This document shows positions 1 through 64,000 of a stretch of 64,000 bases of DNA, piece after piece. This stretch comes from Microbacteriaceae bacterium PS02068 (lineage in GTDB: Bacteria > Actinomycetota > Actinomycetes > Actinomycetales > Microbacteriaceae). Each line of letters begins with the position of its first letter. The first letter of the stretch is position 1. Under the pieces are notes generated by a model. That model saw nothing but the letters and a program-made list of their open reading frames with translations, was not told where the DNA came from and searched no databases. The translations under genes were made by a program, and so were the position numbers. The stretch is taken from the NCBI GenBank assembly GCA_029959325.1, contig JASCPF010000007.1, positions 1-64,000 of the forward strand, in the 5' to 3' direction.

Positions 1-111
1 GCGCTGTGCCACGCGTGGCGGCGTGGCGCGCCATCCGCGGCCGGCGAGGGCGCGCTCACGCCTGCGCAGCGCGCCTGGGCCGACGCGGAGCGCTCGGCCG
101 CGCGGCGCTGA
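1..111 (+). CDS. ruvC: RuvC, C-terminal end only (partial)
   Basis: Open from the first base, the frame reads ALCHAWRRG followed by an Ala/Arg-rich tail of 36 residues in all and a TGA at 109-111. The LCHAWR stretch matches the conserved last helix of the Holliday junction resolvase RuvC (usually ALAICH..), and the next genes are ruvA and ruvB, the usual actinobacterial ruvCAB order. RuvC would cut junctions that RuvAB migrates. The catalytic residues lie outside the window, so the identification rests on this tail and the synteny. Confidence 0.8.
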   Translation, partial: ALCHAWRRGAPSAAGEGALTPAQRAWADAERSAARR

Positions 112-213
112 TCCCTTCATCCGGCCGAAACCCCGGCCACCGCCGCGCCGCGCATGCATTCGAGACGGATGAACGGTCTGCGTGTCGCTCGAACAAAGCT
201 CCGAACCCGCGCG

Positions 214-225
214 TAGGCTGGCGCC
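214..225 (+). promoter_or_regulatory. -10 element of ruvA (leaderless start)
   Basis: TAGGCT at 214-219 ends six bases before the ATG at 226, with no Shine-Dalgarno sequence between. This fits a leaderless ruvA transcript, common in actinobacteria. No convincing -35 is visible. The rest of the 112-225 gap shows nothing else I can support. Confidence 0.55.
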
Positions 226-849
226 ATGATCTCTTCGCTGCGCGGCCGGGTGCTGCACCTCGAATCCGAGTCGGCGATCGTCGAGGTCGGGGGCGTCGGG
301 TTCTCGGTCGCCGTCCCGACACAGGTCGCGCGCGCGCTGCACGTCGGTGACGAGACCCTCCTGCACACGAACCTCGTCGTGCGCGAAGACGCCCTGTCGC
401 TCTTCGGCTTCGCCGAGCGCGACGAGCTCGACACCTTCATCCTGCTGCTGAGCGTGTCGGGCGTCGGCCCCAAGTCGGCCCTCGGCGTGCTGTCGGCGCT
501 GTCGGTCGGCCAGATCGCCGAAGCCGTCGCGGCGGAAGACGACGCCCCCTTCCGGCGCGTGTCGGGCATCGGCCCGAAGACCGCGAAGCTGATCGTCGTG
601 CAGCTCGCCGGCAAGCTGCACGCGCCGCTGCCGGCGGCCGCGGGCGTCGGCGCGCCGGCGGCGACCGCGATCGCCGGGCAGGTCGTCGCTGCCCTCGTCG
701 CGCTGGGCTGGAGCGAACGGGTCAGCGCCGAGACGGTGCACGAGATCGTGGGGGATGCCTCGGCATCCGAGCGCACGTCGGTGCCCGCTCTGCTCAAGCT
801 CGCCCTGGCGCAGCTCGGCCCGAGCCGCACGGAGCGCGCGAATGTCTGA
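226..849 (+). CDS. ruvA: Holliday junction branch migration protein RuvA
   Basis: RuvA binds the four-way junction as a tetramer and loads the RuvB motor. The 207-residue protein has the family length and layout: an N-terminal OB-fold starting [13 protein letters not shown], two helix-hairpin-helix motifs ([12 protein letters not shown] near residue 77 and [12 protein letters not shown] near 110), a flexible Ala/Pro-rich linker, and a C-terminal three-helix domain that contacts RuvB. ATG 226 sits just behind a TAGGCT -10 element. The end overlaps ruvB by 8 bases, implying translational coupling. Confidence 0.96.
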
Positions 850-1876
850 CGAGGCGAACCGCGACCCGAGCCTCGCCGAAGACGCGACCGAGCTCGCGGT
901 CGAGGGGGCCCTTCGCCCCACGTCGCTCGCCGAGTTCGTCGGCCAGCAGAAGGTGCGCGGTCAGCTGCAGCTGCTGCTCGAGGCCGCGCGCATCCAGCAG
1001 CGCCCCGCCGACCACATCCTGCTCTCCGGCCCGCCGGGGCTCGGCAAGACGACACTCGCCATGATCGTCGCGCACGAGAGCGAACGTCCGCTGCGCCTGT
1101 CGTCGGGGCCGGCGATCCAGCACGCGGGCGACCTCGCCGCGCTGCTCTCGAGTCTCGTACCGGGCGAAGTCCTCTTCATCGACGAGATCCACCGGATGGC
1201 GCGATCGGCCGAAGAGATGCTGTACCTCGCGATGGAGGACTTCCGCATCGACATCATGGTCGGCAAGGGCGCCGGCGCCACGAGCATCCCGCTCGACCTC
1301 GCGCCGTTCACGCTCGTCGGCGCGACCACCCGTTCGGGCATGCTGCCCAACCCGCTGCGCGATCGGTTCGGGTTCACGGCGCATCTCGAGTATTACGAAC
1401 CGCATGAACTCGAGCGCGTCATCGAGCGCTCGGCGCTCGTGCTCGGTGTCGATCTGCCGCGCGCGGCGCGCAGCGAGATCGCCCGCCGCTCGCGCGGCAC
1501 GCCCCGCATCGCGAACCGCCTGCTGCGGCGCGTGCGCGACTATGCGATCGTGCATCGCGGCGGCCGCGCGGTCACCGAGGCCGATGTCGCGGCGGCGCTC
1601 GAGCTCTACGACGTGGATGCCATCGGGCTCGACCGCCTCGACCGGGCGGTGCTCGAGGCTGTCGTGCGGCGTTTCCGTGGCGGTCCGGTGGGCCTCAGCA
1701 CGCTCTCCGTCACGGTCGGCGAGGAGGCGGAGACGATCGAATCGGTCGTCGAGCCGTACCTCGTGCGCATCGGGTTCCTCGGTCGCACGCCGCGTGGCCG
1801 GGTCGCGACGCCCGAGGCGTATGCCCATCTGCGGGTGCCGCAGCCAGGCGAGGCCTTGAGGTTCGATGACCTATAA
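842..1876 (+). CDS. ruvB: Holliday junction branch migration ATPase RuvB
   Basis: AAA+ motor that drives branch migration with RuvA. The start is ATG 842 ([10 protein letters not shown]), giving 344 residues, the normal length. An in-frame start further upstream would run deep into ruvA and adds non-homologous sequence. Visible motifs: Walker [10 protein letters not shown] near residue 62, Walker B LFIDEIHR near 110, sensor GATTRSGML, and a C-terminal winged helix ending in a typical [10 protein letters not shown]-like segment (here [14 protein letters not shown]). The stop TAA overlaps a TATAAT element serving the next operon. Confidence 0.97.
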
Positions 1877-1877
1877 T
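1872..1877 (+). promoter_or_regulatory. Consensus -10 hexamer TATAAT upstream of yajC
   Basis: A perfect TATAAT spans the ruvB stop codon (TAA 1874-1876). It lies about 82 bases before yajC and is the obvious promoter for yajC-secD-secF. No well-spaced -35 is visible. Confidence 0.6.
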
Positions 1878-1958
1878 CGCTGAAGGTCGGTTCCTGAGCC
1901 TGGTGACGGGCGGCCACCTTCTTCGCGCACATCGGCGCGCTCCCGAAAGGTTTTACCC

Positions 1959-2399
1959 ATGGACTGGATCCTGCTCGTCGCGATGGGGGCTCTCCTCATC
2001 TTCATGTTCTGGAGCTCGCGTCGCCGCGCGACCCGCGTGAAGGCTGAGCAAGAGGCGAAGTCGCGCGCCATGGTTCCGGGTGTCAAGGTGCTGCTGCAGG
2101 GCGGCCTCTACGGCACCCTCGTCGAGTACGACGGCGAAGACCTGTCGAAGTCAGCGCGCGTGGAACTCGCACCAGGCATGGAGGTCGAGGTGCACAGCCA
2201 GGCCATCCTGCGCGTCGTCGACGAGACCGAGGAGACCGTCTCAGAAGACGAGTTCCTCGAGGCGGAAGCCGATCAGGCCGAGTACGACGCGGACGTCGTG
2301 GGCGGCGAGATCTCGTCGCTCAGCGACGACCAGGCCGTGGCTCGCGCACACGCGACGGACTCCGCGCCGGCCGATCCTGAAGACAAGCCCCAGGCCTGA
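1959..2399 (+). CDS. yajC: Preprotein translocase subunit YajC
   Basis: Small single-span partner of SecDF in the Sec export machinery. The protein (146 residues) begins with one membrane helix at about residues 2-18 (WILLVAMGALLIFMFW), followed by a basic SSRRRATRVKAEQ stretch and the compact YajC domain containing MVPGVKVLLQGGLYGTLVE. The last 50 residues form a long acidic tail, beyond the typical family core. GAAAGG lies 7 bases before ATG 1959. First gene of a yajC-secD-secF operon. Confidence 0.93.
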   Translation: MDWILLVAMGALLIFMFWSSRRRATRVKAEQEAKSRAMVPGVKVLLQGGLYGTLVEYDGEDLSKSARVELAPGMEVEVHSQAILRVVDETEETVSEDEFLEAEADQAEYDADVVGGEISSLSDDQAVARAHATDSAPADPEDKPQA

Positions 2400-2442
2400 C
2401 CCCCGCGCGCCATCTGCGCGTCTCGAAGAAAGCTAACCCTCA

Positions 2443-4173
2443 GTGGCTACTCCCACTCCTGTGCGCCATGCCTGGCGCGCACTGATCGGCCTGGTCGCGA
2501 TCATCGCGGTCATGTTCGGTGTCAACGCCCTCGGCGTGTACGTGTTCGGCAAGAGCTCGTGGCTTCCCGAGCTGGCCCTCGACCTGCGTGGCGGCACACA
2601 GATCATCCTCGAGGCGAAGACGCCCGACGGCACGACGCCCTCGACCGAGCAGATGAACCAGGCCGCCGCGATCATTCGCCAGCGCGTCGACGCGTCGGGC
2701 GTCGGCGAGACCGACATCACGACGCAGGGCGGCAACCAGATCGTCGTGCAGATCCCCGGCCCCGCCGACGACGAGACGCGCGACCGCATCGCGGCATCCG
2801 CGCAGATGCAGCTGCGCGCGGTGCTGGCCACGACGGCGGCGAGCACGTCGTACGTGGGCGAGGACGGCAACCAGACGCCGTACCCCACTCCCGACCCCGG
2901 CCTCGTCTCGACACCCACGGCGTCGCCCACGGACGGCAGCGACCTGAACTGGGTGACCCCGGCGCTGCAGGCGAAGTTCCTCGCCTATGACTGCGCCGAC
3001 GAGGCGAACGATCCGGCGAACCAGCCCAAGGATCAGCCGCTCATCGCGTGCAGCCCCGACGGCACCGCCAAGTACATCCTTGGCCCCGTCGAGCTCGACG
3101 GATCGTCGATCACCGATGCCACCGCGGGCCTCGACACGCAGAGGGGCGTGTGGGTCGTCAACGTCGTCTTCGACAGCGAGGGTGCGAAGACCTTCGGCGA
3201 AGTCAGCCAGCGCCTCTACAAGTTCACGCAGGCCGGCACCACCCCGCAGAACCAGTTCGCGTTCGTGCTCGACGGGCAGGTCATCTCGGCACCGACGATG
3301 AACGGGGTCATCCTCGACGGCAAGCCTCAGATCAGCGGCTCGTTCACGCAGGAGAGCTCGAAGACCCTCGCCGACCAGCTGAAGTTCGGCGCACTGCCGC
3401 TCAGCTTCGAGGTACAGAGCACCAACTCGATCTCGGCGACCCTCGGTTCACAGCAGCTGCAGATCGGCCTGATCGCGGGCCTCATCGGCCTCGCGCTGGT
3501 CGCGCTGTACTCGCTCATCGTCTATCGCGCGCTGGGCTTCGTGATCATCGCGTCGCTCGCCGTGATGGGTGTGATCACGTACATCGCGCTGTGCATCCTG
3601 GCGTGGCGCATGGGCTTCCGTCTGTCGCTGGCCGGCGTCGCGGGTCTGATCGTCACGATCGGCTTCACCGCCGACTCGTTCATCGTCTACTTCGAGCGAA
3701 TCCGAGATGAGCTCCGCGACGGCAAGTCGATCACGGGTGCCGTCGAAGACGGCTGGGGCAGAGCCAAGCGCACGATCTACATCTCGAAGTCGATCAACAT
3801 CCTGGCCGCGGTCGTGCTCTACATTCTGGCGGATGCCACGGTGAAGGGCTTCGCGTTCACGCTCGGCCTCACGACCCTCATCGACATCCTGATCTTCATC
3901 CTGTTCACCCACCCCGTCATGCAGCTGCTGGCGCGCACGCGGTTCTTCGGCGGCGGTCACCCGCTGTCGGGTCTCGACCCCGAAGCGCTCGGCGCCGTGT
4001 ACCGCGGACGCGCGCAGTTCCGCACGCCGGTGGCCGCCACGGCAGCCGGCGGGGGAGCCGCACGTCGTACGGGTCGCTCGCGCGGCGAGGCCGAGCGCCG
4101 CCAGACGATCGCCGAACGCAAGCAAGCCGAGCTTGCGGGCAATACCCGCAAGGCGACGGAGGGGGACGACTGA
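2443..4173 (+). CDS. secD: Protein translocase subunit SecD
   Basis: RND-family membrane protein that uses the proton gradient to finish protein export. GTG 2443 starts a 576-residue protein with one membrane helix at about 11-34, the conserved DLRGGTQIILEA motif near residue 46, a large extracytoplasmic P1 domain, and five clustered C-terminal helices from about residue 338 to 495 including GFTADSFIVYFERIRDE. The last ~60 residues are a charged cytoplasmic tail rich in Arg and Glu. The stop overlaps the secF start (TGATG). Confidence 0.96.
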   Translation: MATPTPVRHAWRALIGLVAIIAVMFGVNALGVYVFGKSSWLPELALDLRGGTQIILEAKTPDGTTPSTEQMNQAAAIIRQRVDASGVGETDITTQGGNQIVVQIPGPADDETRDRIAASAQMQLRAVLATTAASTSYVGEDGNQTPYPTPDPGLVSTPTASPTDGSDLNWVTPALQAKFLAYDCADEANDPANQPKDQPLIACSPDGTAKYILGPVELDGSSITDATAGLDTQRGVWVVNVVFDSEGAKTFGEVSQRLYKFTQAGTTPQNQFAFVLDGQVISAPTMNGVILDGKPQISGSFTQESSKTLADQLKFGALPLSFEVQSTNSISATLGSQQLQIGLIAGLIGLALVALYSLIVYRALGFVIIASLAVMGVITYIALCILAWRMGFRLSLAGVAGLIVTIGFTADSFIVYFERIRDELRDGKSITGAVEDGWGRAKRTIYISKSINILAAVVLYILADATVKGFAFTLGLTTLIDILIFILFTHPVMQLLARTRFFGGGHPLSGLDPEALGAVYRGRAQFRTPVAATAAGGGAARRTGRSRGEAERRQTIAERKQAELAGNTRKATEGDD

Positions 4174-5162
4174 TGCGCTCCATGAATGAGCTCGGCAACG
4201 ACCTCTACACCGGCAAGACCTCGTACCCGTTCGTGGGGCGGCGACGTCTCTGGTTCATCATCGCGGCGATCCTGGTCATCGGCGCGGCGCTCGTGCCCGT
4301 GATCCGCCCCATCCAGTTCTCGATCGAGTTCACCGGCGGTTCGCAGTTCACGGTGAGCGGCGTGTCGAACCCCGACCAGGCGAAGGCGACCGCGGCGGTG
4401 CATTCGGTGGTGCCGGATGCCACGACCAAGGTCACCACGATCGGCACGGACACCATCCGGGTGCAGACCGACCAGATGGCCGAGAACGAGACGCGCGCGG
4501 TGTCCGCCGCCCTCGCCGAGAAGTACGGCGTCGAGTCCACATTCGTCAGCTCGTCGTTCATCGGCCCGAGCTGGGGCGCGGATGTCACGCGTCAGTCGCT
4601 GTGGGGCCTCGCGATCTTCCTCGCGCTGACGTTCGTCATCTTGGCGCTGTACTTCCGCACGTGGAAGATGTCGGTCGCCGCGATCATCGGCCTCGTCGAT
4701 GTGCTCGTGATCACGGTCGGCATCTACGCGCTGTTCGGCTTCGAGATCTCGCCCGCGGCCGTGATCGGATTCTTGACGATCCTGTCGTACTCGCTGTACG
4801 ACACGACGGTCGTCTTCGACAAGATCAGGGAGAACACCCGCGACGACGGCGAGTCATCGGCGCGGACGTTCGGCGAATCGGTGAACCTCGCGGTGAACCA
4901 GACCCTCATCCGATCGATCAACACGACGGTCGTGGCCGCGATCCCGACCGGCGCGATCCTGTTCATCGGAGCCCTGTGGCTCGGTGCGCAGACGCTCACC
5001 GACATCTCGTTGTCGATCTTCGTCGGAACGATCGTCGCCGCGTACTCGACGTTGTTCGTCGCCGCGCCGCTCTACTCGCTGCTGCGCGAGAACGAGCCCG
5101 CGATCAAGACGCGCGACGCTCGCGTGCTCGCCGCTCGCGAACGCGCTTCGGTCGACGCGTGA
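4173..5162 (+). CDS. secF: Protein translocase subunit SecF
   Basis: Partner of SecD. 329 residues, with one N-terminal membrane helix at about residues 24-46, the FTGGSQF motif of the periplasmic loop, then five helices from about 140 onward with the hallmark YSLYDTTVVFDKIRENTR segment. ATG 4173 overlaps the secD TGA. A second ATG nine bases downstream (MNELGNDLY) could be the true start. The segment coding VVFDKIRE resembles a family A repeat by chance but is family-conserved SecF sequence. Confidence 0.96.
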   Translation: MRSMNELGNDLYTGKTSYPFVGRRRLWFIIAAILVIGAALVPVIRPIQFSIEFTGGSQFTVSGVSNPDQAKATAAVHSVVPDATTKVTTIGTDTIRVQTDQMAENETRAVSAALAEKYGVESTFVSSSFIGPSWGADVTRQSLWGLAIFLALTFVILALYFRTWKMSVAAIIGLVDVLVITVGIYALFGFEISPAAVIGFLTILSYSLYDTTVVFDKIRENTRDDGESSARTFGESVNLAVNQTLIRSINTTVVAAIPTGAILFIGALWLGAQTLTDISLSIFVGTIVAAYSTLFVAAPLYSLLRENEPAIKTRDARVLAARERASVDA

Positions 5163-5221
5163 CGATCGCACCGCTGGCCCGGGCATAGGATTGACGGATT
5201 GTCCCGGGCGGAGGTGAGCGC

Positions 5222-7489
5222 ATGACCGAAACCGCGCCCGCGTCTGCCCAGAACCCCGCGCCGAGCTCGTCGCTGCGGCGCCTCGTGCCTCGGATCTTCT
5301 CGCGCACGCCGTCGCGGGGAGCCGTCGAGCAGCTCGTGCGCACGGTGCGCACCCATCACCCCAAGAGCGACACCTCGATCATCGAGCGCGCCTACGAGGT
5401 CGCGGCGAAAGCACATTCCGCGCAGAAGCGCCAGAGCGGTGAGCCCTACATCACCCACCCGCTCGCGGTGGCGCAGATCCTCGCCGATCTGGGCCTCGGC
5501 CCCCGTGCGATCGCCGCCGCGCTGCTGCACGACACCGTCGAAGACACCGACTACAGCCTCGATCAGCTGACCGCCGATTTCGGCGACGAGGTCGCGATGC
5601 TCGTCGACGGAGTGACGAAGCTCGACAAGGTCAAGTACGGCGACGCGGCGCAGGCTGAGACGGTCCGCAAGATGATCGTGGCGATGTCGAAAGACATCCG
5701 AGTGCTGCTGATCAAACTCGCCGACCGCCTGCACAATGCCCGCACGTGGGGATTCGTCCCGCCCGAGAAAGCGGCCAAGAAGGCGACGGAGACCCTCGAG
5801 ATCTATGCGCCCCTGGCGCACCGCCTCGGCATCCAGGCTGTCAAGAGCGAACTCGAGGATCTCTCGTTCGCCGTGCTGCATCCCAAGCTCTACGCCGAGA
5901 TCGAGAGTCTCGTGAAGCAGCGCACGCCGCAGCGCGAAGAGTACGTGCACAGCGTCATCGACTCGGTCGAGTCGGACCTGCGCGATCTGCGCATCCGCGG
6001 CCGCGTCATGGGGCGGCCGAAGCAGCTGTACTCCGTGTACCAGAAGATGGTCGTGCGGGGCCGCGAGTTCGATGACATCTACGACCTCATCGGCATCCGC
6101 GTGCTCGTGAACACGGTGCGCGACTGCTACGGCGTGCTCGGTTCGATCCACGCGCGGTGGACGCCGATCCCCGGCCGGTTCAAGGACTACATCGCGACGC
6201 CGAAGTTCAACCTGTATCAGTCGCTGCACACGACCGTGATCGGTCCGGGTGGGCGTACCGTCGAGATCCAGATCCGCACCAACGAGATGCACCAGCAGGC
6301 CGAGTACGGTGTCGCCGCGCACTGGAAGTACAAGGAGCGCATGGCGGGCAAGAGTCCGGATGCCAAGTCGGTCGACGCTGACATGGCGTGGCTCGCGCAT
6401 ATCTCGGACTGGCAGGCAGAGACGGCCGACCCGGGGGAGTTCCTCGACTCGCTGCGGTTCGAGATCGGCGCCAAAGAGGTCTACGTCTTCACCCCCAAGG
6501 GTCGGGTCATCGGGCTTCCGGCGGGCGGCACGCCGGTCGACTTCGCCTATGCCGTGCACACCGAGGTCGGCCACCGCACAATGGGCGCAAAGGTCAACGG
6601 TCGGCTCGTGCCGCTGGAGACCCCGCTCGCTTCGGGCGACGTCGTCGAAGTGTTCACGTCGAAGAACCCCGACGCCGGCCCCAGCCAGGATTGGCTGACG
6701 TTCGTCAAGTCGACGCGAGCGCGCAACAAGATTCGCGGCTGGTTCACGAAGGAGCGTCGCGAAGAGGCGGTCGAACAGGGCAAGGATGCCATCGCGCGCG
6801 CGATGCGCCGGCAGAACCTGCCCCTGCAGCGGCTGATGAACCAGGACTCGTTTGCCGACGTGGCCCATCAGCTGCGCTACGAGGACGTCACCGCACTGTA
6901 CGCCGCGGTCGGTGAGGGTCACGTCTCGACGCAGTCGGTGATCGAGAAGGTCACGGCACTCGTCAGTTCGCAAGAAGACACCTCGACGGGCCCGATCGAC
7001 ATCCCGCACGTCGGCCGCTCGCGCGCGCCCCGTGGCGGAGACTCCGGCGTGCTCGTGCGCGGCGCGCCCGACATCCTGGTGAAGCTCGCGAAGTGCTGCA
7101 CGCCCGTGCCGGGCGACGACATCGTCGGATTCGTCACCCGCGGCAGCGGAGTGTCGGTGCACCGCGCCGACTGCACGAACGTGCGCTCGCTCAAGGACGA
7201 TGCCGAGCGCATGATCGAGGTGTCGTGGGCCCCGACGACCAAGAGCGTGTTCCTCGTGCACATCCAGGTCGAAGCGCTCGACCGTTCGGGGCTGCTGAGT
7301 GACATCACGCGCGTGCTCAGCGAGCACCACGTGAATATCCTCTCGGCGTCGGTGCAGACGGGCAACGACCGGCTCGCGCTCAGCCGCTATGTGTTCGAGA
7401 TGGGTGACATCGTGCACCTCGACCGCGTGCTCAACGCGGTGCGCCGCATCGATGCGGTCTACGACGTCTACCGCGTGATCTCCTCCTGA
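5222..7489 (+). CDS. relA: Bifunctional (p)ppGpp synthetase/hydrolase
   Basis: Makes and degrades the stringent-response alarmone (p)ppGpp. The 755-residue protein has the full Rel architecture: an HD hydrolase domain with [11 protein letters not shown] near residue 100, a synthetase domain ([17 protein letters not shown], then [21 protein letters not shown]), a TGS domain near residues 415-480 ([16 protein letters not shown]), a conserved CCTPVPGDD region and a C-terminal ACT domain from about residue 675. Both catalytic halves look intact. CGGAGG lies before ATG 5222 and a TAGGAT element at 5186-5191 could be its -10. It follows secF, as is usual in actinobacteria. Confidence 0.96.
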
Positions 7490-8052
7490 CGAAGGGCGCG
7501 GGCAGCAGGGTCGCCGCGCCGCGCACGCAGGAACGCGAGAGCCGGACGCTTGAAGTGCACGGTGGTGCCGCGCTCGAGCACGGCGATCGCGTCATCGACG
7601 AGACCCGGGCGCCATGCGATCATCGCCTCGACCTCGCTCGACACCCGGTCACCAGCGCACAGGGCCCGCACGAGATCGGCGAGTGTGCGAGCGGGCGTCG
7701 TGATCCAGACGCCGCTGACCGTCATAGCGTCGCCTGCAGAGAGCGGCTGATCACTGTAGGCCAGTCGGGCGTCGATCACGTGCGGCAATCGCACGGTCGA
7801 GCGTCGCTGCACGCTGTGGCGTATCGGGGCATCCATCACCGCTCCGTGCACCCACGCCGCGCTTTCACGGACGAGTGCGAGGGTCTCAGGCACGCGCTCG
7901 CGCAGCGACCCGGCGCGCAGCTCACGCGTCTCGATCGCGTCGGCGGGCATATATGCGTCACCGACCTCGACGACATCACCGTCGAGGCGGGCGCTCGTCA
8001 GCTCGGCGGTCGACAGGCGGTCGCCGGCGAAGTACAGGAATGGCCAGGGCAT
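7468..8052 (-). CDS. AbiEi antitoxin-like hypothetical protein (orphan)
   Basis: A 194-residue soluble protein that I recognise only by style. The segment [20 protein letters not shown] strongly resembles the core of AbiEi-family antitoxins and related actinobacterial DNA-binding proteins (V-T-x-x-ART-x-x-D). The N-terminal winged helix typical of AbiEi is missing or too diverged to see, and there is no AbiEii nucleotidyltransferase toxin gene beside it. The 3' end overlaps the convergent relA gene by 22 bases. Function unknown; the AbiEi link is inference. Confidence 0.5.
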
Positions 8053-8110
8053 GCCTCGCAGTGTGCCAGGGCACGACGATACACGGGCACCGCGACGGCG
8101 ATCTGTGGAT

Positions 8111-8132
8111 CGATCCGCCGATCGGTGGATCG
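8111..8132. repeat. Inverted repeat with a GATC loop
   Basis: CGATCCGCC and GGTGGATCG form a 9-bp stem (one G-T pair) around the loop GATC, between two minus-strand genes. It could be a terminator for the DUF349 gene or an operator for the AbiEi-like gene. No U-tract follows in either direction. Confidence 0.4.
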
Positions 8133-8169
8133 GGGGAGGAGGCGGCGACGGCTGTCAGCCGCGCCCGCC

Positions 8170-9738
8170 TCAGCCGCCCAGTGCCTTGAGCCAGCTCTTG
8201 CGTGCCTCGAGCGCCTCGGTCGCCTTCGCGATCGCCGACTTGTCCTTCGACGCCTTCGCTTTGTCGAGGTCTGCCTCAAGCCCCGCGATGGCATCGCGCA
8301 GCTGGCTCGTCATGTCGTTCTGACGGGCCTTCGTCTCGGGGTTGCTGCTCTTCCAGTGCGCGTCTTCGCGGGCCTTGAGCGCCTGCTCGATCTTGCGCAG
8401 GTCGTCATCGAGTCCACGCTCCGCCTCGCGCGGGAAGATGCGGCCGATCTCGTCCCACCGGCGCTGGATGCCCGTGAGCATCGTCCGCGCCTTGGCGTTG
8501 TCCTTCTCTTTCGAGACCGCCGCAGCCTCGACGATCAAAGCGCGTTTGGCCTCGATCTTCTCTTTGGACTCTTCGGCTTCGGCGAGTTCGCGCCCGGCAC
8601 GAGCCGCGTACAGCGCATCACCCGCGGCCTTGAAACGCTCCCACAGGGCGTCGTCGGCCTTCTTGCCCGCGCGGCCCGAGTTCTTCCATTCGTCGAGCAG
8701 CGTGCGATACGCGCCGATGCCCTCTTCGCCCTTGCTGGCGAGGGCTTCCGCACGCTCGACGAGGCGTGCCTTCGCGTCGCGCGCGGACTTGTGCTGCTCG
8801 TCCAGGCCCGCATAGAACTCGCGGCGGTGCTTGTCGAGCGCCGCCCGGGCATCGCGGAAGCGCTTCCACAGCTGCTGGCCAGTGCTCTTGGGCAGACGCG
8901 GACCGTTCGCCTGGTGGGCCTGCCACTGGTCGAACAGGTCGCTCACCTCGACCGAGGTCTGCTTCCACTGGATCGACTTCGGATCGCGCGCGGCGATCGC
9001 CTCGACGCGCTCGACGAGCGCGGTGCGCTCCGCGATGGCAGCATCGACGGCCTCGCGCTGCGCCTGAGCCTCTTCGGCAGATGCCTCGCTCAGCGTGGCA
9101 TCCAGGGCATTCAGTCGCGCCTCGAGGCCGGCGAGGTCGCCGACCGCTGCCGCGCCGACGACGCGCTCGCGAACGGCCTTCGACGTGGCACGCAGGTCAG
9201 ACGCCGGAGCGCCCCCGCTGCGGTGGCGCGTCTCGAGGAGCGTCACCTCGCTCACGAGGTCGGCGTACTTGCGCTCGAAATAGGCCAGCGCCTCGGCCGG
9301 GGTGCCGTCGGGATACTGACCCACGACGCGCCACTCTGCGCCCTCGCGCACCGAGACGGTTCCGTCGTCCTCGACGCGACCGAACGGCTCGGTCGGCGCC
9401 GCGGAAGCCGTGGCGACCGACGCGGCGGGGGCCACAGGAGCGCGACGCGCGGGAGGCTTCGGCATCGGGATGCGACCGGGCGTCGGAACGGGACGGGGTG
9501 TCGGAGCCGGGGCATGCGCGTCGGCGACGGGAGCTTCGTCGGAGGGAGCCTCCTCGACGGCGGGAGCTTCGTCGGCGGGAGCCTCCTCGGCGGCGGGGGC
9601 TTCGTCGGCGGGAGCCTCGACGATCTCGGCAGCCTCGTCGACAGCAGGAGCCTCAGGGGTCTCGGTTGCGAGCGTCTCGTCGACAGTCGGCTCGATGGGA
9701 GCCGCCTCGTCGGGCGAGGAAGGAGTGGCGTCAGTCAC
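8170..9738 (-). CDS. DUF349 domain-containing protein
   Basis: 522 residues from GTG 9738, which is preceded by GAGG about 9 bases upstream; an ATG 24 bases further out is also in frame. Residues 1-110 are a low-complexity Glu/Ala/Pro/Asp region, probably disordered. The rest is long charged helices with repeated DUF349 signatures: WKQTSVEVSDLFDQWQAH with LWKRFRDARAALDKHRREF, then LLDEWKNSGRAG with LWERFKAAGDALYAAR, then IQRRWDEIGRIFPRE. Cytoplasmic and coiled-coil rich. The family is widespread in actinobacteria and its biochemical role is not established. Confidence 0.85.
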   Translation of the reverse strand: MTDATPSSPDEAAPIEPTVDETLATETPEAPAVDEAAEIVEAPADEAPAAEEAPADEAPAVEEAPSDEAPVADAHAPAPTPRPVPTPGRIPMPKPPARRAPVAPAASVATASAAPTEPFGRVEDDGTVSVREGAEWRVVGQYPDGTPAEALAYFERKYADLVSEVTLLETRHRSGGAPASDLRATSKAVRERVVGAAAVGDLAGLEARLNALDATLSEASAEEAQAQREAVDAAIAERTALVERVEAIAARDPKSIQWKQTSVEVSDLFDQWQAHQANGPRLPKSTGQQLWKRFRDARAALDKHRREFYAGLDEQHKSARDAKARLVERAEALASKGEEGIGAYRTLLDEWKNSGRAGKKADDALWERFKAAGDALYAARAGRELAEAEESKEKIEAKRALIVEAAAVSKEKDNAKARTMLTGIQRRWDEIGRIFPREAERGLDDDLRKIEQALKAREDAHWKSSNPETKARQNDMTSQLRDAIAGLEADLDKAKASKDKSAIAKATEALEARKSWLKALGG

Positions 9739-9830
9739 AGGTAGCACCTCGTCGCGGCGCACGCCGCATGGGGGTTTTCGGTCGGCACCAGCCTATAGGT
9801 CGGCGGTGCCGCGGGCGGAGGAGCCGGTGT

Positions 9831-10136
9831 TCAGGGCGTGGGCGACGGCGTCGCACCGTCGACGACGCCCGGAGTGACCTCGCCGGTCGATCCGGGGGCC
9901 GGAGTCACCGACGACGTCGGGCTCGGTGCGGGGGCCGGCGTGCCGGGGCCGAGCGTGTAGTACGCGATCTGCCCGCCGACGACGGCGAGGATCAGCACGC
10001 CGCCCACGACGCCTGCGATGAGGTTGTCGCGGCGGCGCCGCGCGATGAGCCCCTCGTGGAACTCCTTGCGCGCCTGATAGACGCGCGTCCGCTCCCTCGC
10101 GTCGCGCGATTGCTTCTTACCTGCACCCGTCGCCAC
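9831..10136 (-). CDS. Small single-span membrane protein with Pro/Thr tail
   Basis: 101 residues from GTG 10136, which has GGGAGG 4 bases upstream; the longer in-frame reading upstream lacks a ribosome binding site and looks non-coding. The N-terminal half is basic (KKQSRDARERTRVYQARKEF), followed by one membrane helix at about residues 40-60 (IAGVVGGVLILAVVGGQIAYY) and an extracytoplasmic tail rich in Pro, Ser and Thr. No catalytic motif. Homologues lie beside rarA in other actinobacteria. Function unknown. Confidence 0.75.
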   Translation of the reverse strand: MATGAGKKQSRDARERTRVYQARKEFHEGLIARRRRDNLIAGVVGGVLILAVVGGQIAYYTLGPGTPAPAPSPTSSVTPAPGSTGEVTPGVVDGATPSPTP

Positions 10137-10231
10137 GGGACCTCCCTCGTTCCCGGTCAGCCGGGGCCGGATGAATCCTAACGTGCGCACGTATGCCGCC
10201 CGCGCGCGGCGCCCGCGTCGGTGGCCCCCGT

Positions 10232-10243
10232 TAGCCTGGACGG
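10232..10243 (+). promoter_or_regulatory. -10 element of rarA (leaderless start)
   Basis: TAGCCT at 10232-10237 ends six bases before GTG 10244, leaving no room for a ribosome binding site. It lies in the divergent gap shared with the minus-strand gene starting at 10136. Confidence 0.55.
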
Positions 10244-11599
10244 GTGGCACAGGCATCCGCGCTCTTCCAAGGTCAGACTCCGCTGGCCGTGCGGATGCGG
10301 CCCACGTCGCTCGACGAAGTCGCCGGCCAGGCGCACCTGCTGCGACCCGGGTCGCCGCTGGTGGGGCTCGCCGACCCCGCCGGCAACACCAAGAACGCCG
10401 TCTCGGTGATTCTGTGGGGCCCGCCCGGCACCGGCAAGACGACGCTCGCGCAGGCGATCGCGCGCACGTCGGGCCGCCGCTTCGTCGAACTGTCGGCGGT
10501 GACGGCGGGCGTCCGCGATGTGCGCGAGGTGATGCAGGACGCCATGACGCAGCGCGACCTCTACGGGGCATCCACGATCCTCTTCCTCGACGAGATCCAC
10601 CGCTTCACGAAGGCGCAGCAGGACGCGCTGCTGCCCGGCGTCGAGAACGGGTGGGTGATCCTGATCGCCGCGACGACCGAGAACCCCTCGTTCTCGGTGA
10701 TCTCGCCGCTGCTCTCGCGCTCGCTGCTGCTGACGCTGCAGCCCCTCACCGACGAAGATCTCGGGCTGCTCATCGATCGAGCCGTCGAGGATTCGCGGGG
10801 CCTCGCCGGCGCCGTGCGGCTCGACGCCGACGCGCGCGCCGCGATCGTGCAGCTCGCCTCGGGTGACGCGCGGCGGGCGCTGACCTCGCTCGAGGCAGCC
10901 GCGTCGATGGTCGACCCTTCGACAAGCTCAGGGACCGGGGGAGAGTCAGGGACCGAGGCTCTGCCGGTGATCACGGCGGAGCTCGTCGCGCAGGCGGTCG
11001 ATCGCGCACTGCTGCGCTACGACAAGCAGGGTGACGAGCACTACGACGTCATCAGCGCGTTCATCAAGTCGATCCGGGGGTCCGACGTCGACGCCGCCAT
11101 CCACTACCTCGCGCGCATGATCGAGGCGGGGGAGGATCCGCGTTTCATCGCGCGGCGACTCGTGATCTCGGCATCCGAAGACATCGGCCTCGCCGACCCG
11201 CAGGCGCTCGTCATCGCGGTCGCGGCGGCCGACGCGGTCGCCTTCATCGGCATGCCCGAGGGGCGCATCCCGCTCGCCGAGGCGACGGCCTATCTCGCCA
11301 CGACGGCGAAATCCAACGCGGCGTATCTCGCGATCGACCGCGCGATCGCCGATGTGCGCGCGGGGGGCTTCGGGCGCGTGCCGGTGCACCTGCGCGACGC
11401 GCACTATCCCGGGGCGAAGCGGCTCGGGCACGGCAAGGGCTACGTCTACCCGCACGACCTCGAGGTCGGCGTGGCGACGCAGCAGTACCTGCCCGACGAG
11501 CTGAACGGCCACCACTACTACGAGCCGACCGGCCGCGGGCTGGAGCGCGACATCGCCGCGCGCGTCGAGAAGATCCGCAAGATCCTGGGCGAGTCGTGA
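10244..11599 (+). CDS. rarA: Replication-associated recombination ATPase RarA (MgsA)
   Basis: AAA+ clamp-loader-like ATPase that acts at stalled replication forks. 451 residues: Walker A GPPGTGKTT near residue 60, Walker B LFLDEIHRF near 112, sensor I AATTENPSFSV, and the C-terminal tetramerisation region (YDVISAFIKSIRGSDVDAAIHYLARM and GKGYVYPHD). Residues about 224-240 (DPSTSSGTGGESGT) have no counterpart in the family as I know it and are coded by a family A repeat at 10915-10936 inserted in frame. The GTG start follows a -10 element directly, and the stop overlaps the next gene (GTGA). Confidence 0.95.
   Translation: MAQASALFQGQTPLAVRMRPTSLDEVAGQAHLLRPGSPLVGLADPAGNTKNAVSVILWGPPGTGKTTLAQAIARTSGRRFVELSAVTAGVRDVREVMQDAMTQRDLYGASTILFLDEIHRFTKAQQDALLPGVENGWVILIAATTENPSFSVISPLLSRSLLLTLQPLTDEDLGLLIDRAVEDSRGLAGAVRLDADARAAIVQLASGDARRALTSLEAAASMVDPSTSSGTGGESGTEALPVITAELVAQAVDRALLRYDKQGDEHYDVISAFIKSIRGSDVDAAIHYLARMIEAGEDPRFIARRLVISASEDIGLADPQALVIAVAAADAVAFIGMPEGRIPLAEATAYLATTAKSNAAYLAIDRAIADVRAGGFGRVPVHLRDAHYPGAKRLGHGKGYVYPHDLEVGVATQQYLPDELNGHHYYEPTGRGLERDIAARVEKIRKILGES
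10915..10936 (+). repeat. Family A dispersed repeat, inside rarA
   Basis: Contains the core CCCTTCGACAAGCTCAGG followed by GACC. It is read in frame as DPSTSSGT. A partial second copy (TCAGGGACCGAG) follows within 20 bases. Other copies lie at 26707, 34773, 39076 and 54635 (reverse). Confidence 0.85.
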
Positions 11600-13107
11600 C
11601 CGCGCCCGACCCGATCGGCCCCCAGAACTGGGAGCAACAGGGAGGGGAGCGTCGCTACGACGGCTACACGATTGTGCGTCGCGACACCTACCGTCTCCCC
11701 GACGGCTCAGTCTCGGACTGGGATGTCCTCGAACAGGAAGACACCGTCGCGGTCGTGGCGTTCACTGAGACCGGAAGCGTGCTGCTCTTCGACCAGTATC
11801 GCGTCGGCCCAGCTCGCGTGCTCAGCGAATTGCCCGGCGGGATGATTGACGCAGGGGAGACGCCGTTGGTCGCCGGCGCGCGCGAGCTCGAGGAAGAGAC
11901 GGGGTTTCGTGCGTCGGCACTGTTCCACGCGGGCTCTGAGTGGGCGGCTGCGAACTCGACGCGCCGCAGTCACATCGTTGTCGCGGCCGGATGTCACCGA
12001 GTCGCCGCGCCGCGGTGGGAAGCCGGTGAAGTCGGCGTCATGGACGAGATCGCCCCCCAGGATTTGATGACGCACCTGCTCTCTGGCGACCTGAGCGACG
12101 CGGGTGCCGCGCTCCGCGGGCTGCACACTTTTGCGCGCGCAGACGTCGAGAACGCGCACCTGCAGGCTCTGCAAGTGTCTGTTCGCAGGCTCCTCGGGGC
12201 GACAGGCGTCGCGTTGCCGGCTGAAGACCCGATCGATCGGTTCTGGGCATCCGTCGACCTCGCCGACGCGGACGGGGCGCGCGACCGCCTCGAGAGCCTG
12301 CTGCGTGCTCCCGCGCTGGGTGCGGCCCGCATCGCCTACGAGCGGGCATCGCTGCACGACTCGCTCGGCGAAGAGGCAGAGGCGATCCCGCTCTATCGCG
12401 AGGCGCTTGCGGCAGGGCTCGACGATTCCCTGCGCACGCAGGCCACGATCCAGCTGGCGAGTTCGCTACGGAACGTGGGGGATGCCTCGGGCGCGATCGC
12501 GCTGCTGCAGGCTGTGCCGGGCGACGACCCCCTGGCCGAGTCGGCGCGCGCGTTTCTGGCGCTCGCCCTCTTCTCCGACGAGAAGCCCGCCGCTGCGCTG
12601 GGCACCGCGCTGCAGACGCTGGCACCGCACCTGCCGCGGTACCAGCGCGCGGTCGGCGCCTACGCGAGCGAACTCGTCGCGCCGGAACGCATCCGAGTGA
12701 TCGCGGTCGGGCTGCTGGTCCGCGAAGGATGGGTACTTGCCGAGGAATACGAGGGCGGCGATGGCGGCGGACGGTTCCTTCGTGCGCCGGGCGGGGGAGT
12801 CGAGTTCGGCGAAACCGCCGAGCAGACGATCCACCGCGAGTTCGCCGAAGAGCTCGACGCAACGCTCGAGAGCGCACACTTGCTGGGCGTCACCGAGAAC
12901 ATCTTCGAGCGGGCCGGCAAGCGCGGTCACGAGATCGTCTACACCTACGCGATCCGTTCCGCGGCGCTCGAAGCGCTGCCGCTCGCCGCGCGGCTCGCCG
13001 TGCGTGACGCGGACACGACGGTCGGCTGGTACCGACTCGACACCCTGAGCCCAGACACCCTGCCGCTGTATCCGACGGGCATCCTGGATCTTCCGGGAGC
13101 GATCTGA
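11596..13107 (+). CDS. Nudix-TPR-Nudix three-domain fusion protein
   Basis: 503 residues, GTG start overlapping the rarA stop by 4 bases. Domain 1 (about 25-205) is an ADP-ribose-pyrophosphatase-like Nudix domain with a complete Nudix box at residues 82-104: G82, E88, then RELEEETGF. Domain 2 (about 215-350) is a helical TPR_5-like unit (RIAYERASLHDSLGEEAEAI, TQATIQLASSLRNVGDASGA). Domain 3 (about 365-503) is a second Nudix domain; its box near residue 400 reads GGVEFGE..REFAEELDA, with Asp in place of the usual late Gly. Domain 1 likely cleaves a nucleoside diphosphate linked to another group; substrate unknown. I know these domains as separate proteins. Confidence 0.85.
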   Translation: MTAPDPIGPQNWEQQGGERRYDGYTIVRRDTYRLPDGSVSDWDVLEQEDTVAVVAFTETGSVLLFDQYRVGPARVLSELPGGMIDAGETPLVAGARELEEETGFRASALFHAGSEWAAANSTRRSHIVVAAGCHRVAAPRWEAGEVGVMDEIAPQDLMTHLLSGDLSDAGAALRGLHTFARADVENAHLQALQVSVRRLLGATGVALPAEDPIDRFWASVDLADADGARDRLESLLRAPALGAARIAYERASLHDSLGEEAEAIPLYREALAAGLDDSLRTQATIQLASSLRNVGDASGAIALLQAVPGDDPLAESARAFLALALFSDEKPAAALGTALQTLAPHLPRYQRAVGAYASELVAPERIRVIAVGLLVREGWVLAEEYEGGDGGGRFLRAPGGGVEFGETAEQTIHREFAEELDATLESAHLLGVTENIFERAGKRGHEIVYTYAIRSAALEALPLAARLAVRDADTTVGWYRLDTLSPDTLPLYPTGILDLPGAI

Positions 13108-13142
13108 CGACTGATCGCGCGACGCTGTGACAGGCTGGCCGC

Positions 13143-13877
13143 ATGTCAGCCCTTCTCGTCGCCGCGGCTGCCGTCGTGCTGTTGAACATCTACGCCGTCG
13201 TCCTGGTCGTGCTGCGCGCGCGGGTGTACGGCGTGCGGCTCTACCGCCCGATGCTCGTGAACATCGGGCTCTCGTTCCTTCCAGTGCTGATCGCTCTGCT
13301 CCTCACGGCGGGACTCATCGCGCTCGTGCCGGCGATCGGCGCGGCGCCTGAGCGGTTCTCCGGAGTGGCTCCGTTCGCGCTCTGGATCTACCTCCTCGTC
13401 GCCACGGTCGCCTGGCTGCTGCTCTTTCCGAACTCGGTCTACTTGATCACCGAGCTGAACTTCAGCCACCGCACCGAACCGACGCCCGTTCCCCTCTGGT
13501 ACGACATCATCCAGACGCTCGCGCTGACGCTGTCGGGAATTGCGAACGCCGTGCTGAGCCTCGCCGTCGTGCACCTGCTCGCGACGGTACTGTTCGACAC
13601 CGAGGGCGACGCCATCCCCGCGCCCAGCTGGATATTCGCAGGGATCGTCATCGTGCTCGGCGCGGTCGGGGTCTACCTCGGGCGCTACCTGCGCTTCAAC
13701 AGCTGGGATGTGCGCCACCCCACGTCGATGGGCCGCAAACTCGTCGCACACCTGCGGCAGCGCGGCAAAGCGCTCGAGGCCGGCGGCTTCGTGATCACGC
13801 ACGCACTGCTCATCGCGCTCCTCTACGTGCCGCTGTTCCTGCTGGTGTGGACCGCCATCTTGAGTGGCTCATCGTAG
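13143..13877 (+). CDS. DUF1361 family integral membrane protein
   Basis: 244 residues, about seven hydrophobic helices: LLVAAAAVVLLNIYAVVLVVL at the start, then LSFLPVLIALLLTAGLIALVP, FALWIYLLVATVAWLLLFP, and a last one at ALLIALLYVPLFLLVWTAIL. The NSVYLITELNFSHR segment after helix 3 is the conserved DUF1361 signature (P-N-x-x-Y-x-x-T-x-x). No known activity. ATG 13143 comes six bases after a weak CAGGCT -10-like hexamer. Confidence 0.85.
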   Translation: MSALLVAAAAVVLLNIYAVVLVVLRARVYGVRLYRPMLVNIGLSFLPVLIALLLTAGLIALVPAIGAAPERFSGVAPFALWIYLLVATVAWLLLFPNSVYLITELNFSHRTEPTPVPLWYDIIQTLALTLSGIANAVLSLAVVHLLATVLFDTEGDAIPAPSWIFAGIVIVLGAVGVYLGRYLRFNSWDVRHPTSMGRKLVAHLRQRGKALEAGGFVITHALLIALLYVPLFLLVWTAILSGSS

Positions 13878-13893
13878 ATGCCGGGCGCTCTGG

Positions 13894-14048
13894 TAAGCTG
13901 AACCGGCTCGAAACCCAGTTTTCGGGCATCCCCCTCTTCTGATCAAGACCTCTCGGCGTGCCCCGGCGTGCAGTTCGAGCAGGGCGAGGAGCGGGAGATA
14001 CGTCCGCGGGCCGTGACAGACACGGCCGCGTCATCGGAAGGAATCTTC
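13894..14048 (+). promoter_or_regulatory. rpsD promoter and long 5' leader with hairpin
   Basis: TAAGCT at 13894-13899 is a plausible -10. It leaves a leader of about 140 bases before rpsD. A strong stem lies at 14005-14030: CGCGGGCCGTG, loop ACAGA, CACGGCCGCG, with one bulged G. GGAAGGA lies about 5 bases before the GTG. S4 represses its own mRNA in several bacteria; whether this leader does so is inference. Confidence 0.45.
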
Positions 14049-14678
14049 GTGGCAACGAAGTCCCAGGACCGCCGCAAGGTGCGCCTCTCGCGCGCCCTCG
14101 GCATCGCCCTTACCCCCAAGGCAGCCAAGTACCTCGAGAAGCGTCCCTACGCTCCGGGTGAGCACGGCCGCAGCAAGCGCAAGCAGGACAGCGACTTCGC
14201 CGTCCGCCTTCGCGAGAAGCAGCGTCTGCGCGAGCAGTACGGCATCCGCGAGAAGCAGATGCGCAACACCTTCAACGAGGCCCGCCGCAAGGACGGCCTG
14301 ACGGGTGAGAACCTCGTCGAGCTGCTCGAGATGCGTCTCGACGCCCTCGTCGTGCGTGCCGGCTTCGCCCGCACCACCGCGCAGGCCCGCCAGCTCGTCG
14401 TGCACCGTCACATCCTCGTCGACGGCCAGCTCGTCGACCGCCCGTCGTTCCGCGTGAAGCCGGGTCAGCTCATCCACGTCAAGGAGAAGAGCGAGTCGCT
14501 CGAGCCGTTCCAGGTCGCCGCCGCCGGTGGTCACGCCGAGGTTCTGCCGAACGTCCCCGCCTACCTCGAGGTCGAGCTCGACAAGCTGCACGCGACGCTC
14601 GTGCGTCGCCCCAAGCGCGCCGAGGTGCCCGTCACGTGTGACGTGCAGCTCGTCGTCGAGTACTACGCGGCGCGCTAA
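14049..14678 (+). CDS. rpsD: 30S ribosomal protein S4
   Basis: Primary 16S rRNA-binding protein that nucleates small-subunit assembly. 209 residues from GTG 14049 (MATKSQDRRKVRLSRALGIA), with GGAAGGA upstream. The reading frame stays open for 27 more codons upstream, but that part is leader. Contains the N-terminal S4 domain (KYLEKRPYAPGEHG) and the S4 RNA-binding fold at about 99-160 (RLDALVVRAGFARTTAQARQ, VHRHILVDGQLVD). Monocistronic position, separate from the rpsM-rpsK-rpoA operon, as in other high-GC actinobacteria. Confidence 0.97.
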   Translation: MATKSQDRRKVRLSRALGIALTPKAAKYLEKRPYAPGEHGRSKRKQDSDFAVRLREKQRLREQYGIREKQMRNTFNEARRKDGLTGENLVELLEMRLDALVVRAGFARTTAQARQLVVHRHILVDGQLVDRPSFRVKPGQLIHVKEKSESLEPFQVAAAGGHAEVLPNVPAYLEVELDKLHATLVRRPKRAEVPVTCDVQLVVEYYAAR

Positions 14679-14691
14679 GCGCGTTGCTTGC

Positions 14692-14730
14692 GAAGGGCGT
14701 CGGGGTCACCCCGGCGCCCTTCGTCGTTTG
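14692..14730 (+). terminator. Intrinsic terminator after rpsD
   Basis: Stem GAAGGGCG(T)CGGGG, loop TCA, CCCC(G)GCGCCCTTC, then CGTCGTTT. Stable GC-rich hairpin starting about 13 bases after the rpsD stop; the T-run is short. Confidence 0.7.
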
Positions 14731-14734
14731 CGCC

Positions 14735-14747
14735 TAACATGGAATGC
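14735..14747 (+). promoter_or_regulatory. -10 element TAACAT (leaderless start)
   Basis: TAACAT at 14735-14740 ends seven bases before ATG 14748, favouring that ATG over the one at 14739, which overlaps the hexamer. Confidence 0.5.
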
Positions 14748-15065
14748 ATGAAGAACGTCGTGTGGTTCGCCCTGGGTCTCGTCGGTGGCTTTATCGCCGC
14801 CCACCTGGTCGACAAGGACCCTCGAGGGCACGAGGCTCTTGCCGAGGTCGATGCGCGCATCACCGAGTTCACCGACCGCATCGGCGACGCCTACCGCGCG
14901 CAAGAGGCCAAGATCGACGGCATTGCAGCCGACGTCAAGGACGCCGCGGCCACCGCGCTCGGCGCCGTGAAGGATGCGGCATCCGACGCGATCGACGCGG
15001 CGAAGGACGTGGCATCCGACACCGTCGACGCCGCCACCAAGACCGCATCCCAGCTCACCGACTGA
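14748..15065 (+). CDS. Small membrane-anchored protein with Ala-rich amphipathic helix
   Basis: 105 residues beginning MKNVVWFALGLVGGFIAAHLV, a single N-terminal membrane helix without a cleavage or lipobox signal. The rest is a long helix with repeats of D-A-A/K-D-A-A-S-D-x-I/V-D-A-A-K, apolipoprotein- or LEA-like. It sits between rpsD and alaS, a position where actinobacteria often carry small uncharacterised membrane proteins. Probably cell-surface or membrane associated; function unknown. Confidence 0.7.
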   Translation: MKNVVWFALGLVGGFIAAHLVDKDPRGHEALAEVDARITEFTDRIGDAYRAQEAKIDGIAADVKDAAATALGAVKDAASDAIDAAKDVASDTVDAATKTASQLTD

Positions 15066-15149
15066 GCGCCGTCTCTGCGCCCGTCGTTGCGGGTGCGCCG
15101 ATGCCGCACGCCATCGCTTCCCGATGTCTCACCAAGGATTTCCCCACAC

Positions 15150-17813
15150 ATGAAGACCACCGAGATCGCCCAGCGCTACCTGGACTACTTCGAGAAGAAC
15201 GGGCACACCATCGTGCCGTCGGCCTCCCTCGTCACCGACGACCCGGCACTGCTGTTCACCGTCGCCGGAATGGTGCCGTTCATCCCGTACCTGTCGGGTG
15301 ATGTGCCCGCGCCCTATAAGCGCGCCGCCGACAACCAGAAGTGCATCCGCACCAACGACATCGAAGAAGTGGGCAAGACGCCGCGCCACGGCACGTTCTT
15401 CCAGATGCTCGGCAACTGGTCGTTCGGCGACTACTTCAAAGAGGGCGCGATCCGGTACGCCTGGGAGCTGCTGACGAGCGCCGAGGCCGACGGCGGGCTG
15501 GGCTTCGACCCGAAGGACCTCTGGGTCACCGTCTACGAAGAGGATGACGAAGCCCGCGACCTCTGGCTGCGCCTCACCGATCTGCCCGAAGAGCGCATTC
15601 AGCGCCTCGGCAAGGACACGAACTACTGGTCGACGGGTCTGCCCGGGCCCGCGGGCCCCTGCTCGGAGATCTTCTTCGACCGCGGTCCCGCCTACGGCAT
15701 CGACGGCGGCCCCGCGACGGACGACGACCGCTACGTCGAGATCTGGAATCTCGTCTTCATGCAGTACGAGATCACGAACGTCACGAGCAAGTACGACTTC
15801 GACATCGTCGGCGAACTGCCCGCCAAGAACATCGACACCGGCATGGGCCTTGAGCGCATCGCGTTCATCAAGCAGGGCGTCGACAACATGTACGAGACCG
15901 ACCAGGTGCGCCCGGTGCTCGATCGCGCCGTCGCGCTCTCGGGCAAGACCTACGGTGCGAACCACGACGATGACGTGCGCTTCCGCGTGGTGGCTGACCA
16001 CGTGCGCTCGTCGCTGATGCTGATGAGCGACGGCGTGACACCCTCGAACGAGGGCCGCGGCTACATTCTGCGCAGGCTCATGCGCCGCGTCATCCGCGCC
16101 ATGCGCCTGCTCGGCGTTGACGGACCGACCTTCGCGGACCTGTTCGCCGCATCGCGGGATGCCATGAAGGACGCCTACCCCGAGGTCGCGACCGACTACG
16201 CGCGCATCTCTCAGTACGCCCTCGCCGAAGAGGCGACGTTCCTGCGCACCCTCGCCGCCGGATCCGAGAACCTGGATGCCTCGATCACCGCGATCAAGGC
16301 GTCGGGCGGCGACCGCGTGGGCGGCGCCGAGGCGTTCCTGCTGCACGACACGTACGGCTTCCCGATCGACCTGACCCTCGAGATCGCCGAAGAGGCGGGT
16401 CTCACGGTCGACCGCGGCGCGTTCGACTCGCTCATGGCCGAGCAGCGCGCCCGCGCGAAGGCCGACGCGCGCTCGCGCAAGCGCCAGCTCGCCGACACGA
16501 GCGTCTACCGCGCCCTCCGCGCGCAGGGCGAGACGGTCTTCACCGGCTACAGCGACCTCGAGACCGAGTCGCGCATCCTCGGCATCCTGCACGACGGCCA
16601 GCCCGTGACCCGCGCGACGCAGGGCCAGATCGTCGAGGTGATCCTCGCCGAGACGGCGCTCTACGCCGAGAGCGGCGGCCAGGTCGCCGACAAGGGCGTG
16701 ATCGTGGGCCCCGGCTACGAGCTCGAGGTCATCGACGTGCAGAAGCCGGTGCCGGGCCTCGTGAGCCATACGGTCGAGGTCACGACCGGCGAGGTGGGCG
16801 TCGATCAGCCCGCGACCTCCGTCGTCGATGCCGTGAACCGGCGCGCCGCGCAGCAGGCGCACTCGGCGACGCACCTCGTGCACGCCGCCCTGCGCGACAC
16901 GCTCGGCGGCACCGCGACTCAGGCTGGGTCTCTCAACCGTGCCGGCTACCTGCGCTTCGACTTCGCGTGGAACCAGGCGCTGTCGGATGCCACGAAGACC
17001 GAGATCGAAGAGATCGCCAACAACGCCGTACGCGACAACCTGCAGGTCACGACGCGCGTCCTTTCACTCGACGAGGCGAAGGCCGCGGGCGCGATGGCGC
17101 TGTTCGGCGAGAAGTACGGCGAGACGGTGCGCATGGTCGACATCGGCGGCCCGTGGTCGCGTGAGCTGTGCGGCGGCATCCATGTGGCGAGCTCTGCAGA
17201 GATCGGCCTGATCAACCTGGTCGGCGAGTCGTCGGTCGGCGCGTCGAACCGCCGCGTCGAGGCCCTCGTGGGGCTCGACGCCTTCCGCGAGCTTGCGGCC
17301 GAGCGCGCGCTGGTGTCGCAGCTCACCGCCTCGCTGAAGACACCGAAGGATCAGCTCGCGACACGCATCGCGGAACTCACGGCGAGCCTCAAGGCCGCCG
17401 AGAAGAAGATCGCGCAGTTCGAGGCGAAAGCGCTCGAGGGGCGCATCCCGGCCCTGGCCGGCGCCGCACGCGATGCCGGCCCGTTCCGCGTCGTCGCGGA
17501 GTCGATCGGCACGGCAGCATCCGGTGACGATGTGCGCTCCCTCGCTCTGCAGGTGCGGGAGCGCGTGGGCGCCTGCGCCGTGATCGCTCTCGGCGCCGAG
17601 GTATCGGGTCGCCCCGTGGTGATCGTGGCGACGGGCGACGCGGCGCGGGCCGCGGGTGCGAAGGCGGGCGTTCTCGCGAAGGCCGCCGCAGCCGTTCTGG
17701 GCGGCGGTGGCGGCGGGCGAGATGACGTCGCACAGGGCGGCGGGACGGATGCCACGGCGCTGCCGGCGGCACTCGCCGCCGTCGCCTCGGCACTGGAGGC
17801 GGCGACCGCGTGA
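15150..17813 (+). CDS. alaS: Alanyl-tRNA synthetase
   Basis: Charges tRNA-Ala and edits mischarged Ser and Gly. 887 residues from ATG 15150 (MKTTEIAQRYLDYFEKNGH), with AAGGA about 10 bases upstream. The synthetase core has TPRHGTFFQMLGNWSFGDYFK; the editing domain has HSATHLVH near residue 570 and CGGIH near 673, the four zinc ligands; the C-terminal domain ends in a Gly-rich stretch (GGGGGGRDDVAQGGG) and an Ala-rich helix. Complete and full length. GTGA overlap with ruvX. Confidence 0.97.
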   Translation: MKTTEIAQRYLDYFEKNGHTIVPSASLVTDDPALLFTVAGMVPFIPYLSGDVPAPYKRAADNQKCIRTNDIEEVGKTPRHGTFFQMLGNWSFGDYFKEGAIRYAWELLTSAEADGGLGFDPKDLWVTVYEEDDEARDLWLRLTDLPEERIQRLGKDTNYWSTGLPGPAGPCSEIFFDRGPAYGIDGGPATDDDRYVEIWNLVFMQYEITNVTSKYDFDIVGELPAKNIDTGMGLERIAFIKQGVDNMYETDQVRPVLDRAVALSGKTYGANHDDDVRFRVVADHVRSSLMLMSDGVTPSNEGRGYILRRLMRRVIRAMRLLGVDGPTFADLFAASRDAMKDAYPEVATDYARISQYALAEEATFLRTLAAGSENLDASITAIKASGGDRVGGAEAFLLHDTYGFPIDLTLEIAEEAGLTVDRGAFDSLMAEQRARAKADARSRKRQLADTSVYRALRAQGETVFTGYSDLETESRILGILHDGQPVTRATQGQIVEVILAETALYAESGGQVADKGVIVGPGYELEVIDVQKPVPGLVSHTVEVTTGEVGVDQPATSVVDAVNRRAAQQAHSATHLVHAALRDTLGGTATQAGSLNRAGYLRFDFAWNQALSDATKTEIEEIANNAVRDNLQVTTRVLSLDEAKAAGAMALFGEKYGETVRMVDIGGPWSRELCGGIHVASSAEIGLINLVGESSVGASNRRVEALVGLDAFRELAAERALVSQLTASLKTPKDQLATRIAELTASLKAAEKKIAQFEAKALEGRIPALAGAARDAGPFRVVAESIGTAASGDDVRSLALQVRERVGACAVIALGAEVSGRPVVIVATGDAARAAGAKAGVLAKAAAAVLGGGGGGRDDVAQGGGTDATALPAALAAVASALEAATA

Positions 17814-18283
17814 CCGGCTTCCGCCGCGGGGTGCGCCTCGGAGTCGACGTGGGCAAGGCCCGCGTCGGCGTCGCGCGCTGCGACCCCGACGGCATGCTCG
17901 CCGTGCCGGTCGAGACCGTGGCGCGGGGCGAGGCATCCGCCGATCGCATCGCGGCACTCGCCGTGGAGTACGGCGCATTCGAGGTGTTGGTCGGGTTGCC
18001 GATCAGCCTGGCCGGCAACGAGACGGCGTCGACCGACGATGCCCGCACGTTCGCGACGGAGCTCGCCGCCGCCACGGGCCTTCCCGTACGGATGGTCGAC
18101 GAGCGTCTGAGCACGGTGTCCGCGCACGCGGCGCTGCGCGGGTCTGGGCGCTCGCAGAGATCATCTCGTAATATTGTCGACCAAGTCGCCGCGGTCGTTC
18201 TGCTACAGCAGGCCCTCGACGTCGAGAAGAGCACCGGTATCCCGACCGGTGCCCTGCTTCCCGAATCGCAGGAGCCTGCCTGA
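17810..18283 (+). CDS. ruvX: RuvX/YqgF-family RNase H-fold nuclease
   Basis: 157-residue RNase H-fold protein, known for pre-16S rRNA 5'-end maturation and previously proposed as a Holliday junction resolvase. Motifs: LGVDVGKARVGVA at the N-terminus (first catalytic Asp), FEVLVGLPISLAGNET, and VRMVDERLSTVSA (acidic Glu). The alaS-ruvX-mltG-aroE order is conserved in actinobacteria. Overlaps alaS by 4 bases and mltG by 1 base. Confidence 0.93.
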   Translation: MTGFRRGVRLGVDVGKARVGVARCDPDGMLAVPVETVARGEASADRIAALAVEYGAFEVLVGLPISLAGNETASTDDARTFATELAAATGLPVRMVDERLSTVSAHAALRGSGRSQRSSRNIVDQVAAVVLLQQALDVEKSTGIPTGALLPESQEPA

Positions 18284-19749
18284 TGCCCGAAACGCCGCCG
18301 AACGACGACGAGTTCGCCGACCTCTTCAGTCGCCTGCCCACCGCGGCCGCACCCTCGTCCGGATCTGCGCCGGAGCCCGCGTCGGGACCTGCGCCCGCCT
18401 CTGCACCGACCGGTGCACCCGCGCCCATCTCACGGCGGGCAGCACGGGAGCGCGCGGCCGCAGGTTCGTCAGCGCCCGCTCCCGTGGCGGCCACTCCCGC
18501 GGCACCCGCGCCCGCAGCACCCGCATCAGCGTCGCCGCAGCCGATCGCCGCGCCCCGCGCCCCGCAGTCGTCTCAGCCGCTGGACGCCCTGTTCTCGGCC
18601 GAGCTCGACGAAGACGAGCGCGCGCGAAAGGCCCGCCACAAGCGCGACCGCCGCAAGAGCCGCATCGCCGGCTGGGTCGTCTTCGCGGTCATCCTCGCGA
18701 TTCTGGGCGGCCTCACCGCCGGCGGCTTCTACGTCTGGAACACGTACGAGGACAAGATCCGCGCCTTCATGGGCTGGGAAGAGCCGAAGGACTACGCCGA
18801 GGGCCAGGCCACGGGCGACGTCAGCGTGACGATCGTCACGGGCGACACCGGCTCGACGATCTCGAAGACGCTGTTCGACGCGGGGGTCACGAAGACATCC
18901 AGCGCCTTCTACGACTACCTCATCAAGACCGGGCAGAACCCGACCTTCCAGCCGGGCGTCTACACGCTGCAGAAGCAGATGACCTCGGCGGCCGCTCTGA
19001 CGGCGCTCAAAGATCCTGCCAACAAGCAGGAGTTCACCGCGCAGCTGCCCGAGGGGCTGACGGTCGCGGACAGCCTGCAGCGACTCTCGGACGGACTCGG
19101 CATCCCGCTCGCCGACCTCCAGGCTGCGATCGCCGACCCGACGGTCTACGGCGTCACGGCTGACCCTGCCGTCGTCGCCGCCGGCGGGCAGCCGCTGGAA
19201 GGCTGGCTCTTCCCCGCGACGTACACGTTCGATCCCGGCGTCACGGCGCAGCAGGTGATCCAGACGCTCGTCGACCGCACGATAAAGTCGCTGGATGCCG
19301 CGGGCGTACCCGCCGACCAGCGCCAGAGAGTGCTCACCACGGCATCGATCATCCAGCGCGAAGCGCGCGTGCACGACGACTTCTACAAAGTGTCGCGCGT
19401 GATCTCGAACCGGCTCGCCGACGGCATGCAGCTGCAGATGGACTCGACGGCGCAGTTCGGCTACGGCGAGCTGCACGACGGCACCGCCAGCTCGTCGGCC
19501 GAGGCCCTGGCCGACAAGAACCCGTGGAACACCTACGTCGTGGCAGGCCTGCCCGTCGGCCCGATCTCGAACCCGGGCGACACCGCGATCGATGCCGCCA
19601 TGCATCCTGCCGAGGGCAACTGGCTGTACTTCGTGACGTGGAACATGGACACCGGCGAGACGATCTTCTCGGCGACCTATCCAGAGCAGCAGCAGGGCAT
19701 CGACAAGTGGCACGAGTGGTGCGCGGCGAACGACAATCGCGGATGCTGA
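18283..19749 (+). CDS. mltG: Endolytic murein transglycosylase MltG
   Basis: Membrane-bound lytic transglycosylase that cuts nascent peptidoglycan strands and limits glycan length. 488 residues: residues 1-125 are an Ala/Pro-rich cytoplasmic region (probably disordered), one membrane helix follows at about 127-150 (IAGWVVFAVILAILGGLTAGGFYVW), then a LysM-like subdomain and the YceG catalytic domain. The catalytic Glu is in IIQREARVHDD near residue 361. PEGNWLYFVTWN near the end is also family-typical. The N-terminal extension is much longer than in E. coli, as usual in actinobacteria. Confidence 0.94.
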   Translation: MPETPPNDDEFADLFSRLPTAAAPSSGSAPEPASGPAPASAPTGAPAPISRRAARERAAAGSSAPAPVAATPAAPAPAAPASASPQPIAAPRAPQSSQPLDALFSAELDEDERARKARHKRDRRKSRIAGWVVFAVILAILGGLTAGGFYVWNTYEDKIRAFMGWEEPKDYAEGQATGDVSVTIVTGDTGSTISKTLFDAGVTKTSSAFYDYLIKTGQNPTFQPGVYTLQKQMTSAAALTALKDPANKQEFTAQLPEGLTVADSLQRLSDGLGIPLADLQAAIADPTVYGVTADPAVVAAGGQPLEGWLFPATYTFDPGVTAQQVIQTLVDRTIKSLDAAGVPADQRQRVLTTASIIQREARVHDDFYKVSRVISNRLADGMQLQMDSTAQFGYGELHDGTASSSAEALADKNPWNTYVVAGLPVGPISNPGDTAIDAAMHPAEGNWLYFVTWNMDTGETIFSATYPEQQQGIDKWHEWCAANDNRGC

Positions 19750-19753
19750 GGGC

Positions 19754-20617
19754 ATGACCGCCCTCGAGGCCGCGAGCGCCCTCGAGGTCTGGGGCGATCC
19801 GATTGCGCACAGCAAGTCACCCCAGATCCACGCCGCCGCGTACGCGGAACTCGGCTGGGACTGGTCATATGGTCGGCGGCCGGTCTCCGAAGGTGCGTTC
19901 GGCGCCGAGCTCGCAGGCATCGACGGCTCGCTCCGCGGCCTGTCGCTCACGTATCCGCTCAAGAGTGTCGCGTTCGAGGCAGCCGCGACGCGCGATCGCT
20001 TCGCGGATCTCACGGGCGCCGTCAACACGCTGCTGCTGACCGGCGACGCGCCGCGCGGCTTCAACACCGACGTCGGCGGCATTGCGGCCGACCTCCGCGA
20101 TCACGGCATCGACGGCGCGCCGCGCGCGCGGATCGTCGGGGCGGGCGCGACCGCAACATCGGCGCTCGTCGCCCTCGGTGAGCTGGGCACCGAGCACGTC
20201 GAGGTCATCGCCCGCCGCCCCGAGGCAGCACGCCCCCTCATCGCGCTGGGGGAGCGGATCGGCGTGCGCGTCGACGTGACGGCGATGGATGCCGTGGCAT
20301 CCGCCCGCTCGGCGACGTCGCCGGAGGTCGCGCTGACGCTCTCCACTCTCCCCGGCGGCACCGCGCTGCCGAGCGACGTCACGACCGCGCTGGCGGAAGC
20401 GGGGGGACTGCTGTACGACGTCGTCTACGGGCACTGGCCCACGCCGCTCGCCACCGCGTGGCACCGGGTCGGCGGCACCGCGGTGAACGGTCTCGGCATG
20501 CTGCTGCAGCAGGCGGTGCGGCAGATCCGGATCTTCGCCACCGGCGACGCCGACGAGCCGCTGCCGCGCGAGGACGTCGTCGTGGGCGTCATGCGCCGCG
20601 CGCTCATGGGAGACTAG
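19754..20617 (+). CDS. aroE: Shikimate dehydrogenase
   Basis: NADP-dependent reduction of 3-dehydroshikimate to shikimate. 287 residues: substrate-binding N-terminus with [25 protein letters not shown], the SLTYPLKS segment with the catalytic Lys, and a cofactor motif [13 protein letters not shown]. The start lies 4 bases after the mltG stop. First gene of aroE-aroC-aroK-aroB-aroQ. GGATGCC and GGCATCC occur back to back at 20287-20302. Confidence 0.94.
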
Positions 20618-20621
20618 ACGA

Positions 20622-21833
20622 ATGCTCCGCGTGCTCACGGCCGGCGAATCGCACGGCCCCGAACTCGTCGCCTTCATGGAGGGTCTGCCGTCCGGCGTCC
20701 CGATCTCGCGCGCCGCCATCCAGGCCGATCTCGCGCGCCGCAAGCTCGGCTACGGCCGCGGCTCGCGGATGAAGTTCGAGGAGGACGAACTCACCATCTC
20801 GGCCGGCGTCCGCCATGGACTCTCGATCGGCAGCCCGATCGCGTTGCGCGTCGGCAACACCGAATGGCCGAAGTGGACCGAGGTCATGAGCGCCGAGCCG
20901 GTGGAACTCACCGAAATGTCGCGCGGTCGCGGCGCCGCGCTCACCCGCCCGCGCCCCGGGCACGCCGACCTCGTCGGCATGCAGAAGTACGGCTTCGACG
21001 AGGCCCGCCCGATCCTCGAGCGCGCGAGCGCCCGCGAGACCGCCGCGCGCGTCGCCCTCGGCGCCATCGCCCGGTCGTTCCTCGGCGAGCTGGGCATCCG
21101 ACTGGTGAGCCACACGCTGTCGATCGGCCCCGTGCAGGTGCCCGAGGGAGCCGCGCTGCCGACACCCGACGACGTCGATGCGCTGGATGCCGATCCGCTG
21201 CGCTGCTTCGATGCCGAGACCTCCGCGGCGATGGTCGCCGAGGTCGATGCCGCGAAGAAGGACGGTGACACCCTCGGGGGCATCGTCGAGGTGCTCGCGT
21301 ACGGCCTGCCGCCCGGGCTCGGGTCGCACGTGCAGTGGGACCGCCGCCTCGACGGCAAGCTCGCGCAGGCGATCATGTCGATCCAGGCGATCAAGGGCGT
21401 CGAGGTCGGCGACGGCTTCGAGACGACCCGTCGCCGCGGCTCGGCCGCGCACGACGAGCTGTTCGCCGCCGAGGGCGGCATCACGCGGTCGTCCGATCGC
21501 GCGGGCGGGACGGAGGGCGGCATGTCCACCGGCACCGTGCTGCGCGTGCGCGCCGGCATGAAGCCCATCGCCACCGTGCCGCACTCGCTGCGCACGATCG
21601 ACGTCGCCACCGGCGAGACCGCCTCGGCCCATCACCAGCGCTCCGACGTGTGCGCGGTTCCGGCAGCGGGCGTCGTGGCAGAGGCGATGGTGGCGATCGT
21701 GCTCGCCGAGTCGGTGCTGGAGAAGTTCGGCGGCGATGCGATCGCCGAGACCCGACGCAACCTCGAGGGGTATCTCGCCGCGATCCCGGAGCTGCTGCAC
21801 ACGGCATCCGACAGCGACCTCGCGCTCGGATGA
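20622..21833 (+). CDS. aroC: Chorismate synthase
   Basis: FMN-dependent last step to chorismate. 403 residues, with the three chorismate synthase signatures: [12 protein letters not shown] at the N-terminus, [17 protein letters not shown], and the [12 protein letters not shown] region near the C-terminus with [16 protein letters not shown] before it. 4 bases after aroE, and ATGA overlap with aroK. Confidence 0.97.
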
Positions 21834-22351
21834 GCGTGCCGTCGATCGTTCTGATCGGGCCGATGGGAGCGGGGAAGACCAGCGTCGGGCGCCGCGTATC
21901 TCGCGCTCTCGATCGCCCCTTCCTCGACACCGACAAGATCGTCGTGCGCGACCACGGCCCGATTCCCGAGCTGTTCGAGACCCACGGCGAGGCGCACTTC
22001 CGGGGGCTCGAGCGTGCCGCGGTGAGCGAGGCGCTGGCATCCGGCGGAGTCATCGCCCTCGGCGGCGGTGCGGTGCTCGATTCCGACACGCGCGCCGATC
22101 TGAAAGCGCACCGTGTGGTGCTGCTCACGGTGCAGCCGCACATCGTCGCCGCGCGCATCGGCGGCGGCGCGCGGCCGCTGCTGACGGGCGAAGACCCGGT
22201 CGCCCGGTGGACCCGGATCTTCGAAGAGCGTCGCGCCGTCTACGACGAGGTCGCCGACGTCGCGTTCGACACGTCGTCGGGCCCGCTCGTCGACGTCGTG
22301 AATCGCATCGTCGACTGGGCGCACGCGAAACCGTCGCAGGAGGACGCATGA
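21830..22351 (+). CDS. aroK: Shikimate kinase
   Basis: ATP-dependent 3-phosphorylation of shikimate. 173 residues from ATG 21830, which overlaps the aroC stop (ATGA). P-loop [11 protein letters not shown] at residues 9-19, shikimate-binding Asp in [17 protein letters not shown], the GGGAV loop, and the lid arginine in [14 protein letters not shown] overlap with aroB. Confidence 0.95.
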
Positions 22352-23430
22352 GCGAGAACACCGTCATCACCGTCGCGGGCGCCGAGCCCTACGACATCAC
22401 GATCGGGCGGGGCATCCTGCCGCTGGTCGCGGATGCGTTGCCCGAGGCATCCCGCAAGGTGCTCGTCGTGCACCCGCCGACCCTCGCGGCGCAGGCCGCT
22501 GAACTGCGCGAGCTGCTCGCCACGTCGGGCGACCGGCAGGTGCTGCTCGCCGAGATCCCCGACGCCGAGCAGGGCAAGCGTGTCGAGGTCGCGGCCTTCT
22601 GTTGGCAGGTCATGGGGCAGGCCGACTTCACGCGCACCGACGCGGTCGTCGGCTTCGGCGGGGGAGCGGTCACCGACCTTGCCGGTTTCGTCGCGGCGAC
22701 CTGGCTGCGCGGCGTCGCCCTCGTGCAGGTTCCGACCACCGTGCTCGGGATGGTGGATGCCGCGGTCGGCGGCAAGACCGGCATCAACACCAATGAGGGC
22801 AAGAACCTCGTCGGGGCGTTCTGGCCGCCGCGGGCCGTGATCTGCGACCTCGCCCTGCTCGACTCGCTCAGCCGCAACGAGCGCGTCGCGGGGTTCGCCG
22901 AGGTCGTCAAGGCCGGATTCATCTGGTACCCCGAGATCCTCGACCTGATCGAGGCCGATCCCGAGGCCGCCGTCGACCCGGCATCCCCGGCGTTCCGACG
23001 CTGCATCGAACTCGCGATCGACATGAAGGCGCGGGTCGTCGGCGAAGACCTGCGCGAGGCGGGCCTGCGCGAGATCCTCAACTATGGCCACACCCTCGGG
23101 CACGCGATCGAGCACGCCGAGCGCTACCAGTGGCGCCACGGCGCCGCGATCTCGGTCGGCATGATGTTCGCCGCCGAGCTCTCGCGCCTCGCCGGGCGAC
23201 TCTCGGATGCCTCCGCACAGCGCCACCGCGACATCCTCGAGTTGCTCGGGCTGCCGACCGGGTACCGGTCGGGCGCGTTCCGTCAGCTGCTCGCGACCAT
23301 GCAGCGCGACAAGAAGACCCGCGGCTCGATGCTGCGCTTCATCGTGCTCGACGAGATCGGCAAGCCCACGGTGCTGCAGGCGCCCGACGAGTCGCTGCTG
23401 TTCGCCGCGTACCAGGAGATCGGCGAGTAG
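22348..23430 (+). CDS. aroB: 3-dehydroquinate synthase
   Basis: NAD- and metal-dependent cyclisation of DAHP to 3-dehydroquinate. 360 residues from ATG 22348 with AGGAGG 4 bases upstream; the frame is open further upstream but only as a shadow of aroK. Motifs: GFGGGAVTDLAGFVAATWLRG, VPTTVLGMVDAAVGGKTGIN, and metal-binding ILNYGHTLGHAIEH. Family length is normal. Confidence 0.96.
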   Translation: MSENTVITVAGAEPYDITIGRGILPLVADALPEASRKVLVVHPPTLAAQAAELRELLATSGDRQVLLAEIPDAEQGKRVEVAAFCWQVMGQADFTRTDAVVGFGGGAVTDLAGFVAATWLRGVALVQVPTTVLGMVDAAVGGKTGINTNEGKNLVGAFWPPRAVICDLALLDSLSRNERVAGFAEVVKAGFIWYPEILDLIEADPEAAVDPASPAFRRCIELAIDMKARVVGEDLREAGLREILNYGHTLGHAIEHAERYQWRHGAAISVGMMFAAELSRLAGRLSDASAQRHRDILELLGLPTGYRSGAFRQLLATMQRDKKTRGSMLRFIVLDEIGKPTVLQAPDESLLFAAYQEIGE

Positions 23431-23440
23431 CACCGCCCGG

Positions 23441-23453
23441 TAAGGTGCAGAGC
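23441..23453 (+). promoter_or_regulatory. -10 element of aroQ (leaderless start)
   Basis: TAAGGT at 23441-23446 ends seven bases before GTG 23454, suggesting that aroQ has its own leaderless transcript besides read-through from aroB. Confidence 0.45.
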
Positions 23454-23909
23454 GTGACCGAACGCCGCCTCCTGCTCGTGAACGGGCCGAACCTCAACCT
23501 GCTCGGCACCCGCGAGCCCGAGGTGTACGGCCATGACACGCTGGCCGATGTCGAGCGGATCGCGACCGACGCCGCCGCCGCGCACGGCTTCGAGGTGACG
23601 GCGGTGCAGAGCAACCACGAGGGCGTACTCATCGACGCGATCCACGCGGCGCGCACGACCTGCGCGGGCATCGTGATCAACCCCGGTGGCCTCACCCACA
23701 CGTCGGTCGTGCTTCGCGACGCGCTCTCAGGCGTCGCGCTGCCCGTCGCCGAGGTGCACATCTCTGACGTCTACGCGCGCGAGGAGTTCCGTCACTTCTC
23801 CTACGTGCGCGACGTGGCTCTCGTGCATGTCATCGGCGAGGGCACAGCCGGGTACACCCGCGCAGTCGACGCGCTCATCGACGTAATCGCGGGACGCGCC
23901 GAGGGCTGA
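23454..23909 (+). CDS. aroQ: Type II 3-dehydroquinate dehydratase
   Basis: Dehydrates 3-dehydroquinate to 3-dehydroshikimate. 151 residues from GTG 23454. Type II signature NGPNLNLLGTREPEVYG with the catalytic Tyr25, NPGGLTHTSVVLRDAL, and VAEVHISDVYAREEFRHFS with the catalytic His. Completes the shikimate block together with aroE, C, K and B; the DAHP synthase and EPSP synthase genes are not in the window. Confidence 0.96.
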   Translation: MTERRLLLVNGPNLNLLGTREPEVYGHDTLADVERIATDAAAAHGFEVTAVQSNHEGVLIDAIHAARTTCAGIVINPGGLTHTSVVLRDALSGVALPVAEVHISDVYAREEFRHFSYVRDVALVHVIGEGTAGYTRAVDALIDVIAGRAEG

Positions 23910-23992
23910 CCTGGTTTGCATCTCTTGCGCTGAGACGCAAGGGGGAGCGCGGGCCGTCGCGGCGGCGTATCGTCGCTCCGCGGAGGTATCCA

Positions 23993-24490
23993 ATGCGCAA
24001 TCGGATAGCAGTCGCAGCCATCATCCTCACAGCCGGAATGAGTCTCGCCGCATGTGCGAGCACCACGGGATCGACGCCGTCGGCACCGCCCTCGACATCG
24101 CTCTCGGCGACGTCTCCGATGTCGCCCCAGCCATCCGCGACGATGAACACCCCGTCCACCTCGCCGAGCGCGGGGGCATCCGATCTCTCCGCTGTGGAGG
24201 GGACGTGGTGCAGCGCCGACGAACCCGACAACTGCATGACGGTAGGCCCCGGGGGCTCGCCCGTCGTCGCCGCAGACGACGATTCGGGTGCCGCTCCGTG
24301 CCTCACCGTCCGCGTCGGCGACGACGGCGGCTCCGCCGGGATCTACTGCCCGAAAGGCGTCAGCTCGGGCGTCACGCTGGACACGTCCTCGGACAACACG
24401 GGGTACGACCGGCTTTTCACGTCGCAGGCTTTGCCGTATGCGCAGACCTGGTACCGCGCCGACGACGTCTCGGCGGCCACGCAGGGCTGA
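23993..24490 (+). CDS. Secreted lipoprotein of unknown function
   Basis: 165 residues. The N-terminus MRNRIAVAAIILTAGMSLAAC is a lipoprotein signal peptide with lipobox LAAC and lipidation at Cys21. A Ser/Thr/Pro-rich linker follows to about residue 65, then a compact domain with cysteines (GTWCSADEPDNC, AAPCLTV, GIYCPKG) that could form disulfides. CGGAGG lies about 6 bases before ATG 23993. Not recognised as a named family. It is the first gene of a segment that interrupts the aroQ-efp synteny usual in relatives. Confidence 0.75.
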   Translation: MRNRIAVAAIILTAGMSLAACASTTGSTPSAPPSTSLSATSPMSPQPSATMNTPSTSPSAGASDLSAVEGTWCSADEPDNCMTVGPGGSPVVAADDDSGAAPCLTVRVGDDGGSAGIYCPKGVSSGVTLDTSSDNTGYDRLFTSQALPYAQTWYRADDVSAATQG

Positions 24491-24500
24491 GCGGTGTGAA

Positions 24501-24519
24501 GGCGGCGACCGGCGCCGCC
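24501..24519. terminator. Possible bidirectional hairpin between convergent genes
   Basis: GGCGGC and GCCGCC pair around GACCGGC in the short gap between the lipoprotein stop (24490) and the MFS stop (24533). No T-run, so a weak candidate. Confidence 0.35.
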
Positions 24520-24532
24520 GACGAAGGTCGGT

Positions 24533-25993
24533 TCAGCCTTCGATCGAGGCGACCACGGGGGCGACGAGCGCGGGGGCGGGTTCGCTCGTCGTGCGGCCCG
24601 GCAGCACGAAGCACACCCCGATCGCGACCACGGTGAACCCGACCGCCCACCAGAACGCGATGTCGAAACCGTGCGCGAAGTCGGCGGGCGAGGTCGCGCC
24701 GCGCACGGCCGACTCGAGGATGACGGCGAGCACCGCAGTGCCGAAGGCACCGCCGACCTGCTGCGCGAGCCGCCCGATCATGCTCGCGTGCGGCACCACG
24801 TCGCGCTCGAGACCGACGAATGCGACCGACATGACCGGAATCATCACGGCACCCATGCCGAAGCCGCGCAGCACGAGCACTCCGCCGAGCAGCCAAGCGC
24901 TCGTCGAGGCGTCGGCGAATGCGAACGGCACGGTCGCGGCACCCATGATGACGAAGCCGGCGATCGCGACGACTCGCGCTCCGATCGCGTCGGTGAGGCG
25001 ACCGGCGATCGTGCGGCTGAGCAGCGCGCCGACACCCTGAGGTATGAGCAGCAACGCGGCGCCCAGGGCATCAGCGCCGTGCACGATCTGGAAGAAGAGC
25101 GGGAGCAGCAGCATGGCACCGTAGAGCGAGGCGCCCGAGAGGAACATCACGGCGGAGGACGATCCGACCGATCGGCGGCGCAGGAGTCCGATGTCGATGA
25201 GCCCGGTGCCGGCTTTGCGCACCTGCACGACGACGAATGCTCCGAGCAGGACGAGCCCGGCCATCAGCGGAATCCAGACGTCGCCGCGGGCGAAGCCGCC
25301 GTCGCCACCGGCGCCCGACAATCCGTACAGAATCCCGACCAGGGCGGGGGAGATGAGGATCAGCCCGAGCCAGTCCAGCCTCACCCCCGGCCGAGGAGCG
25401 TCCGCCGGCAGCATTCGCCAGGCCAGCAGCAGACCGGCGACGCACAACGGCACGTTCACCCAGAACAGCCAGCGCCAGTCGCCCGCATTCAGGATGAGTC
25501 CGCCGATGACCGGGCCGAGAATCGGTCCGAGTGCCATCGGCAGGCTCACGGTCGCCATCAGCCGCCCGAGGTTCACGCCGCTCGGCACCCGCTGGATCGC
25601 GAGGGTCGCCATGAGCGGCATCATGAGGCCGCCACCGAAACCCTGCACGACCCGGAACGCGATGAGGCTCGGCGCGTCCCACGCGAGGCTGCAGGCGATG
25701 GATGCCATCAGGAAGATCGTCAGCGCGATCATCCAGAGTCGTTTGCCGCCGAGCCTCGCCTGCGCCCACCCGACGACCGGGATCGCGACGCCGAGTGCGA
25801 GGAGGTATCCGGTGGTCACCCACTGGATCGTCGATATCGATACGTCGAGGTCGGTCGCGAGCGTCTTCAGCGCGATGCTCATGATCGTCGAATCGAAGAT
25901 CACCGCCATCCCGCCCACCATCAGCACCAGGGCGCTGACGATGGCCGAGCGAGGAACGGCGGGCGACCCAGACACGGCGGGCGAGGTGATCAT
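24533..25993 (-). CDS. MFS drug-efflux transporter, DHA2 (EmrB/QacA) family
   Basis: 486 residues from ATG 25993. About 14 hydrophobic helices as expected for DHA2 proton antiporters. Helix 1 carries the D-S/T-T-I-M-x-x-A-L signature (IFDSTIMSIALKTLA); motif C-like GPILGPVIGGLIL is in helix 5; GRLTDAIGAR matches motif A in the second half. Divergent from a TetR gene 72 bases away, the classic layout of a repressor and the pump it controls. Likely exports a toxic organic compound; substrate unknown. The pair interrupts an otherwise conserved gene order. Confidence 0.88.
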   Translation of the reverse strand: MITSPAVSGSPAVPRSAIVSALVLMVGGMAVIFDSTIMSIALKTLATDLDVSISTIQWVTTGYLLALGVAIPVVGWAQARLGGKRLWMIALTIFLMASIACSLAWDAPSLIAFRVVQGFGGGLMMPLMATLAIQRVPSGVNLGRLMATVSLPMALGPILGPVIGGLILNAGDWRWLFWVNVPLCVAGLLLAWRMLPADAPRPGVRLDWLGLILISPALVGILYGLSGAGGDGGFARGDVWIPLMAGLVLLGAFVVVQVRKAGTGLIDIGLLRRRSVGSSSAVMFLSGASLYGAMLLLPLFFQIVHGADALGAALLLIPQGVGALLSRTIAGRLTDAIGARVVAIAGFVIMGAATVPFAFADASTSAWLLGGVLVLRGFGMGAVMIPVMSVAFVGLERDVVPHASMIGRLAQQVGGAFGTAVLAVILESAVRGATSPADFAHGFDIAFWWAVGFTVVAIGVCFVLPGRTTSEPAPALVAPVVASIEG

Positions 25994-26009
25994 GGTGTGT
26001 CCTCTACAA

Positions 26010-26025
26010 GATACGGGACTGTATC
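26010..26025. promoter_or_regulatory. Candidate TetR operator in the MFS/tetR divergent promoter
   Basis: GATAC and GTATC are inverted around GGGACT. The site lies 17-32 bases upstream of the MFS start and overlaps a TATCTT -10 candidate on the minus strand, so a bound repressor would block pump transcription. The regulator's own -10 (TAAGAT, 26054-26059) is about 29 bases further on. Confidence 0.5.
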
Positions 26026-26053
26026 CAACAGTCGCGATGGTACGCCGATGCGA

Positions 26054-26065
26054 TAAGATACACAA
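26054..26065 (+). promoter_or_regulatory. -10 element of the tetR gene (leaderless start)
   Basis: TAAGAT at 26054-26059, six bases before ATG 26066. No Shine-Dalgarno sequence. Confidence 0.5.
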
Positions 26066-26677
26066 ATGAATCTTACGAAGCCGCAACGGCGACGCGGGGA
26101 AGAGCTCGCGACCGCGATCCTCGACGCGGGCTGGAGCATCCTGCGCGAGGCGGGCTACCAGGGGTTCACCATCGACGCGGTCGCCGAACGGGCGGGGACC
26201 AGCCGGTCGGTGCTGTACCGACGATGGGAGGATCGGACGGTTCTGCTCGATGCCGTGCTCGCCTACGGACTGAACCTCGGGCGGAGGGAAGAGCCGGACG
26301 ACACCGGATCCCTCCGCGGCGACGTCCTCGCCGCCCTGCGCCACGCGAACGACCGACGCACGCCGATCGCGCCCCTCATGAGTGCGTTCCTCGGGCAGTA
26401 CTACGAGGCATCCGGCCGCAGCTTCGCGGAGCTGCGCGCTCAGGCGTTCGGAGCACACTCCGCTCGGTCGCTGCAGACGATCCTCGACCGCGCCGTGGCG
26501 CGGAGCGAAGTCGATCCCGCGAAGCTCACCCCGCGGGTGCGGTCGGTGGCGACCGACCTCTTCCGCCACGATCTGCTGATGAACGCGAAGCCGCTGGCCG
26601 ACGAGGACATCGTCACGATCGTCGACGAGGTGTTCCTGCCGCTGGTGCGCCCGGCGGGGTGGACGGCGATCCCGTAA
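26066..26677 (+). CDS. TetR/AcrR-family transcriptional regulator
   Basis: 203 residues. The N-terminal helix-turn-helix is typical: GEELATAILDAGWSILREAGYQGFTIDAVAERAGTSRSVLYRRWEDR at about residues 12-58, followed by a variable ligand-binding domain. Expected to repress the divergent MFS gene and respond to its substrate. Its TAA stop (26675-26677) is part of the efp -10 hexamer. Confidence 0.9.
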   Translation: MNLTKPQRRRGEELATAILDAGWSILREAGYQGFTIDAVAERAGTSRSVLYRRWEDRTVLLDAVLAYGLNLGRREEPDDTGSLRGDVLAALRHANDRRTPIAPLMSAFLGQYYEASGRSFAELRAQAFGAHSARSLQTILDRAVARSEVDPAKLTPRVRSVATDLFRHDLLMNAKPLADEDIVTIVDEVFLPLVRPAGWTAIP

Positions 26678-26680
26678 GAT
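26675..26680 (+). promoter_or_regulatory. -10 element of efp overlapping the tetR stop codon
   Basis: TAAGAT begins on the TAA stop of the upstream gene and lies about 72 bases before efp. Confidence 0.5.
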
Positions 26681-26706
26681 GGACCGCTGGGCCGCGCGCC
26701 CGCCGC

Positions 26707-26728
26707 ACTTCGACAAGCACAGCGACCG
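26707..26728 (+). repeat. Family A repeat, degenerate copy in the efp leader
   Basis: CACTTCGACAAGCACAGC followed by GACC matches the rarA copy at 19 of 22 positions. Non-coding here, within the efp 5' leader. Confidence 0.6.
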
Positions 26729-26752
26729 ACGTTAGAACGGAACTCCACACTC

Positions 26753-27313
26753 ATGGCATCCACTGCAGACATCAAGAACGGCGTCGTCCTCAACATCGAC
26801 GGGCAGCTCTGGAGCGTCGTGGAGTTCCAGCACGTCAAGCCGGGCAAGGGCGGCGCGTTCGTGCGCACCAAGCTCAAGAGCGTGATGAGCGGCAAGGTCG
26901 TCGACCGCACGTTCAACGCGGGCGCGAAGATCGAAACCGAGAACGTCGACCGCCGCGACTTCACCTACCTGTACAACGACGGCGACAGCTTCGTGTTCAT
27001 GGACGTCGACAACTACGACCAGCTCTCGGTGTCGGCCGCGACCGTCGGCGACGCGGCGAACTTCCTGCTCGAGAACCAGCAGGTGCAGATCGCCCTCAAC
27101 AACGACAACCCGCTCTACGTCGAGATGCCCGCCTCGGTCGTCCTCGAGATCACCTACACCGAGCCCGGCCTGCAGGGCGACCGCTCATCGGCGGGCACGA
27201 AGCCCGCGACCGTTGAGACCGGCTACGAGATCCAGGTGCCGCTGTTCGTCGAGCAGGGGACGAAGGTCAAGGTCGACACTCGCACGGGCGACTACCTCGG
27301 CCGCGTCAACTGA
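26753..27313 (+). CDS. efp: Translation elongation factor P
   Basis: Relieves ribosome stalling at polyproline. 186 residues, three beta-barrel domains. The loop that reaches the peptidyl-transfer centre reads [12 protein letters not shown], with the tip Lys at about residue 32; in many actinobacteria this loop is PGKGP, here PGKGG. The C-terminal signature [23 protein letters not shown] is present. ATG 26753 heads efp-nusB. No EpmA-type modification gene is nearby. Confidence 0.96.
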
Positions 27314-27331
27314 CGACCGGCGCCTGAGCAC

Positions 27332-27742
27332 ATGAGCGCACGCTCCAAGGCGCGCAAGCGCGCCCTCGACATCCTGTACCAGTCCGACATCCGCGGTGAC
27401 GAGCTCGCCGTGACCCTCGCCGCAGAGGCGAAGCGCGCGGCGAGCGAGCCCGCCCGTGAGGCCTCGTGGCTGTACGCCCGCGAGATCGTCGACGGCGTCA
27501 TCGACAACGGCGACGCGATCGACGAGCAGATCGTCACTCACGCGCGCGACTGGAAGATCGAGCGCATGCCCGCCGTCGACCGCGCGATCCTGCGCATCGG
27601 CGTCTGGGAAGTCCTCTTCAACGACGAGGTGCCGACCGCGGTCGCGATCGACGAGGCGGTCGAACTCGCCAAGGAGTTCTCGACCGACGATTCCGGCTCG
27701 TTCGTGCACGGCGTGCTCGCGCGTATCGACCGGGCCGGCTGA
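27332..27742 (+). CDS. nusB: Transcription antitermination factor NusB
   Basis: Part of the rRNA antitermination complex with NusE (S10). 136 residues, all-helical, with ARKRALDILYQSDIRG at the N-terminus and FVHGVLARI at the C-terminus, both family signatures, and VPTAVAIDEAVELAKEFSTDDS. 18 bases after efp, the usual efp-nusB pair. Confidence 0.95.
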   Translation: MSARSKARKRALDILYQSDIRGDELAVTLAAEAKRAASEPAREASWLYAREIVDGVIDNGDAIDEQIVTHARDWKIERMPAVDRAILRIGVWEVLFNDEVPTAVAIDEAVELAKEFSTDDSGSFVHGVLARIDRAG

Positions 27743-27770
27743 CGCGGCACTGTCGGAGCGGGCGGGCAGG

Positions 27771-30700
27771 ATGGATGCCATGACCGCGCCCATCGTGCCC
27801 GACGCCGCCGTGCGCGCCGCGGCCTTCGGGTACGCCTACGAGCGCGGCGTCGCCTATGCCCGCGAAGGCGCCGTTCGCCGGGTGACGTGGGATGCCCCGA
27901 GCCGCACGATCACGGGTCTCGTGGCCGGGTCGGCACGCCAGCTGTACCGCGCCACCATCACCCTCGTCACGAGCGACGACGCCTCGGGCGTCCGCGTCGC
28001 CGCGACCCGCTGCTCGTGCCCGATGCAGAGCGAGTGCAAGCACGTGGTGGCGACGCTGCTGCGCAGCAACGCCGGCGCGTCGGGGCCCGTGGTGACGGAA
28101 TCGTGGGTCGATCCCGCCGCCCGTCGTCCGGCGGCGATGACACCGGCGATGACCCTGGGACGCTCCGTGCCCGCGTCGCCCCAGCCGGTCACCTGGCGAT
28201 CGGTCCTGTTGCCCCCGGACCGGGGCGATGCCGCGGTGCTCGCGCTGGGCGTCGAGCTGCGCGTCCGCGAATCGGCGTCGGTGGCGCACTGGGGCCCGCG
28301 CCGGATGCGCACTGCCGTCGCCGCCGACCTCGCGGGCGAGCACTCCGACGACGCGCACCGGCGCGCCGACCTGTGTGTCGGGCTTCGCCCCCTGAGCCGC
28401 AGCCGAACGACCGGGGCATGGGTGCGCGCCGAGGTGTCGTGGGACTCGCTGCGCCGCGATGCCGGTGCGTTCCGTGCCGACCAGCGGCGCTGGCTCATCG
28501 AGCTGTACGGCATCGCCTACGACGCACGTCTGCTCGCGGGCGTCCGCGACGACTCGGACTGGCTCACGCTCGACACCGTGACCTCGACACTGCTCTGGGA
28601 TCATCTGGGCGACGCCCAGCGAGTCGAGCTGCCCATCGTGTCGGCCGCGAAGAAGCAGAGCGTGATGCTGACGACGACCGCGACCGCCGCCGCCCGCATC
28701 ACGGCGGCCGAGCCGGGCGGGCTGCGACTCGCGCCCGAGATCACGGTCGACGGCACGCTGGTCGACCCCGCGGACGCGCACCCCATCGGCGAGACCGGCC
28801 TCTACGTCGCCGAGCGGGCGGCACCGGGCATCCGGCTCACGCTGGCCGCCGTGCCGCTCGGTGAGGGCGTGCGAGCCCTGCTCGACGCCGGTCGCACGCT
28901 CGAGATCCCTGAGAACGAGACCGCGGCGTTCACCCGCGAGGCGTACCCGCGGCTGCGTCGCTCGGGCCTCGTGCTCACCGCGCCCGACGTCACGCTGCCC
29001 GAACCGGAGCCCACGACGATGGTCGCGACGGTTCACTTCCGCGCGCGCGACGCCGTGGAGTACCGCCTGGACTGGCTGCGCGAAGGGACCACGCGCGAAC
29101 CGTGGGCGGCACACTCCGACGGTGACGAACCCGAGGCTCTGCTGCGCAGCGAGGTCCGCAGCGCCTGGGCGGCCGCGCCGGAACTGCCGTTCGCGCCCTT
29201 CGCGGCGCTCACCGGGGTCGACGCGGCCGAGTTCGTCGACCTCGTCCTGCCGTCACTCGAGCAGACCGAGGGCGTGCGGGTCGAGATCATCGGGCAGCGG
29301 CGGGAGTATCGCGAGTTGCGGGGCGATCCGCGGATCACGGTGAAGACGGTCGAAACCGACGATCCGGACTGGTTCGACATGGGCTTCCTCGTGGAGATCG
29401 ACGGGCGCAGCATTCCGTTCCGCCCCCTGTTCACCGCGCTCGCGCTGCGTCAGAAGAAGATGCTGCTCACCGACGGCAGCTACTTCTCGCTCGCACACCC
29501 GGGTCTCGACCGCCTGCGCGAACTGCTCGACGAGGCCGCCGAACTCGCCGAGTGGGACAACACGCCGACCATCAGCCGCTATCAGCTGCCGCTGTGGGAG
29601 GAGTTCGAAGACCTCGCCGACGAGGCCCTGCCTGCCGTGACCTGGCGAAGCGCCGCCGATGACCTGCGCTCCGCGGGCACGCCGGCACCCACACCCCCGC
29701 CCGCGGCCCTGCACGCCCAGTTGCGCCCGTACCAGCAGGAGGGCCTCGACCGCCTCGCGCTGTGGTGGCGGCACCGGCTCGGCGGCATCCTGGCCGACGA
29801 CATGGGCCTCGGCAAGACCCTGCAGGTGCTCGCGCTGCTGGCGCACGCCCGCGAGCAGGGCGAGCGGCGCCCATTCCTCGTCGTCGCGCCGACCTCGGTG
29901 CTCGGCACCTGGCGCGACGAGGCCGCGCGATTCACCCCCGACCTGCGTGTGCACGTGCACGGGTCGACGACCGCCAAGACCGGAGAGCCGCTCGCGCCGG
30001 CCGATGCCGACCTGGTGGTGACCTCGTACACGGTCATGCGCTTGGACGAGGATGCCTTCGTCGCCGCCGACTGGGCGATCATCGTGCTCGACGAAGCGCA
30101 GTTCGTGAAGAACCCGGCGACGCGCCAGCATCGCGCCGTGCGGAGCCTGCGTGCCGACATGGTGCTCGCCGTGACCGGTACGCCGCTCGAGAACTCGCTC
30201 ACCGAGCTCTGGGCGATCCTGTCGCTGACCTGCCCCGGGCTGTTCGCCTCGGTGCGGAGGTTCCGTGAGGACTACGTCAAGCCGATCGAGAAGGGAAAGG
30301 TGCCCGAGAACGAAGAGGGCACGCCCTACCGCGAGAAACGGCTCGCCCGCCTGCGCACGCGCCTGCGGCCGTTCGTGCTGCGCCGCACGAAAGAGCTCGT
30401 GGCACCGGAGCTGCCCGATCGTCAGGAGCAGGAGCTTCGGGTCGACCTGTCGCCCGCGCATCGCGCGATCTACGACACCGTCCTGCAGCGCGAGCGACAG
30501 AAGGTGCTGGGGCTGCTCGCCGATCTCGACAGCAACCGGTTCATCGTCTTCCGCTCGCTGACGCTGCTGCGGATGCTCGCGCTGGCGCCCTCGCTCGTCG
30601 ACGCCGGCGACACGGGCATCGCCTCGTCGAAGCTCGAGGCACTGCGCGAGCGGCTGCGCGAGCTCATCGCCGAGGGGCACCGCGCGCTCGTGTTCAGCCA

Positions 30701-31130
30701 GTTCACGTCGTATCTCGATCTCGTGCGACAGGACCTCGAGGCGCACGGCATCGCCTACGAGTACCTCGACGGCTCGACGCGGCGGCGCAGCGACGTCATC
30801 TCGGCCTTCCGCGCGGGAACGGCCCCGGTGTTCCTGATCAGCCTCAAGGCCGGCGGGTTCGGCCTCACCCTCACCGAAGCCGATTATGTGTTCCTGCTCG
30901 ACCCGTGGTGGAACCCCGCCGCCGAAGCACAGGCGATCGATCGCACCCACCGCATCGGCCAGACGCGGCCGGTGAACGTGTATCGGATGATCGCGTCTGG
31001 CACGATCGAAGAGAAGGTCGTGGCCCTGCAGCAGCGCAAGGCACGCCTGTTCCGCTCGGTGCTCGGCGAAGACGATCTCTTGGCGCGCAGCCTCACCGCC
31101 GACGACATCCGCGGGCTTCTCGAGCCCTGA
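27771..31130 (+). CDS. SWIM zinc finger-SNF2 family helicase
   Basis: 1119 residues. The start is taken at ATG 27771 (a second ATG follows at 27780); upstream in-frame sequence is nusB read in another frame. A SWIM-type zinc motif lies near residues 80-92 (CSCPMQSECKH). A long middle region matches the bacterial SNF2-associated domain. The Swi2/Snf2 ATPase begins near 650: QLRPYQQEGLDRL, Walker A DDMGLGKT near 677, DEAQ box near 774, and motif VI QAIDRTHRIGQTRPV near 1055. A DNA translocase acting on protein-DNA complexes, probably in repair or transcription recycling; target unknown. Confidence 0.9.
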   Translation: MDAMTAPIVPDAAVRAAAFGYAYERGVAYAREGAVRRVTWDAPSRTITGLVAGSARQLYRATITLVTSDDASGVRVAATRCSCPMQSECKHVVATLLRSNAGASGPVVTESWVDPAARRPAAMTPAMTLGRSVPASPQPVTWRSVLLPPDRGDAAVLALGVELRVRESASVAHWGPRRMRTAVAADLAGEHSDDAHRRADLCVGLRPLSRSRTTGAWVRAEVSWDSLRRDAGAFRADQRRWLIELYGIAYDARLLAGVRDDSDWLTLDTVTSTLLWDHLGDAQRVELPIVSAAKKQSVMLTTTATAAARITAAEPGGLRLAPEITVDGTLVDPADAHPIGETGLYVAERAAPGIRLTLAAVPLGEGVRALLDAGRTLEIPENETAAFTREAYPRLRRSGLVLTAPDVTLPEPEPTTMVATVHFRARDAVEYRLDWLREGTTREPWAAHSDGDEPEALLRSEVRSAWAAAPELPFAPFAALTGVDAAEFVDLVLPSLEQTEGVRVEIIGQRREYRELRGDPRITVKTVETDDPDWFDMGFLVEIDGRSIPFRPLFTALALRQKKMLLTDGSYFSLAHPGLDRLRELLDEAAELAEWDNTPTISRYQLPLWEEFEDLADEALPAVTWRSAADDLRSAGTPAPTPPPAALHAQLRPYQQEGLDRLALWWRHRLGGILADDMGLGKTLQVLALLAHAREQGERRPFLVVAPTSVLGTWRDEAARFTPDLRVHVHGSTTAKTGEPLAPADADLVVTSYTVMRLDEDAFVAADWAIIVLDEAQFVKNPATRQHRAVRSLRADMVLAVTGTPLENSLTELWAILSLTCPGLFASVRRFREDYVKPIEKGKVPENEEGTPYREKRLARLRTRLRPFVLRRTKELVAPELPDRQEQELRVDLSPAHRAIYDTVLQRERQKVLGLLADLDSNRFIVFRSLTLLRMLALAPSLVDAGDTGIASSKLEALRERLRELIAEGHRALVFSQFTSYLDLVRQDLEAHGIAYEYLDGSTRRRSDVISAFRAGTAPVFLISLKAGGFGLTLTEADYVFLLDPWWNPAAEAQAIDRTHRIGQTRPVNVYRMIASGTIEEKVVALQQRKARLFRSVLGEDDLLARSLTADDIRGLLEP

Positions 31131-31180
31131 CCGGCTCGCTTTTCCCGGCTGGTCGGCGGGGAGGCATCCACCGTCCCGCG

Positions 31181-31186
31181 TAGACT
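31181..31186 (+). promoter_or_regulatory. -10 element TAGACT upstream of the MBL-Rieske gene
   Basis: TAGACT 27 bases before ATG 31214, followed by a normal Shine-Dalgarno AGGAAGGA, so a leadered transcript. Confidence 0.45.
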
Positions 31187-31213
31187 CGACGCCCAGGAAC
31201 AGGAAGGATCCGC

Positions 31214-32773
31214 ATGCGCATCACAGGCCTCGGCCACGCCGGAATGTTCATCGAGACGACCGGGGGATCGATCCTCTGCGACCCCGTCCTCGGGCCCAGC
31301 TTCTTCGGATCGTGGTTCCCGTTCCCCGACAACCGGGGCCTCGACTGGGAGCGCTTCGGCGCCGCCGATTTCCTCTACGTCTCGCACCGGCACCGCGACC
31401 ACTTCGACCCGGCGCTGCTCGAGCGCTACGTGCGGAAGGACATCCGCGTGCTGCTGCCCGCGTATCCGACCGACGATCTCGAGGCCGATCTGCGCGCCCT
31501 CGGCTACGAGAACCTGATCTACACGCAACCCGGCGAGACCCTCGAGTACGAGAACGGCCTGAAGATCATGGTGACGCCCCTGCGCGCCCCGAGCGACGGC
31601 CCGATCGGCGACTCGTCGCTGTCGGTCGACGACGGCACCGCGTCGATCCTCAACCAGAACGACGCGCACCCGCTCGATCTCGAGAAGCTGCTGGCGTTCT
31701 CGAAGCCCGACGCGTATTTCACCCAGGTGTCCGGCGCGATCTGGTGGCCGATGGTCTACGACCTGCCGCAGGATGCCAAGGTCAACTTCGCCCAGCTCAA
31801 GCGCGACGCGCAGAACAAGCGCGCGATGTACTACATCGAGAAGGTGGATGCCGCGCACGTTTTCCCCATGGCGGGGCCGCCGATGTTCCTGCGCGAAGAC
31901 CTGTTCCGCTACAACGGCTACGGGCTCGAGAACGACTCGATCTTCACGGATCAGCGCCAGTTCCTGGCCCACATGGCCGTGGAGCGGCCGGCCCAGAAGG
32001 GCTATGAGTTCGTGCCGGGCACGCAGGTCGACCTGCTCGACGGCGAGGCGACGGTCACCCAGACGCTCTACACCGCCGACGAGATCGACCACATCTTCGA
32101 CGAGAAGTGGGAGTACCTGGCATCCCAGCGCGACTCCCGTCAGAGCGAGGTGACGGCCGAGATCGCGCGGCGTGCCGAGGTTCTGCCGCCCGCCGAGATG
32201 CTCGCAGCGATCAAGGAGTGGTGGGAGCCGCTGCTGCGCCGGGCGAAGACGATCCGGACGGGCGTCGGCGGCAACGTGCGCTTCCGCATCGGCGAGCTCG
32301 ACATGGTCGTCGACTTCCCGAAGGCGAAGGTCCGGGAGTACGCGGGGGAGGAGTGCCTCTACTGGTACACGATCCCCGCCGACCTCGTCTCGACGAACAT
32401 CGCCGATCACGAGATCGACTGGTCGAACTCGATCTTCCTGTCGATGCAGTTCGAGGTCGGCCGGTCGGGCAAGTTCAACGAGTTCCTGACGACGTTCCTC
32501 AAGTGCCTCTCTCGCGACCGCATCGAATACGTCGAGAACTGGTACGCCGAGCAGTCCGACCAGACCGAAGACGCCGAGCTCGGCGACTGGACCGTGCAGC
32601 GGCGCTGCCCGCACCTGCGCGCCGACCTCACCAAGACCGGCACCATCGAGAACGGCGTGCTCACGTGCGCCCTGCACGACTGGAAGTGGGATCTCGCGTC
32701 CGGCCAGTGCCTGACGACACCGGGGCATCCCATCCGCGCATCGCGCGTCATCGAGACCGCGCCCGCGGGATGA
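31214..32773 (+). CDS. Metallo-beta-lactamase-fold/Rieske [2Fe-2S] fusion protein
   Basis: 519 residues. N-terminal half: UlaG/NAPE-PLD-like metallo-hydrolase with the metal motif HRHRDH at residues 58-63 (H58, H60, D62, H63). C-terminus: a Rieske motif C465-x-H467 and C485-x2-H488 (CPHL ... CALHDWKWD). Rieske and UlaG-like domains also occur together in CMP-Neu5Ac hydroxylase, where as I recall the Rieske domain comes first. Likely a cytoplasmic redox-coupled hydrolase or oxygenase; substrate unknown. A small membrane protein overlaps its stop by 4 bases and may be its electron or membrane partner (inference). Confidence 0.82.
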   Translation: MRITGLGHAGMFIETTGGSILCDPVLGPSFFGSWFPFPDNRGLDWERFGAADFLYVSHRHRDHFDPALLERYVRKDIRVLLPAYPTDDLEADLRALGYENLIYTQPGETLEYENGLKIMVTPLRAPSDGPIGDSSLSVDDGTASILNQNDAHPLDLEKLLAFSKPDAYFTQVSGAIWWPMVYDLPQDAKVNFAQLKRDAQNKRAMYYIEKVDAAHVFPMAGPPMFLREDLFRYNGYGLENDSIFTDQRQFLAHMAVERPAQKGYEFVPGTQVDLLDGEATVTQTLYTADEIDHIFDEKWEYLASQRDSRQSEVTAEIARRAEVLPPAEMLAAIKEWWEPLLRRAKTIRTGVGGNVRFRIGELDMVVDFPKAKVREYAGEECLYWYTIPADLVSTNIADHEIDWSNSIFLSMQFEVGRSGKFNEFLTTFLKCLSRDRIEYVENWYAEQSDQTEDAELGDWTVQRRCPHLRADLTKTGTIENGVLTCALHDWKWDLASGQCLTTPGHPIRASRVIETAPAG

Positions 32774-33177
32774 GATTGGATCCGCTCCATCTCGTCGACG
32801 TCTTCGTCTACCTCGTCGTACTGAACCTCGCCGTGCAGTTCGTGCCGGGGGTGATCTCGGAGAGCTTCGCGATGTCGCTGCTGACGGCGATCATGCTCAA
32901 GGTTGTGCTCGAGGGAGTCCTGCGGCTGAAGAAGATCGTGCTGGCGCGCTTGCGGGGCGCGTCGACGGGTCTGCGGAAGGCCACCTCGGTCGTGATGCTC
33001 GTGCTGCTGCTGCCGGGCAGCAAGTTCGCGGTGCTGTACCTCGAAGACCTGCTTTTCGGCGATGCGGTGAGCCTGGGCGGATTCTGGTCCGTCGCGCTGC
33101 TCATCATTGCGCTCACCGGGGCGCGAGCGGGCGTGCGTCGGCTGCTGAGCCCGTCGGCCACGCCGAAGATCGGCTAG
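32770..33177 (+). CDS. Small integral membrane protein, unknown
   Basis: 135 residues from ATG 32770, which overlaps the previous stop (ATGA), implying translational coupling. Hydrophobic helices at about 8-29 (VDVFVYLVVLNLAVQFVPGV), 36-50, 73-93 (SVVMLVLLLPGSKFAVLYL) and 103-119 (GFWSVALLIIALTGARA); a basic amphipathic stretch RLKKIVLARLRGA lies between. No family recognised. Its stop TAG is the first half of the pyr operon -10 element. Confidence 0.75.
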   Translation: MRLDPLHLVDVFVYLVVLNLAVQFVPGVISESFAMSLLTAIMLKVVLEGVLRLKKIVLARLRGASTGLRKATSVVMLVLLLPGSKFAVLYLEDLLFGDAVSLGGFWSVALLIIALTGARAGVRRLLSPSATPKIG

Positions 33178-33180
33178 GCT
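33175..33180 (+). promoter_or_regulatory. -10 element of the pyr operon overlapping a stop codon
   Basis: TAGGCT starts on the TAG stop (33175-33177) of the preceding membrane protein gene. Transcription would start near 33187, giving a leader of about 53 bases that contains the PyrR hairpin. Confidence 0.55.
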
Positions 33181-33199
33181 GGGCGAGGAACCACAGCAA

Positions 33200-33231
33200 C
33201 CTTTAACACCGTCCTGTGAGGCGGAGAAGGG
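33200..33231 (+). promoter_or_regulatory. PyrR-binding hairpin over the pyrR ribosome binding site
   Basis: The RNA folds as CCUUU (33200-33204) with AAGGG (33227-33231), an internal loop, then CCG (33209-33211) with CGG (33222-33224), closing the loop UCCUGUGAGG. This agrees with the known PyrR-binding consensus (UCCAGAGAGGCU.. in Bacillus). The Shine-Dalgarno GAAGGGA (33226-33232) for ATG 33240 lies in the stem, so PyrR bound with UMP would block translation, as reported for Mycobacterium smegmatis. The match is direct observation; function is inference. Confidence 0.75.
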
Positions 33232-33239
33232 AGCGGCGG

Positions 33240-33785
33240 ATGACCGGTATCGAGTCCACTCGCACCGTCATGCACGCAGCCGACATCAGCCGGGCGCTGA
33301 CTCGGATCTCGCACGAGATCCTCGAGTCGAACAAGGGCCCCGATGGCCTCGTGATCCTCGGCATCCCGACCCGCGGCGTCGCGCTCGCAGAGCGCATCGG
33401 TGGTCTGCTGGCCGAGATCTCCGGCACGGCGGTGCCGGTCGGAGCCCTCGATGTCACGATGTACCGCGACGATCTGCATCGCAATCCGACACGCACGCCG
33501 CACCCGACCGACATCCCCGCGGGAGGGATCGACGGCAAGACCGTCGTGCTCGTCGACGACGTGCTCTTCTCCGGAAGGTCGATCCGCGCCGCGCTCGACG
33601 CGCTGAACGACATCGGCCGGCCCGCAGCGGTGCGCCTCGCGATCCTCGTCGACCGCGGGCATCGCGAGCTGCCGATCCGCCCCGACTTCGTCGGCAAGAA
33701 CCTGCCGAGTGCGCGCACCGAGCGGGTCAACGTGCACCTCGTCGAACACGACGGCGAAGAGTTCATCACGATCGAGGGACGGTGA
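33240..33785 (+). CDS. pyrR: Bifunctional pyr operon regulator/uracil phosphoribosyltransferase
   Basis: RNA-binding repressor of the pyr operon that senses UMP and retains phosphoribosyltransferase activity. 181 residues from ATG 33240 ([20 protein letters not shown]), chosen because GAAGGGA lies 7 bases upstream; a GTG at 33216 is in the loop of the regulatory hairpin and has no ribosome binding site. PRPP-binding motif [18 protein letters not shown] near residues 100-117; [13 protein letters not shown] and DVTMYRDDL are family-typical. Confidence 0.95.
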
Positions 33786-33795
33786 CGATCCACTC

Positions 33796-34770
33796 ATGAG
33801 GCACCTGCTCGACACCAAGACGCTCAGCCGCGACGACGCGCTGCGCATCCTCGACGTCGCCGAAGACATGCGCGACACGCAGTCGCGTGAGATCAAGAAG
33901 CTGCCGACGCTGCGCGGCAAGACGGTCGTGAACCTCTTCTTCGAAGACTCCACGCGCACCCGCATCTCGTTCGAGGCGGCCGCGAAGCGCCTGAGCGCCG
34001 ACGTCATCAACTTCTCTGCGAAGGGATCGTCGGTCAGCAAGGGCGAGTCGCTGCAGGACACCGCGCAGACGCTGCAGGCGATGGGGGCGGATGCTGTCGT
34101 CATCCGCCACGGCGCCTCCGGCGCGCCGCACACCCTCGCGACCAGCGGCTGGATCTCGGCCGGCGTCGTCAACGCCGGCGACGGCACGCACGAACACCCC
34201 ACGCAGGCACTGCTCGACGCGTTCACGATCCGCAAGCGCCGCTTCGGCGACGACAGCCGCGGCAGAGACCTCAGCGGGACTCGTGTGACGATCGTCGGCG
34301 ACATCCTGCACTCGCGCGTCGCCCGCTCGAACGTGTGGCTGCTGACCACGCTCGGAGCCGAGGTGACGATCGTCGCGCCGCCGACCCTTGTGCCGCAGGA
34401 CCTTTCGGCGTGGCCCGTGCAGGTCGAATACGACCTCGACGAGGCGATCGCGGCGCAGCCCGATGCGATCATGATGCTGCGCATCCAACTCGAACGCATG
34501 AACGCGGCGTATTTCCCCACTGAGCGGGAGTATTCGCGGCGCTGGGGCCTGGATGCCGCGCGTCTGCGCACCCTGCCGGAAGGTAGCATCGTCATGCACC
34601 CCGGGCCCATGAACCGGGGTCTGGAGATCTCCGCCGACGCCGCCGATTCGCCGCAGTCGACTGTGCTGGAGCAGGTCGCGAACGGCGTCTCGGTGCGGAT
34701 GGCGGCGCTGTATCTGCTGCTGACCGGCGAGCGGGAACACGCCCACGGGGCAGAGGAGGAATCCCGATGA
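33796..34770 (+). CDS. pyrB: Aspartate carbamoyltransferase catalytic subunit
   Basis: Carbamoyl phosphate + aspartate to carbamoyl aspartate. 324 residues from ATG 33796, 10 bases after pyrR. Carbamoyl phosphate-binding FFEDSTRTR near residue 52, [28 protein letters not shown], and [11 protein letters not shown]. No pyrI regulatory subunit is present. ATGA overlap with pyrC. Confidence 0.96.
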
Positions 34771-36101
34771 ATCTTCGACAAGCTCAGGAGCCGGTGACGG
34801 TCGTCCGCGGAGCACGACTCAGCGGCACGGATGCCACCGACCTGATCGTCGCGGGCGGCGTGATCGCCGAGGTCGGCACCGGCCTCAGCCGCGCCGGGGC
34901 GACCGTGATCGATGCCGACGGGCTCATCGCGCTGCCCGGCCTCGTCGACCTGCACACGCATCTGCGCGAACCCGGCTACGAGGCATCCGAGACGATCCTC
35001 TCGGGTTCGCGTGCGGCAGCCGCCGGCGGCTACACGACCGTCTTCGCGATGCCGAACACCTCCCCGGTCGCCGACACCGCGGGTGTCGTCGAGCAGGAAC
35101 TCGCCCTCGGCGAAGCCGCCGGCTACGTGCACGTGCAGCCCATCGGCGCGGTCACGGTCGGCCAGAAGGGCGAGCGACTCGCCGAGCTCGGTGCCATGGC
35201 ATCCTCTCGCGCCCGCGTGCGCGTCTTCAGCGACGACGGCTTCTGCGTCTTCGATCCGCTCATCATGCGGCGCGCGCTCGAGTACGTGAAGGCGTTCGAC
35301 GGAGTCGTCGCCCAGCACGCGCAGGATCCGCGCCTGACCGAGGGCGCCCAGATGAACGAGGGCACCGTCTCTGCCGAACTCGGCCTCGCCGGCTGGCCCG
35401 CGGTCGCCGAAGAGTCGATCATCGCGCGCGACGTGCTGCTCGCCGAGCACGTCGGCTCGCGGCTGCACGTCTGCCACCTCTCCACGGCGGGGTCGGTCGA
35501 CATCATCCGCTGGGCGAAGAAGCGGGGCGTGAACGTCACGGCCGAAGTCACGCCGCACCACCTGCTGCTCACCGAAGAGCTCGTGCGCGGCTACGACGCG
35601 CGCTTCAAGGTCAACCCGCCGCTGCGCCGCGACGAAGACGTCCAGGCCGTGCGCGAAGGGCTCGCCGACGGCACGATCGACATCGTCGCGACCGACCACG
35701 CCCCGCACCCCGCCGAGAGCAAGTCGTGCGAGTGGCAGGCCGCGGCGAACGGGATGGTGGGCCTCGAATCGGCGCTGCGGGTCGTCCACCAGGCGATGGT
35801 CGAGACCGGCCTGATGACCTGGGAGGACGTCGCCCGCGTGATGTCCGCCGCTCCGGCACGGATCGGCCGGCTGGACGATGCCGGCACGGCGCTCGTCGAA
35901 GGCGCCCCGGCATCCTTCACCCTCTACGACGCGGCACCCGTGCGCACCTTCGAGCGGGGCGACCTGCGCGGGCTCAGCGTCAACTCGCCCTACCTCGGGC
36001 GCGAGTTGCCGGGAGAGGTCCGCTGGACGTTCTTCCGCGGCGCGCCCACGGTGGCGGAGGGCCGTGTGGCCGAGACGATGTCGGCGGGAGACGCCGCATG
36101 A
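34767..36101 (+). CDS. pyrC: Dihydroorotase
   Basis: Zinc-dependent cyclisation of carbamoyl aspartate. 444 residues; metal motif [12 protein letters not shown] near residue 54, [15 protein letters not shown], the later ligand regions [12 protein letters not shown] and TDHAPHP. The N-terminal residues [10 protein letters not shown] are coded by a family A repeat (34773-34792), so the start region has been replaced or extended by repeat DNA; the first conserved residues begin at [12 protein letters not shown] overlaps on both sides. Confidence 0.96.
34773..34792 (+). repeat. Family A repeat at the pyrC start
   Basis: CTTCGACAAGCTCAGGAGCC, five bases after the A of the pyrC ATG, codes LRQAQEP. 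Matches the rarA and carB copies over the core CTTCGACAAGCTCAGG. Confidence 0.75.
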
Positions 36102-36658
36102 CCCGCGAAGGGGTGCTGCTGATCTTCATCGGCTTCGTCATCGCCCTCGGCGCGATCGGCGTGTTCGCCTGGCGACGCCGCGCGCGGCGCGACGCGGGGC
36201 TGCGCGCGCCGGTGGGGGAGATCCCCGCGGGCGCCGTCACGACGAGCGAGGTGTCGGGCTTCTACGTCGCCACGACCCGCCACGACCAGCCGCTGGAACG
36301 TCTCGCGATCCGTGGCCTCGGCTTCCGCTCGCGCGTCGACGTCACGGTCACGGACCGCGGCGTCGCCCTGGATCTCACCGGCGAGCCCCGCCTGTTCCTG
36401 CCGCTCTCCGACATCTCCGGCGTCGATCTCGCGCAGGTCGCCATCGACCGCATCGTCGAACCGGGCGGTCTCGTGCGCCTCAGCTGGTCGGCCGCCGGTC
36501 CGGACGGAGCGCGCGAGACCGTCGACAGCTACCTGCGCCCGCAAGACGGAGCAGCCCGCACCCTCGCCGACGCGATCGCCGCGACACTGCCGGCGGCACC
36601 CCTGGCATCCACGACATCCGAAGACTCCGCCCCGACCACGACGGGAACCGACGTATGA
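36098..36658 (+). CDS. Membrane protein with PH-like domain in the pyr operon
   Basis: 186 residues from ATG 36098 (ATGA overlap with pyrC). One N-terminal membrane helix ([21 protein letters not shown]), a basic RRRARRDAG segment, then a beta-rich domain ([39 protein letters not shown] and so on) resembling bacterial PH-like domains, then a Ser/Thr/Ala-rich tail. A small membrane protein is found between pyrC and carA in many actinobacteria. No role in pyrimidine synthesis is established; translational coupling suggests co-expression only. Confidence 0.8.
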
Positions 36659-37845
36659 CCTCCTCCTTCTCCCTCGACCCCGCAGTGCTGGTGCTCGAAG
36701 ACGGCTCGCGCCACCCCGGCCGCGCCTACGGCGCGCGCGGCACGACGCTCGGCGAAGTCGTCTTCGCGACCGGCATGACCGGCTACCAGGAGACCCTCAC
36801 CGATCCCTCCTACGCCGGCCAGATCGTGCTGCAGACCGCGCCGCACATCGGCAACACCGGCATGAACGGGGAAGACGTCGAGTCGCGCCGCATCTGGGTC
36901 GCGGGCTACATCGTGCGCGACCCCTCGCGCATCGTGTCGAACTGGCGCTCCGAAGAGTCGCTCGACGACGCGCTCGTCCGCGACGGCATCGTCGGCATCT
37001 CGGGCATCGACACACGTGCGATCACGCGCGTGCTGCGCTCGGCCGGCTCGATGCGCGGCGGCGTGTTCTCTGGCGACGCCGCAGCACTGGATGCCGACGA
37101 GCAGCTGCGCATCGTCCGCGACGCCCCGCAGATGGAGGGGCGGAACCTGTCGGCCGAGGTGTCGGTCGCGAGTGTCGAGGTGACCCCCTCGACCGCGCAG
37201 GGCGGCGAGCGCATCGGCAACCTCGCGGTGCTCGACCTGGGCGTCAAGCAGGCGACGATCGACAACCTGGCCGCGCGCGGGTTCGACGTGCATGTCCTGC
37301 CGCAGGACGTCACGATCGAGGGCATCCGCGCCATCGACCCCGTCGCCGTCTTCTATTCGAACGGGCCCGGCGACCCCGCGGCATCCGGCGATCACGTCGC
37401 GCTGCTGCGTGCAGTGCTCGATGAGCGCCTGCCCTTCTTCGGGATCTGCTTCGGCAACCAGCTGCTGGGCCGCGCGCTCGGCTTCGGCACCTACAAGCTG
37501 CCGTTCGGGCACCGCGGGATCAACCAGCCGGTGCTCGACAAGCAGACCGGCCGCGTCGAGATCACGGCGCACAACCACGGCTTCGCCGTCGATGCACCCC
37601 TCGAGGGCGAAGTGGACAGCCCGAACGGCTACGGCCGTGTCGAAGTGAGCCACATCGGCTTGAACGACAACGTCGTCGAGGGCCTGCGCGCCCTCGACAT
37701 CCCCGCGTTCTCGGTGCAGTACCACCCCGAGGCCGCCGCCGGCCCGCACGACGCCAACTACCTCTTCGACCGCTTCCGCGACCTCGTTCGTGAAGACGTG
37801 TCGACTCGCTCCGCTCGCTCAACGACCGAGGACACCAATGCCTAA
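36655..37845 (+). CDS. carA: Carbamoyl-phosphate synthase small subunit
   Basis: Glutaminase subunit that feeds ammonia to CarB. 396 residues from ATG 36655 (overlap with the previous gene). Class I amidotransferase triad: nucleophile Cys in [16 protein letters not shown] and His/Glu in [11 protein letters not shown]. The N-terminal domain has [15 protein letters not shown]. The C-terminal tail [19 protein letters not shown] is coded by a family B repeat (37795-37828) and is unlikely to be ancestral. Overlaps carB by 8 bases. Confidence 0.96.
37795..37828 (+). repeat. Family B repeat, left inverted copy flanking carB
   Basis: 34 bp starting GACGTGTCGACTCG and ending GCTCGCTCAACGACCG, at the end of carA. 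The reverse complement of 41151-41184 matches it at 31 of 34 positions; the differences are confined to four central bases (CTCC here, TTAG there). Confidence 0.9.
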
Positions 37846-40800
37846 GCGCACCGACATCAACAGCGTCCTCGTGATCGGGTCGGGCCCGATCGTGATCGGC
37901 CAGGCGTGCGAGTTCGACTACTCGGGCACCCAGGCCTGTCGCGTGCTGCGCGAAGAGGGCGTGCGGGTCATCCTCGTGAACTCCAACCCGGCCACGATCA
38001 TGACCGACCCCGACTTCGCCGATGCGACCTACATCGAGCCGATCACCCCCGAGGTCATCGAGACGATCATCGCGAAAGAGAAGCCGGATGCCATCCTGCC
38101 GACCCTCGGCGGCCAGACGGCGCTGAACGCCGCGATGGCACTGCACGAGCAGGGGATCCTCGAGAAGTACGGGGTCGAGCTGATCGGCGCGAAGGTCGAC
38201 GCGATCCGCAAGGGCGAGGACCGCCAGATCTTCAAGCAGCTCGTGCTCGACGCCGGCGCCGACGTCGCACAGTCGGTCATCGCGCACACGATGGACGACC
38301 TGCTCGCCGGAGCGGCTGAGCTCGGCTACCCGCTCGTCGTGCGTCCGTCGTTCACGATGGGCGGGCTCGGCTCGGGCTTCGCCTACAACGAGGAAGACCT
38401 GCGCCGCATCGGCGGCGCGGGACTGCGCGACTCGCCGACGACCGAGGTTCTCCTCGAAGAGTCGATCCTCGGGTGGAAGGAGTACGAGCTCGAGCTCATG
38501 CGCGACACCGCCGACAACACGGTCGTCGTCTGCTCGATCGAGAACGTCGACCCCGTCGGCGTGCACACGGGCGATTCGATCACGGTCGCACCCGCGCTGA
38601 CGCTCACCGACCGCGAGTACCAGAAGCTGCGCGACATCGGCATCGACATCATCCGCGCCGTGGGCGTCGACACCGGCGGCTGCAACATCCAGTTCGCCGT
38701 CGACCCGGCATCCGGCCGCATCATCGTCATCGAGATGAACCCGCGCGTCTCGCGCTCGTCGGCGCTCGCGTCGAAGGCCACCGGATTCCCGATCGCCAAG
38801 CTCGCCGCGAAGCTCGCCATCGGCTATCGCCTCGACGAGGTGCCGAACGACATCACCAAAGCGACGCCGGCCAGCTTCGAGCCGACGCTCGACTACGTCG
38901 TCGTGAAGGTGCCGCGGTTCAACTTCGAGAAGTTCCCCGCCGCCGACAACACGCTGACGACCACCATGAAGTCGGTGGGCGAGGCGATGGCGATCGGCCG
39001 CAACTACACGACGGCGCTGCAGAAGGCCCTGCGCTCGCTCGAGAAGCGCGGGTCGAGCTTCCACTGGGGCCCGCGCCCTTCGACAAGCTCAGGGACCGAA
39101 TTGTCGGTCGACGAGCTTCTCGAGATCGCCAAGAAGCCGACCGACGGCCGGATCGTCGTGCTACAGCAGGCGATGCGCTTCGGCGCGACCGTCGAGCAGG
39201 CGTTCGAGGCCACCAAGATCGACCCGTGGTTCCTCGACCAGATGGCGCTCATCAACGAGGTCGCCGCATTCGTGCAGGATGCCTCGGAGCTCGACGCCGC
39301 GACCCTGCGCCTCGCCAAGGAGCACGGCTTCAGCGACGCGCAGCTCGCGCAGCTGCGCGGCATCTCCGAGGCTGACGTGCGGGGCATCCGCTATGCGCTC
39401 GGCATTCGCCCGGTCTACAAGACGGTCGACACGTGCGCGGGGGAGTTCCCCGCCCTCACGCCGTACCACTACTCGAGCTACGACTACGAGACCGAGGTCA
39501 CGCCGAGCGATCGGCGGAAGGTCGTCATCATCGGGTCGGGCCCGAACCGCATCGGGCAGGGCGTCGAGTTCGACTACTCGTGCGTGCACGCGTCGTTCGC
39601 GCTGTCGGATGCCGGCTACGAGACGATCATGGTCAACTGCAATCCCGAGACGGTCTCGACCGACTACGACACGAGCGACCGGCTCTACTTCGAGCCGCTG
39701 ACCCTCGAGGACGTCCTCGAGGTGCTGCACGCCGAGTCGCAGTCGGGCACGATCCACGGTGTCGTCTGTCAGCTCGGCGGCCAGACGCCGCTGGGCCTTG
39801 CGAAGGGCATCGAGGACGCGGGCTACACGATCCTCGGCACGTCGCCCGCCGCGATCGACATCGCCGAAGAGCGCGAGCTGTTCTCGCAGCTGCTCGACCG
39901 CGCCGGGCTCATCGCGCCGCGCCACGGCACGGCCGTGAACGAGGCCGAGGCCGTCGCGATCGCCGAAGAGATCGGCTACCCCGTGCTGGTGCGCCCGAGC
40001 TTCGTGCTGGGCGGTCGCGGCATGGAGATCGTCTACGACACCGCGAGCCTGCGCGACTACTTCGTGCGGACGGCGGGCGAGGTCGTCATCGAGCCCGGCA
40101 AGCCGCTGCTGGTCGACCGCTTCCTCGACGACGCGGTCGAACTCGACGTCGACGCACTGTACGACGGCACCGAGCTCTACATCGGCGGCGTCATGGAGCA
40201 CCTCGAAGAGGCCGGCATCCACTCCGGCGACTCGTCGTGCACCCTGCCGCCCGTCTCCCTCGGCCGCACCGAGATCGATCGCGTGCGCGAAGCGACCCTC
40301 GCGATCGCCGAGGGCGTAGGCGTCCGGGGCCTGCTGAACGTGCAGTTCGCCGTGTCGGCGGGCGTGCTCTACGTCATCGAGGCGAACCCGCGCGCGAGCC
40401 GCACGGTGCCGTTCGTGTCGAAGGCCCTCGGCATCCCGCTCGCGAAGGCGGCGAGCCGCATCATGGCGGGCTCGACGATCGCCGAGCTCAAGGCCGAGGG
40501 CATGCTGCCCGCGCAGGATGGATCGCGCGTGCCGCTCGACTCGCCCGTGGCGGTGAAAGAGGCGGTGCTGCCGTTCAAGCGGTTCCGCACGGCCGACGGG
40601 CACACCGTCGACTCGGTGCTGGGCCCCGAGATGCGCTCGACGGGAGAGGTCATGGGCATCGACCGCGACTTCCCGACCGCCTTCGCGAAGAGCCAGGCCG
40701 CGGCGTACGGCGGCATGCCGACGTCGGGGACAGTCTTCCTGTCGGTCGCCGACGACGACAAGCGCGCCGTCATCCTGCCGGCGCACCGCCTGCAGGAGCT

Positions 40801-41170
40801 CGGCTTCCGCATCATCGCGACCGAGGGCACCGCCGAGATCCTCTCGCGCAACGGCATCCGCGTCGACGTCGTGAACAAGTACTCCTCCACCCAGCAATCG
40901 GGGGAGCGCAACGTCGTCGACCTCATCAACGCGGGCGAGATCGACATCGTCGTGAACACCCCGTCGGGCGGCATCGCGCGCGCCGACGGCTACGAGATCC
41001 GCGCGGCGGCCGTGGCTGCCGACAAGGCCCTCTTCACGACGATGGCCGTGCTCGGCGCGGCGGTCAGCGCCATGCCGGCGCTGCGCGAGGGCTTCTCCGT
41101 GCGCAGCCTGCAGGAATACGCCGAGGATCGCGCTGCACGGAAGGCGGGACCGGTCGTTGAGCGAGCCTAA
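37838..41170 (+). CDS. carB: Carbamoyl-phosphate synthase large subunit
   Basis: Makes carbamoyl phosphate for pyrimidines and arginine. 1110 residues from ATG 37838. Two homologous ATP-grasp halves: the first starts [22 protein letters not shown], the second [20 protein letters not shown] near residue 565; the C-terminal MGS-like allosteric domain ([18 protein letters not shown]) follows. Between the halves, residues about 412-422 ([10 protein letters not shown]) come from an in-frame family A repeat. The last codons VERA and the stop come from a family B repeat. The gene is flanked exactly by inverted family B copies. Confidence 0.96.
39076..39097 (+). repeat. Family A repeat, inside carB
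   Basis: CCCTTCGACAAGCTCAGG followed by GACC, identical over 22 bases to the rarA copy. Read in the same frame (PSTSSGT), in the loop after the first ATP-grasp half. Confidence 0.88.
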
Positions 41171-41184
41171 CGAGTCGACACGTC
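41151..41184 (-). repeat. Family B repeat, right inverted copy flanking carB
   Basis: Inverted partner of 37795-37828 (31/34 identical). On the plus strand it reads CGGTCGTTGAGCGAGC then CTAACGAGTCGACACGTC. Its variant central bases create the carB TAA stop, and its TTG is the apparent pyrF start codon. Confidence 0.9.
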
Positions 41185-42020
41185 CCTTCGGCCAGCGCCT
41201 CCGCACGGCGCTCGACACCTATGGCCCGCTCTGCGTCGGGATCGATCCGCATGAGGCGCTGCTGCGCGCCTGGGGGCTGGATGCCTCGGCCGACGGCGCC
41301 CGCGAATTCGGCCTGCGCACGGTCGAGGCGGCGTCCGGCCGCGTCGGCATCGTCAAGCCGCAGGTCGCGTTCTTCGAGCGCTACGGCTCGGCCGGCTTCG
41401 CGGCGCTGGAAGACGTGATGGCAGCCGCGCGCGCGGCGGATCTGCTGGTCATCGCGGATGCCAAGCGCGGCGACATCGGCACGACGATGGAGGGCTACGC
41501 GGCCGCGTGGCTGCAGCCGGGGTCCCCGCTCGAGTCGGACGCCGTGACCCTCAGCCCCTACCTCGGCACCGACTCGCTGCACGCGGCGCTCAGCCTCGCC
41601 CTGCAGCACGACAAGGGCGCCTTCGTCCTGGCGGCGACGAGCAACCCCGAGGCATCCGTCGTTCAGAAGGCGGCGGACGCCGACGGCGAGAGCGTCGCCG
41701 AACGCGTCGCCCACGACGTCGCGGCACGCAACATCGGCGCACCGGGCTCACTCGGTTCGATCGGGCTCGTGGTCGGCGCCACGGTGGACCGCCGGTCGTT
41801 CGGGTTGAACGACATCGTGCTCGCCGGCACGCCGATCCTCGCGCCCGGATTCGGGGCCCAAGGGGCGCAGCCCGCCGACCTCGCCGGTCTGTTCGGATAC
41901 GTCGCCTCGCAGGTTGTCGCGAGCGAGAGCCGCAGCATCTTGACCGGGGGAGCGGCGGGCACGGCGGCGCTGGCCGCGCGGATCGACGAGCGCGCAAGCC
42001 TGTACCGTGGACAGCGATGA
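41157..42020 (+). CDS. pyrF: Orotidine-5'-phosphate decarboxylase (actinobacterial type)
   Basis: OMP to UMP, last step of de novo synthesis. 287 residues if started at TTG 41157, inside the carB end and within the family B repeat; conserved sequence begins at [22 protein letters not shown]. No better start is visible, so the first ~9 residues (MSEPNESTR) derive from the repeat. Catalytic motif [18 protein letters not shown] near residue 100 with the Asp-Lys-Asp triad, and the late [17 protein letters not shown] overlap with the mIHF-gmk gene. Confidence 0.92.
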
Positions 42021-42913
42021 CTGACAAGCAACGCCCCCCCGAGGTCGACCGAGTCGCGGCGTCGCGTCGTGCCGTCGCCGCGCGTCGCGAGCGCGCGGCC
42101 CTCAAGCACGACGTCGGCATGCGGGTCATCACCCCGCAGGAGCTGCTGCGCCGCGCGCAGGAGAACCCCGACTCGCCCGCCGCCGCGATGCGCATCACGG
42201 AATACCTGACCGCGCTGCCGGCGATCGGCGAGAGCAAGCGCGACCGCATCCTCGCCGACCTGGGCATCTCGCCGGTCAAGCGGCTCGGGGGCCTCGGCGC
42301 CCGGCAGCGCGCCGTGCTCGCCGAATGGCTCGACGAACGCTTTCCGCAGCCCGCGGCGCGCTCGGGCCGCAGCCGACTCGTCGTGCTGGCCGGTCCGACG
42401 GCCGTCGGCAAGGGCACGGTCGCCGCGCACATCCGCGCCCACCATCCCGAGATCCTGCTGTCGGTGTCGGCGACCACGCGTGCGCCCCGGCCCGGAGAGG
42501 TCGAGGGCGAGCACTACTACTTCGTCGACGACACGGAGTTCGACCGGCTCATCGCGAGCGGTGAGCTGCTCGAGCACGCGACCGTGCACAACAAGTTCCG
42601 CTACGGCACACCGAAGGCGCCGATCGACCGCGCCCTCGCCGAGGGTCGCACGGTGCTGCTCGAGATCGATCTGCAGGGGGCGCGCCAGGTGCGCGCCGCC
42701 GCGCCCGATGCGACGCTCGTGTTCCTGCTGCCGCCCAGCTGGGACGAGCTCGTGCAGCGCCTGGTCGGGCGTGGCACTGAGGATGCCGAAGAGCGCGCCC
42801 GGCGCCTGCGCACCGCCAAGCACGAGCTGGCCTCGCAGAGCGAGTTCGACTACCGCGTCGTCAACGACGAGGTCGCCCGCGCGGCCGCCGAAGTCGCGGC
42901 GCTCGCACGCTGA
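42017..42913 (+). CDS. gmk: mIHF-guanylate kinase fusion protein
   Basis: 298 residues from ATG 42017. Residues about 10-107 match actinobacterial integration host factor (mIHF), a DNA-binding H2TH-type protein: AASRRAVAARRERAALKH, then ITEYLTALPAIGESK and the GISPVKRLGGLGARQRAVL signature. Residues about 119-298 are guanylate kinase (GMP to GDP): P-loop AGPTAVGKGTVAAH at 125-138, SATTRAPRPGEVEGEHYYFV, and EIDLQGARQVR. In Mycobacterium and Streptomyces mihF is, as I know it, a separate gene just upstream of gmk. No stop or frameshift separates the halves here. Confidence 0.92.
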   Translation: MTDKQRPPEVDRVAASRRAVAARRERAALKHDVGMRVITPQELLRRAQENPDSPAAAMRITEYLTALPAIGESKRDRILADLGISPVKRLGGLGARQRAVLAEWLDERFPQPAARSGRSRLVVLAGPTAVGKGTVAAHIRAHHPEILLSVSATTRAPRPGEVEGEHYYFVDDTEFDRLIASGELLEHATVHNKFRYGTPKAPIDRALAEGRTVLLEIDLQGARQVRAAAPDATLVFLLPPSWDELVQRLVGRGTEDAEERARRLRTAKHELASQSEFDYRVVNDEVARAAAEVAALAR

Positions 42914-42919
42914 TAGAAT
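42914..42919 (+). promoter_or_regulatory. -10 element TAGAAT upstream of rpoZ
   Basis: TAGAAT immediately follows the gmk TGA and lies 74 bases before rpoZ, which has a strong AGGAGG 6 bases before its ATG. Confidence 0.5.
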
Positions 42920-42993
42920 GAACGGATGCGCGCGTCTGTTCGCGCCGGCATCCTTTCGCTTTCCCCATCGCCACTCGACCCAGGAGGTCACTC

Positions 42994-43248
42994 ATGACAG
43001 GCCGTGACAAGGGCATCATCGACCCGCCCATCGACGCACTGCTCGACAAGGTCGACTCGAAGTACCAGCTCGTGATCTACGCGTCCAAGCGCGCGCGCCA
43101 GATCAACGACTACTACTCCGACCTGCACGAGGGCAACCTCTTCGACAACGTCGGCCCGCTCGTCGACTCGAGCGTCGAGGACAAGCCGCTGACCATCGCG
43201 CTGCACGAGATCCACGAAGACAAGCTGCGCCTGCGTCAGGCCGACTGA
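42994..43248 (+). CDS. rpoZ: DNA-directed RNA polymerase subunit omega
   Basis: Assembly and stability subunit of RNA polymerase. 84 residues: [33 protein letters not shown] carries the conserved helix contacting beta prime, followed by a short acidic C-terminal segment. AGGAGG lies before ATG 42994. The gmk-rpoZ-metK-priA-fmt order is standard for actinobacteria. Confidence 0.96.
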
Positions 43249-43255
43249 TCTTCCG

Positions 43256-43288
43256 GATGCCACGGAGAGTGTGACTCTCTGTGGCATC
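43256..43288 (+). terminator. Intrinsic terminator after rpoZ
   Basis: GATGCCACGGAGAG pairs with CTCTCTGTGGCATC (14 bp, one G-T) around TGTGA, followed by TTTC. Starts 8 bases after the rpoZ stop. Confidence 0.85.
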
Positions 43289-43291
43289 TTT

Positions 43292-43330
43292 CATGCCCGG
43301 GGTCTCCGTCTGTCGGAGGCCACGGGCATG
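43292..43330 (+). repeat. Second nested hairpin before metK
   Basis: CATGCCCG pairs with CGGGCATG, with an inner CTCCG/CGGAG stem and loop TCTGT. Lies directly after the rpoZ terminator and 51 bases before metK. It could be a second terminator or part of the metK leader. It does not resemble a SAM riboswitch. Confidence 0.55.
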
Positions 43331-43380
43331 ATCGTTGCATCCCCACTTCCGTCCCCCTCACCTCCGTTCTGGGAGCATCG

Positions 43381-44574
43381 ATGAGCCAGCTGCGACTGTT
43401 CACGTCCGAGTCCGTCACCGAAGGGCACCCGGACAAGATCTGCGACCAGATCTCGGATTCGATCCTCGACGCGCTGCTGGCCGAAGACCGGGGCAGCCGC
43501 GTCGCGGTCGAGACTCTCGTGACGACGGGGCTCGTGCACGTCGCCGGCGAGGTGCGCACGAACGGCTACGTCGACATCCCTGGAATCGTCCGCAGCGTCG
43601 TGAACCGCATCGGCTACACGTCGAGCGAGACCGGCTTCGACGGTGATTCGTGCGGCGTCACGGTGTCGATCGGCGAGCAGTCCGGCGACATCGCCGCGGG
43701 CGTCGACACAGCGATCGAGCACCGCGAAGGCGGATCGAGCGACCCCATCGACGCGCTCGGCGCGGGCGACCAGGGGATCATGTTCGGCTACGCCGCCACA
43801 GAGACGCCGCAGCTCATGCCGATGGCGATCTGGACGGCCCACCGCCTGGCCGAGCGCCTCACCGACGCACGGCGTTCGGGCGCGCTCGGGTTCCTGCGCC
43901 CCGACGGCAAGACGCAGGTCACCCTCGGATACGACGGCACCGTGCCGCGCACCGTCGACACCGTCGTGCTGTCGACCCAGCACAATCCCGACATCTCACT
44001 GCCGGCCCTGCGCGCCGCCGTGCAGGCCGAGGTCATCGACCCGGTGCTCGCGACGACGGGTCTCGACCTGTCGGGCGTCCGCTACGTCATCAACCCCGCC
44101 GGCCCCTTCGTCACCGGCGGCCCCAAGGGCGATGCCGGGCTCACTGGCCGCAAGATCATCATCGACACGTACGGCGGGGCATCCCGTCACGGCGGCGGCG
44201 CGTTCAGCGGCAAGGATCCCTCCAAGGTCGACCGCTCGGCCGCGTACGCGATGCGCTGGGTGGCAAAGAACGCCGTTGCTGCGGGCCTTGCCGACCGCCT
44301 CGAGGTGCAGGTCGCCTACGCGATCGGGCGCGCCGAGCCGGTCGGGCTCTACGTCGAGACGTTCGGTACCGGGCACGTCTCCGACGAGACGATCACGCGC
44401 GCGATCCGCGACGTGTTCGATCTGCGTCCGAAGGCGATCATCGACGACCTCGACCTGCTGCGCCCGATCTACGCGCAGACGGCCGCGTACGGCCACTTCG
44501 GACGTGAACTGCCGGAGTTCACCTGGGAGCGCACCGATCGCGTCGACCAGCTCCGCGCCGCCGCAGGACTCTGA
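43381..44574 (+). CDS. metK: S-adenosylmethionine synthetase
   Basis: ATP + methionine to SAM. 397 residues with all signatures: [31 protein letters not shown] near residue 127, and [16 protein letters not shown] near 278. GGGAG 5 bases before ATG 43381. The 132-base gap upstream is filled by two hairpins. Confidence 0.97.
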
Positions 44575-44582
44575 CCGCTCTC

Positions 44583-46643
44583 ATGCCGCTCGTCGGGCGG
44601 GTTCTGATCGACTCGCCGCTTCCGCAGCTCGATCGGCTGTTCGACTATGCCGTGCCGGCGGCGCTCGAGGCCGTGCCGGGGGTGCGGGTGAAGGTGCCGC
44701 TGCGCACCGCCGGTCGCACCGTCGAGGGGTACCTCGTCGAGGTCGTCGACGCGGACGATGCCGCCGAGGCCAGGGCATCGAGCAAGCCGCTTTCCGAGCT
44801 GGATGCCGTCGTGTCGCCCGTCCCCGTGCTGACGCCCGAGCTGTACGCGCTCGCGCGGCGCGCAGCCGACCGTGCCGCGGGTTCGGTGAGCGACATCCTG
44901 CGCCTCGCGATCCCGAAGCGGATGGTGCGCGTCGAGAAGGCGTGGCTGGCGGCGCGCACAGCGACGGGCGCCGTAGATCCGGCCGTTTCCGTCGATCCGG
45001 CCGACCCGGGCGACGGCACCAGCACCGGGCGGCCCACGGCAGATCAGACCGCCTGGGCTGCAGGCATCCTCGATCCGTTTCCCGATCTGCGCGGAGCGCT
45101 CGAGGCGAGAGCCCGCCTCGCGATCGACGCGCCGCCCCGTCCGTCGAGCGAACTGCCGGTCGGCGCGTGGGCCGAGCTGCTCGCGGCGATGGCGGTCGAC
45201 ACGCTCGGCCGGGGCGAGAGCACGCTGATCGTCGTACCCGACCAGCGCGACCAGGATCAGGTGCTCGCAGTCCTGGCCGCGCACGCGCCCGCCGAGGTCG
45301 TCGTGCGCGACGATGCGCGCCGCTCGGGCCCCGAACGCTACGCGAGCTACCTGCGCCTGCTGGAGGGAGCGCCCGCGATCGTCGTCGGCAACCGGTCGAC
45401 CGTCTACGCGCCCGCAGGCTCCGTCGGCACCGTGATCGTGTGGGACGACGGAGACCCACTGCTCGCCGAGCAGCTGAGCCCCGGCGTGCACGCGCGCGAC
45501 GCCGCGCTCGTGCGGCAGGAGCTCGAGGGATCGGCCCTCGTGTTCGCGGGGCATACGCGCACGACCGACGTCGAGCGCCTCGTGCAGCTCGGCTGGGTGC
45601 GCGACATCACCGCGCGCCGCCGTGAGAGCCCGACCGTGGTCCTCTCGGCGACCCGAGAGGGCGAGTCCCGAGGCCAGCGCGTGCCGTCGGCCGCGTTCGC
45701 CGCCGCCCGCGAGGCGCTGCAGCACGGACCCGTGCTCGTGCAGGTCGCCCGTCCCGGCTATTCGCCCGTGCTCGTGTGCGCGCAGTGCCGCACCCCGGCG
45801 CGCTGCCCGCACTGCACGGGGCCACTGCGGGCGCGCAGGCCGGGCGCCGCGCCCGACTGCACGTGGTGCGGGCGCACCATTCCGACGTGGTCGTGCGTGC
45901 ATTGCGAGTCGACGACGCTGCGGATGGCCTCGTCGGGCAGCGAGCGCACGGCCGACGAGCTCGGGCGAGCGTTCCCGCACACCCGCGTGATCCTGGCCGA
46001 CGGCGATCACCCGGTCGCCCAGGTCGACGCGCGCCCGGCTCTCGTCGTCGCGACCCGCGGCGCCGAACCCCACGCCGAGGGCGGCTATCGCGCCGTGATC
46101 CTGCTGGACGGCGACCGGATGCTCATGGCCGAGCAGCTGCGCGTCGGCGAGTCGTGCCTGCGCTGGTGGTCGAACGCCGCGGCCCTCGCAGCCCCGGGCA
46201 GCCCCGTTCATCTCGTGGGCGTGGCGGGGCCCGTCGCGCGTGCGCTCGCCACGTGGACACAGCCGGCCTATGCCCGCGCAGAGCTCGCCGACCGCGTGCC
46301 GCTGCACATGCCGCCTGCGGTGCGCGTGGCATCCCTCGAAGGTTCCGCATCGAGCGTTGCGATGGCGCTGACGGACCTGCGGGCCGCGGTGCCGACGCTG
46401 GATGCCTCGGCGATCCTCGGCCCCGTTCCTCTCCCGGCACCCGCCGACGGGGCTGCCGGCTCGCCGGGTGTGCGCGCGCTCGTGCGCTTCGACTACGCGC
46501 TCGGAAAACCCGTCGCCGAGAATCTCCGCGCCGCCGTGGTGGCCGATGCGCTCCGCGGACGGCGTGCACGCTCGGGCGGCGACCGATTCGCACCGCGCAC
46601 TACGCTGAGAGTGCGGCTCGACGTGCCCGAGCTCGATCTCTGA
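44583..46643 (+). CDS. priA: Primosomal protein N' (PriA), helicase motifs degenerate
   Basis: Replication-restart protein. 686 residues; the N-terminal DNA-binding domain (VLIDSPLPQLDRLFDYAVP) and the zinc-binding region with four Cys pairs (CAQC, CPHC, CTWC, CVHC near residues 398-440) are intact. The expected Walker A GxTGSGKT is absent: the aligned region reads GRGESTLIVVPDQRD. The DEAH box also is not recognisable (VIVWDDGDP stands there). Loss of ATPase motifs is known for actinobacterial PriA, suggesting a loader role without helicase activity. ATG 44583 is 8 bases after metK. Confidence 0.92.
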   Translation: MPLVGRVLIDSPLPQLDRLFDYAVPAALEAVPGVRVKVPLRTAGRTVEGYLVEVVDADDAAEARASSKPLSELDAVVSPVPVLTPELYALARRAADRAAGSVSDILRLAIPKRMVRVEKAWLAARTATGAVDPAVSVDPADPGDGTSTGRPTADQTAWAAGILDPFPDLRGALEARARLAIDAPPRPSSELPVGAWAELLAAMAVDTLGRGESTLIVVPDQRDQDQVLAVLAAHAPAEVVVRDDARRSGPERYASYLRLLEGAPAIVVGNRSTVYAPAGSVGTVIVWDDGDPLLAEQLSPGVHARDAALVRQELEGSALVFAGHTRTTDVERLVQLGWVRDITARRRESPTVVLSATREGESRGQRVPSAAFAAAREALQHGPVLVQVARPGYSPVLVCAQCRTPARCPHCTGPLRARRPGAAPDCTWCGRTIPTWSCVHCESTTLRMASSGSERTADELGRAFPHTRVILADGDHPVAQVDARPALVVATRGAEPHAEGGYRAVILLDGDRMLMAEQLRVGESCLRWWSNAAALAAPGSPVHLVGVAGPVARALATWTQPAYARAELADRVPLHMPPAVRVASLEGSASSVAMALTDLRAAVPTLDASAILGPVPLPAPADGAAGSPGVRALVRFDYALGKPVAENLRAAVVADALRGRRARSGGDRFAPRTTLRVRLDVPELDL

Positions 46644-46696
46644 CCTCGCCGCAGCCACCTCACTCACCTACCGTCCGCATACCTGCAGGAGCCCCC

Positions 46697-47626
46697 TTGC
46701 GCATCGTCTTCGCCGGAACGCCCGAGCCGGCCGTCCCGTCGCTGCGGGCCATTGCGGCATCCGGTCACAAAATCGTCGGCGTCGTCACCCGCACCGATGC
46801 GCCGCTCGGCCGCAAGCGGGTGCTGACGCCGTCGCCGGTCGCCCGGGCCGCGGACGAGCTCGGGCTGCCGATCATCAAGGCCGACCGCCTCGACGCGGAC
46901 GCCACCGCGTCGATCGGCGCGCTGCGCCCCGACCTCGGAGTCATCGTCGCCTACGGCGGTCTCGTGCGCGAGCCGCTGCTGTCGTTGCCGGCCCACGGCT
47001 GGATCAATCTGCACTTCTCGCTGCTGCCCCGTTGGCGGGGAGCGGCGCCCGTGCAGCACGCGCTGATCGCGGGCGATCGGGTGACCGGTGCGGCTGTGTT
47101 CCAGCTCGTGCCGGCTCTCGATGCCGGCGACGTCTTCGCACAGCTGCGCTACGACGTGCCGCGCGGCGCGACAGCGGGTGAGGTGCTGGCCGCACTGGCC
47201 GAACGCGGGGCGACGCTCGTGAGCGAGGTCGTCGACGCGATCGCCGACGGCACCGCGCGCGCCGTGCCGCAGTCGGGCGAGGCGACCGTGGCGCCGAAGC
47301 TCACGATCGTCGACGGACAGCTCGACCTCGGGGCATCCGCCGATGCCGCGCTCGACCGCTTCCGCGGCACGACGCCCGAGCCGGGTGCGCACGTGCTCGT
47401 GGGCGGTCAGCGGCTGAAGATCCTCGCCGCGCACCGCGGGCCCGACACGCGCCTCGCGCCCGGCGAGTTCGCCCTCGAGGGGCGCGACGTCCTGCTCGGC
47501 ACGGGGGAGGGCACGATCCTGCTGAAGACCGTCCAGCCCGCCGGCAAAGGTGCGATGGCCGCCGCAGACTGGTGGCGGGGCCTGCGCGGCGACAGCCCAC
47601 GCGCCGAGATCGGACGCACCTCGTGA
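46697..47626 (+). CDS. fmt: Methionyl-tRNA formyltransferase
   Basis: Formylates initiator Met-tRNA. 309 residues from TTG 46697, with AGGAG about 6 bases upstream; no ATG or GTG fits the conserved N-terminus MRIVFAGTPEPAVPSLRAI. Active-site signature NLHFSLLPRWRGAAPVQHALIAGD near residue 108-131 with the catalytic Asn-His-Asp set. GTGA overlap with rsmB. Confidence 0.95.
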   Translation: MRIVFAGTPEPAVPSLRAIAASGHKIVGVVTRTDAPLGRKRVLTPSPVARAADELGLPIIKADRLDADATASIGALRPDLGVIVAYGGLVREPLLSLPAHGWINLHFSLLPRWRGAAPVQHALIAGDRVTGAAVFQLVPALDAGDVFAQLRYDVPRGATAGEVLAALAERGATLVSEVVDAIADGTARAVPQSGEATVAPKLTIVDGQLDLGASADAALDRFRGTTPEPGAHVLVGGQRLKILAAHRGPDTRLAPGEFALEGRDVLLGTGEGTILLKTVQPAGKGAMAAADWWRGLRGDSPRAEIGRTS

Positions 47627-49041
47627 GCCGCTCGACGGGCGGCAGCACGCCGCCGAAGCCAGCCACGGCGAAGTCCGGCGCGTCGGCGCGGTGGGTCGCC
47701 TTCGACACATTGCGGGCCGTGCACGAGTCGGATGCCTATGCCAACCTGCTGCTGCCGAAGGCGATCGCACGCGCCGGGTTGTCGAGCGCCGACGCGGGAC
47801 TCGCCACCGAGCTGACCTACGGCACGCTCCGCCGCGAGGGAACCTACGACGCGATCATCGCGGATGCCGCGGGGCGCGAGGTCACGGCGATCGACCCGGT
47901 CGTGCTCGACGCGCTGCGCCTCGGCACGCACCAGCTGCTGTCGATGCGCACGCCCTCGCACGCCGCCGTCAACGAGACGGTGCGCCAGGTGCGGCAGGCC
48001 GCCGGGCGACCCGCCTCGGGCTTCGCGAACGCCGTCCTGCGGCGGGTCTCGGAGCGCACCGTCGACGAGTGGCTCGACCGCCTCGACGCCGCCGCGCGGT
48101 CGGAGGACGAACGCCTCGGGCTGCGGTTCGCCCACCCCGTCTGGGTCATCCGCGCATTCCGCCGGGCCCTTTCCGCCGAGGGACGCGCCGACGAGCTCGA
48201 AGCCCTGCTCGAGGCCGACAACGCGTCGCCCGTCGTGACGCTCGCCGCACTGCCCGGCCTCGCCGGCGTGCCGGCGGATGCCACACCGACCCCGTACTCG
48301 CCGATCGGATTCCGGTCGCCGGGCGGCGACCCGGGCGCGCTCGTCGCGGCCTCGGCCGGCCGCGTGCGCGTGCAGGACGAGGGCTCGCAGCTCGCGGCCC
48401 TCGCGCTGACCCGAGCGACACCCGTGCGCGCGGGGGAGCAGTGGCTCGACCTGTGCGCCGCGCCCGGCGGCAAGACCGCGATCCTCGCTGCCGAGGCTCT
48501 GGCCGGCGGCGCCCACCTCGAGGCGAACGAGCTGTCGCCGGCGCGAGCCGGGCTCGTGCGTGACTCAGTCGCGGGCGTGCCGCTCGCCGTGCCGGTCTCG
48601 GAAGAAGACGGCCGCACGCGTGCGGGGCGGGGCCGCTACGACCGCATCCTCGTCGATGCGCCGTGCACCGGCCTCGGTGCCCTGCGCCGTCGCCCCGAAG
48701 CCCGCTGGCGCAAGCAGCCGTCGGATGTGCCCGCGCTCGCGGCTCTGCAGACCGAGCTGCTGAGCGCCGCGATCGGCGCACTGAAGCCCGGCGGCATCGT
48801 CGCGTACGTGACGTGTTCGCCGCACCTCGCGGAGACCGCGGGCATCGTGACCGAGGCGCTGCGCACGCACGGAGACGAGATCGAAGAACTCGATGCCCGT
48901 GCCGTGCTGGCGTCCGTCAGCGGCGCCCCCCTTGACCTTCCGGGGCACCCCGCTGACGGCGCCGGCAACGGCCGCGCTCAGCTCTGGCCGCATCGCCACG
49001 GGAGCGACGCCATGTCGATCTCGTTGCTGCGACGGCGCTGA
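47623..49041 (+). CDS. rsmB: 16S rRNA (cytosine-967-C5)-methyltransferase RsmB
   Basis: 472 residues from GTG 47623, overlapping the fmt stop. N-terminal NusB-like RNA-binding domain (about 25-160: ARWVAFDTLRAVHESDAYANLLLPK), C-terminal Rossmann methyltransferase with SAM loop LDLCAAPGGKTAILA near residue 285, the VDAPCTGLGALRRRPEARWR motif IV Cys, and the catalytic Cys in YVTCSPHLAE (motif VI, usually TCS). Usual fmt-rsmB pair. Convergent with the next gene, 6 bases apart. Confidence 0.95.
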   Translation: MSRSTGGSTPPKPATAKSGASARWVAFDTLRAVHESDAYANLLLPKAIARAGLSSADAGLATELTYGTLRREGTYDAIIADAAGREVTAIDPVVLDALRLGTHQLLSMRTPSHAAVNETVRQVRQAAGRPASGFANAVLRRVSERTVDEWLDRLDAAARSEDERLGLRFAHPVWVIRAFRRALSAEGRADELEALLEADNASPVVTLAALPGLAGVPADATPTPYSPIGFRSPGGDPGALVAASAGRVRVQDEGSQLAALALTRATPVRAGEQWLDLCAAPGGKTAILAAEALAGGAHLEANELSPARAGLVRDSVAGVPLAVPVSEEDGRTRAGRGRYDRILVDAPCTGLGALRRRPEARWRKQPSDVPALAALQTELLSAAIGALKPGGIVAYVTCSPHLAETAGIVTEALRTHGDEIEELDARAVLASVSGAPLDLPGHPADGAGNGRAQLWPHRHGSDAMSISLLRRR

Positions 49042-49047
49042 GCCCGC

Positions 49048-50613
49048 TCAGTCCCAGCGCACGATCGGCGGATCGACCGTGAAGTCGACGAGCGGTGCGC
49101 CGAGGCTGGGGAGGAAGAGGAACGAGCAGCCGGTCTTGCGCTGACCGTCGACCTCGCAGTCCGCCGTGACGTCGAGCCCCCCGATGTAGGGCCCGCGCAC
49201 CTGTCCGGGATCGCCGAACAGCTCGTCGGGCTCGAGGTTGGCGAGCTTCGCCGCCCCGTCAGCACGCAACGTGCGCGTGATCGTCCCGTCGATGATCTTC
49301 GTGCCGTCGCTGAGTGTCTCGGGCAGGTCGATCCCGCAGCCGGCGACGAGGTTCTTCGAGGCCAAGCAGGTGTCGACGGCGCTCTGAACAGTGCTCCGGA
49401 ACACCGCGAGCCCCGCGTCGCTGAGCTCAACGGTGGCATCCAGGCCCAGAGAGTAGTCGTCGGGGTCGCTGGCGATGACCGAGGTCGTGCCCGAAAGGGT
49501 GTAGTTGGGGTTGTCGATCGCGAGAGCGACGACACCGGGGAACACGGTGATCATCTCGTCGTCGAGTGCGACGCCGTTGATCGTCGGGTTCAGTCCCTTG
49601 AAGTCCGACCCGACGTAGAGGTCGATCGTGCCGCGATAGACCTTCCAGCTGCCGTCCCCCTCGAAGTCGACGACCTTGAACGTGCCGCTCACCGGCTCGC
49701 CACCGACCGTGTAGTCCACGCTGACGGAGACCTGCGAGTCGCTCGCCGACACCTTCGGCGCCGTCACCACGATGTCGTCGATCGCGCCTTCCTTGAGCGA
49801 TGCGGCGAGCACCTTCTTGGTGAGCAGAGTCGAGTCGCGCGGCTTCGAGTCGAGCAGTTTCAGTGCTTTCGCACTGTCACCGGCAGCCACCGCGTTCAGA
49901 TAGTCGGTGACGACGCTCTTGGGGTCGGAGCCCCCGGAGTCTCCGCCGGCCCCCGCTCCCGTCCCGGCCCCGGCGCCGCGGGCGGCGAACACGACAGCCA
50001 GGATGATGGCGAGCAAGACGACGACGCCACCCGCGATGATCCCGATGAGCGCGCCAGTCGGGAGCTTCTTCCGCGGGGCGCCCACGTCACCGGGCTGCGG
50101 CGCAGCGTAGCCCTGCGGAGCGGCGTAGCCCTCGGGCGCAGCGTAGCCCTGCGGAGCGGCGTACCCCTGCGGAGGAGCGTAGCCCTGGGGGGCGGCATAC
50201 TCCTGCGGCGCCGCGTACCCCTGGGGGGCGGCATAGCCCTGGGGTGCGATGGCGTCGGCCTGCGGCGCGGCATACTCCTGCGGCGCGGGCTGCTGCGCAG
50301 CGTAAGGAGGAAGGGATGCCTCCGCCTGCGGCGCGGCATACTCCTGCGGCGCGGGCTGCTGCGCAGCGTAAGGGGGAAGGGATGCCTCAGGCTGCGGTGC
50401 GACCTCCGGCTGCGGGGCGGCCTCCGCCTGCGGCGCGACCTCGGGCTGCGGCGCGACCTCGGGCTGCGGCGCGACCTCGCTCGCCGGGGGCGTGACCGCC
50501 TCAGCGCGCGGCATCCACTGTTCGGCGGCGGCATCCCAGCGGAATGCTCCCGACACCCACTCGCCGCGCTCCGCGTCCCATACCGGCGCCTCGCCCTGAC
50601 CGTTCCCGCTCAT
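49048..50613 (-). CDS. Proline-rich repeat, single-span membrane protein
   Basis: 521 residues from ATG 50613 with AAAGG upstream. Residues 1-35 hold a W-rich motif ([25 protein letters not shown]). Residues about 45-175 are Pro/Ala/Gln repeats: EVAPQP units, two copies of a 22-residue unit (66 bp), and GYAAPQ units. One membrane helix near 190-213 ([21 protein letters not shown]) precedes a Gly-rich linker and an extracellular beta-rich domain of about 300 residues with paired cysteines ([25 protein letters not shown]). Type II-like surface protein; function unknown. Confidence 0.85.
50060..50500 (-). repeat. Coding tandem repeats in the proline-rich protein gene
   Basis: Blocks of 15-18 bp units coding GYAAPQ-like hexapeptides at about 50095-50260, an exact-looking 66-bp tandem duplication at 50271-50336 and 50337-50402 (a few substitutions), and 18-bp units coding EVAPQP at about 50395-50480. 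Length change by slippage is plausible. Confidence 0.8.
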
Positions 50614-50731
50614 CGTCTGCCTTTCGTCGACGGTGCGAGGCCCGTCCGCTTTCGACCGGACGACCACGCATCTCCTCAAGAACCCTATCGGCCAGTCGCG
50701 GCCCAGCCCCGCCAGTTCGAGTCGGGGTGTG

Positions 50732-50743
50732 GATAATGGGCGC
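50732..50743 (+). promoter_or_regulatory. -10 element of rpe (leaderless start)
   Basis: GATAAT at 50732-50737, six bases before GTG 50744. The rest of the 130-base divergent gap (50614-50743) shows nothing else I can support. Confidence 0.5.
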
Positions 50744-51403
50744 GTGGCGCGAATCAACCCCAGCATCCTGTCCGCCGACTTCGTGAACATGCAGCGCGAT
50801 CTCGAGCGCATCGCCGGCGCCGACTTCGTCCACGTCGATGTCATGGACAACCACTTCGTCCCCAATCTCACATTCGGGCCGCAGATGGTCGAGCGGATTC
50901 AGGCCACGAGCCCCGTACCGCTCGATGTGCACCTGATGATCACCGACCCCGACCGCTGGGCCCCGGACTACGCCGAGATCGGGGCCGCGTCGGTGACGTT
51001 CCATCTCGAGGCGGCGGCCGATCCGATCAGCCTCGCGCGGCGCCTGCGCGAGATGGGCGCGCGGGCGGGCGTCGCCGTGAAGCCCGCGACGCCGGTCGAG
51101 GGACTGTTCGACGTCCTCGACGAGTTCGACCAGATCCTCGTCATGACGGTCGAGCCGGGCTTCGGCGGCCAGTCCTTCATGGCCGATCAGATGCCCAAGC
51201 TCGCGCGCTTGCACGACGAGGCACGGCGCCGCGGATCGCAGGTGTGGCTGCAGGTCGACGGGGGAATCTCAGAGTCGACGATCGCGCAGGCCGCCGAAGC
51301 CGGCGCCGACACGTTCGTGGCGGGATCAGCCGTGTTCGGCGCGGACGACCCCGACCGCGCCATCGCGGCGTTGCGCGCCGAGGCATCCGCCCACCGCCAC
51401 TGA
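50744..51403 (+). CDS. rpe: Ribulose-phosphate 3-epimerase
   Basis: Interconverts ribulose- and xylulose-5-phosphate in the pentose phosphate pathway. 219 residues from GTG 50744 ([16 protein letters not shown]); the open frame upstream lacks homology. TIM barrel with the metal/catalytic motif [17 protein letters not shown] near residue 28-45, [20 protein letters not shown], and QVDGGI. Convergent with glsA, 8 bases apart. Confidence 0.96.
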
Positions 51404-51411
51404 CGGGAGCG

Positions 51412-52584
51412 TCAGACCTCGACGTGCACGCGCCCGCCGAGATCGCCCACCTGCTCGCGCAGCACGGCGAGCGCCGCCGGATGCAGCTGGCGCACCGCGC
51501 GAACGTCCACGACGAGCTGCTCACCGCCGAGCTCCACGTCGACGCCGCGCACGGCCGCGAGCACGCGCTCGGCACCGCTGAACGAGAGCTCCCCATCGAG
51601 CACCACGTGCACGGCACCGTCGTCGCCGCGCTCGATCACGACACCGGGGGCGGCGATGCCCTCGTGCTGCTCGAACACGTGCATGCCGAACGACTCGCTG
51701 AGGCGCTCGAGCAGCAGCCGTCCGCGCGTGCTGTTGCCATGCGGATCGAGTCGCGGACTGAGCACGCCGACACCGAACTGCGAGGGCGCGAGCGCCATCA
51801 GCCCGCCCGACACGCCGCTCTTGGCGGGCAGTCCGACCCTCAGCAGCCAGGAACCCGAACCGTCGTACATGCCGCAGCTGGTCATGATCGAGGCGACGTC
51901 GCGGGCCGTCCGCGCCGAGACGACCTGCTCGCCGGTGACGGGGTTGCGCCCGCCGAAGGCGAGGGTGCCGGCCATCACGGCGACATCGCAGACGGTGACC
52001 AGCGTCGAGCACTGCCGGAAGTAGGCTTCGACGACGCCGTCGACGTCGCCGTCGATGTGCCCGTACGAACGCAGCAGATGCGCCAGCGCGCGGTTGCGGT
52101 CGCCGGTCGCCGACTCCGACGCGTACACGTCCTCGTCAACGCGCAGGGTCCGCCCGGCGAACCGCGAAAGCCCCGCCACGATGTGCGCGCTGCGCTCGGT
52201 CGCATCGCCTCCCGCGACGAGCGCCGTCGTCGCGAGCGCTCCCGCGTTGATCAGCGGATTCGCCGGCCGACCCGTCTCGTGCTCGAGACTGATCGCGTTG
52301 AAAGGCTCGCCGCTCGGCTCGACGCCCACGTGACGCAGCACCGCGTCGCGACCGAGGGCATCGAGCACGAGGGCGAACACGAACGGCTTCGAGATCGACT
52401 GGATCGTGAACTCGGCGTCCGCATCGCCGACCGCGACGACCTCGCCGCGCGGACCCACGATCGCCAGGCCCAGCCGGTCGGGATCGGCCCGCGCGAGCTC
52501 GGGGATGTACTGCGCGAGTTCGCCCTCGTCGCGAGGGCGAACCTCGTCGAGCACGTCGGTGAGCATCTGACGGATCGGGTCCAT
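51412..52584 (-). CDS. glsA: Glutaminase A with C-terminal STAS-like domain
   Basis: Glutamine to glutamate + ammonia, serine-dependent beta-lactamase-like fold. 390 residues from ATG 52584. Glutaminase domain at residues 1 to ~310: active-site S63-x-x-K66 (TIQSISKPF), ETGRPANPLINAGALATT, SYGHIDGDVDGVVEAYF, and PAKSGVSGG. The last ~70 residues (VHVVLDGELSFSGAERVLAAV and LVVDVRAVRQLHPAALAVLREQV) have the pattern of a STAS (anti-sigma-antagonist-like) domain. Lies opposite to all neighbours between rpe and hisE. Confidence 0.92.
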   Translation of the reverse strand: MDPIRQMLTDVLDEVRPRDEGELAQYIPELARADPDRLGLAIVGPRGEVVAVGDADAEFTIQSISKPFVFALVLDALGRDAVLRHVGVEPSGEPFNAISLEHETGRPANPLINAGALATTALVAGGDATERSAHIVAGLSRFAGRTLRVDEDVYASESATGDRNRALAHLLRSYGHIDGDVDGVVEAYFRQCSTLVTVCDVAVMAGTLAFGGRNPVTGEQVVSARTARDVASIMTSCGMYDGSGSWLLRVGLPAKSGVSGGLMALAPSQFGVGVLSPRLDPHGNSTRGRLLLERLSESFGMHVFEQHEGIAAPGVVIERGDDGAVHVVLDGELSFSGAERVLAAVRGVDVELGGEQLVVDVRAVRQLHPAALAVLREQVGDLGGRVHVEV

Positions 52585-52653
52585 GGCACGACCATAGCCG
52601 CGAGGACCAGCCTCGACAGGCCTCGCCGCGCGCGCCCCTGTCGCGCGGACCGG

Positions 52654-52665
52654 TAGCCTGGAGGA
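52654..52665 (+). promoter_or_regulatory. -10 element of hisE (leaderless start)
   Basis: TAGCCT at 52654-52659, six bases before GTG 52666. GGAGG is only 2 bases from the start, too close to act normally. This would be the promoter of the his-trp block. Confidence 0.6.
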
Positions 52666-52929
52666 GTGAAGACGTTCGAGGGCCTGTTCGCGGAGCTCAC
52701 CGCCACCGCCGCATCGCGCCCCGAGGGTTCGGGCACTGTCGCACAGCTCGATCGTGGCGTCCACGCGATCGGCAAGAAGATCGTCGAAGAGGCCGCCGAG
52801 GTCTGGATGGCCGCCGAATACCAGTCGGATGCCGAGACGGCCGAGGAGATCTCGCAGCTGCTGTACCACCTGCAGGTGCTCATGCTCGCGAAGGGCCTGA
52901 CTCTCGAGGACGTCTACCGACATCTCTGA
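52666..52929 (+). CDS. hisE: Phosphoribosyl-ATP diphosphatase
   Basis: Second step of histidine synthesis (PR-ATP to PR-AMP). 87 residues, MazG-like all-helical fold with the metal-binding [15 protein letters not shown] helix at about residues 35-49 and a second Glu/Asp cluster ([20 protein letters not shown]). Actinobacteria keep hisE and hisI separate; hisE next to hisG is usual. Confidence 0.95.
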
Positions 52930-52975
52930 GCGCGCTCTCGCTCCCACACTCTCCGACACCGAAAGTCCCCGCACC

Positions 52976-53818
52976 ATGCTGCGAATCGCCGTGCCGAACA
53001 AGGGGTCGCTCGCCGACACCGCCGCCGAACTTCTCTCCGAGGCCGGATACACCGGCCGTCGCGACCCGAAGGACCTGCACGTCATCGACCCCGTGAACGA
53101 GGTCGAGTTCTTCTACCTGCGCCCGAAGGACATCGCGACCTACGTCGGCTCCGGTGCCCTCGATGTCGGCATCACGGGCCGCGATCTGCTTCTGGATGCC
53201 CGCATGCCGGGCGCTCGCGAAATCGAACAGCTCGGGTTCGGGGCATCCACCTTCCGCTTCGCGGGCCCTCCCGGAAAGTTCCACGACCTCAGCGACCTCG
53301 ACGGTCTGCGCGTCGCGACGGCGTACCCGGGCCTCGTAGACGCCTACCTCGACGAGCACGGCGTGGCCGTCGATCTCGTGCCGCTCGACGGCGCGGTGGA
53401 GTCTGCCGTGCAGCTCGGCGTCGCGGATGCCGTGGCCGACGTCGTCTCGACGGGCACGACCCTGAAGCAGGCGGGTCTCGAGATCTTCGGCCCCGTCCTG
53501 CTCGAGTCCGAGGCTGTGCTGATCGGCGCGCCCGTCGAAGCCGCCGGCACCGAGACGCTGCTGCGCCGCCTGCGCGGGGTGATGGTCGCGCGGCGCTACG
53601 TGCTGATCGACTACGACCTCCCCGCCGACCTGGTCGACGAGGCCGTGGCACTCGCCCCGGGCATCGAGTCGCCGACGATCTCGCCGCTGCGCGACCCGGC
53701 CTGGGTGGCCGTGCGGGTGATGAGCCCCCGCACGACCGTCAATCAGGTGATGGATGCCCTGTACGCGATCGGCGCACGCGCGATCCTCGTGACGCCCATC
53801 CACAACGCGAGACTCTGA
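52976..53818 (+). CDS. hisG: ATP phosphoribosyltransferase (long form)
   Basis: First committed step of histidine synthesis. 280 residues: N-terminal catalytic domain ([29 protein letters not shown]-binding [15 protein letters not shown] near residue 160) and a C-terminal ACT-like regulatory domain after about 205, which in this long form allows feedback by histidine without HisZ. Stop overlaps hisF (TGATG). Confidence 0.95.
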
Positions 53819-54582
53819 TGTCGCTCGCCTGTCGGGTCATCCCGTGCCTCGACGTCGCCGCGGGCCGCGTCGTCAAAGGCGTCAACTTCGAGAACCTGCG
53901 CGACATGGGCGACCCCGTCGAGCTCGCCGCGCTGTACTTCGCGCAGGGCGCCGACGAGCTGACCTTCCTCGATGTCACCGCGACGGTCGATGACCGCTCG
54001 ACGACCTACGACGTCGTGCGCCGCACCGCGGAAGAGGTCTTCATCCCGCTGACGGTCGGCGGGGGAGTCCGCTCTGCCGACGACGTCGCGCGCCTGCTCG
54101 GCGTGGGCGCCGACAAGGTGGGGGTCAACTCGGCCGCGATCGCCCGGCCCGACCTCGTCGGCGAGATCGCCGACCGCTTCGGCGCGCAGGTGCTCGTGCT
54201 GAGCCTCGACGTGAAGCGCGCGCCCGGCACCCACTCGGGCTTCGTCGTGACCACGCACGGCGGGCGCACCCTCACCCAGCTCGACGCCCTCGACTGGGCA
54301 CGCGAGGCGATCGACCGCGGCGCGGGCGAGCTCCTCGTCAACTCGATCGACGCCGACGGCACCAAGGACGGCTTCGACCTCGAGCTCGTGGGCCTGATGC
54401 GCGAGATCTCCTCGGTACCCGTGATCGCCTCGGGCGGTGCCGGGGCGGCCGCCGACTTCGCCCCCGCGATCCACGCGGGCGCCGACGCCGTGCTCGCCGC
54501 ATCGGTCTTCCACTCGGGCCAGCTCACGATCGGCGACGTCAAGACCGCCCTGCAGGACGATGGGATCGAGGTCCGCGCATGA
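53818..54582 (+). CDS. hisF: Imidazole glycerol phosphate synthase cyclase subunit
   Basis: Cyclase half of the HisF-HisH complex. 254-residue TIM barrel: [21 protein letters not shown] with the catalytic Asp, [24 protein letters not shown] with the second catalytic Asp, and [11 protein letters not shown]. hisH is not in the window. ATGA overlap with hisI. Confidence 0.96.
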
Positions 54583-54995
54583 CCGACACCACCACACCGG
54601 TCCCTGAGCCCACACCGGCTCCTGAGCCCACACCGGTCCCTGAGCCTGTCGAAGGGCGCGTGACCTTCAACGCCGACGGGCTGGTTCCCGCGATCATCCA
54701 GCAGCACGACACCGGCGAGGTGCTCATGCTGGGCTGGATGGATGCCGAGGCGCTCCGCCGCACCCTCACCGAGGGCCGCGTGACCTTCTGGTCGCGCTCG
54801 CGGCAGGAGTACTGGCGCAAGGGCGACACCTCGGGCCACGCCCAGTACGTGAAGGGCGCGCGCCTCGACTGCGACGGCGACACGCTGCTGATCGCCGTCG
54901 AGCAGATCGGCGCGGCCTGCCACACCGGCGACCGCACGTGCTTCGATGCCGACGACCTCACGCCGGTCGTCGGTCAGGTCGAAGGCGTTCCGTGA
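54579..54995 (+). CDS. hisI: Phosphoribosyl-AMP cyclohydrolase
   Basis: Third step of histidine synthesis. 138 residues. The conserved enzyme starts at about [41 protein letters not shown] and [10 protein letters not shown] hold the zinc ligands. The first 26 residues are a repeat-derived [18 protein letters not shown] extension: three 18-bp units from a family A repeat and partial copies. GTGA overlap with the next gene. Confidence 0.95.
54597..54656 (-). repeat. Family A repeat plus two partial copies at the hisI start
   Basis: 54635-54656 is a full reverse-orientation copy (GGTCCCTGAGCCTGTCGA then AGGG, one mismatch to the rarA copy). Two partial copies precede it with an 18-bp period (54597-54614, 54615-54632), coding proline-glutamate repeats in frame. 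Confidence 0.85.
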
Positions 54996-55588
54996 TCGCC
55001 CGCGCACGCTCGCTCGCCGTCCTCGCGATCGTTCTCGGGGGAGCCGCCGCGATCATCGCGTCGACGCAGACCTGGCTCCAGGTGACCCTGCTCTCCGGCG
55101 CGTCGGAGCCACTCGCCGTTCCGGGCGCCTCTGCGCTGCCGCTGCTGGCCCCGCTCAGCCTCGCCGCGCTCGCGCTGGGCCTCGCCCTCACCGTGGTCGG
55201 GCGCGTGCTGCGCTACGCGTTCGGCGTGGTGGCGATCCTCATCGGCGGCACACTGCTCTCGGGTGCGGCGCGCATCGGCCTGGAACACCCGGTGGATGCC
55301 ATCGCGGCGGTCGTCACGAAGGCGACCGGCCTGTCCGGCAACACCGTGATCGCGGGCCTCGTCGGCGAGATCTCGGGCACCCCGTGGCCGTTCATCGCCG
55401 CCGTCGCGGGCGTCGTGATCGCGGCCGGTGGCATCCTCACCCTCGCGACGGCACACCGCTGGCGCTCGGGCGGCCGCCGGTACCGCCGCGAGGTCGCGCA
55501 CGAGCAGATCGCGTCGGGCTCGAGGCCCCACGACGCGATCGATTCGTGGGATGACCTCTCGCACGGCGATGACCCGACCGCCCGCTAG
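54992..55588 (+). CDS. Trp-biosynthesis-associated membrane protein
   Basis: 198 residues from GTG 54992, overlapping the hisI stop. Four hydrophobic helices: [19 protein letters not shown], then a TWLQV extracytoplasmic start, [41 protein letters not shown], and [22 protein letters not shown]. The W-L-Q-V segment and overall plan fit the Trp_oprn_chp family normally found between trpE and trpC. Here it abuts hisI instead of trpE. The stop TAG is part of the next promoter. Confidence 0.88.
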
Positions 55589-55591
55589 ACT
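55586..55591 (+). promoter_or_regulatory. -10 element TAGACT overlapping a stop codon
   Basis: Begins on the TAG stop of the Trp-associated membrane protein, about 45 bases before the HGxxPAAW gene, which has GAAGGAGAA ahead of its ATG. It gives trpCBA a promoter separate from his. Confidence 0.5.
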
Positions 55592-55636
55592 GGGCCCGAA
55601 CCGCCACGTGCCCCGTTCGCACCCCGAAGGAGAACC

Positions 55637-55864
55637 ATGAGCAGCATCGACGACCCCGGCCACGGACACTCCCCGGCCGCCTGGACCGCCGTTGTGATCA
55701 TGCTCCTCGCGTTCGCGCTCGGCACGCTCTTCTTCTTCCTCGACATGCCCGCACTCGTCTGGGCATCCGTGGGCCTGCTCGTCGTCGGCGCGATCGTCGG
55801 CTGGGCGATGGCGAAGGCCGGCTACGGCGCCTACGGCGACAAGTACACGCCGAAGCAGCACTGA
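55637..55864 (+). CDS. HGxxPAAW family small membrane protein
   Basis: 75 residues, starting MSSIDDPGHGHSPAAWTAV: the HGHSPAAW motif defines this actinobacterial family. Two membrane helices (VVIMLLAFALGTLFFFL and LVWASVGLLVVGAIVGWAM). Always found beside trp genes; role unknown. AGGAG precedes ATG 55637, and trpC starts 2 bases after its stop. Confidence 0.92.
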   Translation: MSSIDDPGHGHSPAAWTAVVIMLLAFALGTLFFFLDMPALVWASVGLLVVGAIVGWAMAKAGYGAYGDKYTPKQH

Positions 55865-55866
55865 TC

Positions 55867-56676
55867 ATGCTGGCAGACCTCACCGCCGGCGCGGTGCAGG
55901 ATGCCGAGGATCGAGCAGTCAGCGCTCCGCTGGCCTCGGTCGAGCGCGCCGCGCTCGCTCAGCGCCCCGCGCTCGATGCACTCGCCGCCCTTGCACCTGC
56001 CGACCGCGTCAAGATCATCGCCGAGGTCAAGCGCGCGAGCCCCTCGCGCGGAGACCTCGCCGCCATCCCTGACCCCGCGCTGCAGGCCGCCCGCTACGAA
56101 CAGGGCGGCGCGTCGGCGATCTCGGTGCTCACCGAGGGGCGGCGCTTCAAGGGTTCGCTGGCCGATCTCGAAGCCGTGAAGGCACGCGTCGCCGTTCCCG
56201 TGCTGCGCAAGGACTTCGTGGCGACCCCCTACCAAGTGCTCGAGGCCCGGGCATCCGGAGCCGACCTCGTGCTGCTGATCGTCGCGGCACTCGACCAGCC
56301 GCTGCTCGCTGAGCTGCACGCCCTGGTGCTCGAGCTCGGCATGACGCCGCTCGTCGAGACCCACTCGCGCGACGAACTCGCCCGCGCGAGCGACCTGGGC
56401 GCGAAGCTCATCGGCGTGAACGCGCGGAACCTCTCGACGTTCGAGCTCGACAAGAACCTCTTCGGGTCTCTCACCGACGCGTTCCCGCACGATGCCATCA
56501 AGATCGCCGAGTCGGCGGTGCTGGCTCCCGCCGACGTCGCGCACTACCGCGCTGCCGGGGCCGACGTCGTGCTCGTCGGCGAAGCGCTCGTCACGAACGA
56601 CCCGGTGTCGACCCTGCACGCATTCCTGGAAGCGGGATCCCTGCCTGCCCCGAGCGAACGAAGTGAGTCGAAGTGA
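55867..56676 (+). CDS. trpC: Indole-3-glycerol phosphate synthase
   Basis: CdRP to indole-glycerol phosphate. 269 residues, TIM barrel: [15 protein letters not shown] near residue 46 with the catalytic Lys, [28 protein letters not shown], and [11 protein letters not shown]. The last residues PSERSESK come from a family B repeat (56651-56673), which also contains the trpB start. GTGA-type overlap with trpB. Confidence 0.95.
56651..56673 (-). repeat. Family B repeat at the trpC/trpB junction
   Basis: CGAGCGAACGAAGTGAGTCG then AAG. Related to the GCGAGGGAGCGAAGCGAC / CGAGTCGAAA arm of the long repeats at 58766 and 59275. Supplies the trpC C-terminus and the base context of the trpB GTG. Confidence 0.7.
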
Positions 56677-57941
56677 CCACCAGCAGCCTGCGCGACCAGC
56701 ACGGACCCTTCTTCGGCGAGTTCGGCGGGCGCTACATGCCCGAGTCCCTCATCGCCGCGATCGACGAGCTCACCGCCGAATACGAGGCCGCCAAGGCCGA
56801 CCCGGCGTTCGCCGCCGAGCTGACCGCGCTGCTGCACTCGTACGCCGGTCGCCCGTCCGCACTCACCGAGGTCGCCCGCTTCGCGGAGCACGCCGGCGGC
56901 GCTCGCGTCTTCCTCAAGCGCGAAGACCTCAACCACACCGGCTCGCACAAGATCAACAACGTGCTCGGCCAGGCGCTGCTCACCAAGCGCCTGGGCAAGA
57001 CGCGCGTCATCGCCGAGACCGGCGCAGGCCAGCACGGCGTCGCGACGGCGACGGCTGCGGCCCTGTTCGGCTTCGAGTGCACGATCTACATGGGCGAGGT
57101 CGACACCGAGCGCCAGGCCCTGAACGTCGCCCGCATGCGTCTGCTCGGCGCCGAGGTCGTGCCCGTCACGACAGGCTCGCGGACGCTCAAGGATGCCATC
57201 AACGAGGCCTACCGCGACTGGGTCGCCTCGGTCGAGACGACCAACTACATCTTCGGCACCGCCGCGGGCCCGCATCCGTTCCCGGCGATGGTGCGCGACT
57301 TTCAGAAGATCATCTCCGAAGAGGCGCGTCAGCAGCTGCTCGACGAGACCGGCCGGCTGCCCGACGCCGTCATCGCGTGCGTCGGCGGCGGCTCGAACGC
57401 GATCGGCATGTTCGACGCGTTCCTCGACGACGAGGGCGTGAAGCTCTACGGCGTCGAGGCCGCCGGCGACGGCGTCGACACCGAGAAGCACGCGGCGTCG
57501 ATCGAGCGGGGGCGCCCCGGCATCCTGCACGGCGCGAAGACGTACGTGCTGCAGGACGAAGACGGCCAGACGATCGAGTCGCACTCGATCTCTGCGGGTC
57601 TCGACTATCCGGGCGTCGGCCCCGAGCACTCCTGGCTCTCCGACATCGGCCGCGCCGAGTACATCCCCGCCACCGATGCCGAAGCGATGGATGCCCTGCG
57701 CCTCCTGAGCCGCACCGAGGGGATCATCCCGGCGATCGAGTCGGCGCACGCCCTCGCGGGCGCGCTGCGCATCGGGCGCGAGCTCGGACCCGATGCCATC
57801 CTCGCGGTGAGCCTCTCGGGCCGCGGCGACAAGGACATGGACACGGCCGCGCAGTGGTTCGGGCTGTACGACGACGGTGACGGACCGGTCGACGCCGCCC
57901 CGCCCGCGGCCGCCGCCAAGGGCGAGGGGACCGAGCTGTGA
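56673..57941 (+). CDS. trpB: Tryptophan synthase beta chain
   Basis: PLP enzyme joining indole and serine. 422 residues from GTG 56673. [16 protein letters not shown] at the N-terminus, PLP Lys93 in [35 protein letters not shown] (phosphate loop), and [19 protein letters not shown]. Overlaps both trpC and trpA by 4 bases, supporting stoichiometric TrpAB production. Confidence 0.97.
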
Positions 57942-58720
57942 GCCGCGTCTCCGACGCCATCGAGGCGGCGCACGCCGAGGGTCGCGGCGCGTTCGTGGGG
58001 TACCTGCCCCTCGGCTTCCCCGACCTGCAGACGAGCATCGACGCCGCCGTGGCCCTCGCCGAAGCCGGTGCCGACATCCTCGAGCTCGGCCCGCCATATT
58101 CCGATCCGGTCATGGACGGCACCGTCATCCAAGAGGCGACCCAGGCCGCGCTGGCCGGGGGTTTCCGGCTGCGCGACACGTTCACCGCGGTGCGCGAGAT
58201 CGCCGCTCGCACCGACGTGCCGATCCTCGTGATGACGTACTGGAACCCCGTGCTGCAGTACGGCGTCGACCGCTACGCCGACGATCTGCTCGCCGCCGGG
58301 GGAGCGGGCCTCATCACCCCCGACATCACGCCCGACGCCGCGGCGGAATGGATCGCGGCCTCCGAGCGCACGGGACTCGACCGCGTGTTCCTGGCGGCGC
58401 CGACCTCGACCGAGGAGCGCCTGGCGATGATCGCCGAGGCATCCACCGGCTTCGTCTACACCGTGTCGACCATGGGCATCACCGGCGAGCGGGCCGAGTT
58501 GGATGCCGCGGCGCGCACCCTCGTCGGGCGCCTGCGCGAGCACGGCGTGGCGCATGCGTGCGTCGGCATCGGCATCTCGACGCCCGACCAGGTGGCCGGC
58601 GTCGTCGACTACGCCGACGGCGCGATCGTCGGCACCGCGCTCGTCCGGGCTCTCCGCGACGGCGGAATCCCCGGCCTCGCCGCCGAGGCACGCGCCCTGG
58701 CATCCGGCACCGCCCGCTGA
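57938..58720 (+). CDS. trpA: Tryptophan synthase alpha chain
   Basis: Cleaves indole-glycerol phosphate and channels indole to TrpB. 260 residues from GTG 57938. Catalytic Glu49 and Asp60 in [33 protein letters not shown], and phosphate loop GIGISTPDQ. Last gene of the trp block; family B repeat DNA begins right after its stop. Confidence 0.96.
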
Positions 58721-58721
58721 C

Positions 58722-58843
58722 CCGTTTCGACTCGCCGCGCTCTGCGTTTCGACTCGCTGCGCTCGCGGGGCGACCGGTTGGTGGGGCGCCCCCGGGCGCC
58801 CCGCGAGGGAGCGAAGCGACCGAGTCGAAACGTCCGCACCTGT
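58722..58843 (+). repeat. Family B composite repeat, left of the GIY-YIG gene
   Basis: Two tandem 22-bp units (58722-58743, 58744-58765) with the core GTTTCGACTCGCTGCGCTC, then a GC palindrome (GGGGCGCCCCCGGGCGCC region) and the inverted arm GCGAGGGAGCGAAGCGAC with CGAGTCGAAACGTCCGCAC. Most of the second part recurs almost identically at 59275-59352. Non-coding. Confidence 0.88.
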
Positions 58844-58875
58844 GGACTATCGATACCAAGCCCGCGCTCGATCGA

Positions 58876-58887
58876 TAGCGTCGCGCC
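58876..58887 (+). promoter_or_regulatory. -10 element of the GIY-YIG gene (leaderless start)
   Basis: TAGCGT at 58876-58881, six bases before ATG 58888. Confidence 0.45.
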
Positions 58888-59184
58888 ATGCCTTTCGTCT
58901 ACATGCTGCTGTGCGCCGACGACACGCTGTACGTCGGCAGCACGCTCGATCTCGAGCGACGCCTTGCGCAGCATCAGGCGGGGGAGGGCGCCATGTACAC
59001 CCGCCGGCGGCTGCCCGTGTCGCTGTTCTGGAGCGAGGAGATGGCCCGCATCGACGATGCGTTCGCCTGGGAGAAGCGCATGCAGGGATGGAGCCACGCC
59101 AAGCGCATCGCCTACGCGGAAGGCGGGATCGGCGCCGTGAAAGGCTGGAGCGCACGTCAGCGGGCCCGGCCACGGGAAGAGTGA
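58888..59184 (+). CDS. GIY-YIG nuclease-domain protein
   Basis: 98 residues, a single GIY-YIG domain of the UPF0213/YhbQ type: VYM at residues 4-6 and YVG at 15-17 stand for GIY and YIG, the catalytic Arg is R24 or R25 (DLERRLAQH), and the metal-binding Glu is probably E62 ([11 protein letters not shown]). Such small proteins are probably DNA- or RNA-cleaving enzymes; cellular target unknown. The gene is enclosed between direct composite copies of family B repeats and separates trpA from lgt. Confidence 0.88.
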
Positions 59185-59186
59185 GG

Positions 59187-59274
59187 GCGTTGCGACTCGC
59201 TGCGCTCTGCGTTTCGACTCGCTGCGCTCTGCGTTTCGACTCGCTGCGCTCTGCGTTTCGACTCGCTGCGCTCG
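59187..59274 (+). repeat. Four tandem 22-bp family B units
   Basis: Units at 59187-59208, 59209-59230, 59231-59252 and 59253-59274, consensus GCGTTTCGACTCGCTGCG then CTCT. Unit 1 has one change (TTGCG for TTTCG); the last unit ends CTCG. Only two such units precede the GIY-YIG gene on the other side. Confidence 0.92.
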
Positions 59275-59375
59275 CTCAACGACCGGGTGGTGGGGGCGCC
59301 GCCCGGGCGCCCCGCGAGGGAGCGAAGCGACCGAGTCGAAACGTCCGCACTTGCTGTGCTCGCGGGGCGACCGGG
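59275..59375 (+). repeat. Family B composite repeat, right of the GIY-YIG gene
   Basis: CTCAACGACCGGG, a GC palindrome (GGGGGCGCCGCCCGGGCGCC), then GCGAGGGAGCGAAGCGAC and CGAGTCGAAACGTCCGCAC, same orientation as the left copy. A further fragment (CTCGCGGGGCGACCGG) follows at about 59359-59374. With 59187-59274 and the lgt promoter it accounts for the 235-base gap. Confidence 0.88.
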
Positions 59376-59406
59376 GGCGTGGAACGGGCGAGCGCAGGCG
59401 GCGAAG

Positions 59407-59419
59407 TAGACTTCCCCTC
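59407..59419 (+). promoter_or_regulatory. -10 element of lgt (leaderless start)
   Basis: TAGACT at 59407-59412, seven bases before GTG 59420; this supports GTG 59420 as the start. Confidence 0.5.
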
Positions 59420-60388
59420 GTGCTTTCCTCCGCCCTCGTGGTCGCCTCGATCCCCAGCCCGTCGATCAGCTCGTTCCAGCTCGGGCCGCTGACGATCCAC
59501 TTCTACGCCCTGTGCATCCTCGCGGGGATCATCGTCGCGGCGATCATGACGAACCGTCGCCTCACCGCACGCGGCGCCGAGCCGTGGGTCGTCATCGACA
59601 TCTGCCTCATCGCGGTGCCGCTCGCCATCATCGGTGCGCGCATCTTCCACGTGGTGACGCACTGGGGCTTCTATTTCGGCCCCGGCAAGAACATCGCGGC
59701 GATCTTCTACATCTGGGAGGGGGGCATCGCGATCTTCGGCGCCCTCATCGGCGGCGCGATCGGCGCGTGGCTCGGCTGCAAGTGGACGGGCGTCCGGTTC
59801 TGGAGCTTCGCCGACGCCCTCGCGCCCGGCCTGCTGCTGGCTCAGGCCATGGGCCGGTTCGGCAACTGGTTCAACCAGGAGCTGTTCGGCACGCCGACCG
59901 ACCTGCCCTGGGGCCTGCAGATCGACTACCCCAACGCGGCGTGGCCCGTGGGACTGCCGGAAGGCACGCTCTTCCACCCGACCTTCCTCTACGAGGTCAT
60001 CTGGAACTCGCTCGGCGTGCTCTTCCTGCTGTGGGTCGGCAAGCGCTTCACACTGCAGTGGGGGCGCCTGTTCGCGCTCTACCTGGTCTGGTACAGCGCG
60101 GGCCGCATCGTCTGGGAGAACATCCGCATCGACCCGAGCGAGGTCTTCTTCGGCCTCCGCACCAACGTCTGGGCGGCGATCTTCGGCGTGATCGTCGGCA
60201 TCGTGATCTTCTTCGTGCAGACGCGGCGCCACCCGGGCCTCGAACCGTCGCCCTACCAGCCCGGTCGCGAGTGGACCGGCGGCGGGACTGTACAATCGCA
60301 GAATACCGATGACTTCGTGGACGTCAGCGCACCCCCGACGCCCGGATCCATCACGGACACCGCCACAAGCACAGTCGCCTCGAAGTAA
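59420..60388 (+). CDS. lgt: Prolipoprotein diacylglyceryl transferase
   Basis: Transfers diacylglycerol to the lipobox Cys of prolipoproteins, such as the one at 23993-24490. 322 residues from GTG 59420. Seven or so membrane helices; signature [21 protein letters not shown] near residue 145-165, [11 protein letters not shown], and an N-terminal [13 protein letters not shown] with the conserved H-x-Y. The C-terminal ~50 residues are a hydrophilic Ser/Thr/Pro tail. trpA-lgt-gltB is an actinobacterial order, here interrupted by the GIY-YIG cassette. Confidence 0.96.
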
Positions 60389-60450
60389 CACCCCGCGAGA
60401 AAAGGGCCGACGTCGTCCCCGCTTCAGCAAGATCATTGAGGACGGTAGGT

Positions 60451-63400
60451 ATGGCTCCGAGCCTTCGTCGTGAATCGACCCCACGACCGCTGTCAGGATT
60501 TCCCGCAAAGCAGGGCATGTACAACCCTGCGTTCGAGAAGGATGCCTGCGGCCTGGCCATGGTCGCCACGCTTCGCGGCGAGCCCGGCCACGACATCGTC
60601 TCGCTCGCGCTGACGGCGCTGCGCAACCTCGAGCACCGCGGCGCGATCGGCTCCGACGCGGGCACGGGCGACGGCGCAGGCATCCTGACGCAGATGCCGG
60701 ATGCCTTCCTGCGCGAGGTCACCGACTTCGACCTGCCGCCCGTGGGCGAGTACGCCGCCGGCCTCGCGTTCCTGCCCGTGGGCGACGAGGAGCGCGCCGC
60801 CGTCAAGGCGGGCGTCGAGCGCATCGCCGCGACCGAGGGCCTGACCGTCCTCGGCTGGCGTGAGGTGCCCACCTCGCCCGAGCACCTGGGCAAGCTCGCG
60901 CACGCGGCGCAGCCCGCGTTCGAGCAGGTCTTCGTGTCGCGCCCCGCGGTCGGCGACGCGCCGGCCCTCAGCGGCATCGCGCTCGACCGGCGCGTGTACC
61001 GGCTGCGCAAGCGCGCTCGCCGCGAGCACGACGCCTACTTCGTGTCGCTCAGCTCGCGCACCCTCGGCTACAAGGGCATGGTCACGACGCTGCAGCTCGA
61101 GCCGTTCTACCCCGACCTGTCCGACGAGCGCTTCGCCTCCGAGCTCGCGGTCGTGCACTCGCGCTACTCGACGAACACGTTCCCGTCGTGGCCGCTCGCG
61201 CAGCCGCTGCGCATGCTGGCCCACAACGGCGAGATCAACACCGTCGGCGCAAACCGCAACTGGATGCGCGCGCGCCAGTCGCAGCTCGAATCCGAGCTCA
61301 TCGGCGACATCCGCCCGATGCTGCCGATCTGCACCGAGGGCGCCAGCGACTCGGCATCCTTCGACGAAGTCCTCGAGCTGCTCACCCTCACCGGCCGCAG
61401 CCTGCCGCACGCGATCTCGATGATGGTGCCCGAGGCCTACGAGAAGCAGACCGAGATCGACCCCGATCTGCGCGCCTTCTACGAGTACCACTCGATGCAG
61501 ATGGAGCCCTGGGACGGACCAGCGGCACTGATCTTCACCGACGGCACGCTCGTCGGCGCCACGCTCGACCGCAACGGCCTGCGCCCGGGCCGCTGGACCG
61601 AGACGACCGACGGCCTGGTCGTCATCGGCTCGGAGACCGGCGTGCTCGACTTCGCCCCCGAGCGCATCAAGCGTCGCGGACGCCTGCGCCCCGGGCGGAT
61701 GTTCCTCGTCGACACGGCCCAGCGCCGGATCATCGAGGACGACGAGGTCAAGCGCGAGCTCGCCACCCTCGAGCCGTGGCAGGAGTGGCTGGATGCCGGG
61801 CGCGTGCGCCTCAAGGATCTGCCCGAGCGCGAGCACATCGTGCACCCCATCGCCTCGATCACCCGCCGTCAGCGCACGTTCGGCTACACCGAGGAGGAGG
61901 TGCGGATCCTCCTCACTCCGATGGGGCAGAACGGCGCCGAGCCCCTCGGCGCGATGGGCTCCGACTCGCCGATCGCGGTGCTGAGCGACCGTCCGCACCT
62001 CTTGTTCGACTACTTCGTGCAGCAGTTCGCCCAGGTGACCAACCCGCCGCTCGACTCGATCCGCGAAGAGGTCGTCACCTCGCTCGCCCTCGGGCTCGGA
62101 CCCGAGCGCAACCTGCTGTCGTGGGGCCCCGAGCACACGCAGACGATCACGCTCGATTTCCCCGTGATCGACAACGACGAGCTCGCCAAGCTCCAGAACA
62201 TCGACAAGGCGCTGCCGGGTCGCCGCTCGGTCACCGTGCGCGGTCTCTACCCCTTCGAGCAGGGTGAGGATGCCTTGGAGCAGCGGCTCGAGGCGATGTG
62301 CGCCGAGGTCGACGAGGCGATCGCGCAGGGCGCGGAGTTCATCATCCTGAGCGACCGCGACTCGAACAAGGACCTCGTCCCGATCCCGTCGTTGCTGATG
62401 GTCGCCGCCGTGCACCACCACCTCATCCGCCGCGAGAACCGCATGAAGGTCGGTCTCGTGGTCGAAGCCGGCGACGTCCGCGAAGTGCACCACGTCGCGA
62501 CGCTCATCGGCTATGGCGCCTCAGCCGTCAACCCGTACCTCGCGATGGAGACCGTCGAGTACCTCGTGCGCGCCGGCTTCATCACGGGCATCGGCCCCGA
62601 GAAGGCCGTCAAGAACCTGATCTACGCACTCGGCAAGGGCGTGCTGAAGATCATGTCGAAGATGGGCATCTCGACCGTGTCGTCGTACGCGGGCTCGCAG
62701 GTGTTCGAGGCCGTCGGCCTCTCCGAAGAGGTCATCGCGCGGTACTTCACCGGCACCGAGACCAAGCTCGGCGGCATCGGCCTGCGCGAGATCGCCGCGG
62801 AGAACCAGGCGCGCCACGATTACGCCTACCCGGAAGACGGCGCGGCGCGTGCGCACGAGCGCCTGTGGACCGGCGGCGAGTACCAGTGGCGCCGGGACGG
62901 CGCCCCGCACCTGTTCAACCCCGACACGGTCTTCCGCCTGCAGCACGCGACGCGTTCGCGTCGCTACGACATCTTCCGCGAGTACACGAAGCTCGTCGAC
63001 GATCAGGCCGCCGAGCTGAAGACCCTGCGCGGCATGTTCCGTCTGAAGACGGGGGAGCGGCCGCCGGTGCCGATCGACGAGGTCGAGCCGGTCGAATCGA
63101 TCGTGAAGCGGTTCTCGACCGGTGCGATGAGCTACGGCTCGATCTCGAAGGAGGCGCACGAGACCCTCGCGATCGCGATGAACTCCATCGGCGCGAAATC
63201 GAACACCGGTGAGGGCGGCGAAGACGTCGACCGACTGCTCGACCCGACGCGTCGCAGTGCGATCAAGCAGGTGGCATCCGGCCGCTTCGGCGTCACGAGC
63301 ATGTACCTGACGCACGCCGACGACATCCAGATCAAGCTCGCCCAGGGCGCGAAGCCCGGCGAGGGCGGTCAGCTGCCGCCCGGCAAGGTGTATCCGTGGA

Positions 63401-64000
63401 TCGCTCGCACCCGCGGGGGCACGCCCGGCGTCGGACTCATCTCGCCGCCGCCGCACCACGACATCTACTCGATCGAAGACCTCAAGCAGCTGATCTTCGA
63501 CCTGAAGCGCGCCAACCCGCTGGCGCGAGTGCACGCCAAGCTCGTCAGCCAGTCGGGCATCGGCGCAGTCGCGGCGGGCACCGCCAAGGCCCTCGCCGAC
63601 GTCATCCTCGTGTCGGGCTACGACGGCGGAACGGGTGCCAGCCCGCTCAACTCGCTCAAGCACGCCGGCACGCCGTGGGAGCTCGGACTCGCCGAGACGC
63701 AGCAGACGCTCATGCTCAACGACATGCGCGACCGCGTGGTCGTGCAGGCCGACGGGCAGCTGAAGACCGGCCGCGATGTCATCGTCGCGGCGCTGCTCGG
63801 CGCGGAAGAGTTCGGCTTCGCCACGACGGCGCTCGTCGTCGAGGGCTGCGTCATGATGCGCGTCTGCCACCTCGACACCTGCCCCGTCGGCGTCGCCACG
63901 CAGAACCCTGTGCTGCGCGCGCGCTTCAGCGGCAAGCCCGAGTTCGTCGTGAACTTCATGCAGTTCCTGGCGCAGGAGGTGCGCGAATACCTGGCCGAGC
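60451..64000 (+). CDS. gltB: Glutamate synthase large subunit (partial, 3' end beyond window)
   Basis: Glutamine + 2-oxoglutarate to two glutamate. 1183 codons visible of about 1500. A 32-residue propeptide precedes the catalytic Cys33 ([11 protein letters not shown]), the class II glutamine amidotransferase nucleophile after cleavage. Amidotransferase domain to about 430 ([28 protein letters not shown]), central domain, then the FMN/synthase domain from about 880 ([44 protein letters not shown]) and the Fe-S cysteine cluster [17 protein letters not shown] 60451 follows GAGGACGGTAGGT. Confidence 0.97.

Follow-up and report, generated by a model that had tools for sequence, protein, structure and literature searches.

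A small GIY-YIG nuclease gene enclosed by palindromic repeats that match its clade: a probable enzyme-repeat pair in Microbacterium

The window analysed here is a stretch of 64,000 nucleotides from Microbacteriaceae bacterium PS02068, whose genome is assembled as 3.49 Mb in 190 contigs. Its trpA-lgt gap measures 699 bp and holds a gene for a 98-residue GIY-YIG protein together with two composite repeat blocks (Table 1). A preliminary description of this DNA had placed the gene between such blocks, and they are there: the two share a 52-nt direct repeat and a related 83-nt repeat (58723-58805 versus 59232-59314, 82% identity), and 22-nt tandem units occur twice upstream of the gene (at 58723 and 58745) and four times downstream (at 59188, 59210, 59232 and 59254). 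The gene order trpA-lgt-gltB given earlier was confirmed by Pfam for trpA and lgt; gltB is a sequence reading of the next open reading frame, which runs from 60436 to beyond 64000, resembles glutamate synthase and lay outside the Pfam run. With up to 3 mismatches allowed, the terminal arm GAGCGAAGCGACCGAGTCGAAACG matched twice in the window, both times exactly, and 0 times in 100 shuffles, and CGTTTCGACTCGCTGCGCTC matched 7 times against 0.02 expected.

Table 1. Genes and repeat units in the window
Feature	Position	Strand	Remark
trpA, left neighbour	57938..58720	+	Pfam
Upstream composite block	58723..58842	.	inverted family-B unit pair around GC palindrome
Family-B unit variant	58745..58777	-	CGCCCCGCGAG replacing CGTTGAGCGAG
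52-nt direct repeat, left copy	58791..58842	+	
Family-B variant unit	58797..58832	+	ends CGAGTCGAAACG
GIY-YIG nuclease gene, 98 aa	58888..59184	+	ATG at 58888, stop ends 59184; Pfam
Downstream composite block	59188..59353	.	
Three tandem family-B 22-nt half units	59188..59253	-	
Complete family-B unit	59254..59286	-	CCGGTCGTTGAGCGAGCGCAGCGAGTCGAAACG; sole unit at locus fitting full tagged motif
52-nt direct repeat, right copy	59302..59353	+	98% identical to left
Family-B variant unit	59308..59343	+	ends CGAGTCGAAACG
lgt, right neighbour	59420..60388	+	Pfam
Solitary family-A unit	10915..10937	-	
Solitary imperfect family-B unit	37795..37828	-	just before carB
Solitary complete family-A unit	39076..39098	-	inside carB, whose reading frame continues through it
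Solitary imperfect family-B unit	41151..41184	+	carB end
Solitary family-A unit	54634..54656	+	CGGTCCCTGAGCCTGTCGAAGGG

The protein belongs to the GIY-YIG nuclease superfamily by its Pfam domain (PF01541, E 2.1e-15; T5orf172 matched below threshold only), its conserved columns and its structural model and PDB match. Y5, Y15, G17, H29 and E62 are invariant in an 11-row alignment and R25 is nearly so, residues to which we presume a catalytic role. An AlphaFold2 model (pLDDT 88) was closest to the PDB entries 1zg2 and 1ywl, which were also the top PDB matches by sequence (E 1.3e-20 and 2.1e-16, respectively); these UPF0213-type proteins, whose chains are named hypothetical proteins, resemble it in fold and length. 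Pfam gave no match to a Y1/HUH domain. A reading as a homing endonuclease was dropped, as the gene is free-standing, no intron was seen and one domain was found in the 98 residues, which leaves neither a separate DNA-binding domain nor an intron or intein setting. We also dropped a defence role (best PADLOC E 0.012, no PHROGs match) and cargo of plasmids or phages, with 12 and 23 matching records, respectively, all below 60% identity.

The repeats extend well beyond the locus. Across the source genome, half units of the repeat at the gene (family B) matched 81 times with at most 1 mismatch, against 0 matches for a reversed control pattern, and the core of a second repeat (family A) matched exactly 76 times. 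A second small GIY-YIG gene, decayed by an in-frame TAA, lies on contig C115 with family-A repeats around it. Within the window two imperfect family-B units, one inverted relative to the other, bracket carB, and the gene-free copies reported earlier are thus real, if thin, being these two single units. The family-A unit within carB is read in frame, so A-type repeats can occupy coding sequence. By eye, a family-A-like repeat at 34771-34793 overlaps an apparent gene start, and an 18/66-nt tandem repeat array occupies 50093-50473. At the nuclease gene, three of the four main family-B units (58745-59343) have CGCCCCGCGAG instead of the usual CGTTGAGCGAG; this sub-variant, which is without the first GAG, also occurs at four solitary sites (L240, L242, L243 and L245) and could represent a new specificity, a decoy or a copy that is drifting.

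The gene might have been an oddity of this locus, but a GIY-YIG alignment search of 149 Microbacterium genomes found the kind to be widespread, with 79 hits in 65 genomes. Four repeat families were distinguished around them: A (CTGAGCYTGTCGAAG), B (CGTTGAGCGAG..CGAGWCGAAACG, in full form CCGGTCGTTGAGCGAG(n)CGAGTCGAAACG), C (GAGTAG..TATCGARACC) and D (CTGAGCGAG..CGAGACGAAGG). A protein tree was built from 73 rows, six fragments (L187-L192) being excluded from it and from the set of 146 loci used below. Within 700 bp of these 73 genes exactly one family was present in 66 cases, two (B and some D) in 2 and none in 5. Placed on the tree, the 68 family labels (given on a single match in L131, L158, L160, L167 and L179) change 3 times, the minimum for four labels; when unlabelled rows were counted as a fifth group there were 8 changes, compared with a shuffled mean of 35.3.

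Such a pattern could in principle arise by passive hitch-hiking, in which repetitive extragenic palindromes (REPs) would accumulate wherever intergenic gaps are long and be inherited with the gene, the enzyme being unrelated to the repeat. Shared descent alone gives some clustering on a tree, and REP-rich gaps without a gene do exist, such as an array in genome G079 and A-like units in G022 at a site that is occupied in G097. However, the family tracks the clade inside single genomes. Eleven genomes contain two tree-placed genes, always of different clades. Ten of these show, beside each gene, the family that belongs to its clade; in the remaining one, G092, nothing from the four families lies within 700 bp of the B-clade gene. 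The other gene's family was found beside a gene in 0 of 11. The same is true at one shared site, rsmG-parA (18 loci forming a single-linkage cluster with both flanks homologous, the neighbours being named by Pfam in L144), where 12 loci are labelled C, 4 are labelled B (L160 on one match) and 2 are unlabelled. The match between clade and family can therefore be separated from shared surroundings. Moreover, for 41 of the 79 loci no other locus has both flanks in common, and for 26 not even one flank is shared, some flanks being short. In 20 control loci with long GIY-YIG genes, chosen by frame length and not checked singly, none of families A-D was found. We accordingly regard hitch-hiking as improbable. 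Copies of GTTTCACGTGAAAC, which we take to be parS-like, lie near family genes L008, L010, L011, L133, L160, L167, L169 and L191.

The repeats near these genes share a recognisable plan. In the 600-bp flanks of 146 loci, namely those of L034-L192 with distinct first 70 residues, every hairpin was listed whose 4-nt arms are complementary, with the 3-nt cores left free. GAG/CGA, counted with its own reverse complement, headed the list of 4017 core pairs: its 752 hits are spread over 141 of the 146 loci, the flanks of the other 5 having none, compared with 93 hits in 55 loci at 900-1500 bp. As the motif was first noticed in these same loci, its rank is not an independent result. Since bare cores turn up as background about 0.5 times per kb, one hit at a locus says little, and a threshold of at least three hits was passed by 113 of 146 loci near the gene and by 7 of 133 far from it. 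The two arms of the stem covary: among the eight arm types that are commonest among complementary hits, 657 of 810 combinations were complementary, where 131 would be expected if the arms were independent. Arms of every sequence are preceded by a tag. Per arm type, 89-100% of the units have G at -3 and 66-100% have T at -1, and near genes 572 of the 752 core hits carry G-N-T, 441 of them as GGT. The tagged motif has these 572 hits in 130 of 146 loci, versus 38 hits in 19 loci at 900-1500 bp and a single hit in the control loci of long GIY-YIG genes. The window locus fits the strict form of the motif once only.

This structural argument rests on the covariation of the arms, as hairpin stability failed for the A, B and D units and was rejected as an argument there. 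Folded as single-stranded DNA, the C unit was more stable than its shuffles (z -4.09), and single units of A (z 0.33), B (-0.40), D (0.73) and a fifth type (-0.27) showed no extra stability over theirs. A stable hairpin is consequently not established for family B of the window. Taken together, the matching of clade and repeat suggests that the enzyme recognises the repeat, and its coupling with covarying tagged units argues for the same.

Core hits were not enriched near low-scoring homologues from the phylum (25 loci, 14 hits near versus 12 far) or near viral homologues (32 loci, 3 versus 1), which again speaks against hitch-hiking. At least one tagged unit was found in 17 of 19 loci taken as non-actinobacterial, where single units could be chance, and three more high-scoring loci of the phylum sample had words of 20-79 nt common to both sides of the gene. 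Repeats of the form TTCTGAG...CGAAGAA adjoin distant phylum homologues (L353, L348 and L339), hinting that enzyme-repeat pairing may extend past the close family.

Copy number follows the gene as well. Across the 149 related genomes, compared with no genome tree applied, the median number of family-A matches was 92 in the 21 genomes with an A gene versus 1 in the 128 without; for family B it was 49 (35 genomes) versus 2 (114), and for family C 5 (16 genomes) versus 0 (133), the clade of three fragments (one A, two C) having been taken from the adjoining repeat. Medians were 3, 2.5 and 0 for A, B and C where only another clade's gene was present, and 0.5, 2 and 0 in genomes without any gene. 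Repeats without the gene are nonetheless common, as 17 genomes have at least 25 B matches and no B gene and 12 have as many A matches and no A gene, which we tentatively read as gene loss. In five genomes the B gene goes with fewer than 10 B matches, a shortfall that may in part reflect repeat variants missed by the search pattern. The repeats are also concentrated at the gene: in a hand count over 17 genomes (leaving out G134 and three genomes with C sites and no C gene), 44 of 93 family-C sites lay within 1 kb of the single C gene or fragment, and the upstream and downstream 500-bp flanks had a common word of at least 12 nt in 127 of 148 loci, versus 22 of 116 for control stretches 1000-1500 bp out.

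These counts bear on two further explanations. The repeats could mark the boundary of the nuclease gene or regulate it, as a terminator or an autoregulatory site would, having been duplicated locally and with the genomic copies as by-products. Dense repeats on both sides fit this, as does their frequent inversion, the nearest units being oriented + upstream and - downstream in 70 of the 109 loci that have both; yet in many genomes tens to hundreds of copies are dispersed far from the gene, and the tag and covarying stem are widely common to the units, which makes this explanation very improbable. Alternatively, another agent may spread the repeats, for example DNA uptake or a hidden Y1 transposase; the nuclease may then police or restrict DNA that bears them, as is reported for the Ssn nuclease of Neisseria (below). 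To our knowledge, GIY-YIG enzymes form no covalent transposition intermediate, so it is not obvious how one could drive the spread of a repeat by itself. Decay of the gene (in-frame stops in 4 of 79, one of these four among the six fragments set aside) and the occurrence of repeats in genomes without genes would also suit a policing role. The presence of the gene goes with high copy number, however, which is the reverse of simple removal, and we consider policing possible but rather unlikely.

The mobility of the cassette was examined at three sites. At trpA-lgt, 29 of the 148 matching relatives' loci were examined; 28 held both genes, and in all 28 the site is empty, trpA and lgt being 1-173 bp apart. 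The preliminary description had proposed looking here for an empty site with one repeat copy. The site was empty; a repeat was not seen, as none of families A-D was found at trpA-lgt in the 28 relatives, not even as one solitary copy. Insertion into a pre-existing REP at trpA-lgt is without support, because no relative viewed has a repeat there. A 1.5-kb insertion (about 853-2370) lies between trpA and lgt in G096 (L223), with a 438-residue open frame that reads as IS110-like in sequence.

The solitary unit was found elsewhere. On the tree, the window gene's nearest homologue is L124 of G097, which by our own reading lies beside ribH. At this site the closest relative, G096, lacks the gene; one solitary B-like unit, two differences away from the consensus, stands there. 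Among 27 relatives with both flanks (29 were fetched), G096 alone has a B match; G022 has an A match and G084, by eye, a degenerate A-like unit. On the homing trait of a gene inserting at its own recognition site, the two sites differ: G096 has one solitary REP at this place, and trpA-lgt has none. The difference between G096 and G097 may be either an insertion into a REP or a loss by recombination between REPs. At a third site, that of G100, the 14 of 29 relatives that were examined comprise one with the gene (G088), one with a gene-free array of A units (G079) and 12 with neither. A palindrome, GAGTGTCCAAGACAC...GTGTCTTGGACACTC, fills the gap at this site in L302, L305, L306 and L309-L314, and is either a terminator or another repeat family. 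The trpA-lgt site empty in 28 of 28, the many occupied sites and the one empty site with a solitary repeat support the earlier view of the gene as a mobile cassette.

In summary, we favour the reading that the window gene encodes a sequence-specific GIY-YIG nuclease that forms a pair with its own REP family and has been dispersed together with it, and put its probability at roughly 0.7. The preliminary description had likened the locus to REPs with a GIY-YIG nuclease in place of a Y1 transposase, and this receives strong support from the clade-family match, copy number and concentration at the gene; a gene standing at its locus without repeats in most relatives, or repeats just as dense beside random genes with gene presence and repeat number unconnected across genomes, either of which would have spoken against it, was not what we found. 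Binding, cutting, strand state, repair route and mobility are what we infer from here on. The substrate of the window nuclease would be the surrounding family-B REP, CCGGTCGTTGAGCGAG(n)CGAGTCGAAACG, enzyme and repeat being a matched pair that would have diverged together. The repeat unit is an imperfect palindrome: it has a 5' G-N-T tag, its 4-bp stem varies and its asymmetric GAG/CGA element is conserved. The enzyme most likely reads the tag and the GAG/CGA element on single-stranded DNA, arising in replication or DNA uptake, say, and cuts there. The gene would be dispersed as a REP-gene-REP cassette, most simply by a nick or break at a REP that is repaired from a REP flanking the cassette, leaving the gene enclosed by repeats at its new place. 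Spread by such REP-to-REP repair would account for both the enclosure by repeats and the G096/G097 pair.

No described system of this kind had been known to the preliminary description; one probably exists. Site-specific single-stranded nucleases of the GIY-YIG superfamily (Ssn) are said to act in Neisseria together with NTS repeats, reportedly modulating natural transformation there, and to have many homologues with differing specificities. By this description Ssn resembles the window system in combining a small GIY-YIG protein with a dispersed cognate repeat, and it is probably the same kind of system and its right home; by analogy, cutting of cognate single-stranded sites is the most likely activity here. 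The system described here differs in its occurrence in Actinomycetota, in having several families in one genus, in a gene enclosed by its own repeat, and in the plan of tag, stem and core with covarying arms. New here may be that plan, the strict clade-repeat match within a genus and the empty site with a solitary REP.

Two other systems come close. The REPtrons or REPINs of REP/RAYT (TnpA_REP) systems consist of short imperfect palindromes, often in inverted pairs, that adjoin a cognate gene, and enzyme and repeat co-evolve (PMC3116915, PMC8266576). The window system is like them in a gene flanked by repeats and in the dispersal of the repeats; RAYT systems have a GTAG tag and a Y1 (HUH) transposase, whereas here the tag is G-N-T and the enzyme GIY-YIG, so that enzyme and tag exclude identity. 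CGTC-tagged REPs, to which neisserial dRS3 repeats belong, are tagged palindromes of several phyla for which the authors found no dedicated transposase, and the word 'Actinobacteria' is absent from their text (Di Nocera 2013, PMC3733652). As described there, they have a CGTC tag and an 8-9 bp stem starting A-T, unlike the G-N-T and GAG/CGA found here, and identity is excluded by tag and stem. Among the titles and abstracts listed, GIY-YIG nucleases were not found together with REPs (the main Ssn paper lay outside that literature); in the literature searched no one paper contained both 'GIY-YIG' and 'repetitive extragenic palindromic', and six repeat words were absent. Tentatively, the units may belong to a wider super-family of tagged REPs (G-N-T, covarying stem, GAG/CGA) in Actinomycetota, Bacteroidota and other phyla that is served by a dedicated GIY-YIG nuclease and no transposase, gene and repeats spreading together by 'REP homing', a nuclease-triggered repair between one REP and the next.

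Looking forward, REP families without a known transposase gain a candidate enzyme; what mobilises REPs that have no dedicated transposase was left open by Di Nocera and colleagues (PMC3733652). The natural enzyme-repeat pairs, with A, B, C and D in one genus and two in one genome, form a direct test set for specificity. If these pairs are confirmed, the plan of tag, stem and core would make it possible to predict such an enzyme's cognate site from the sequence adjacent to its gene.
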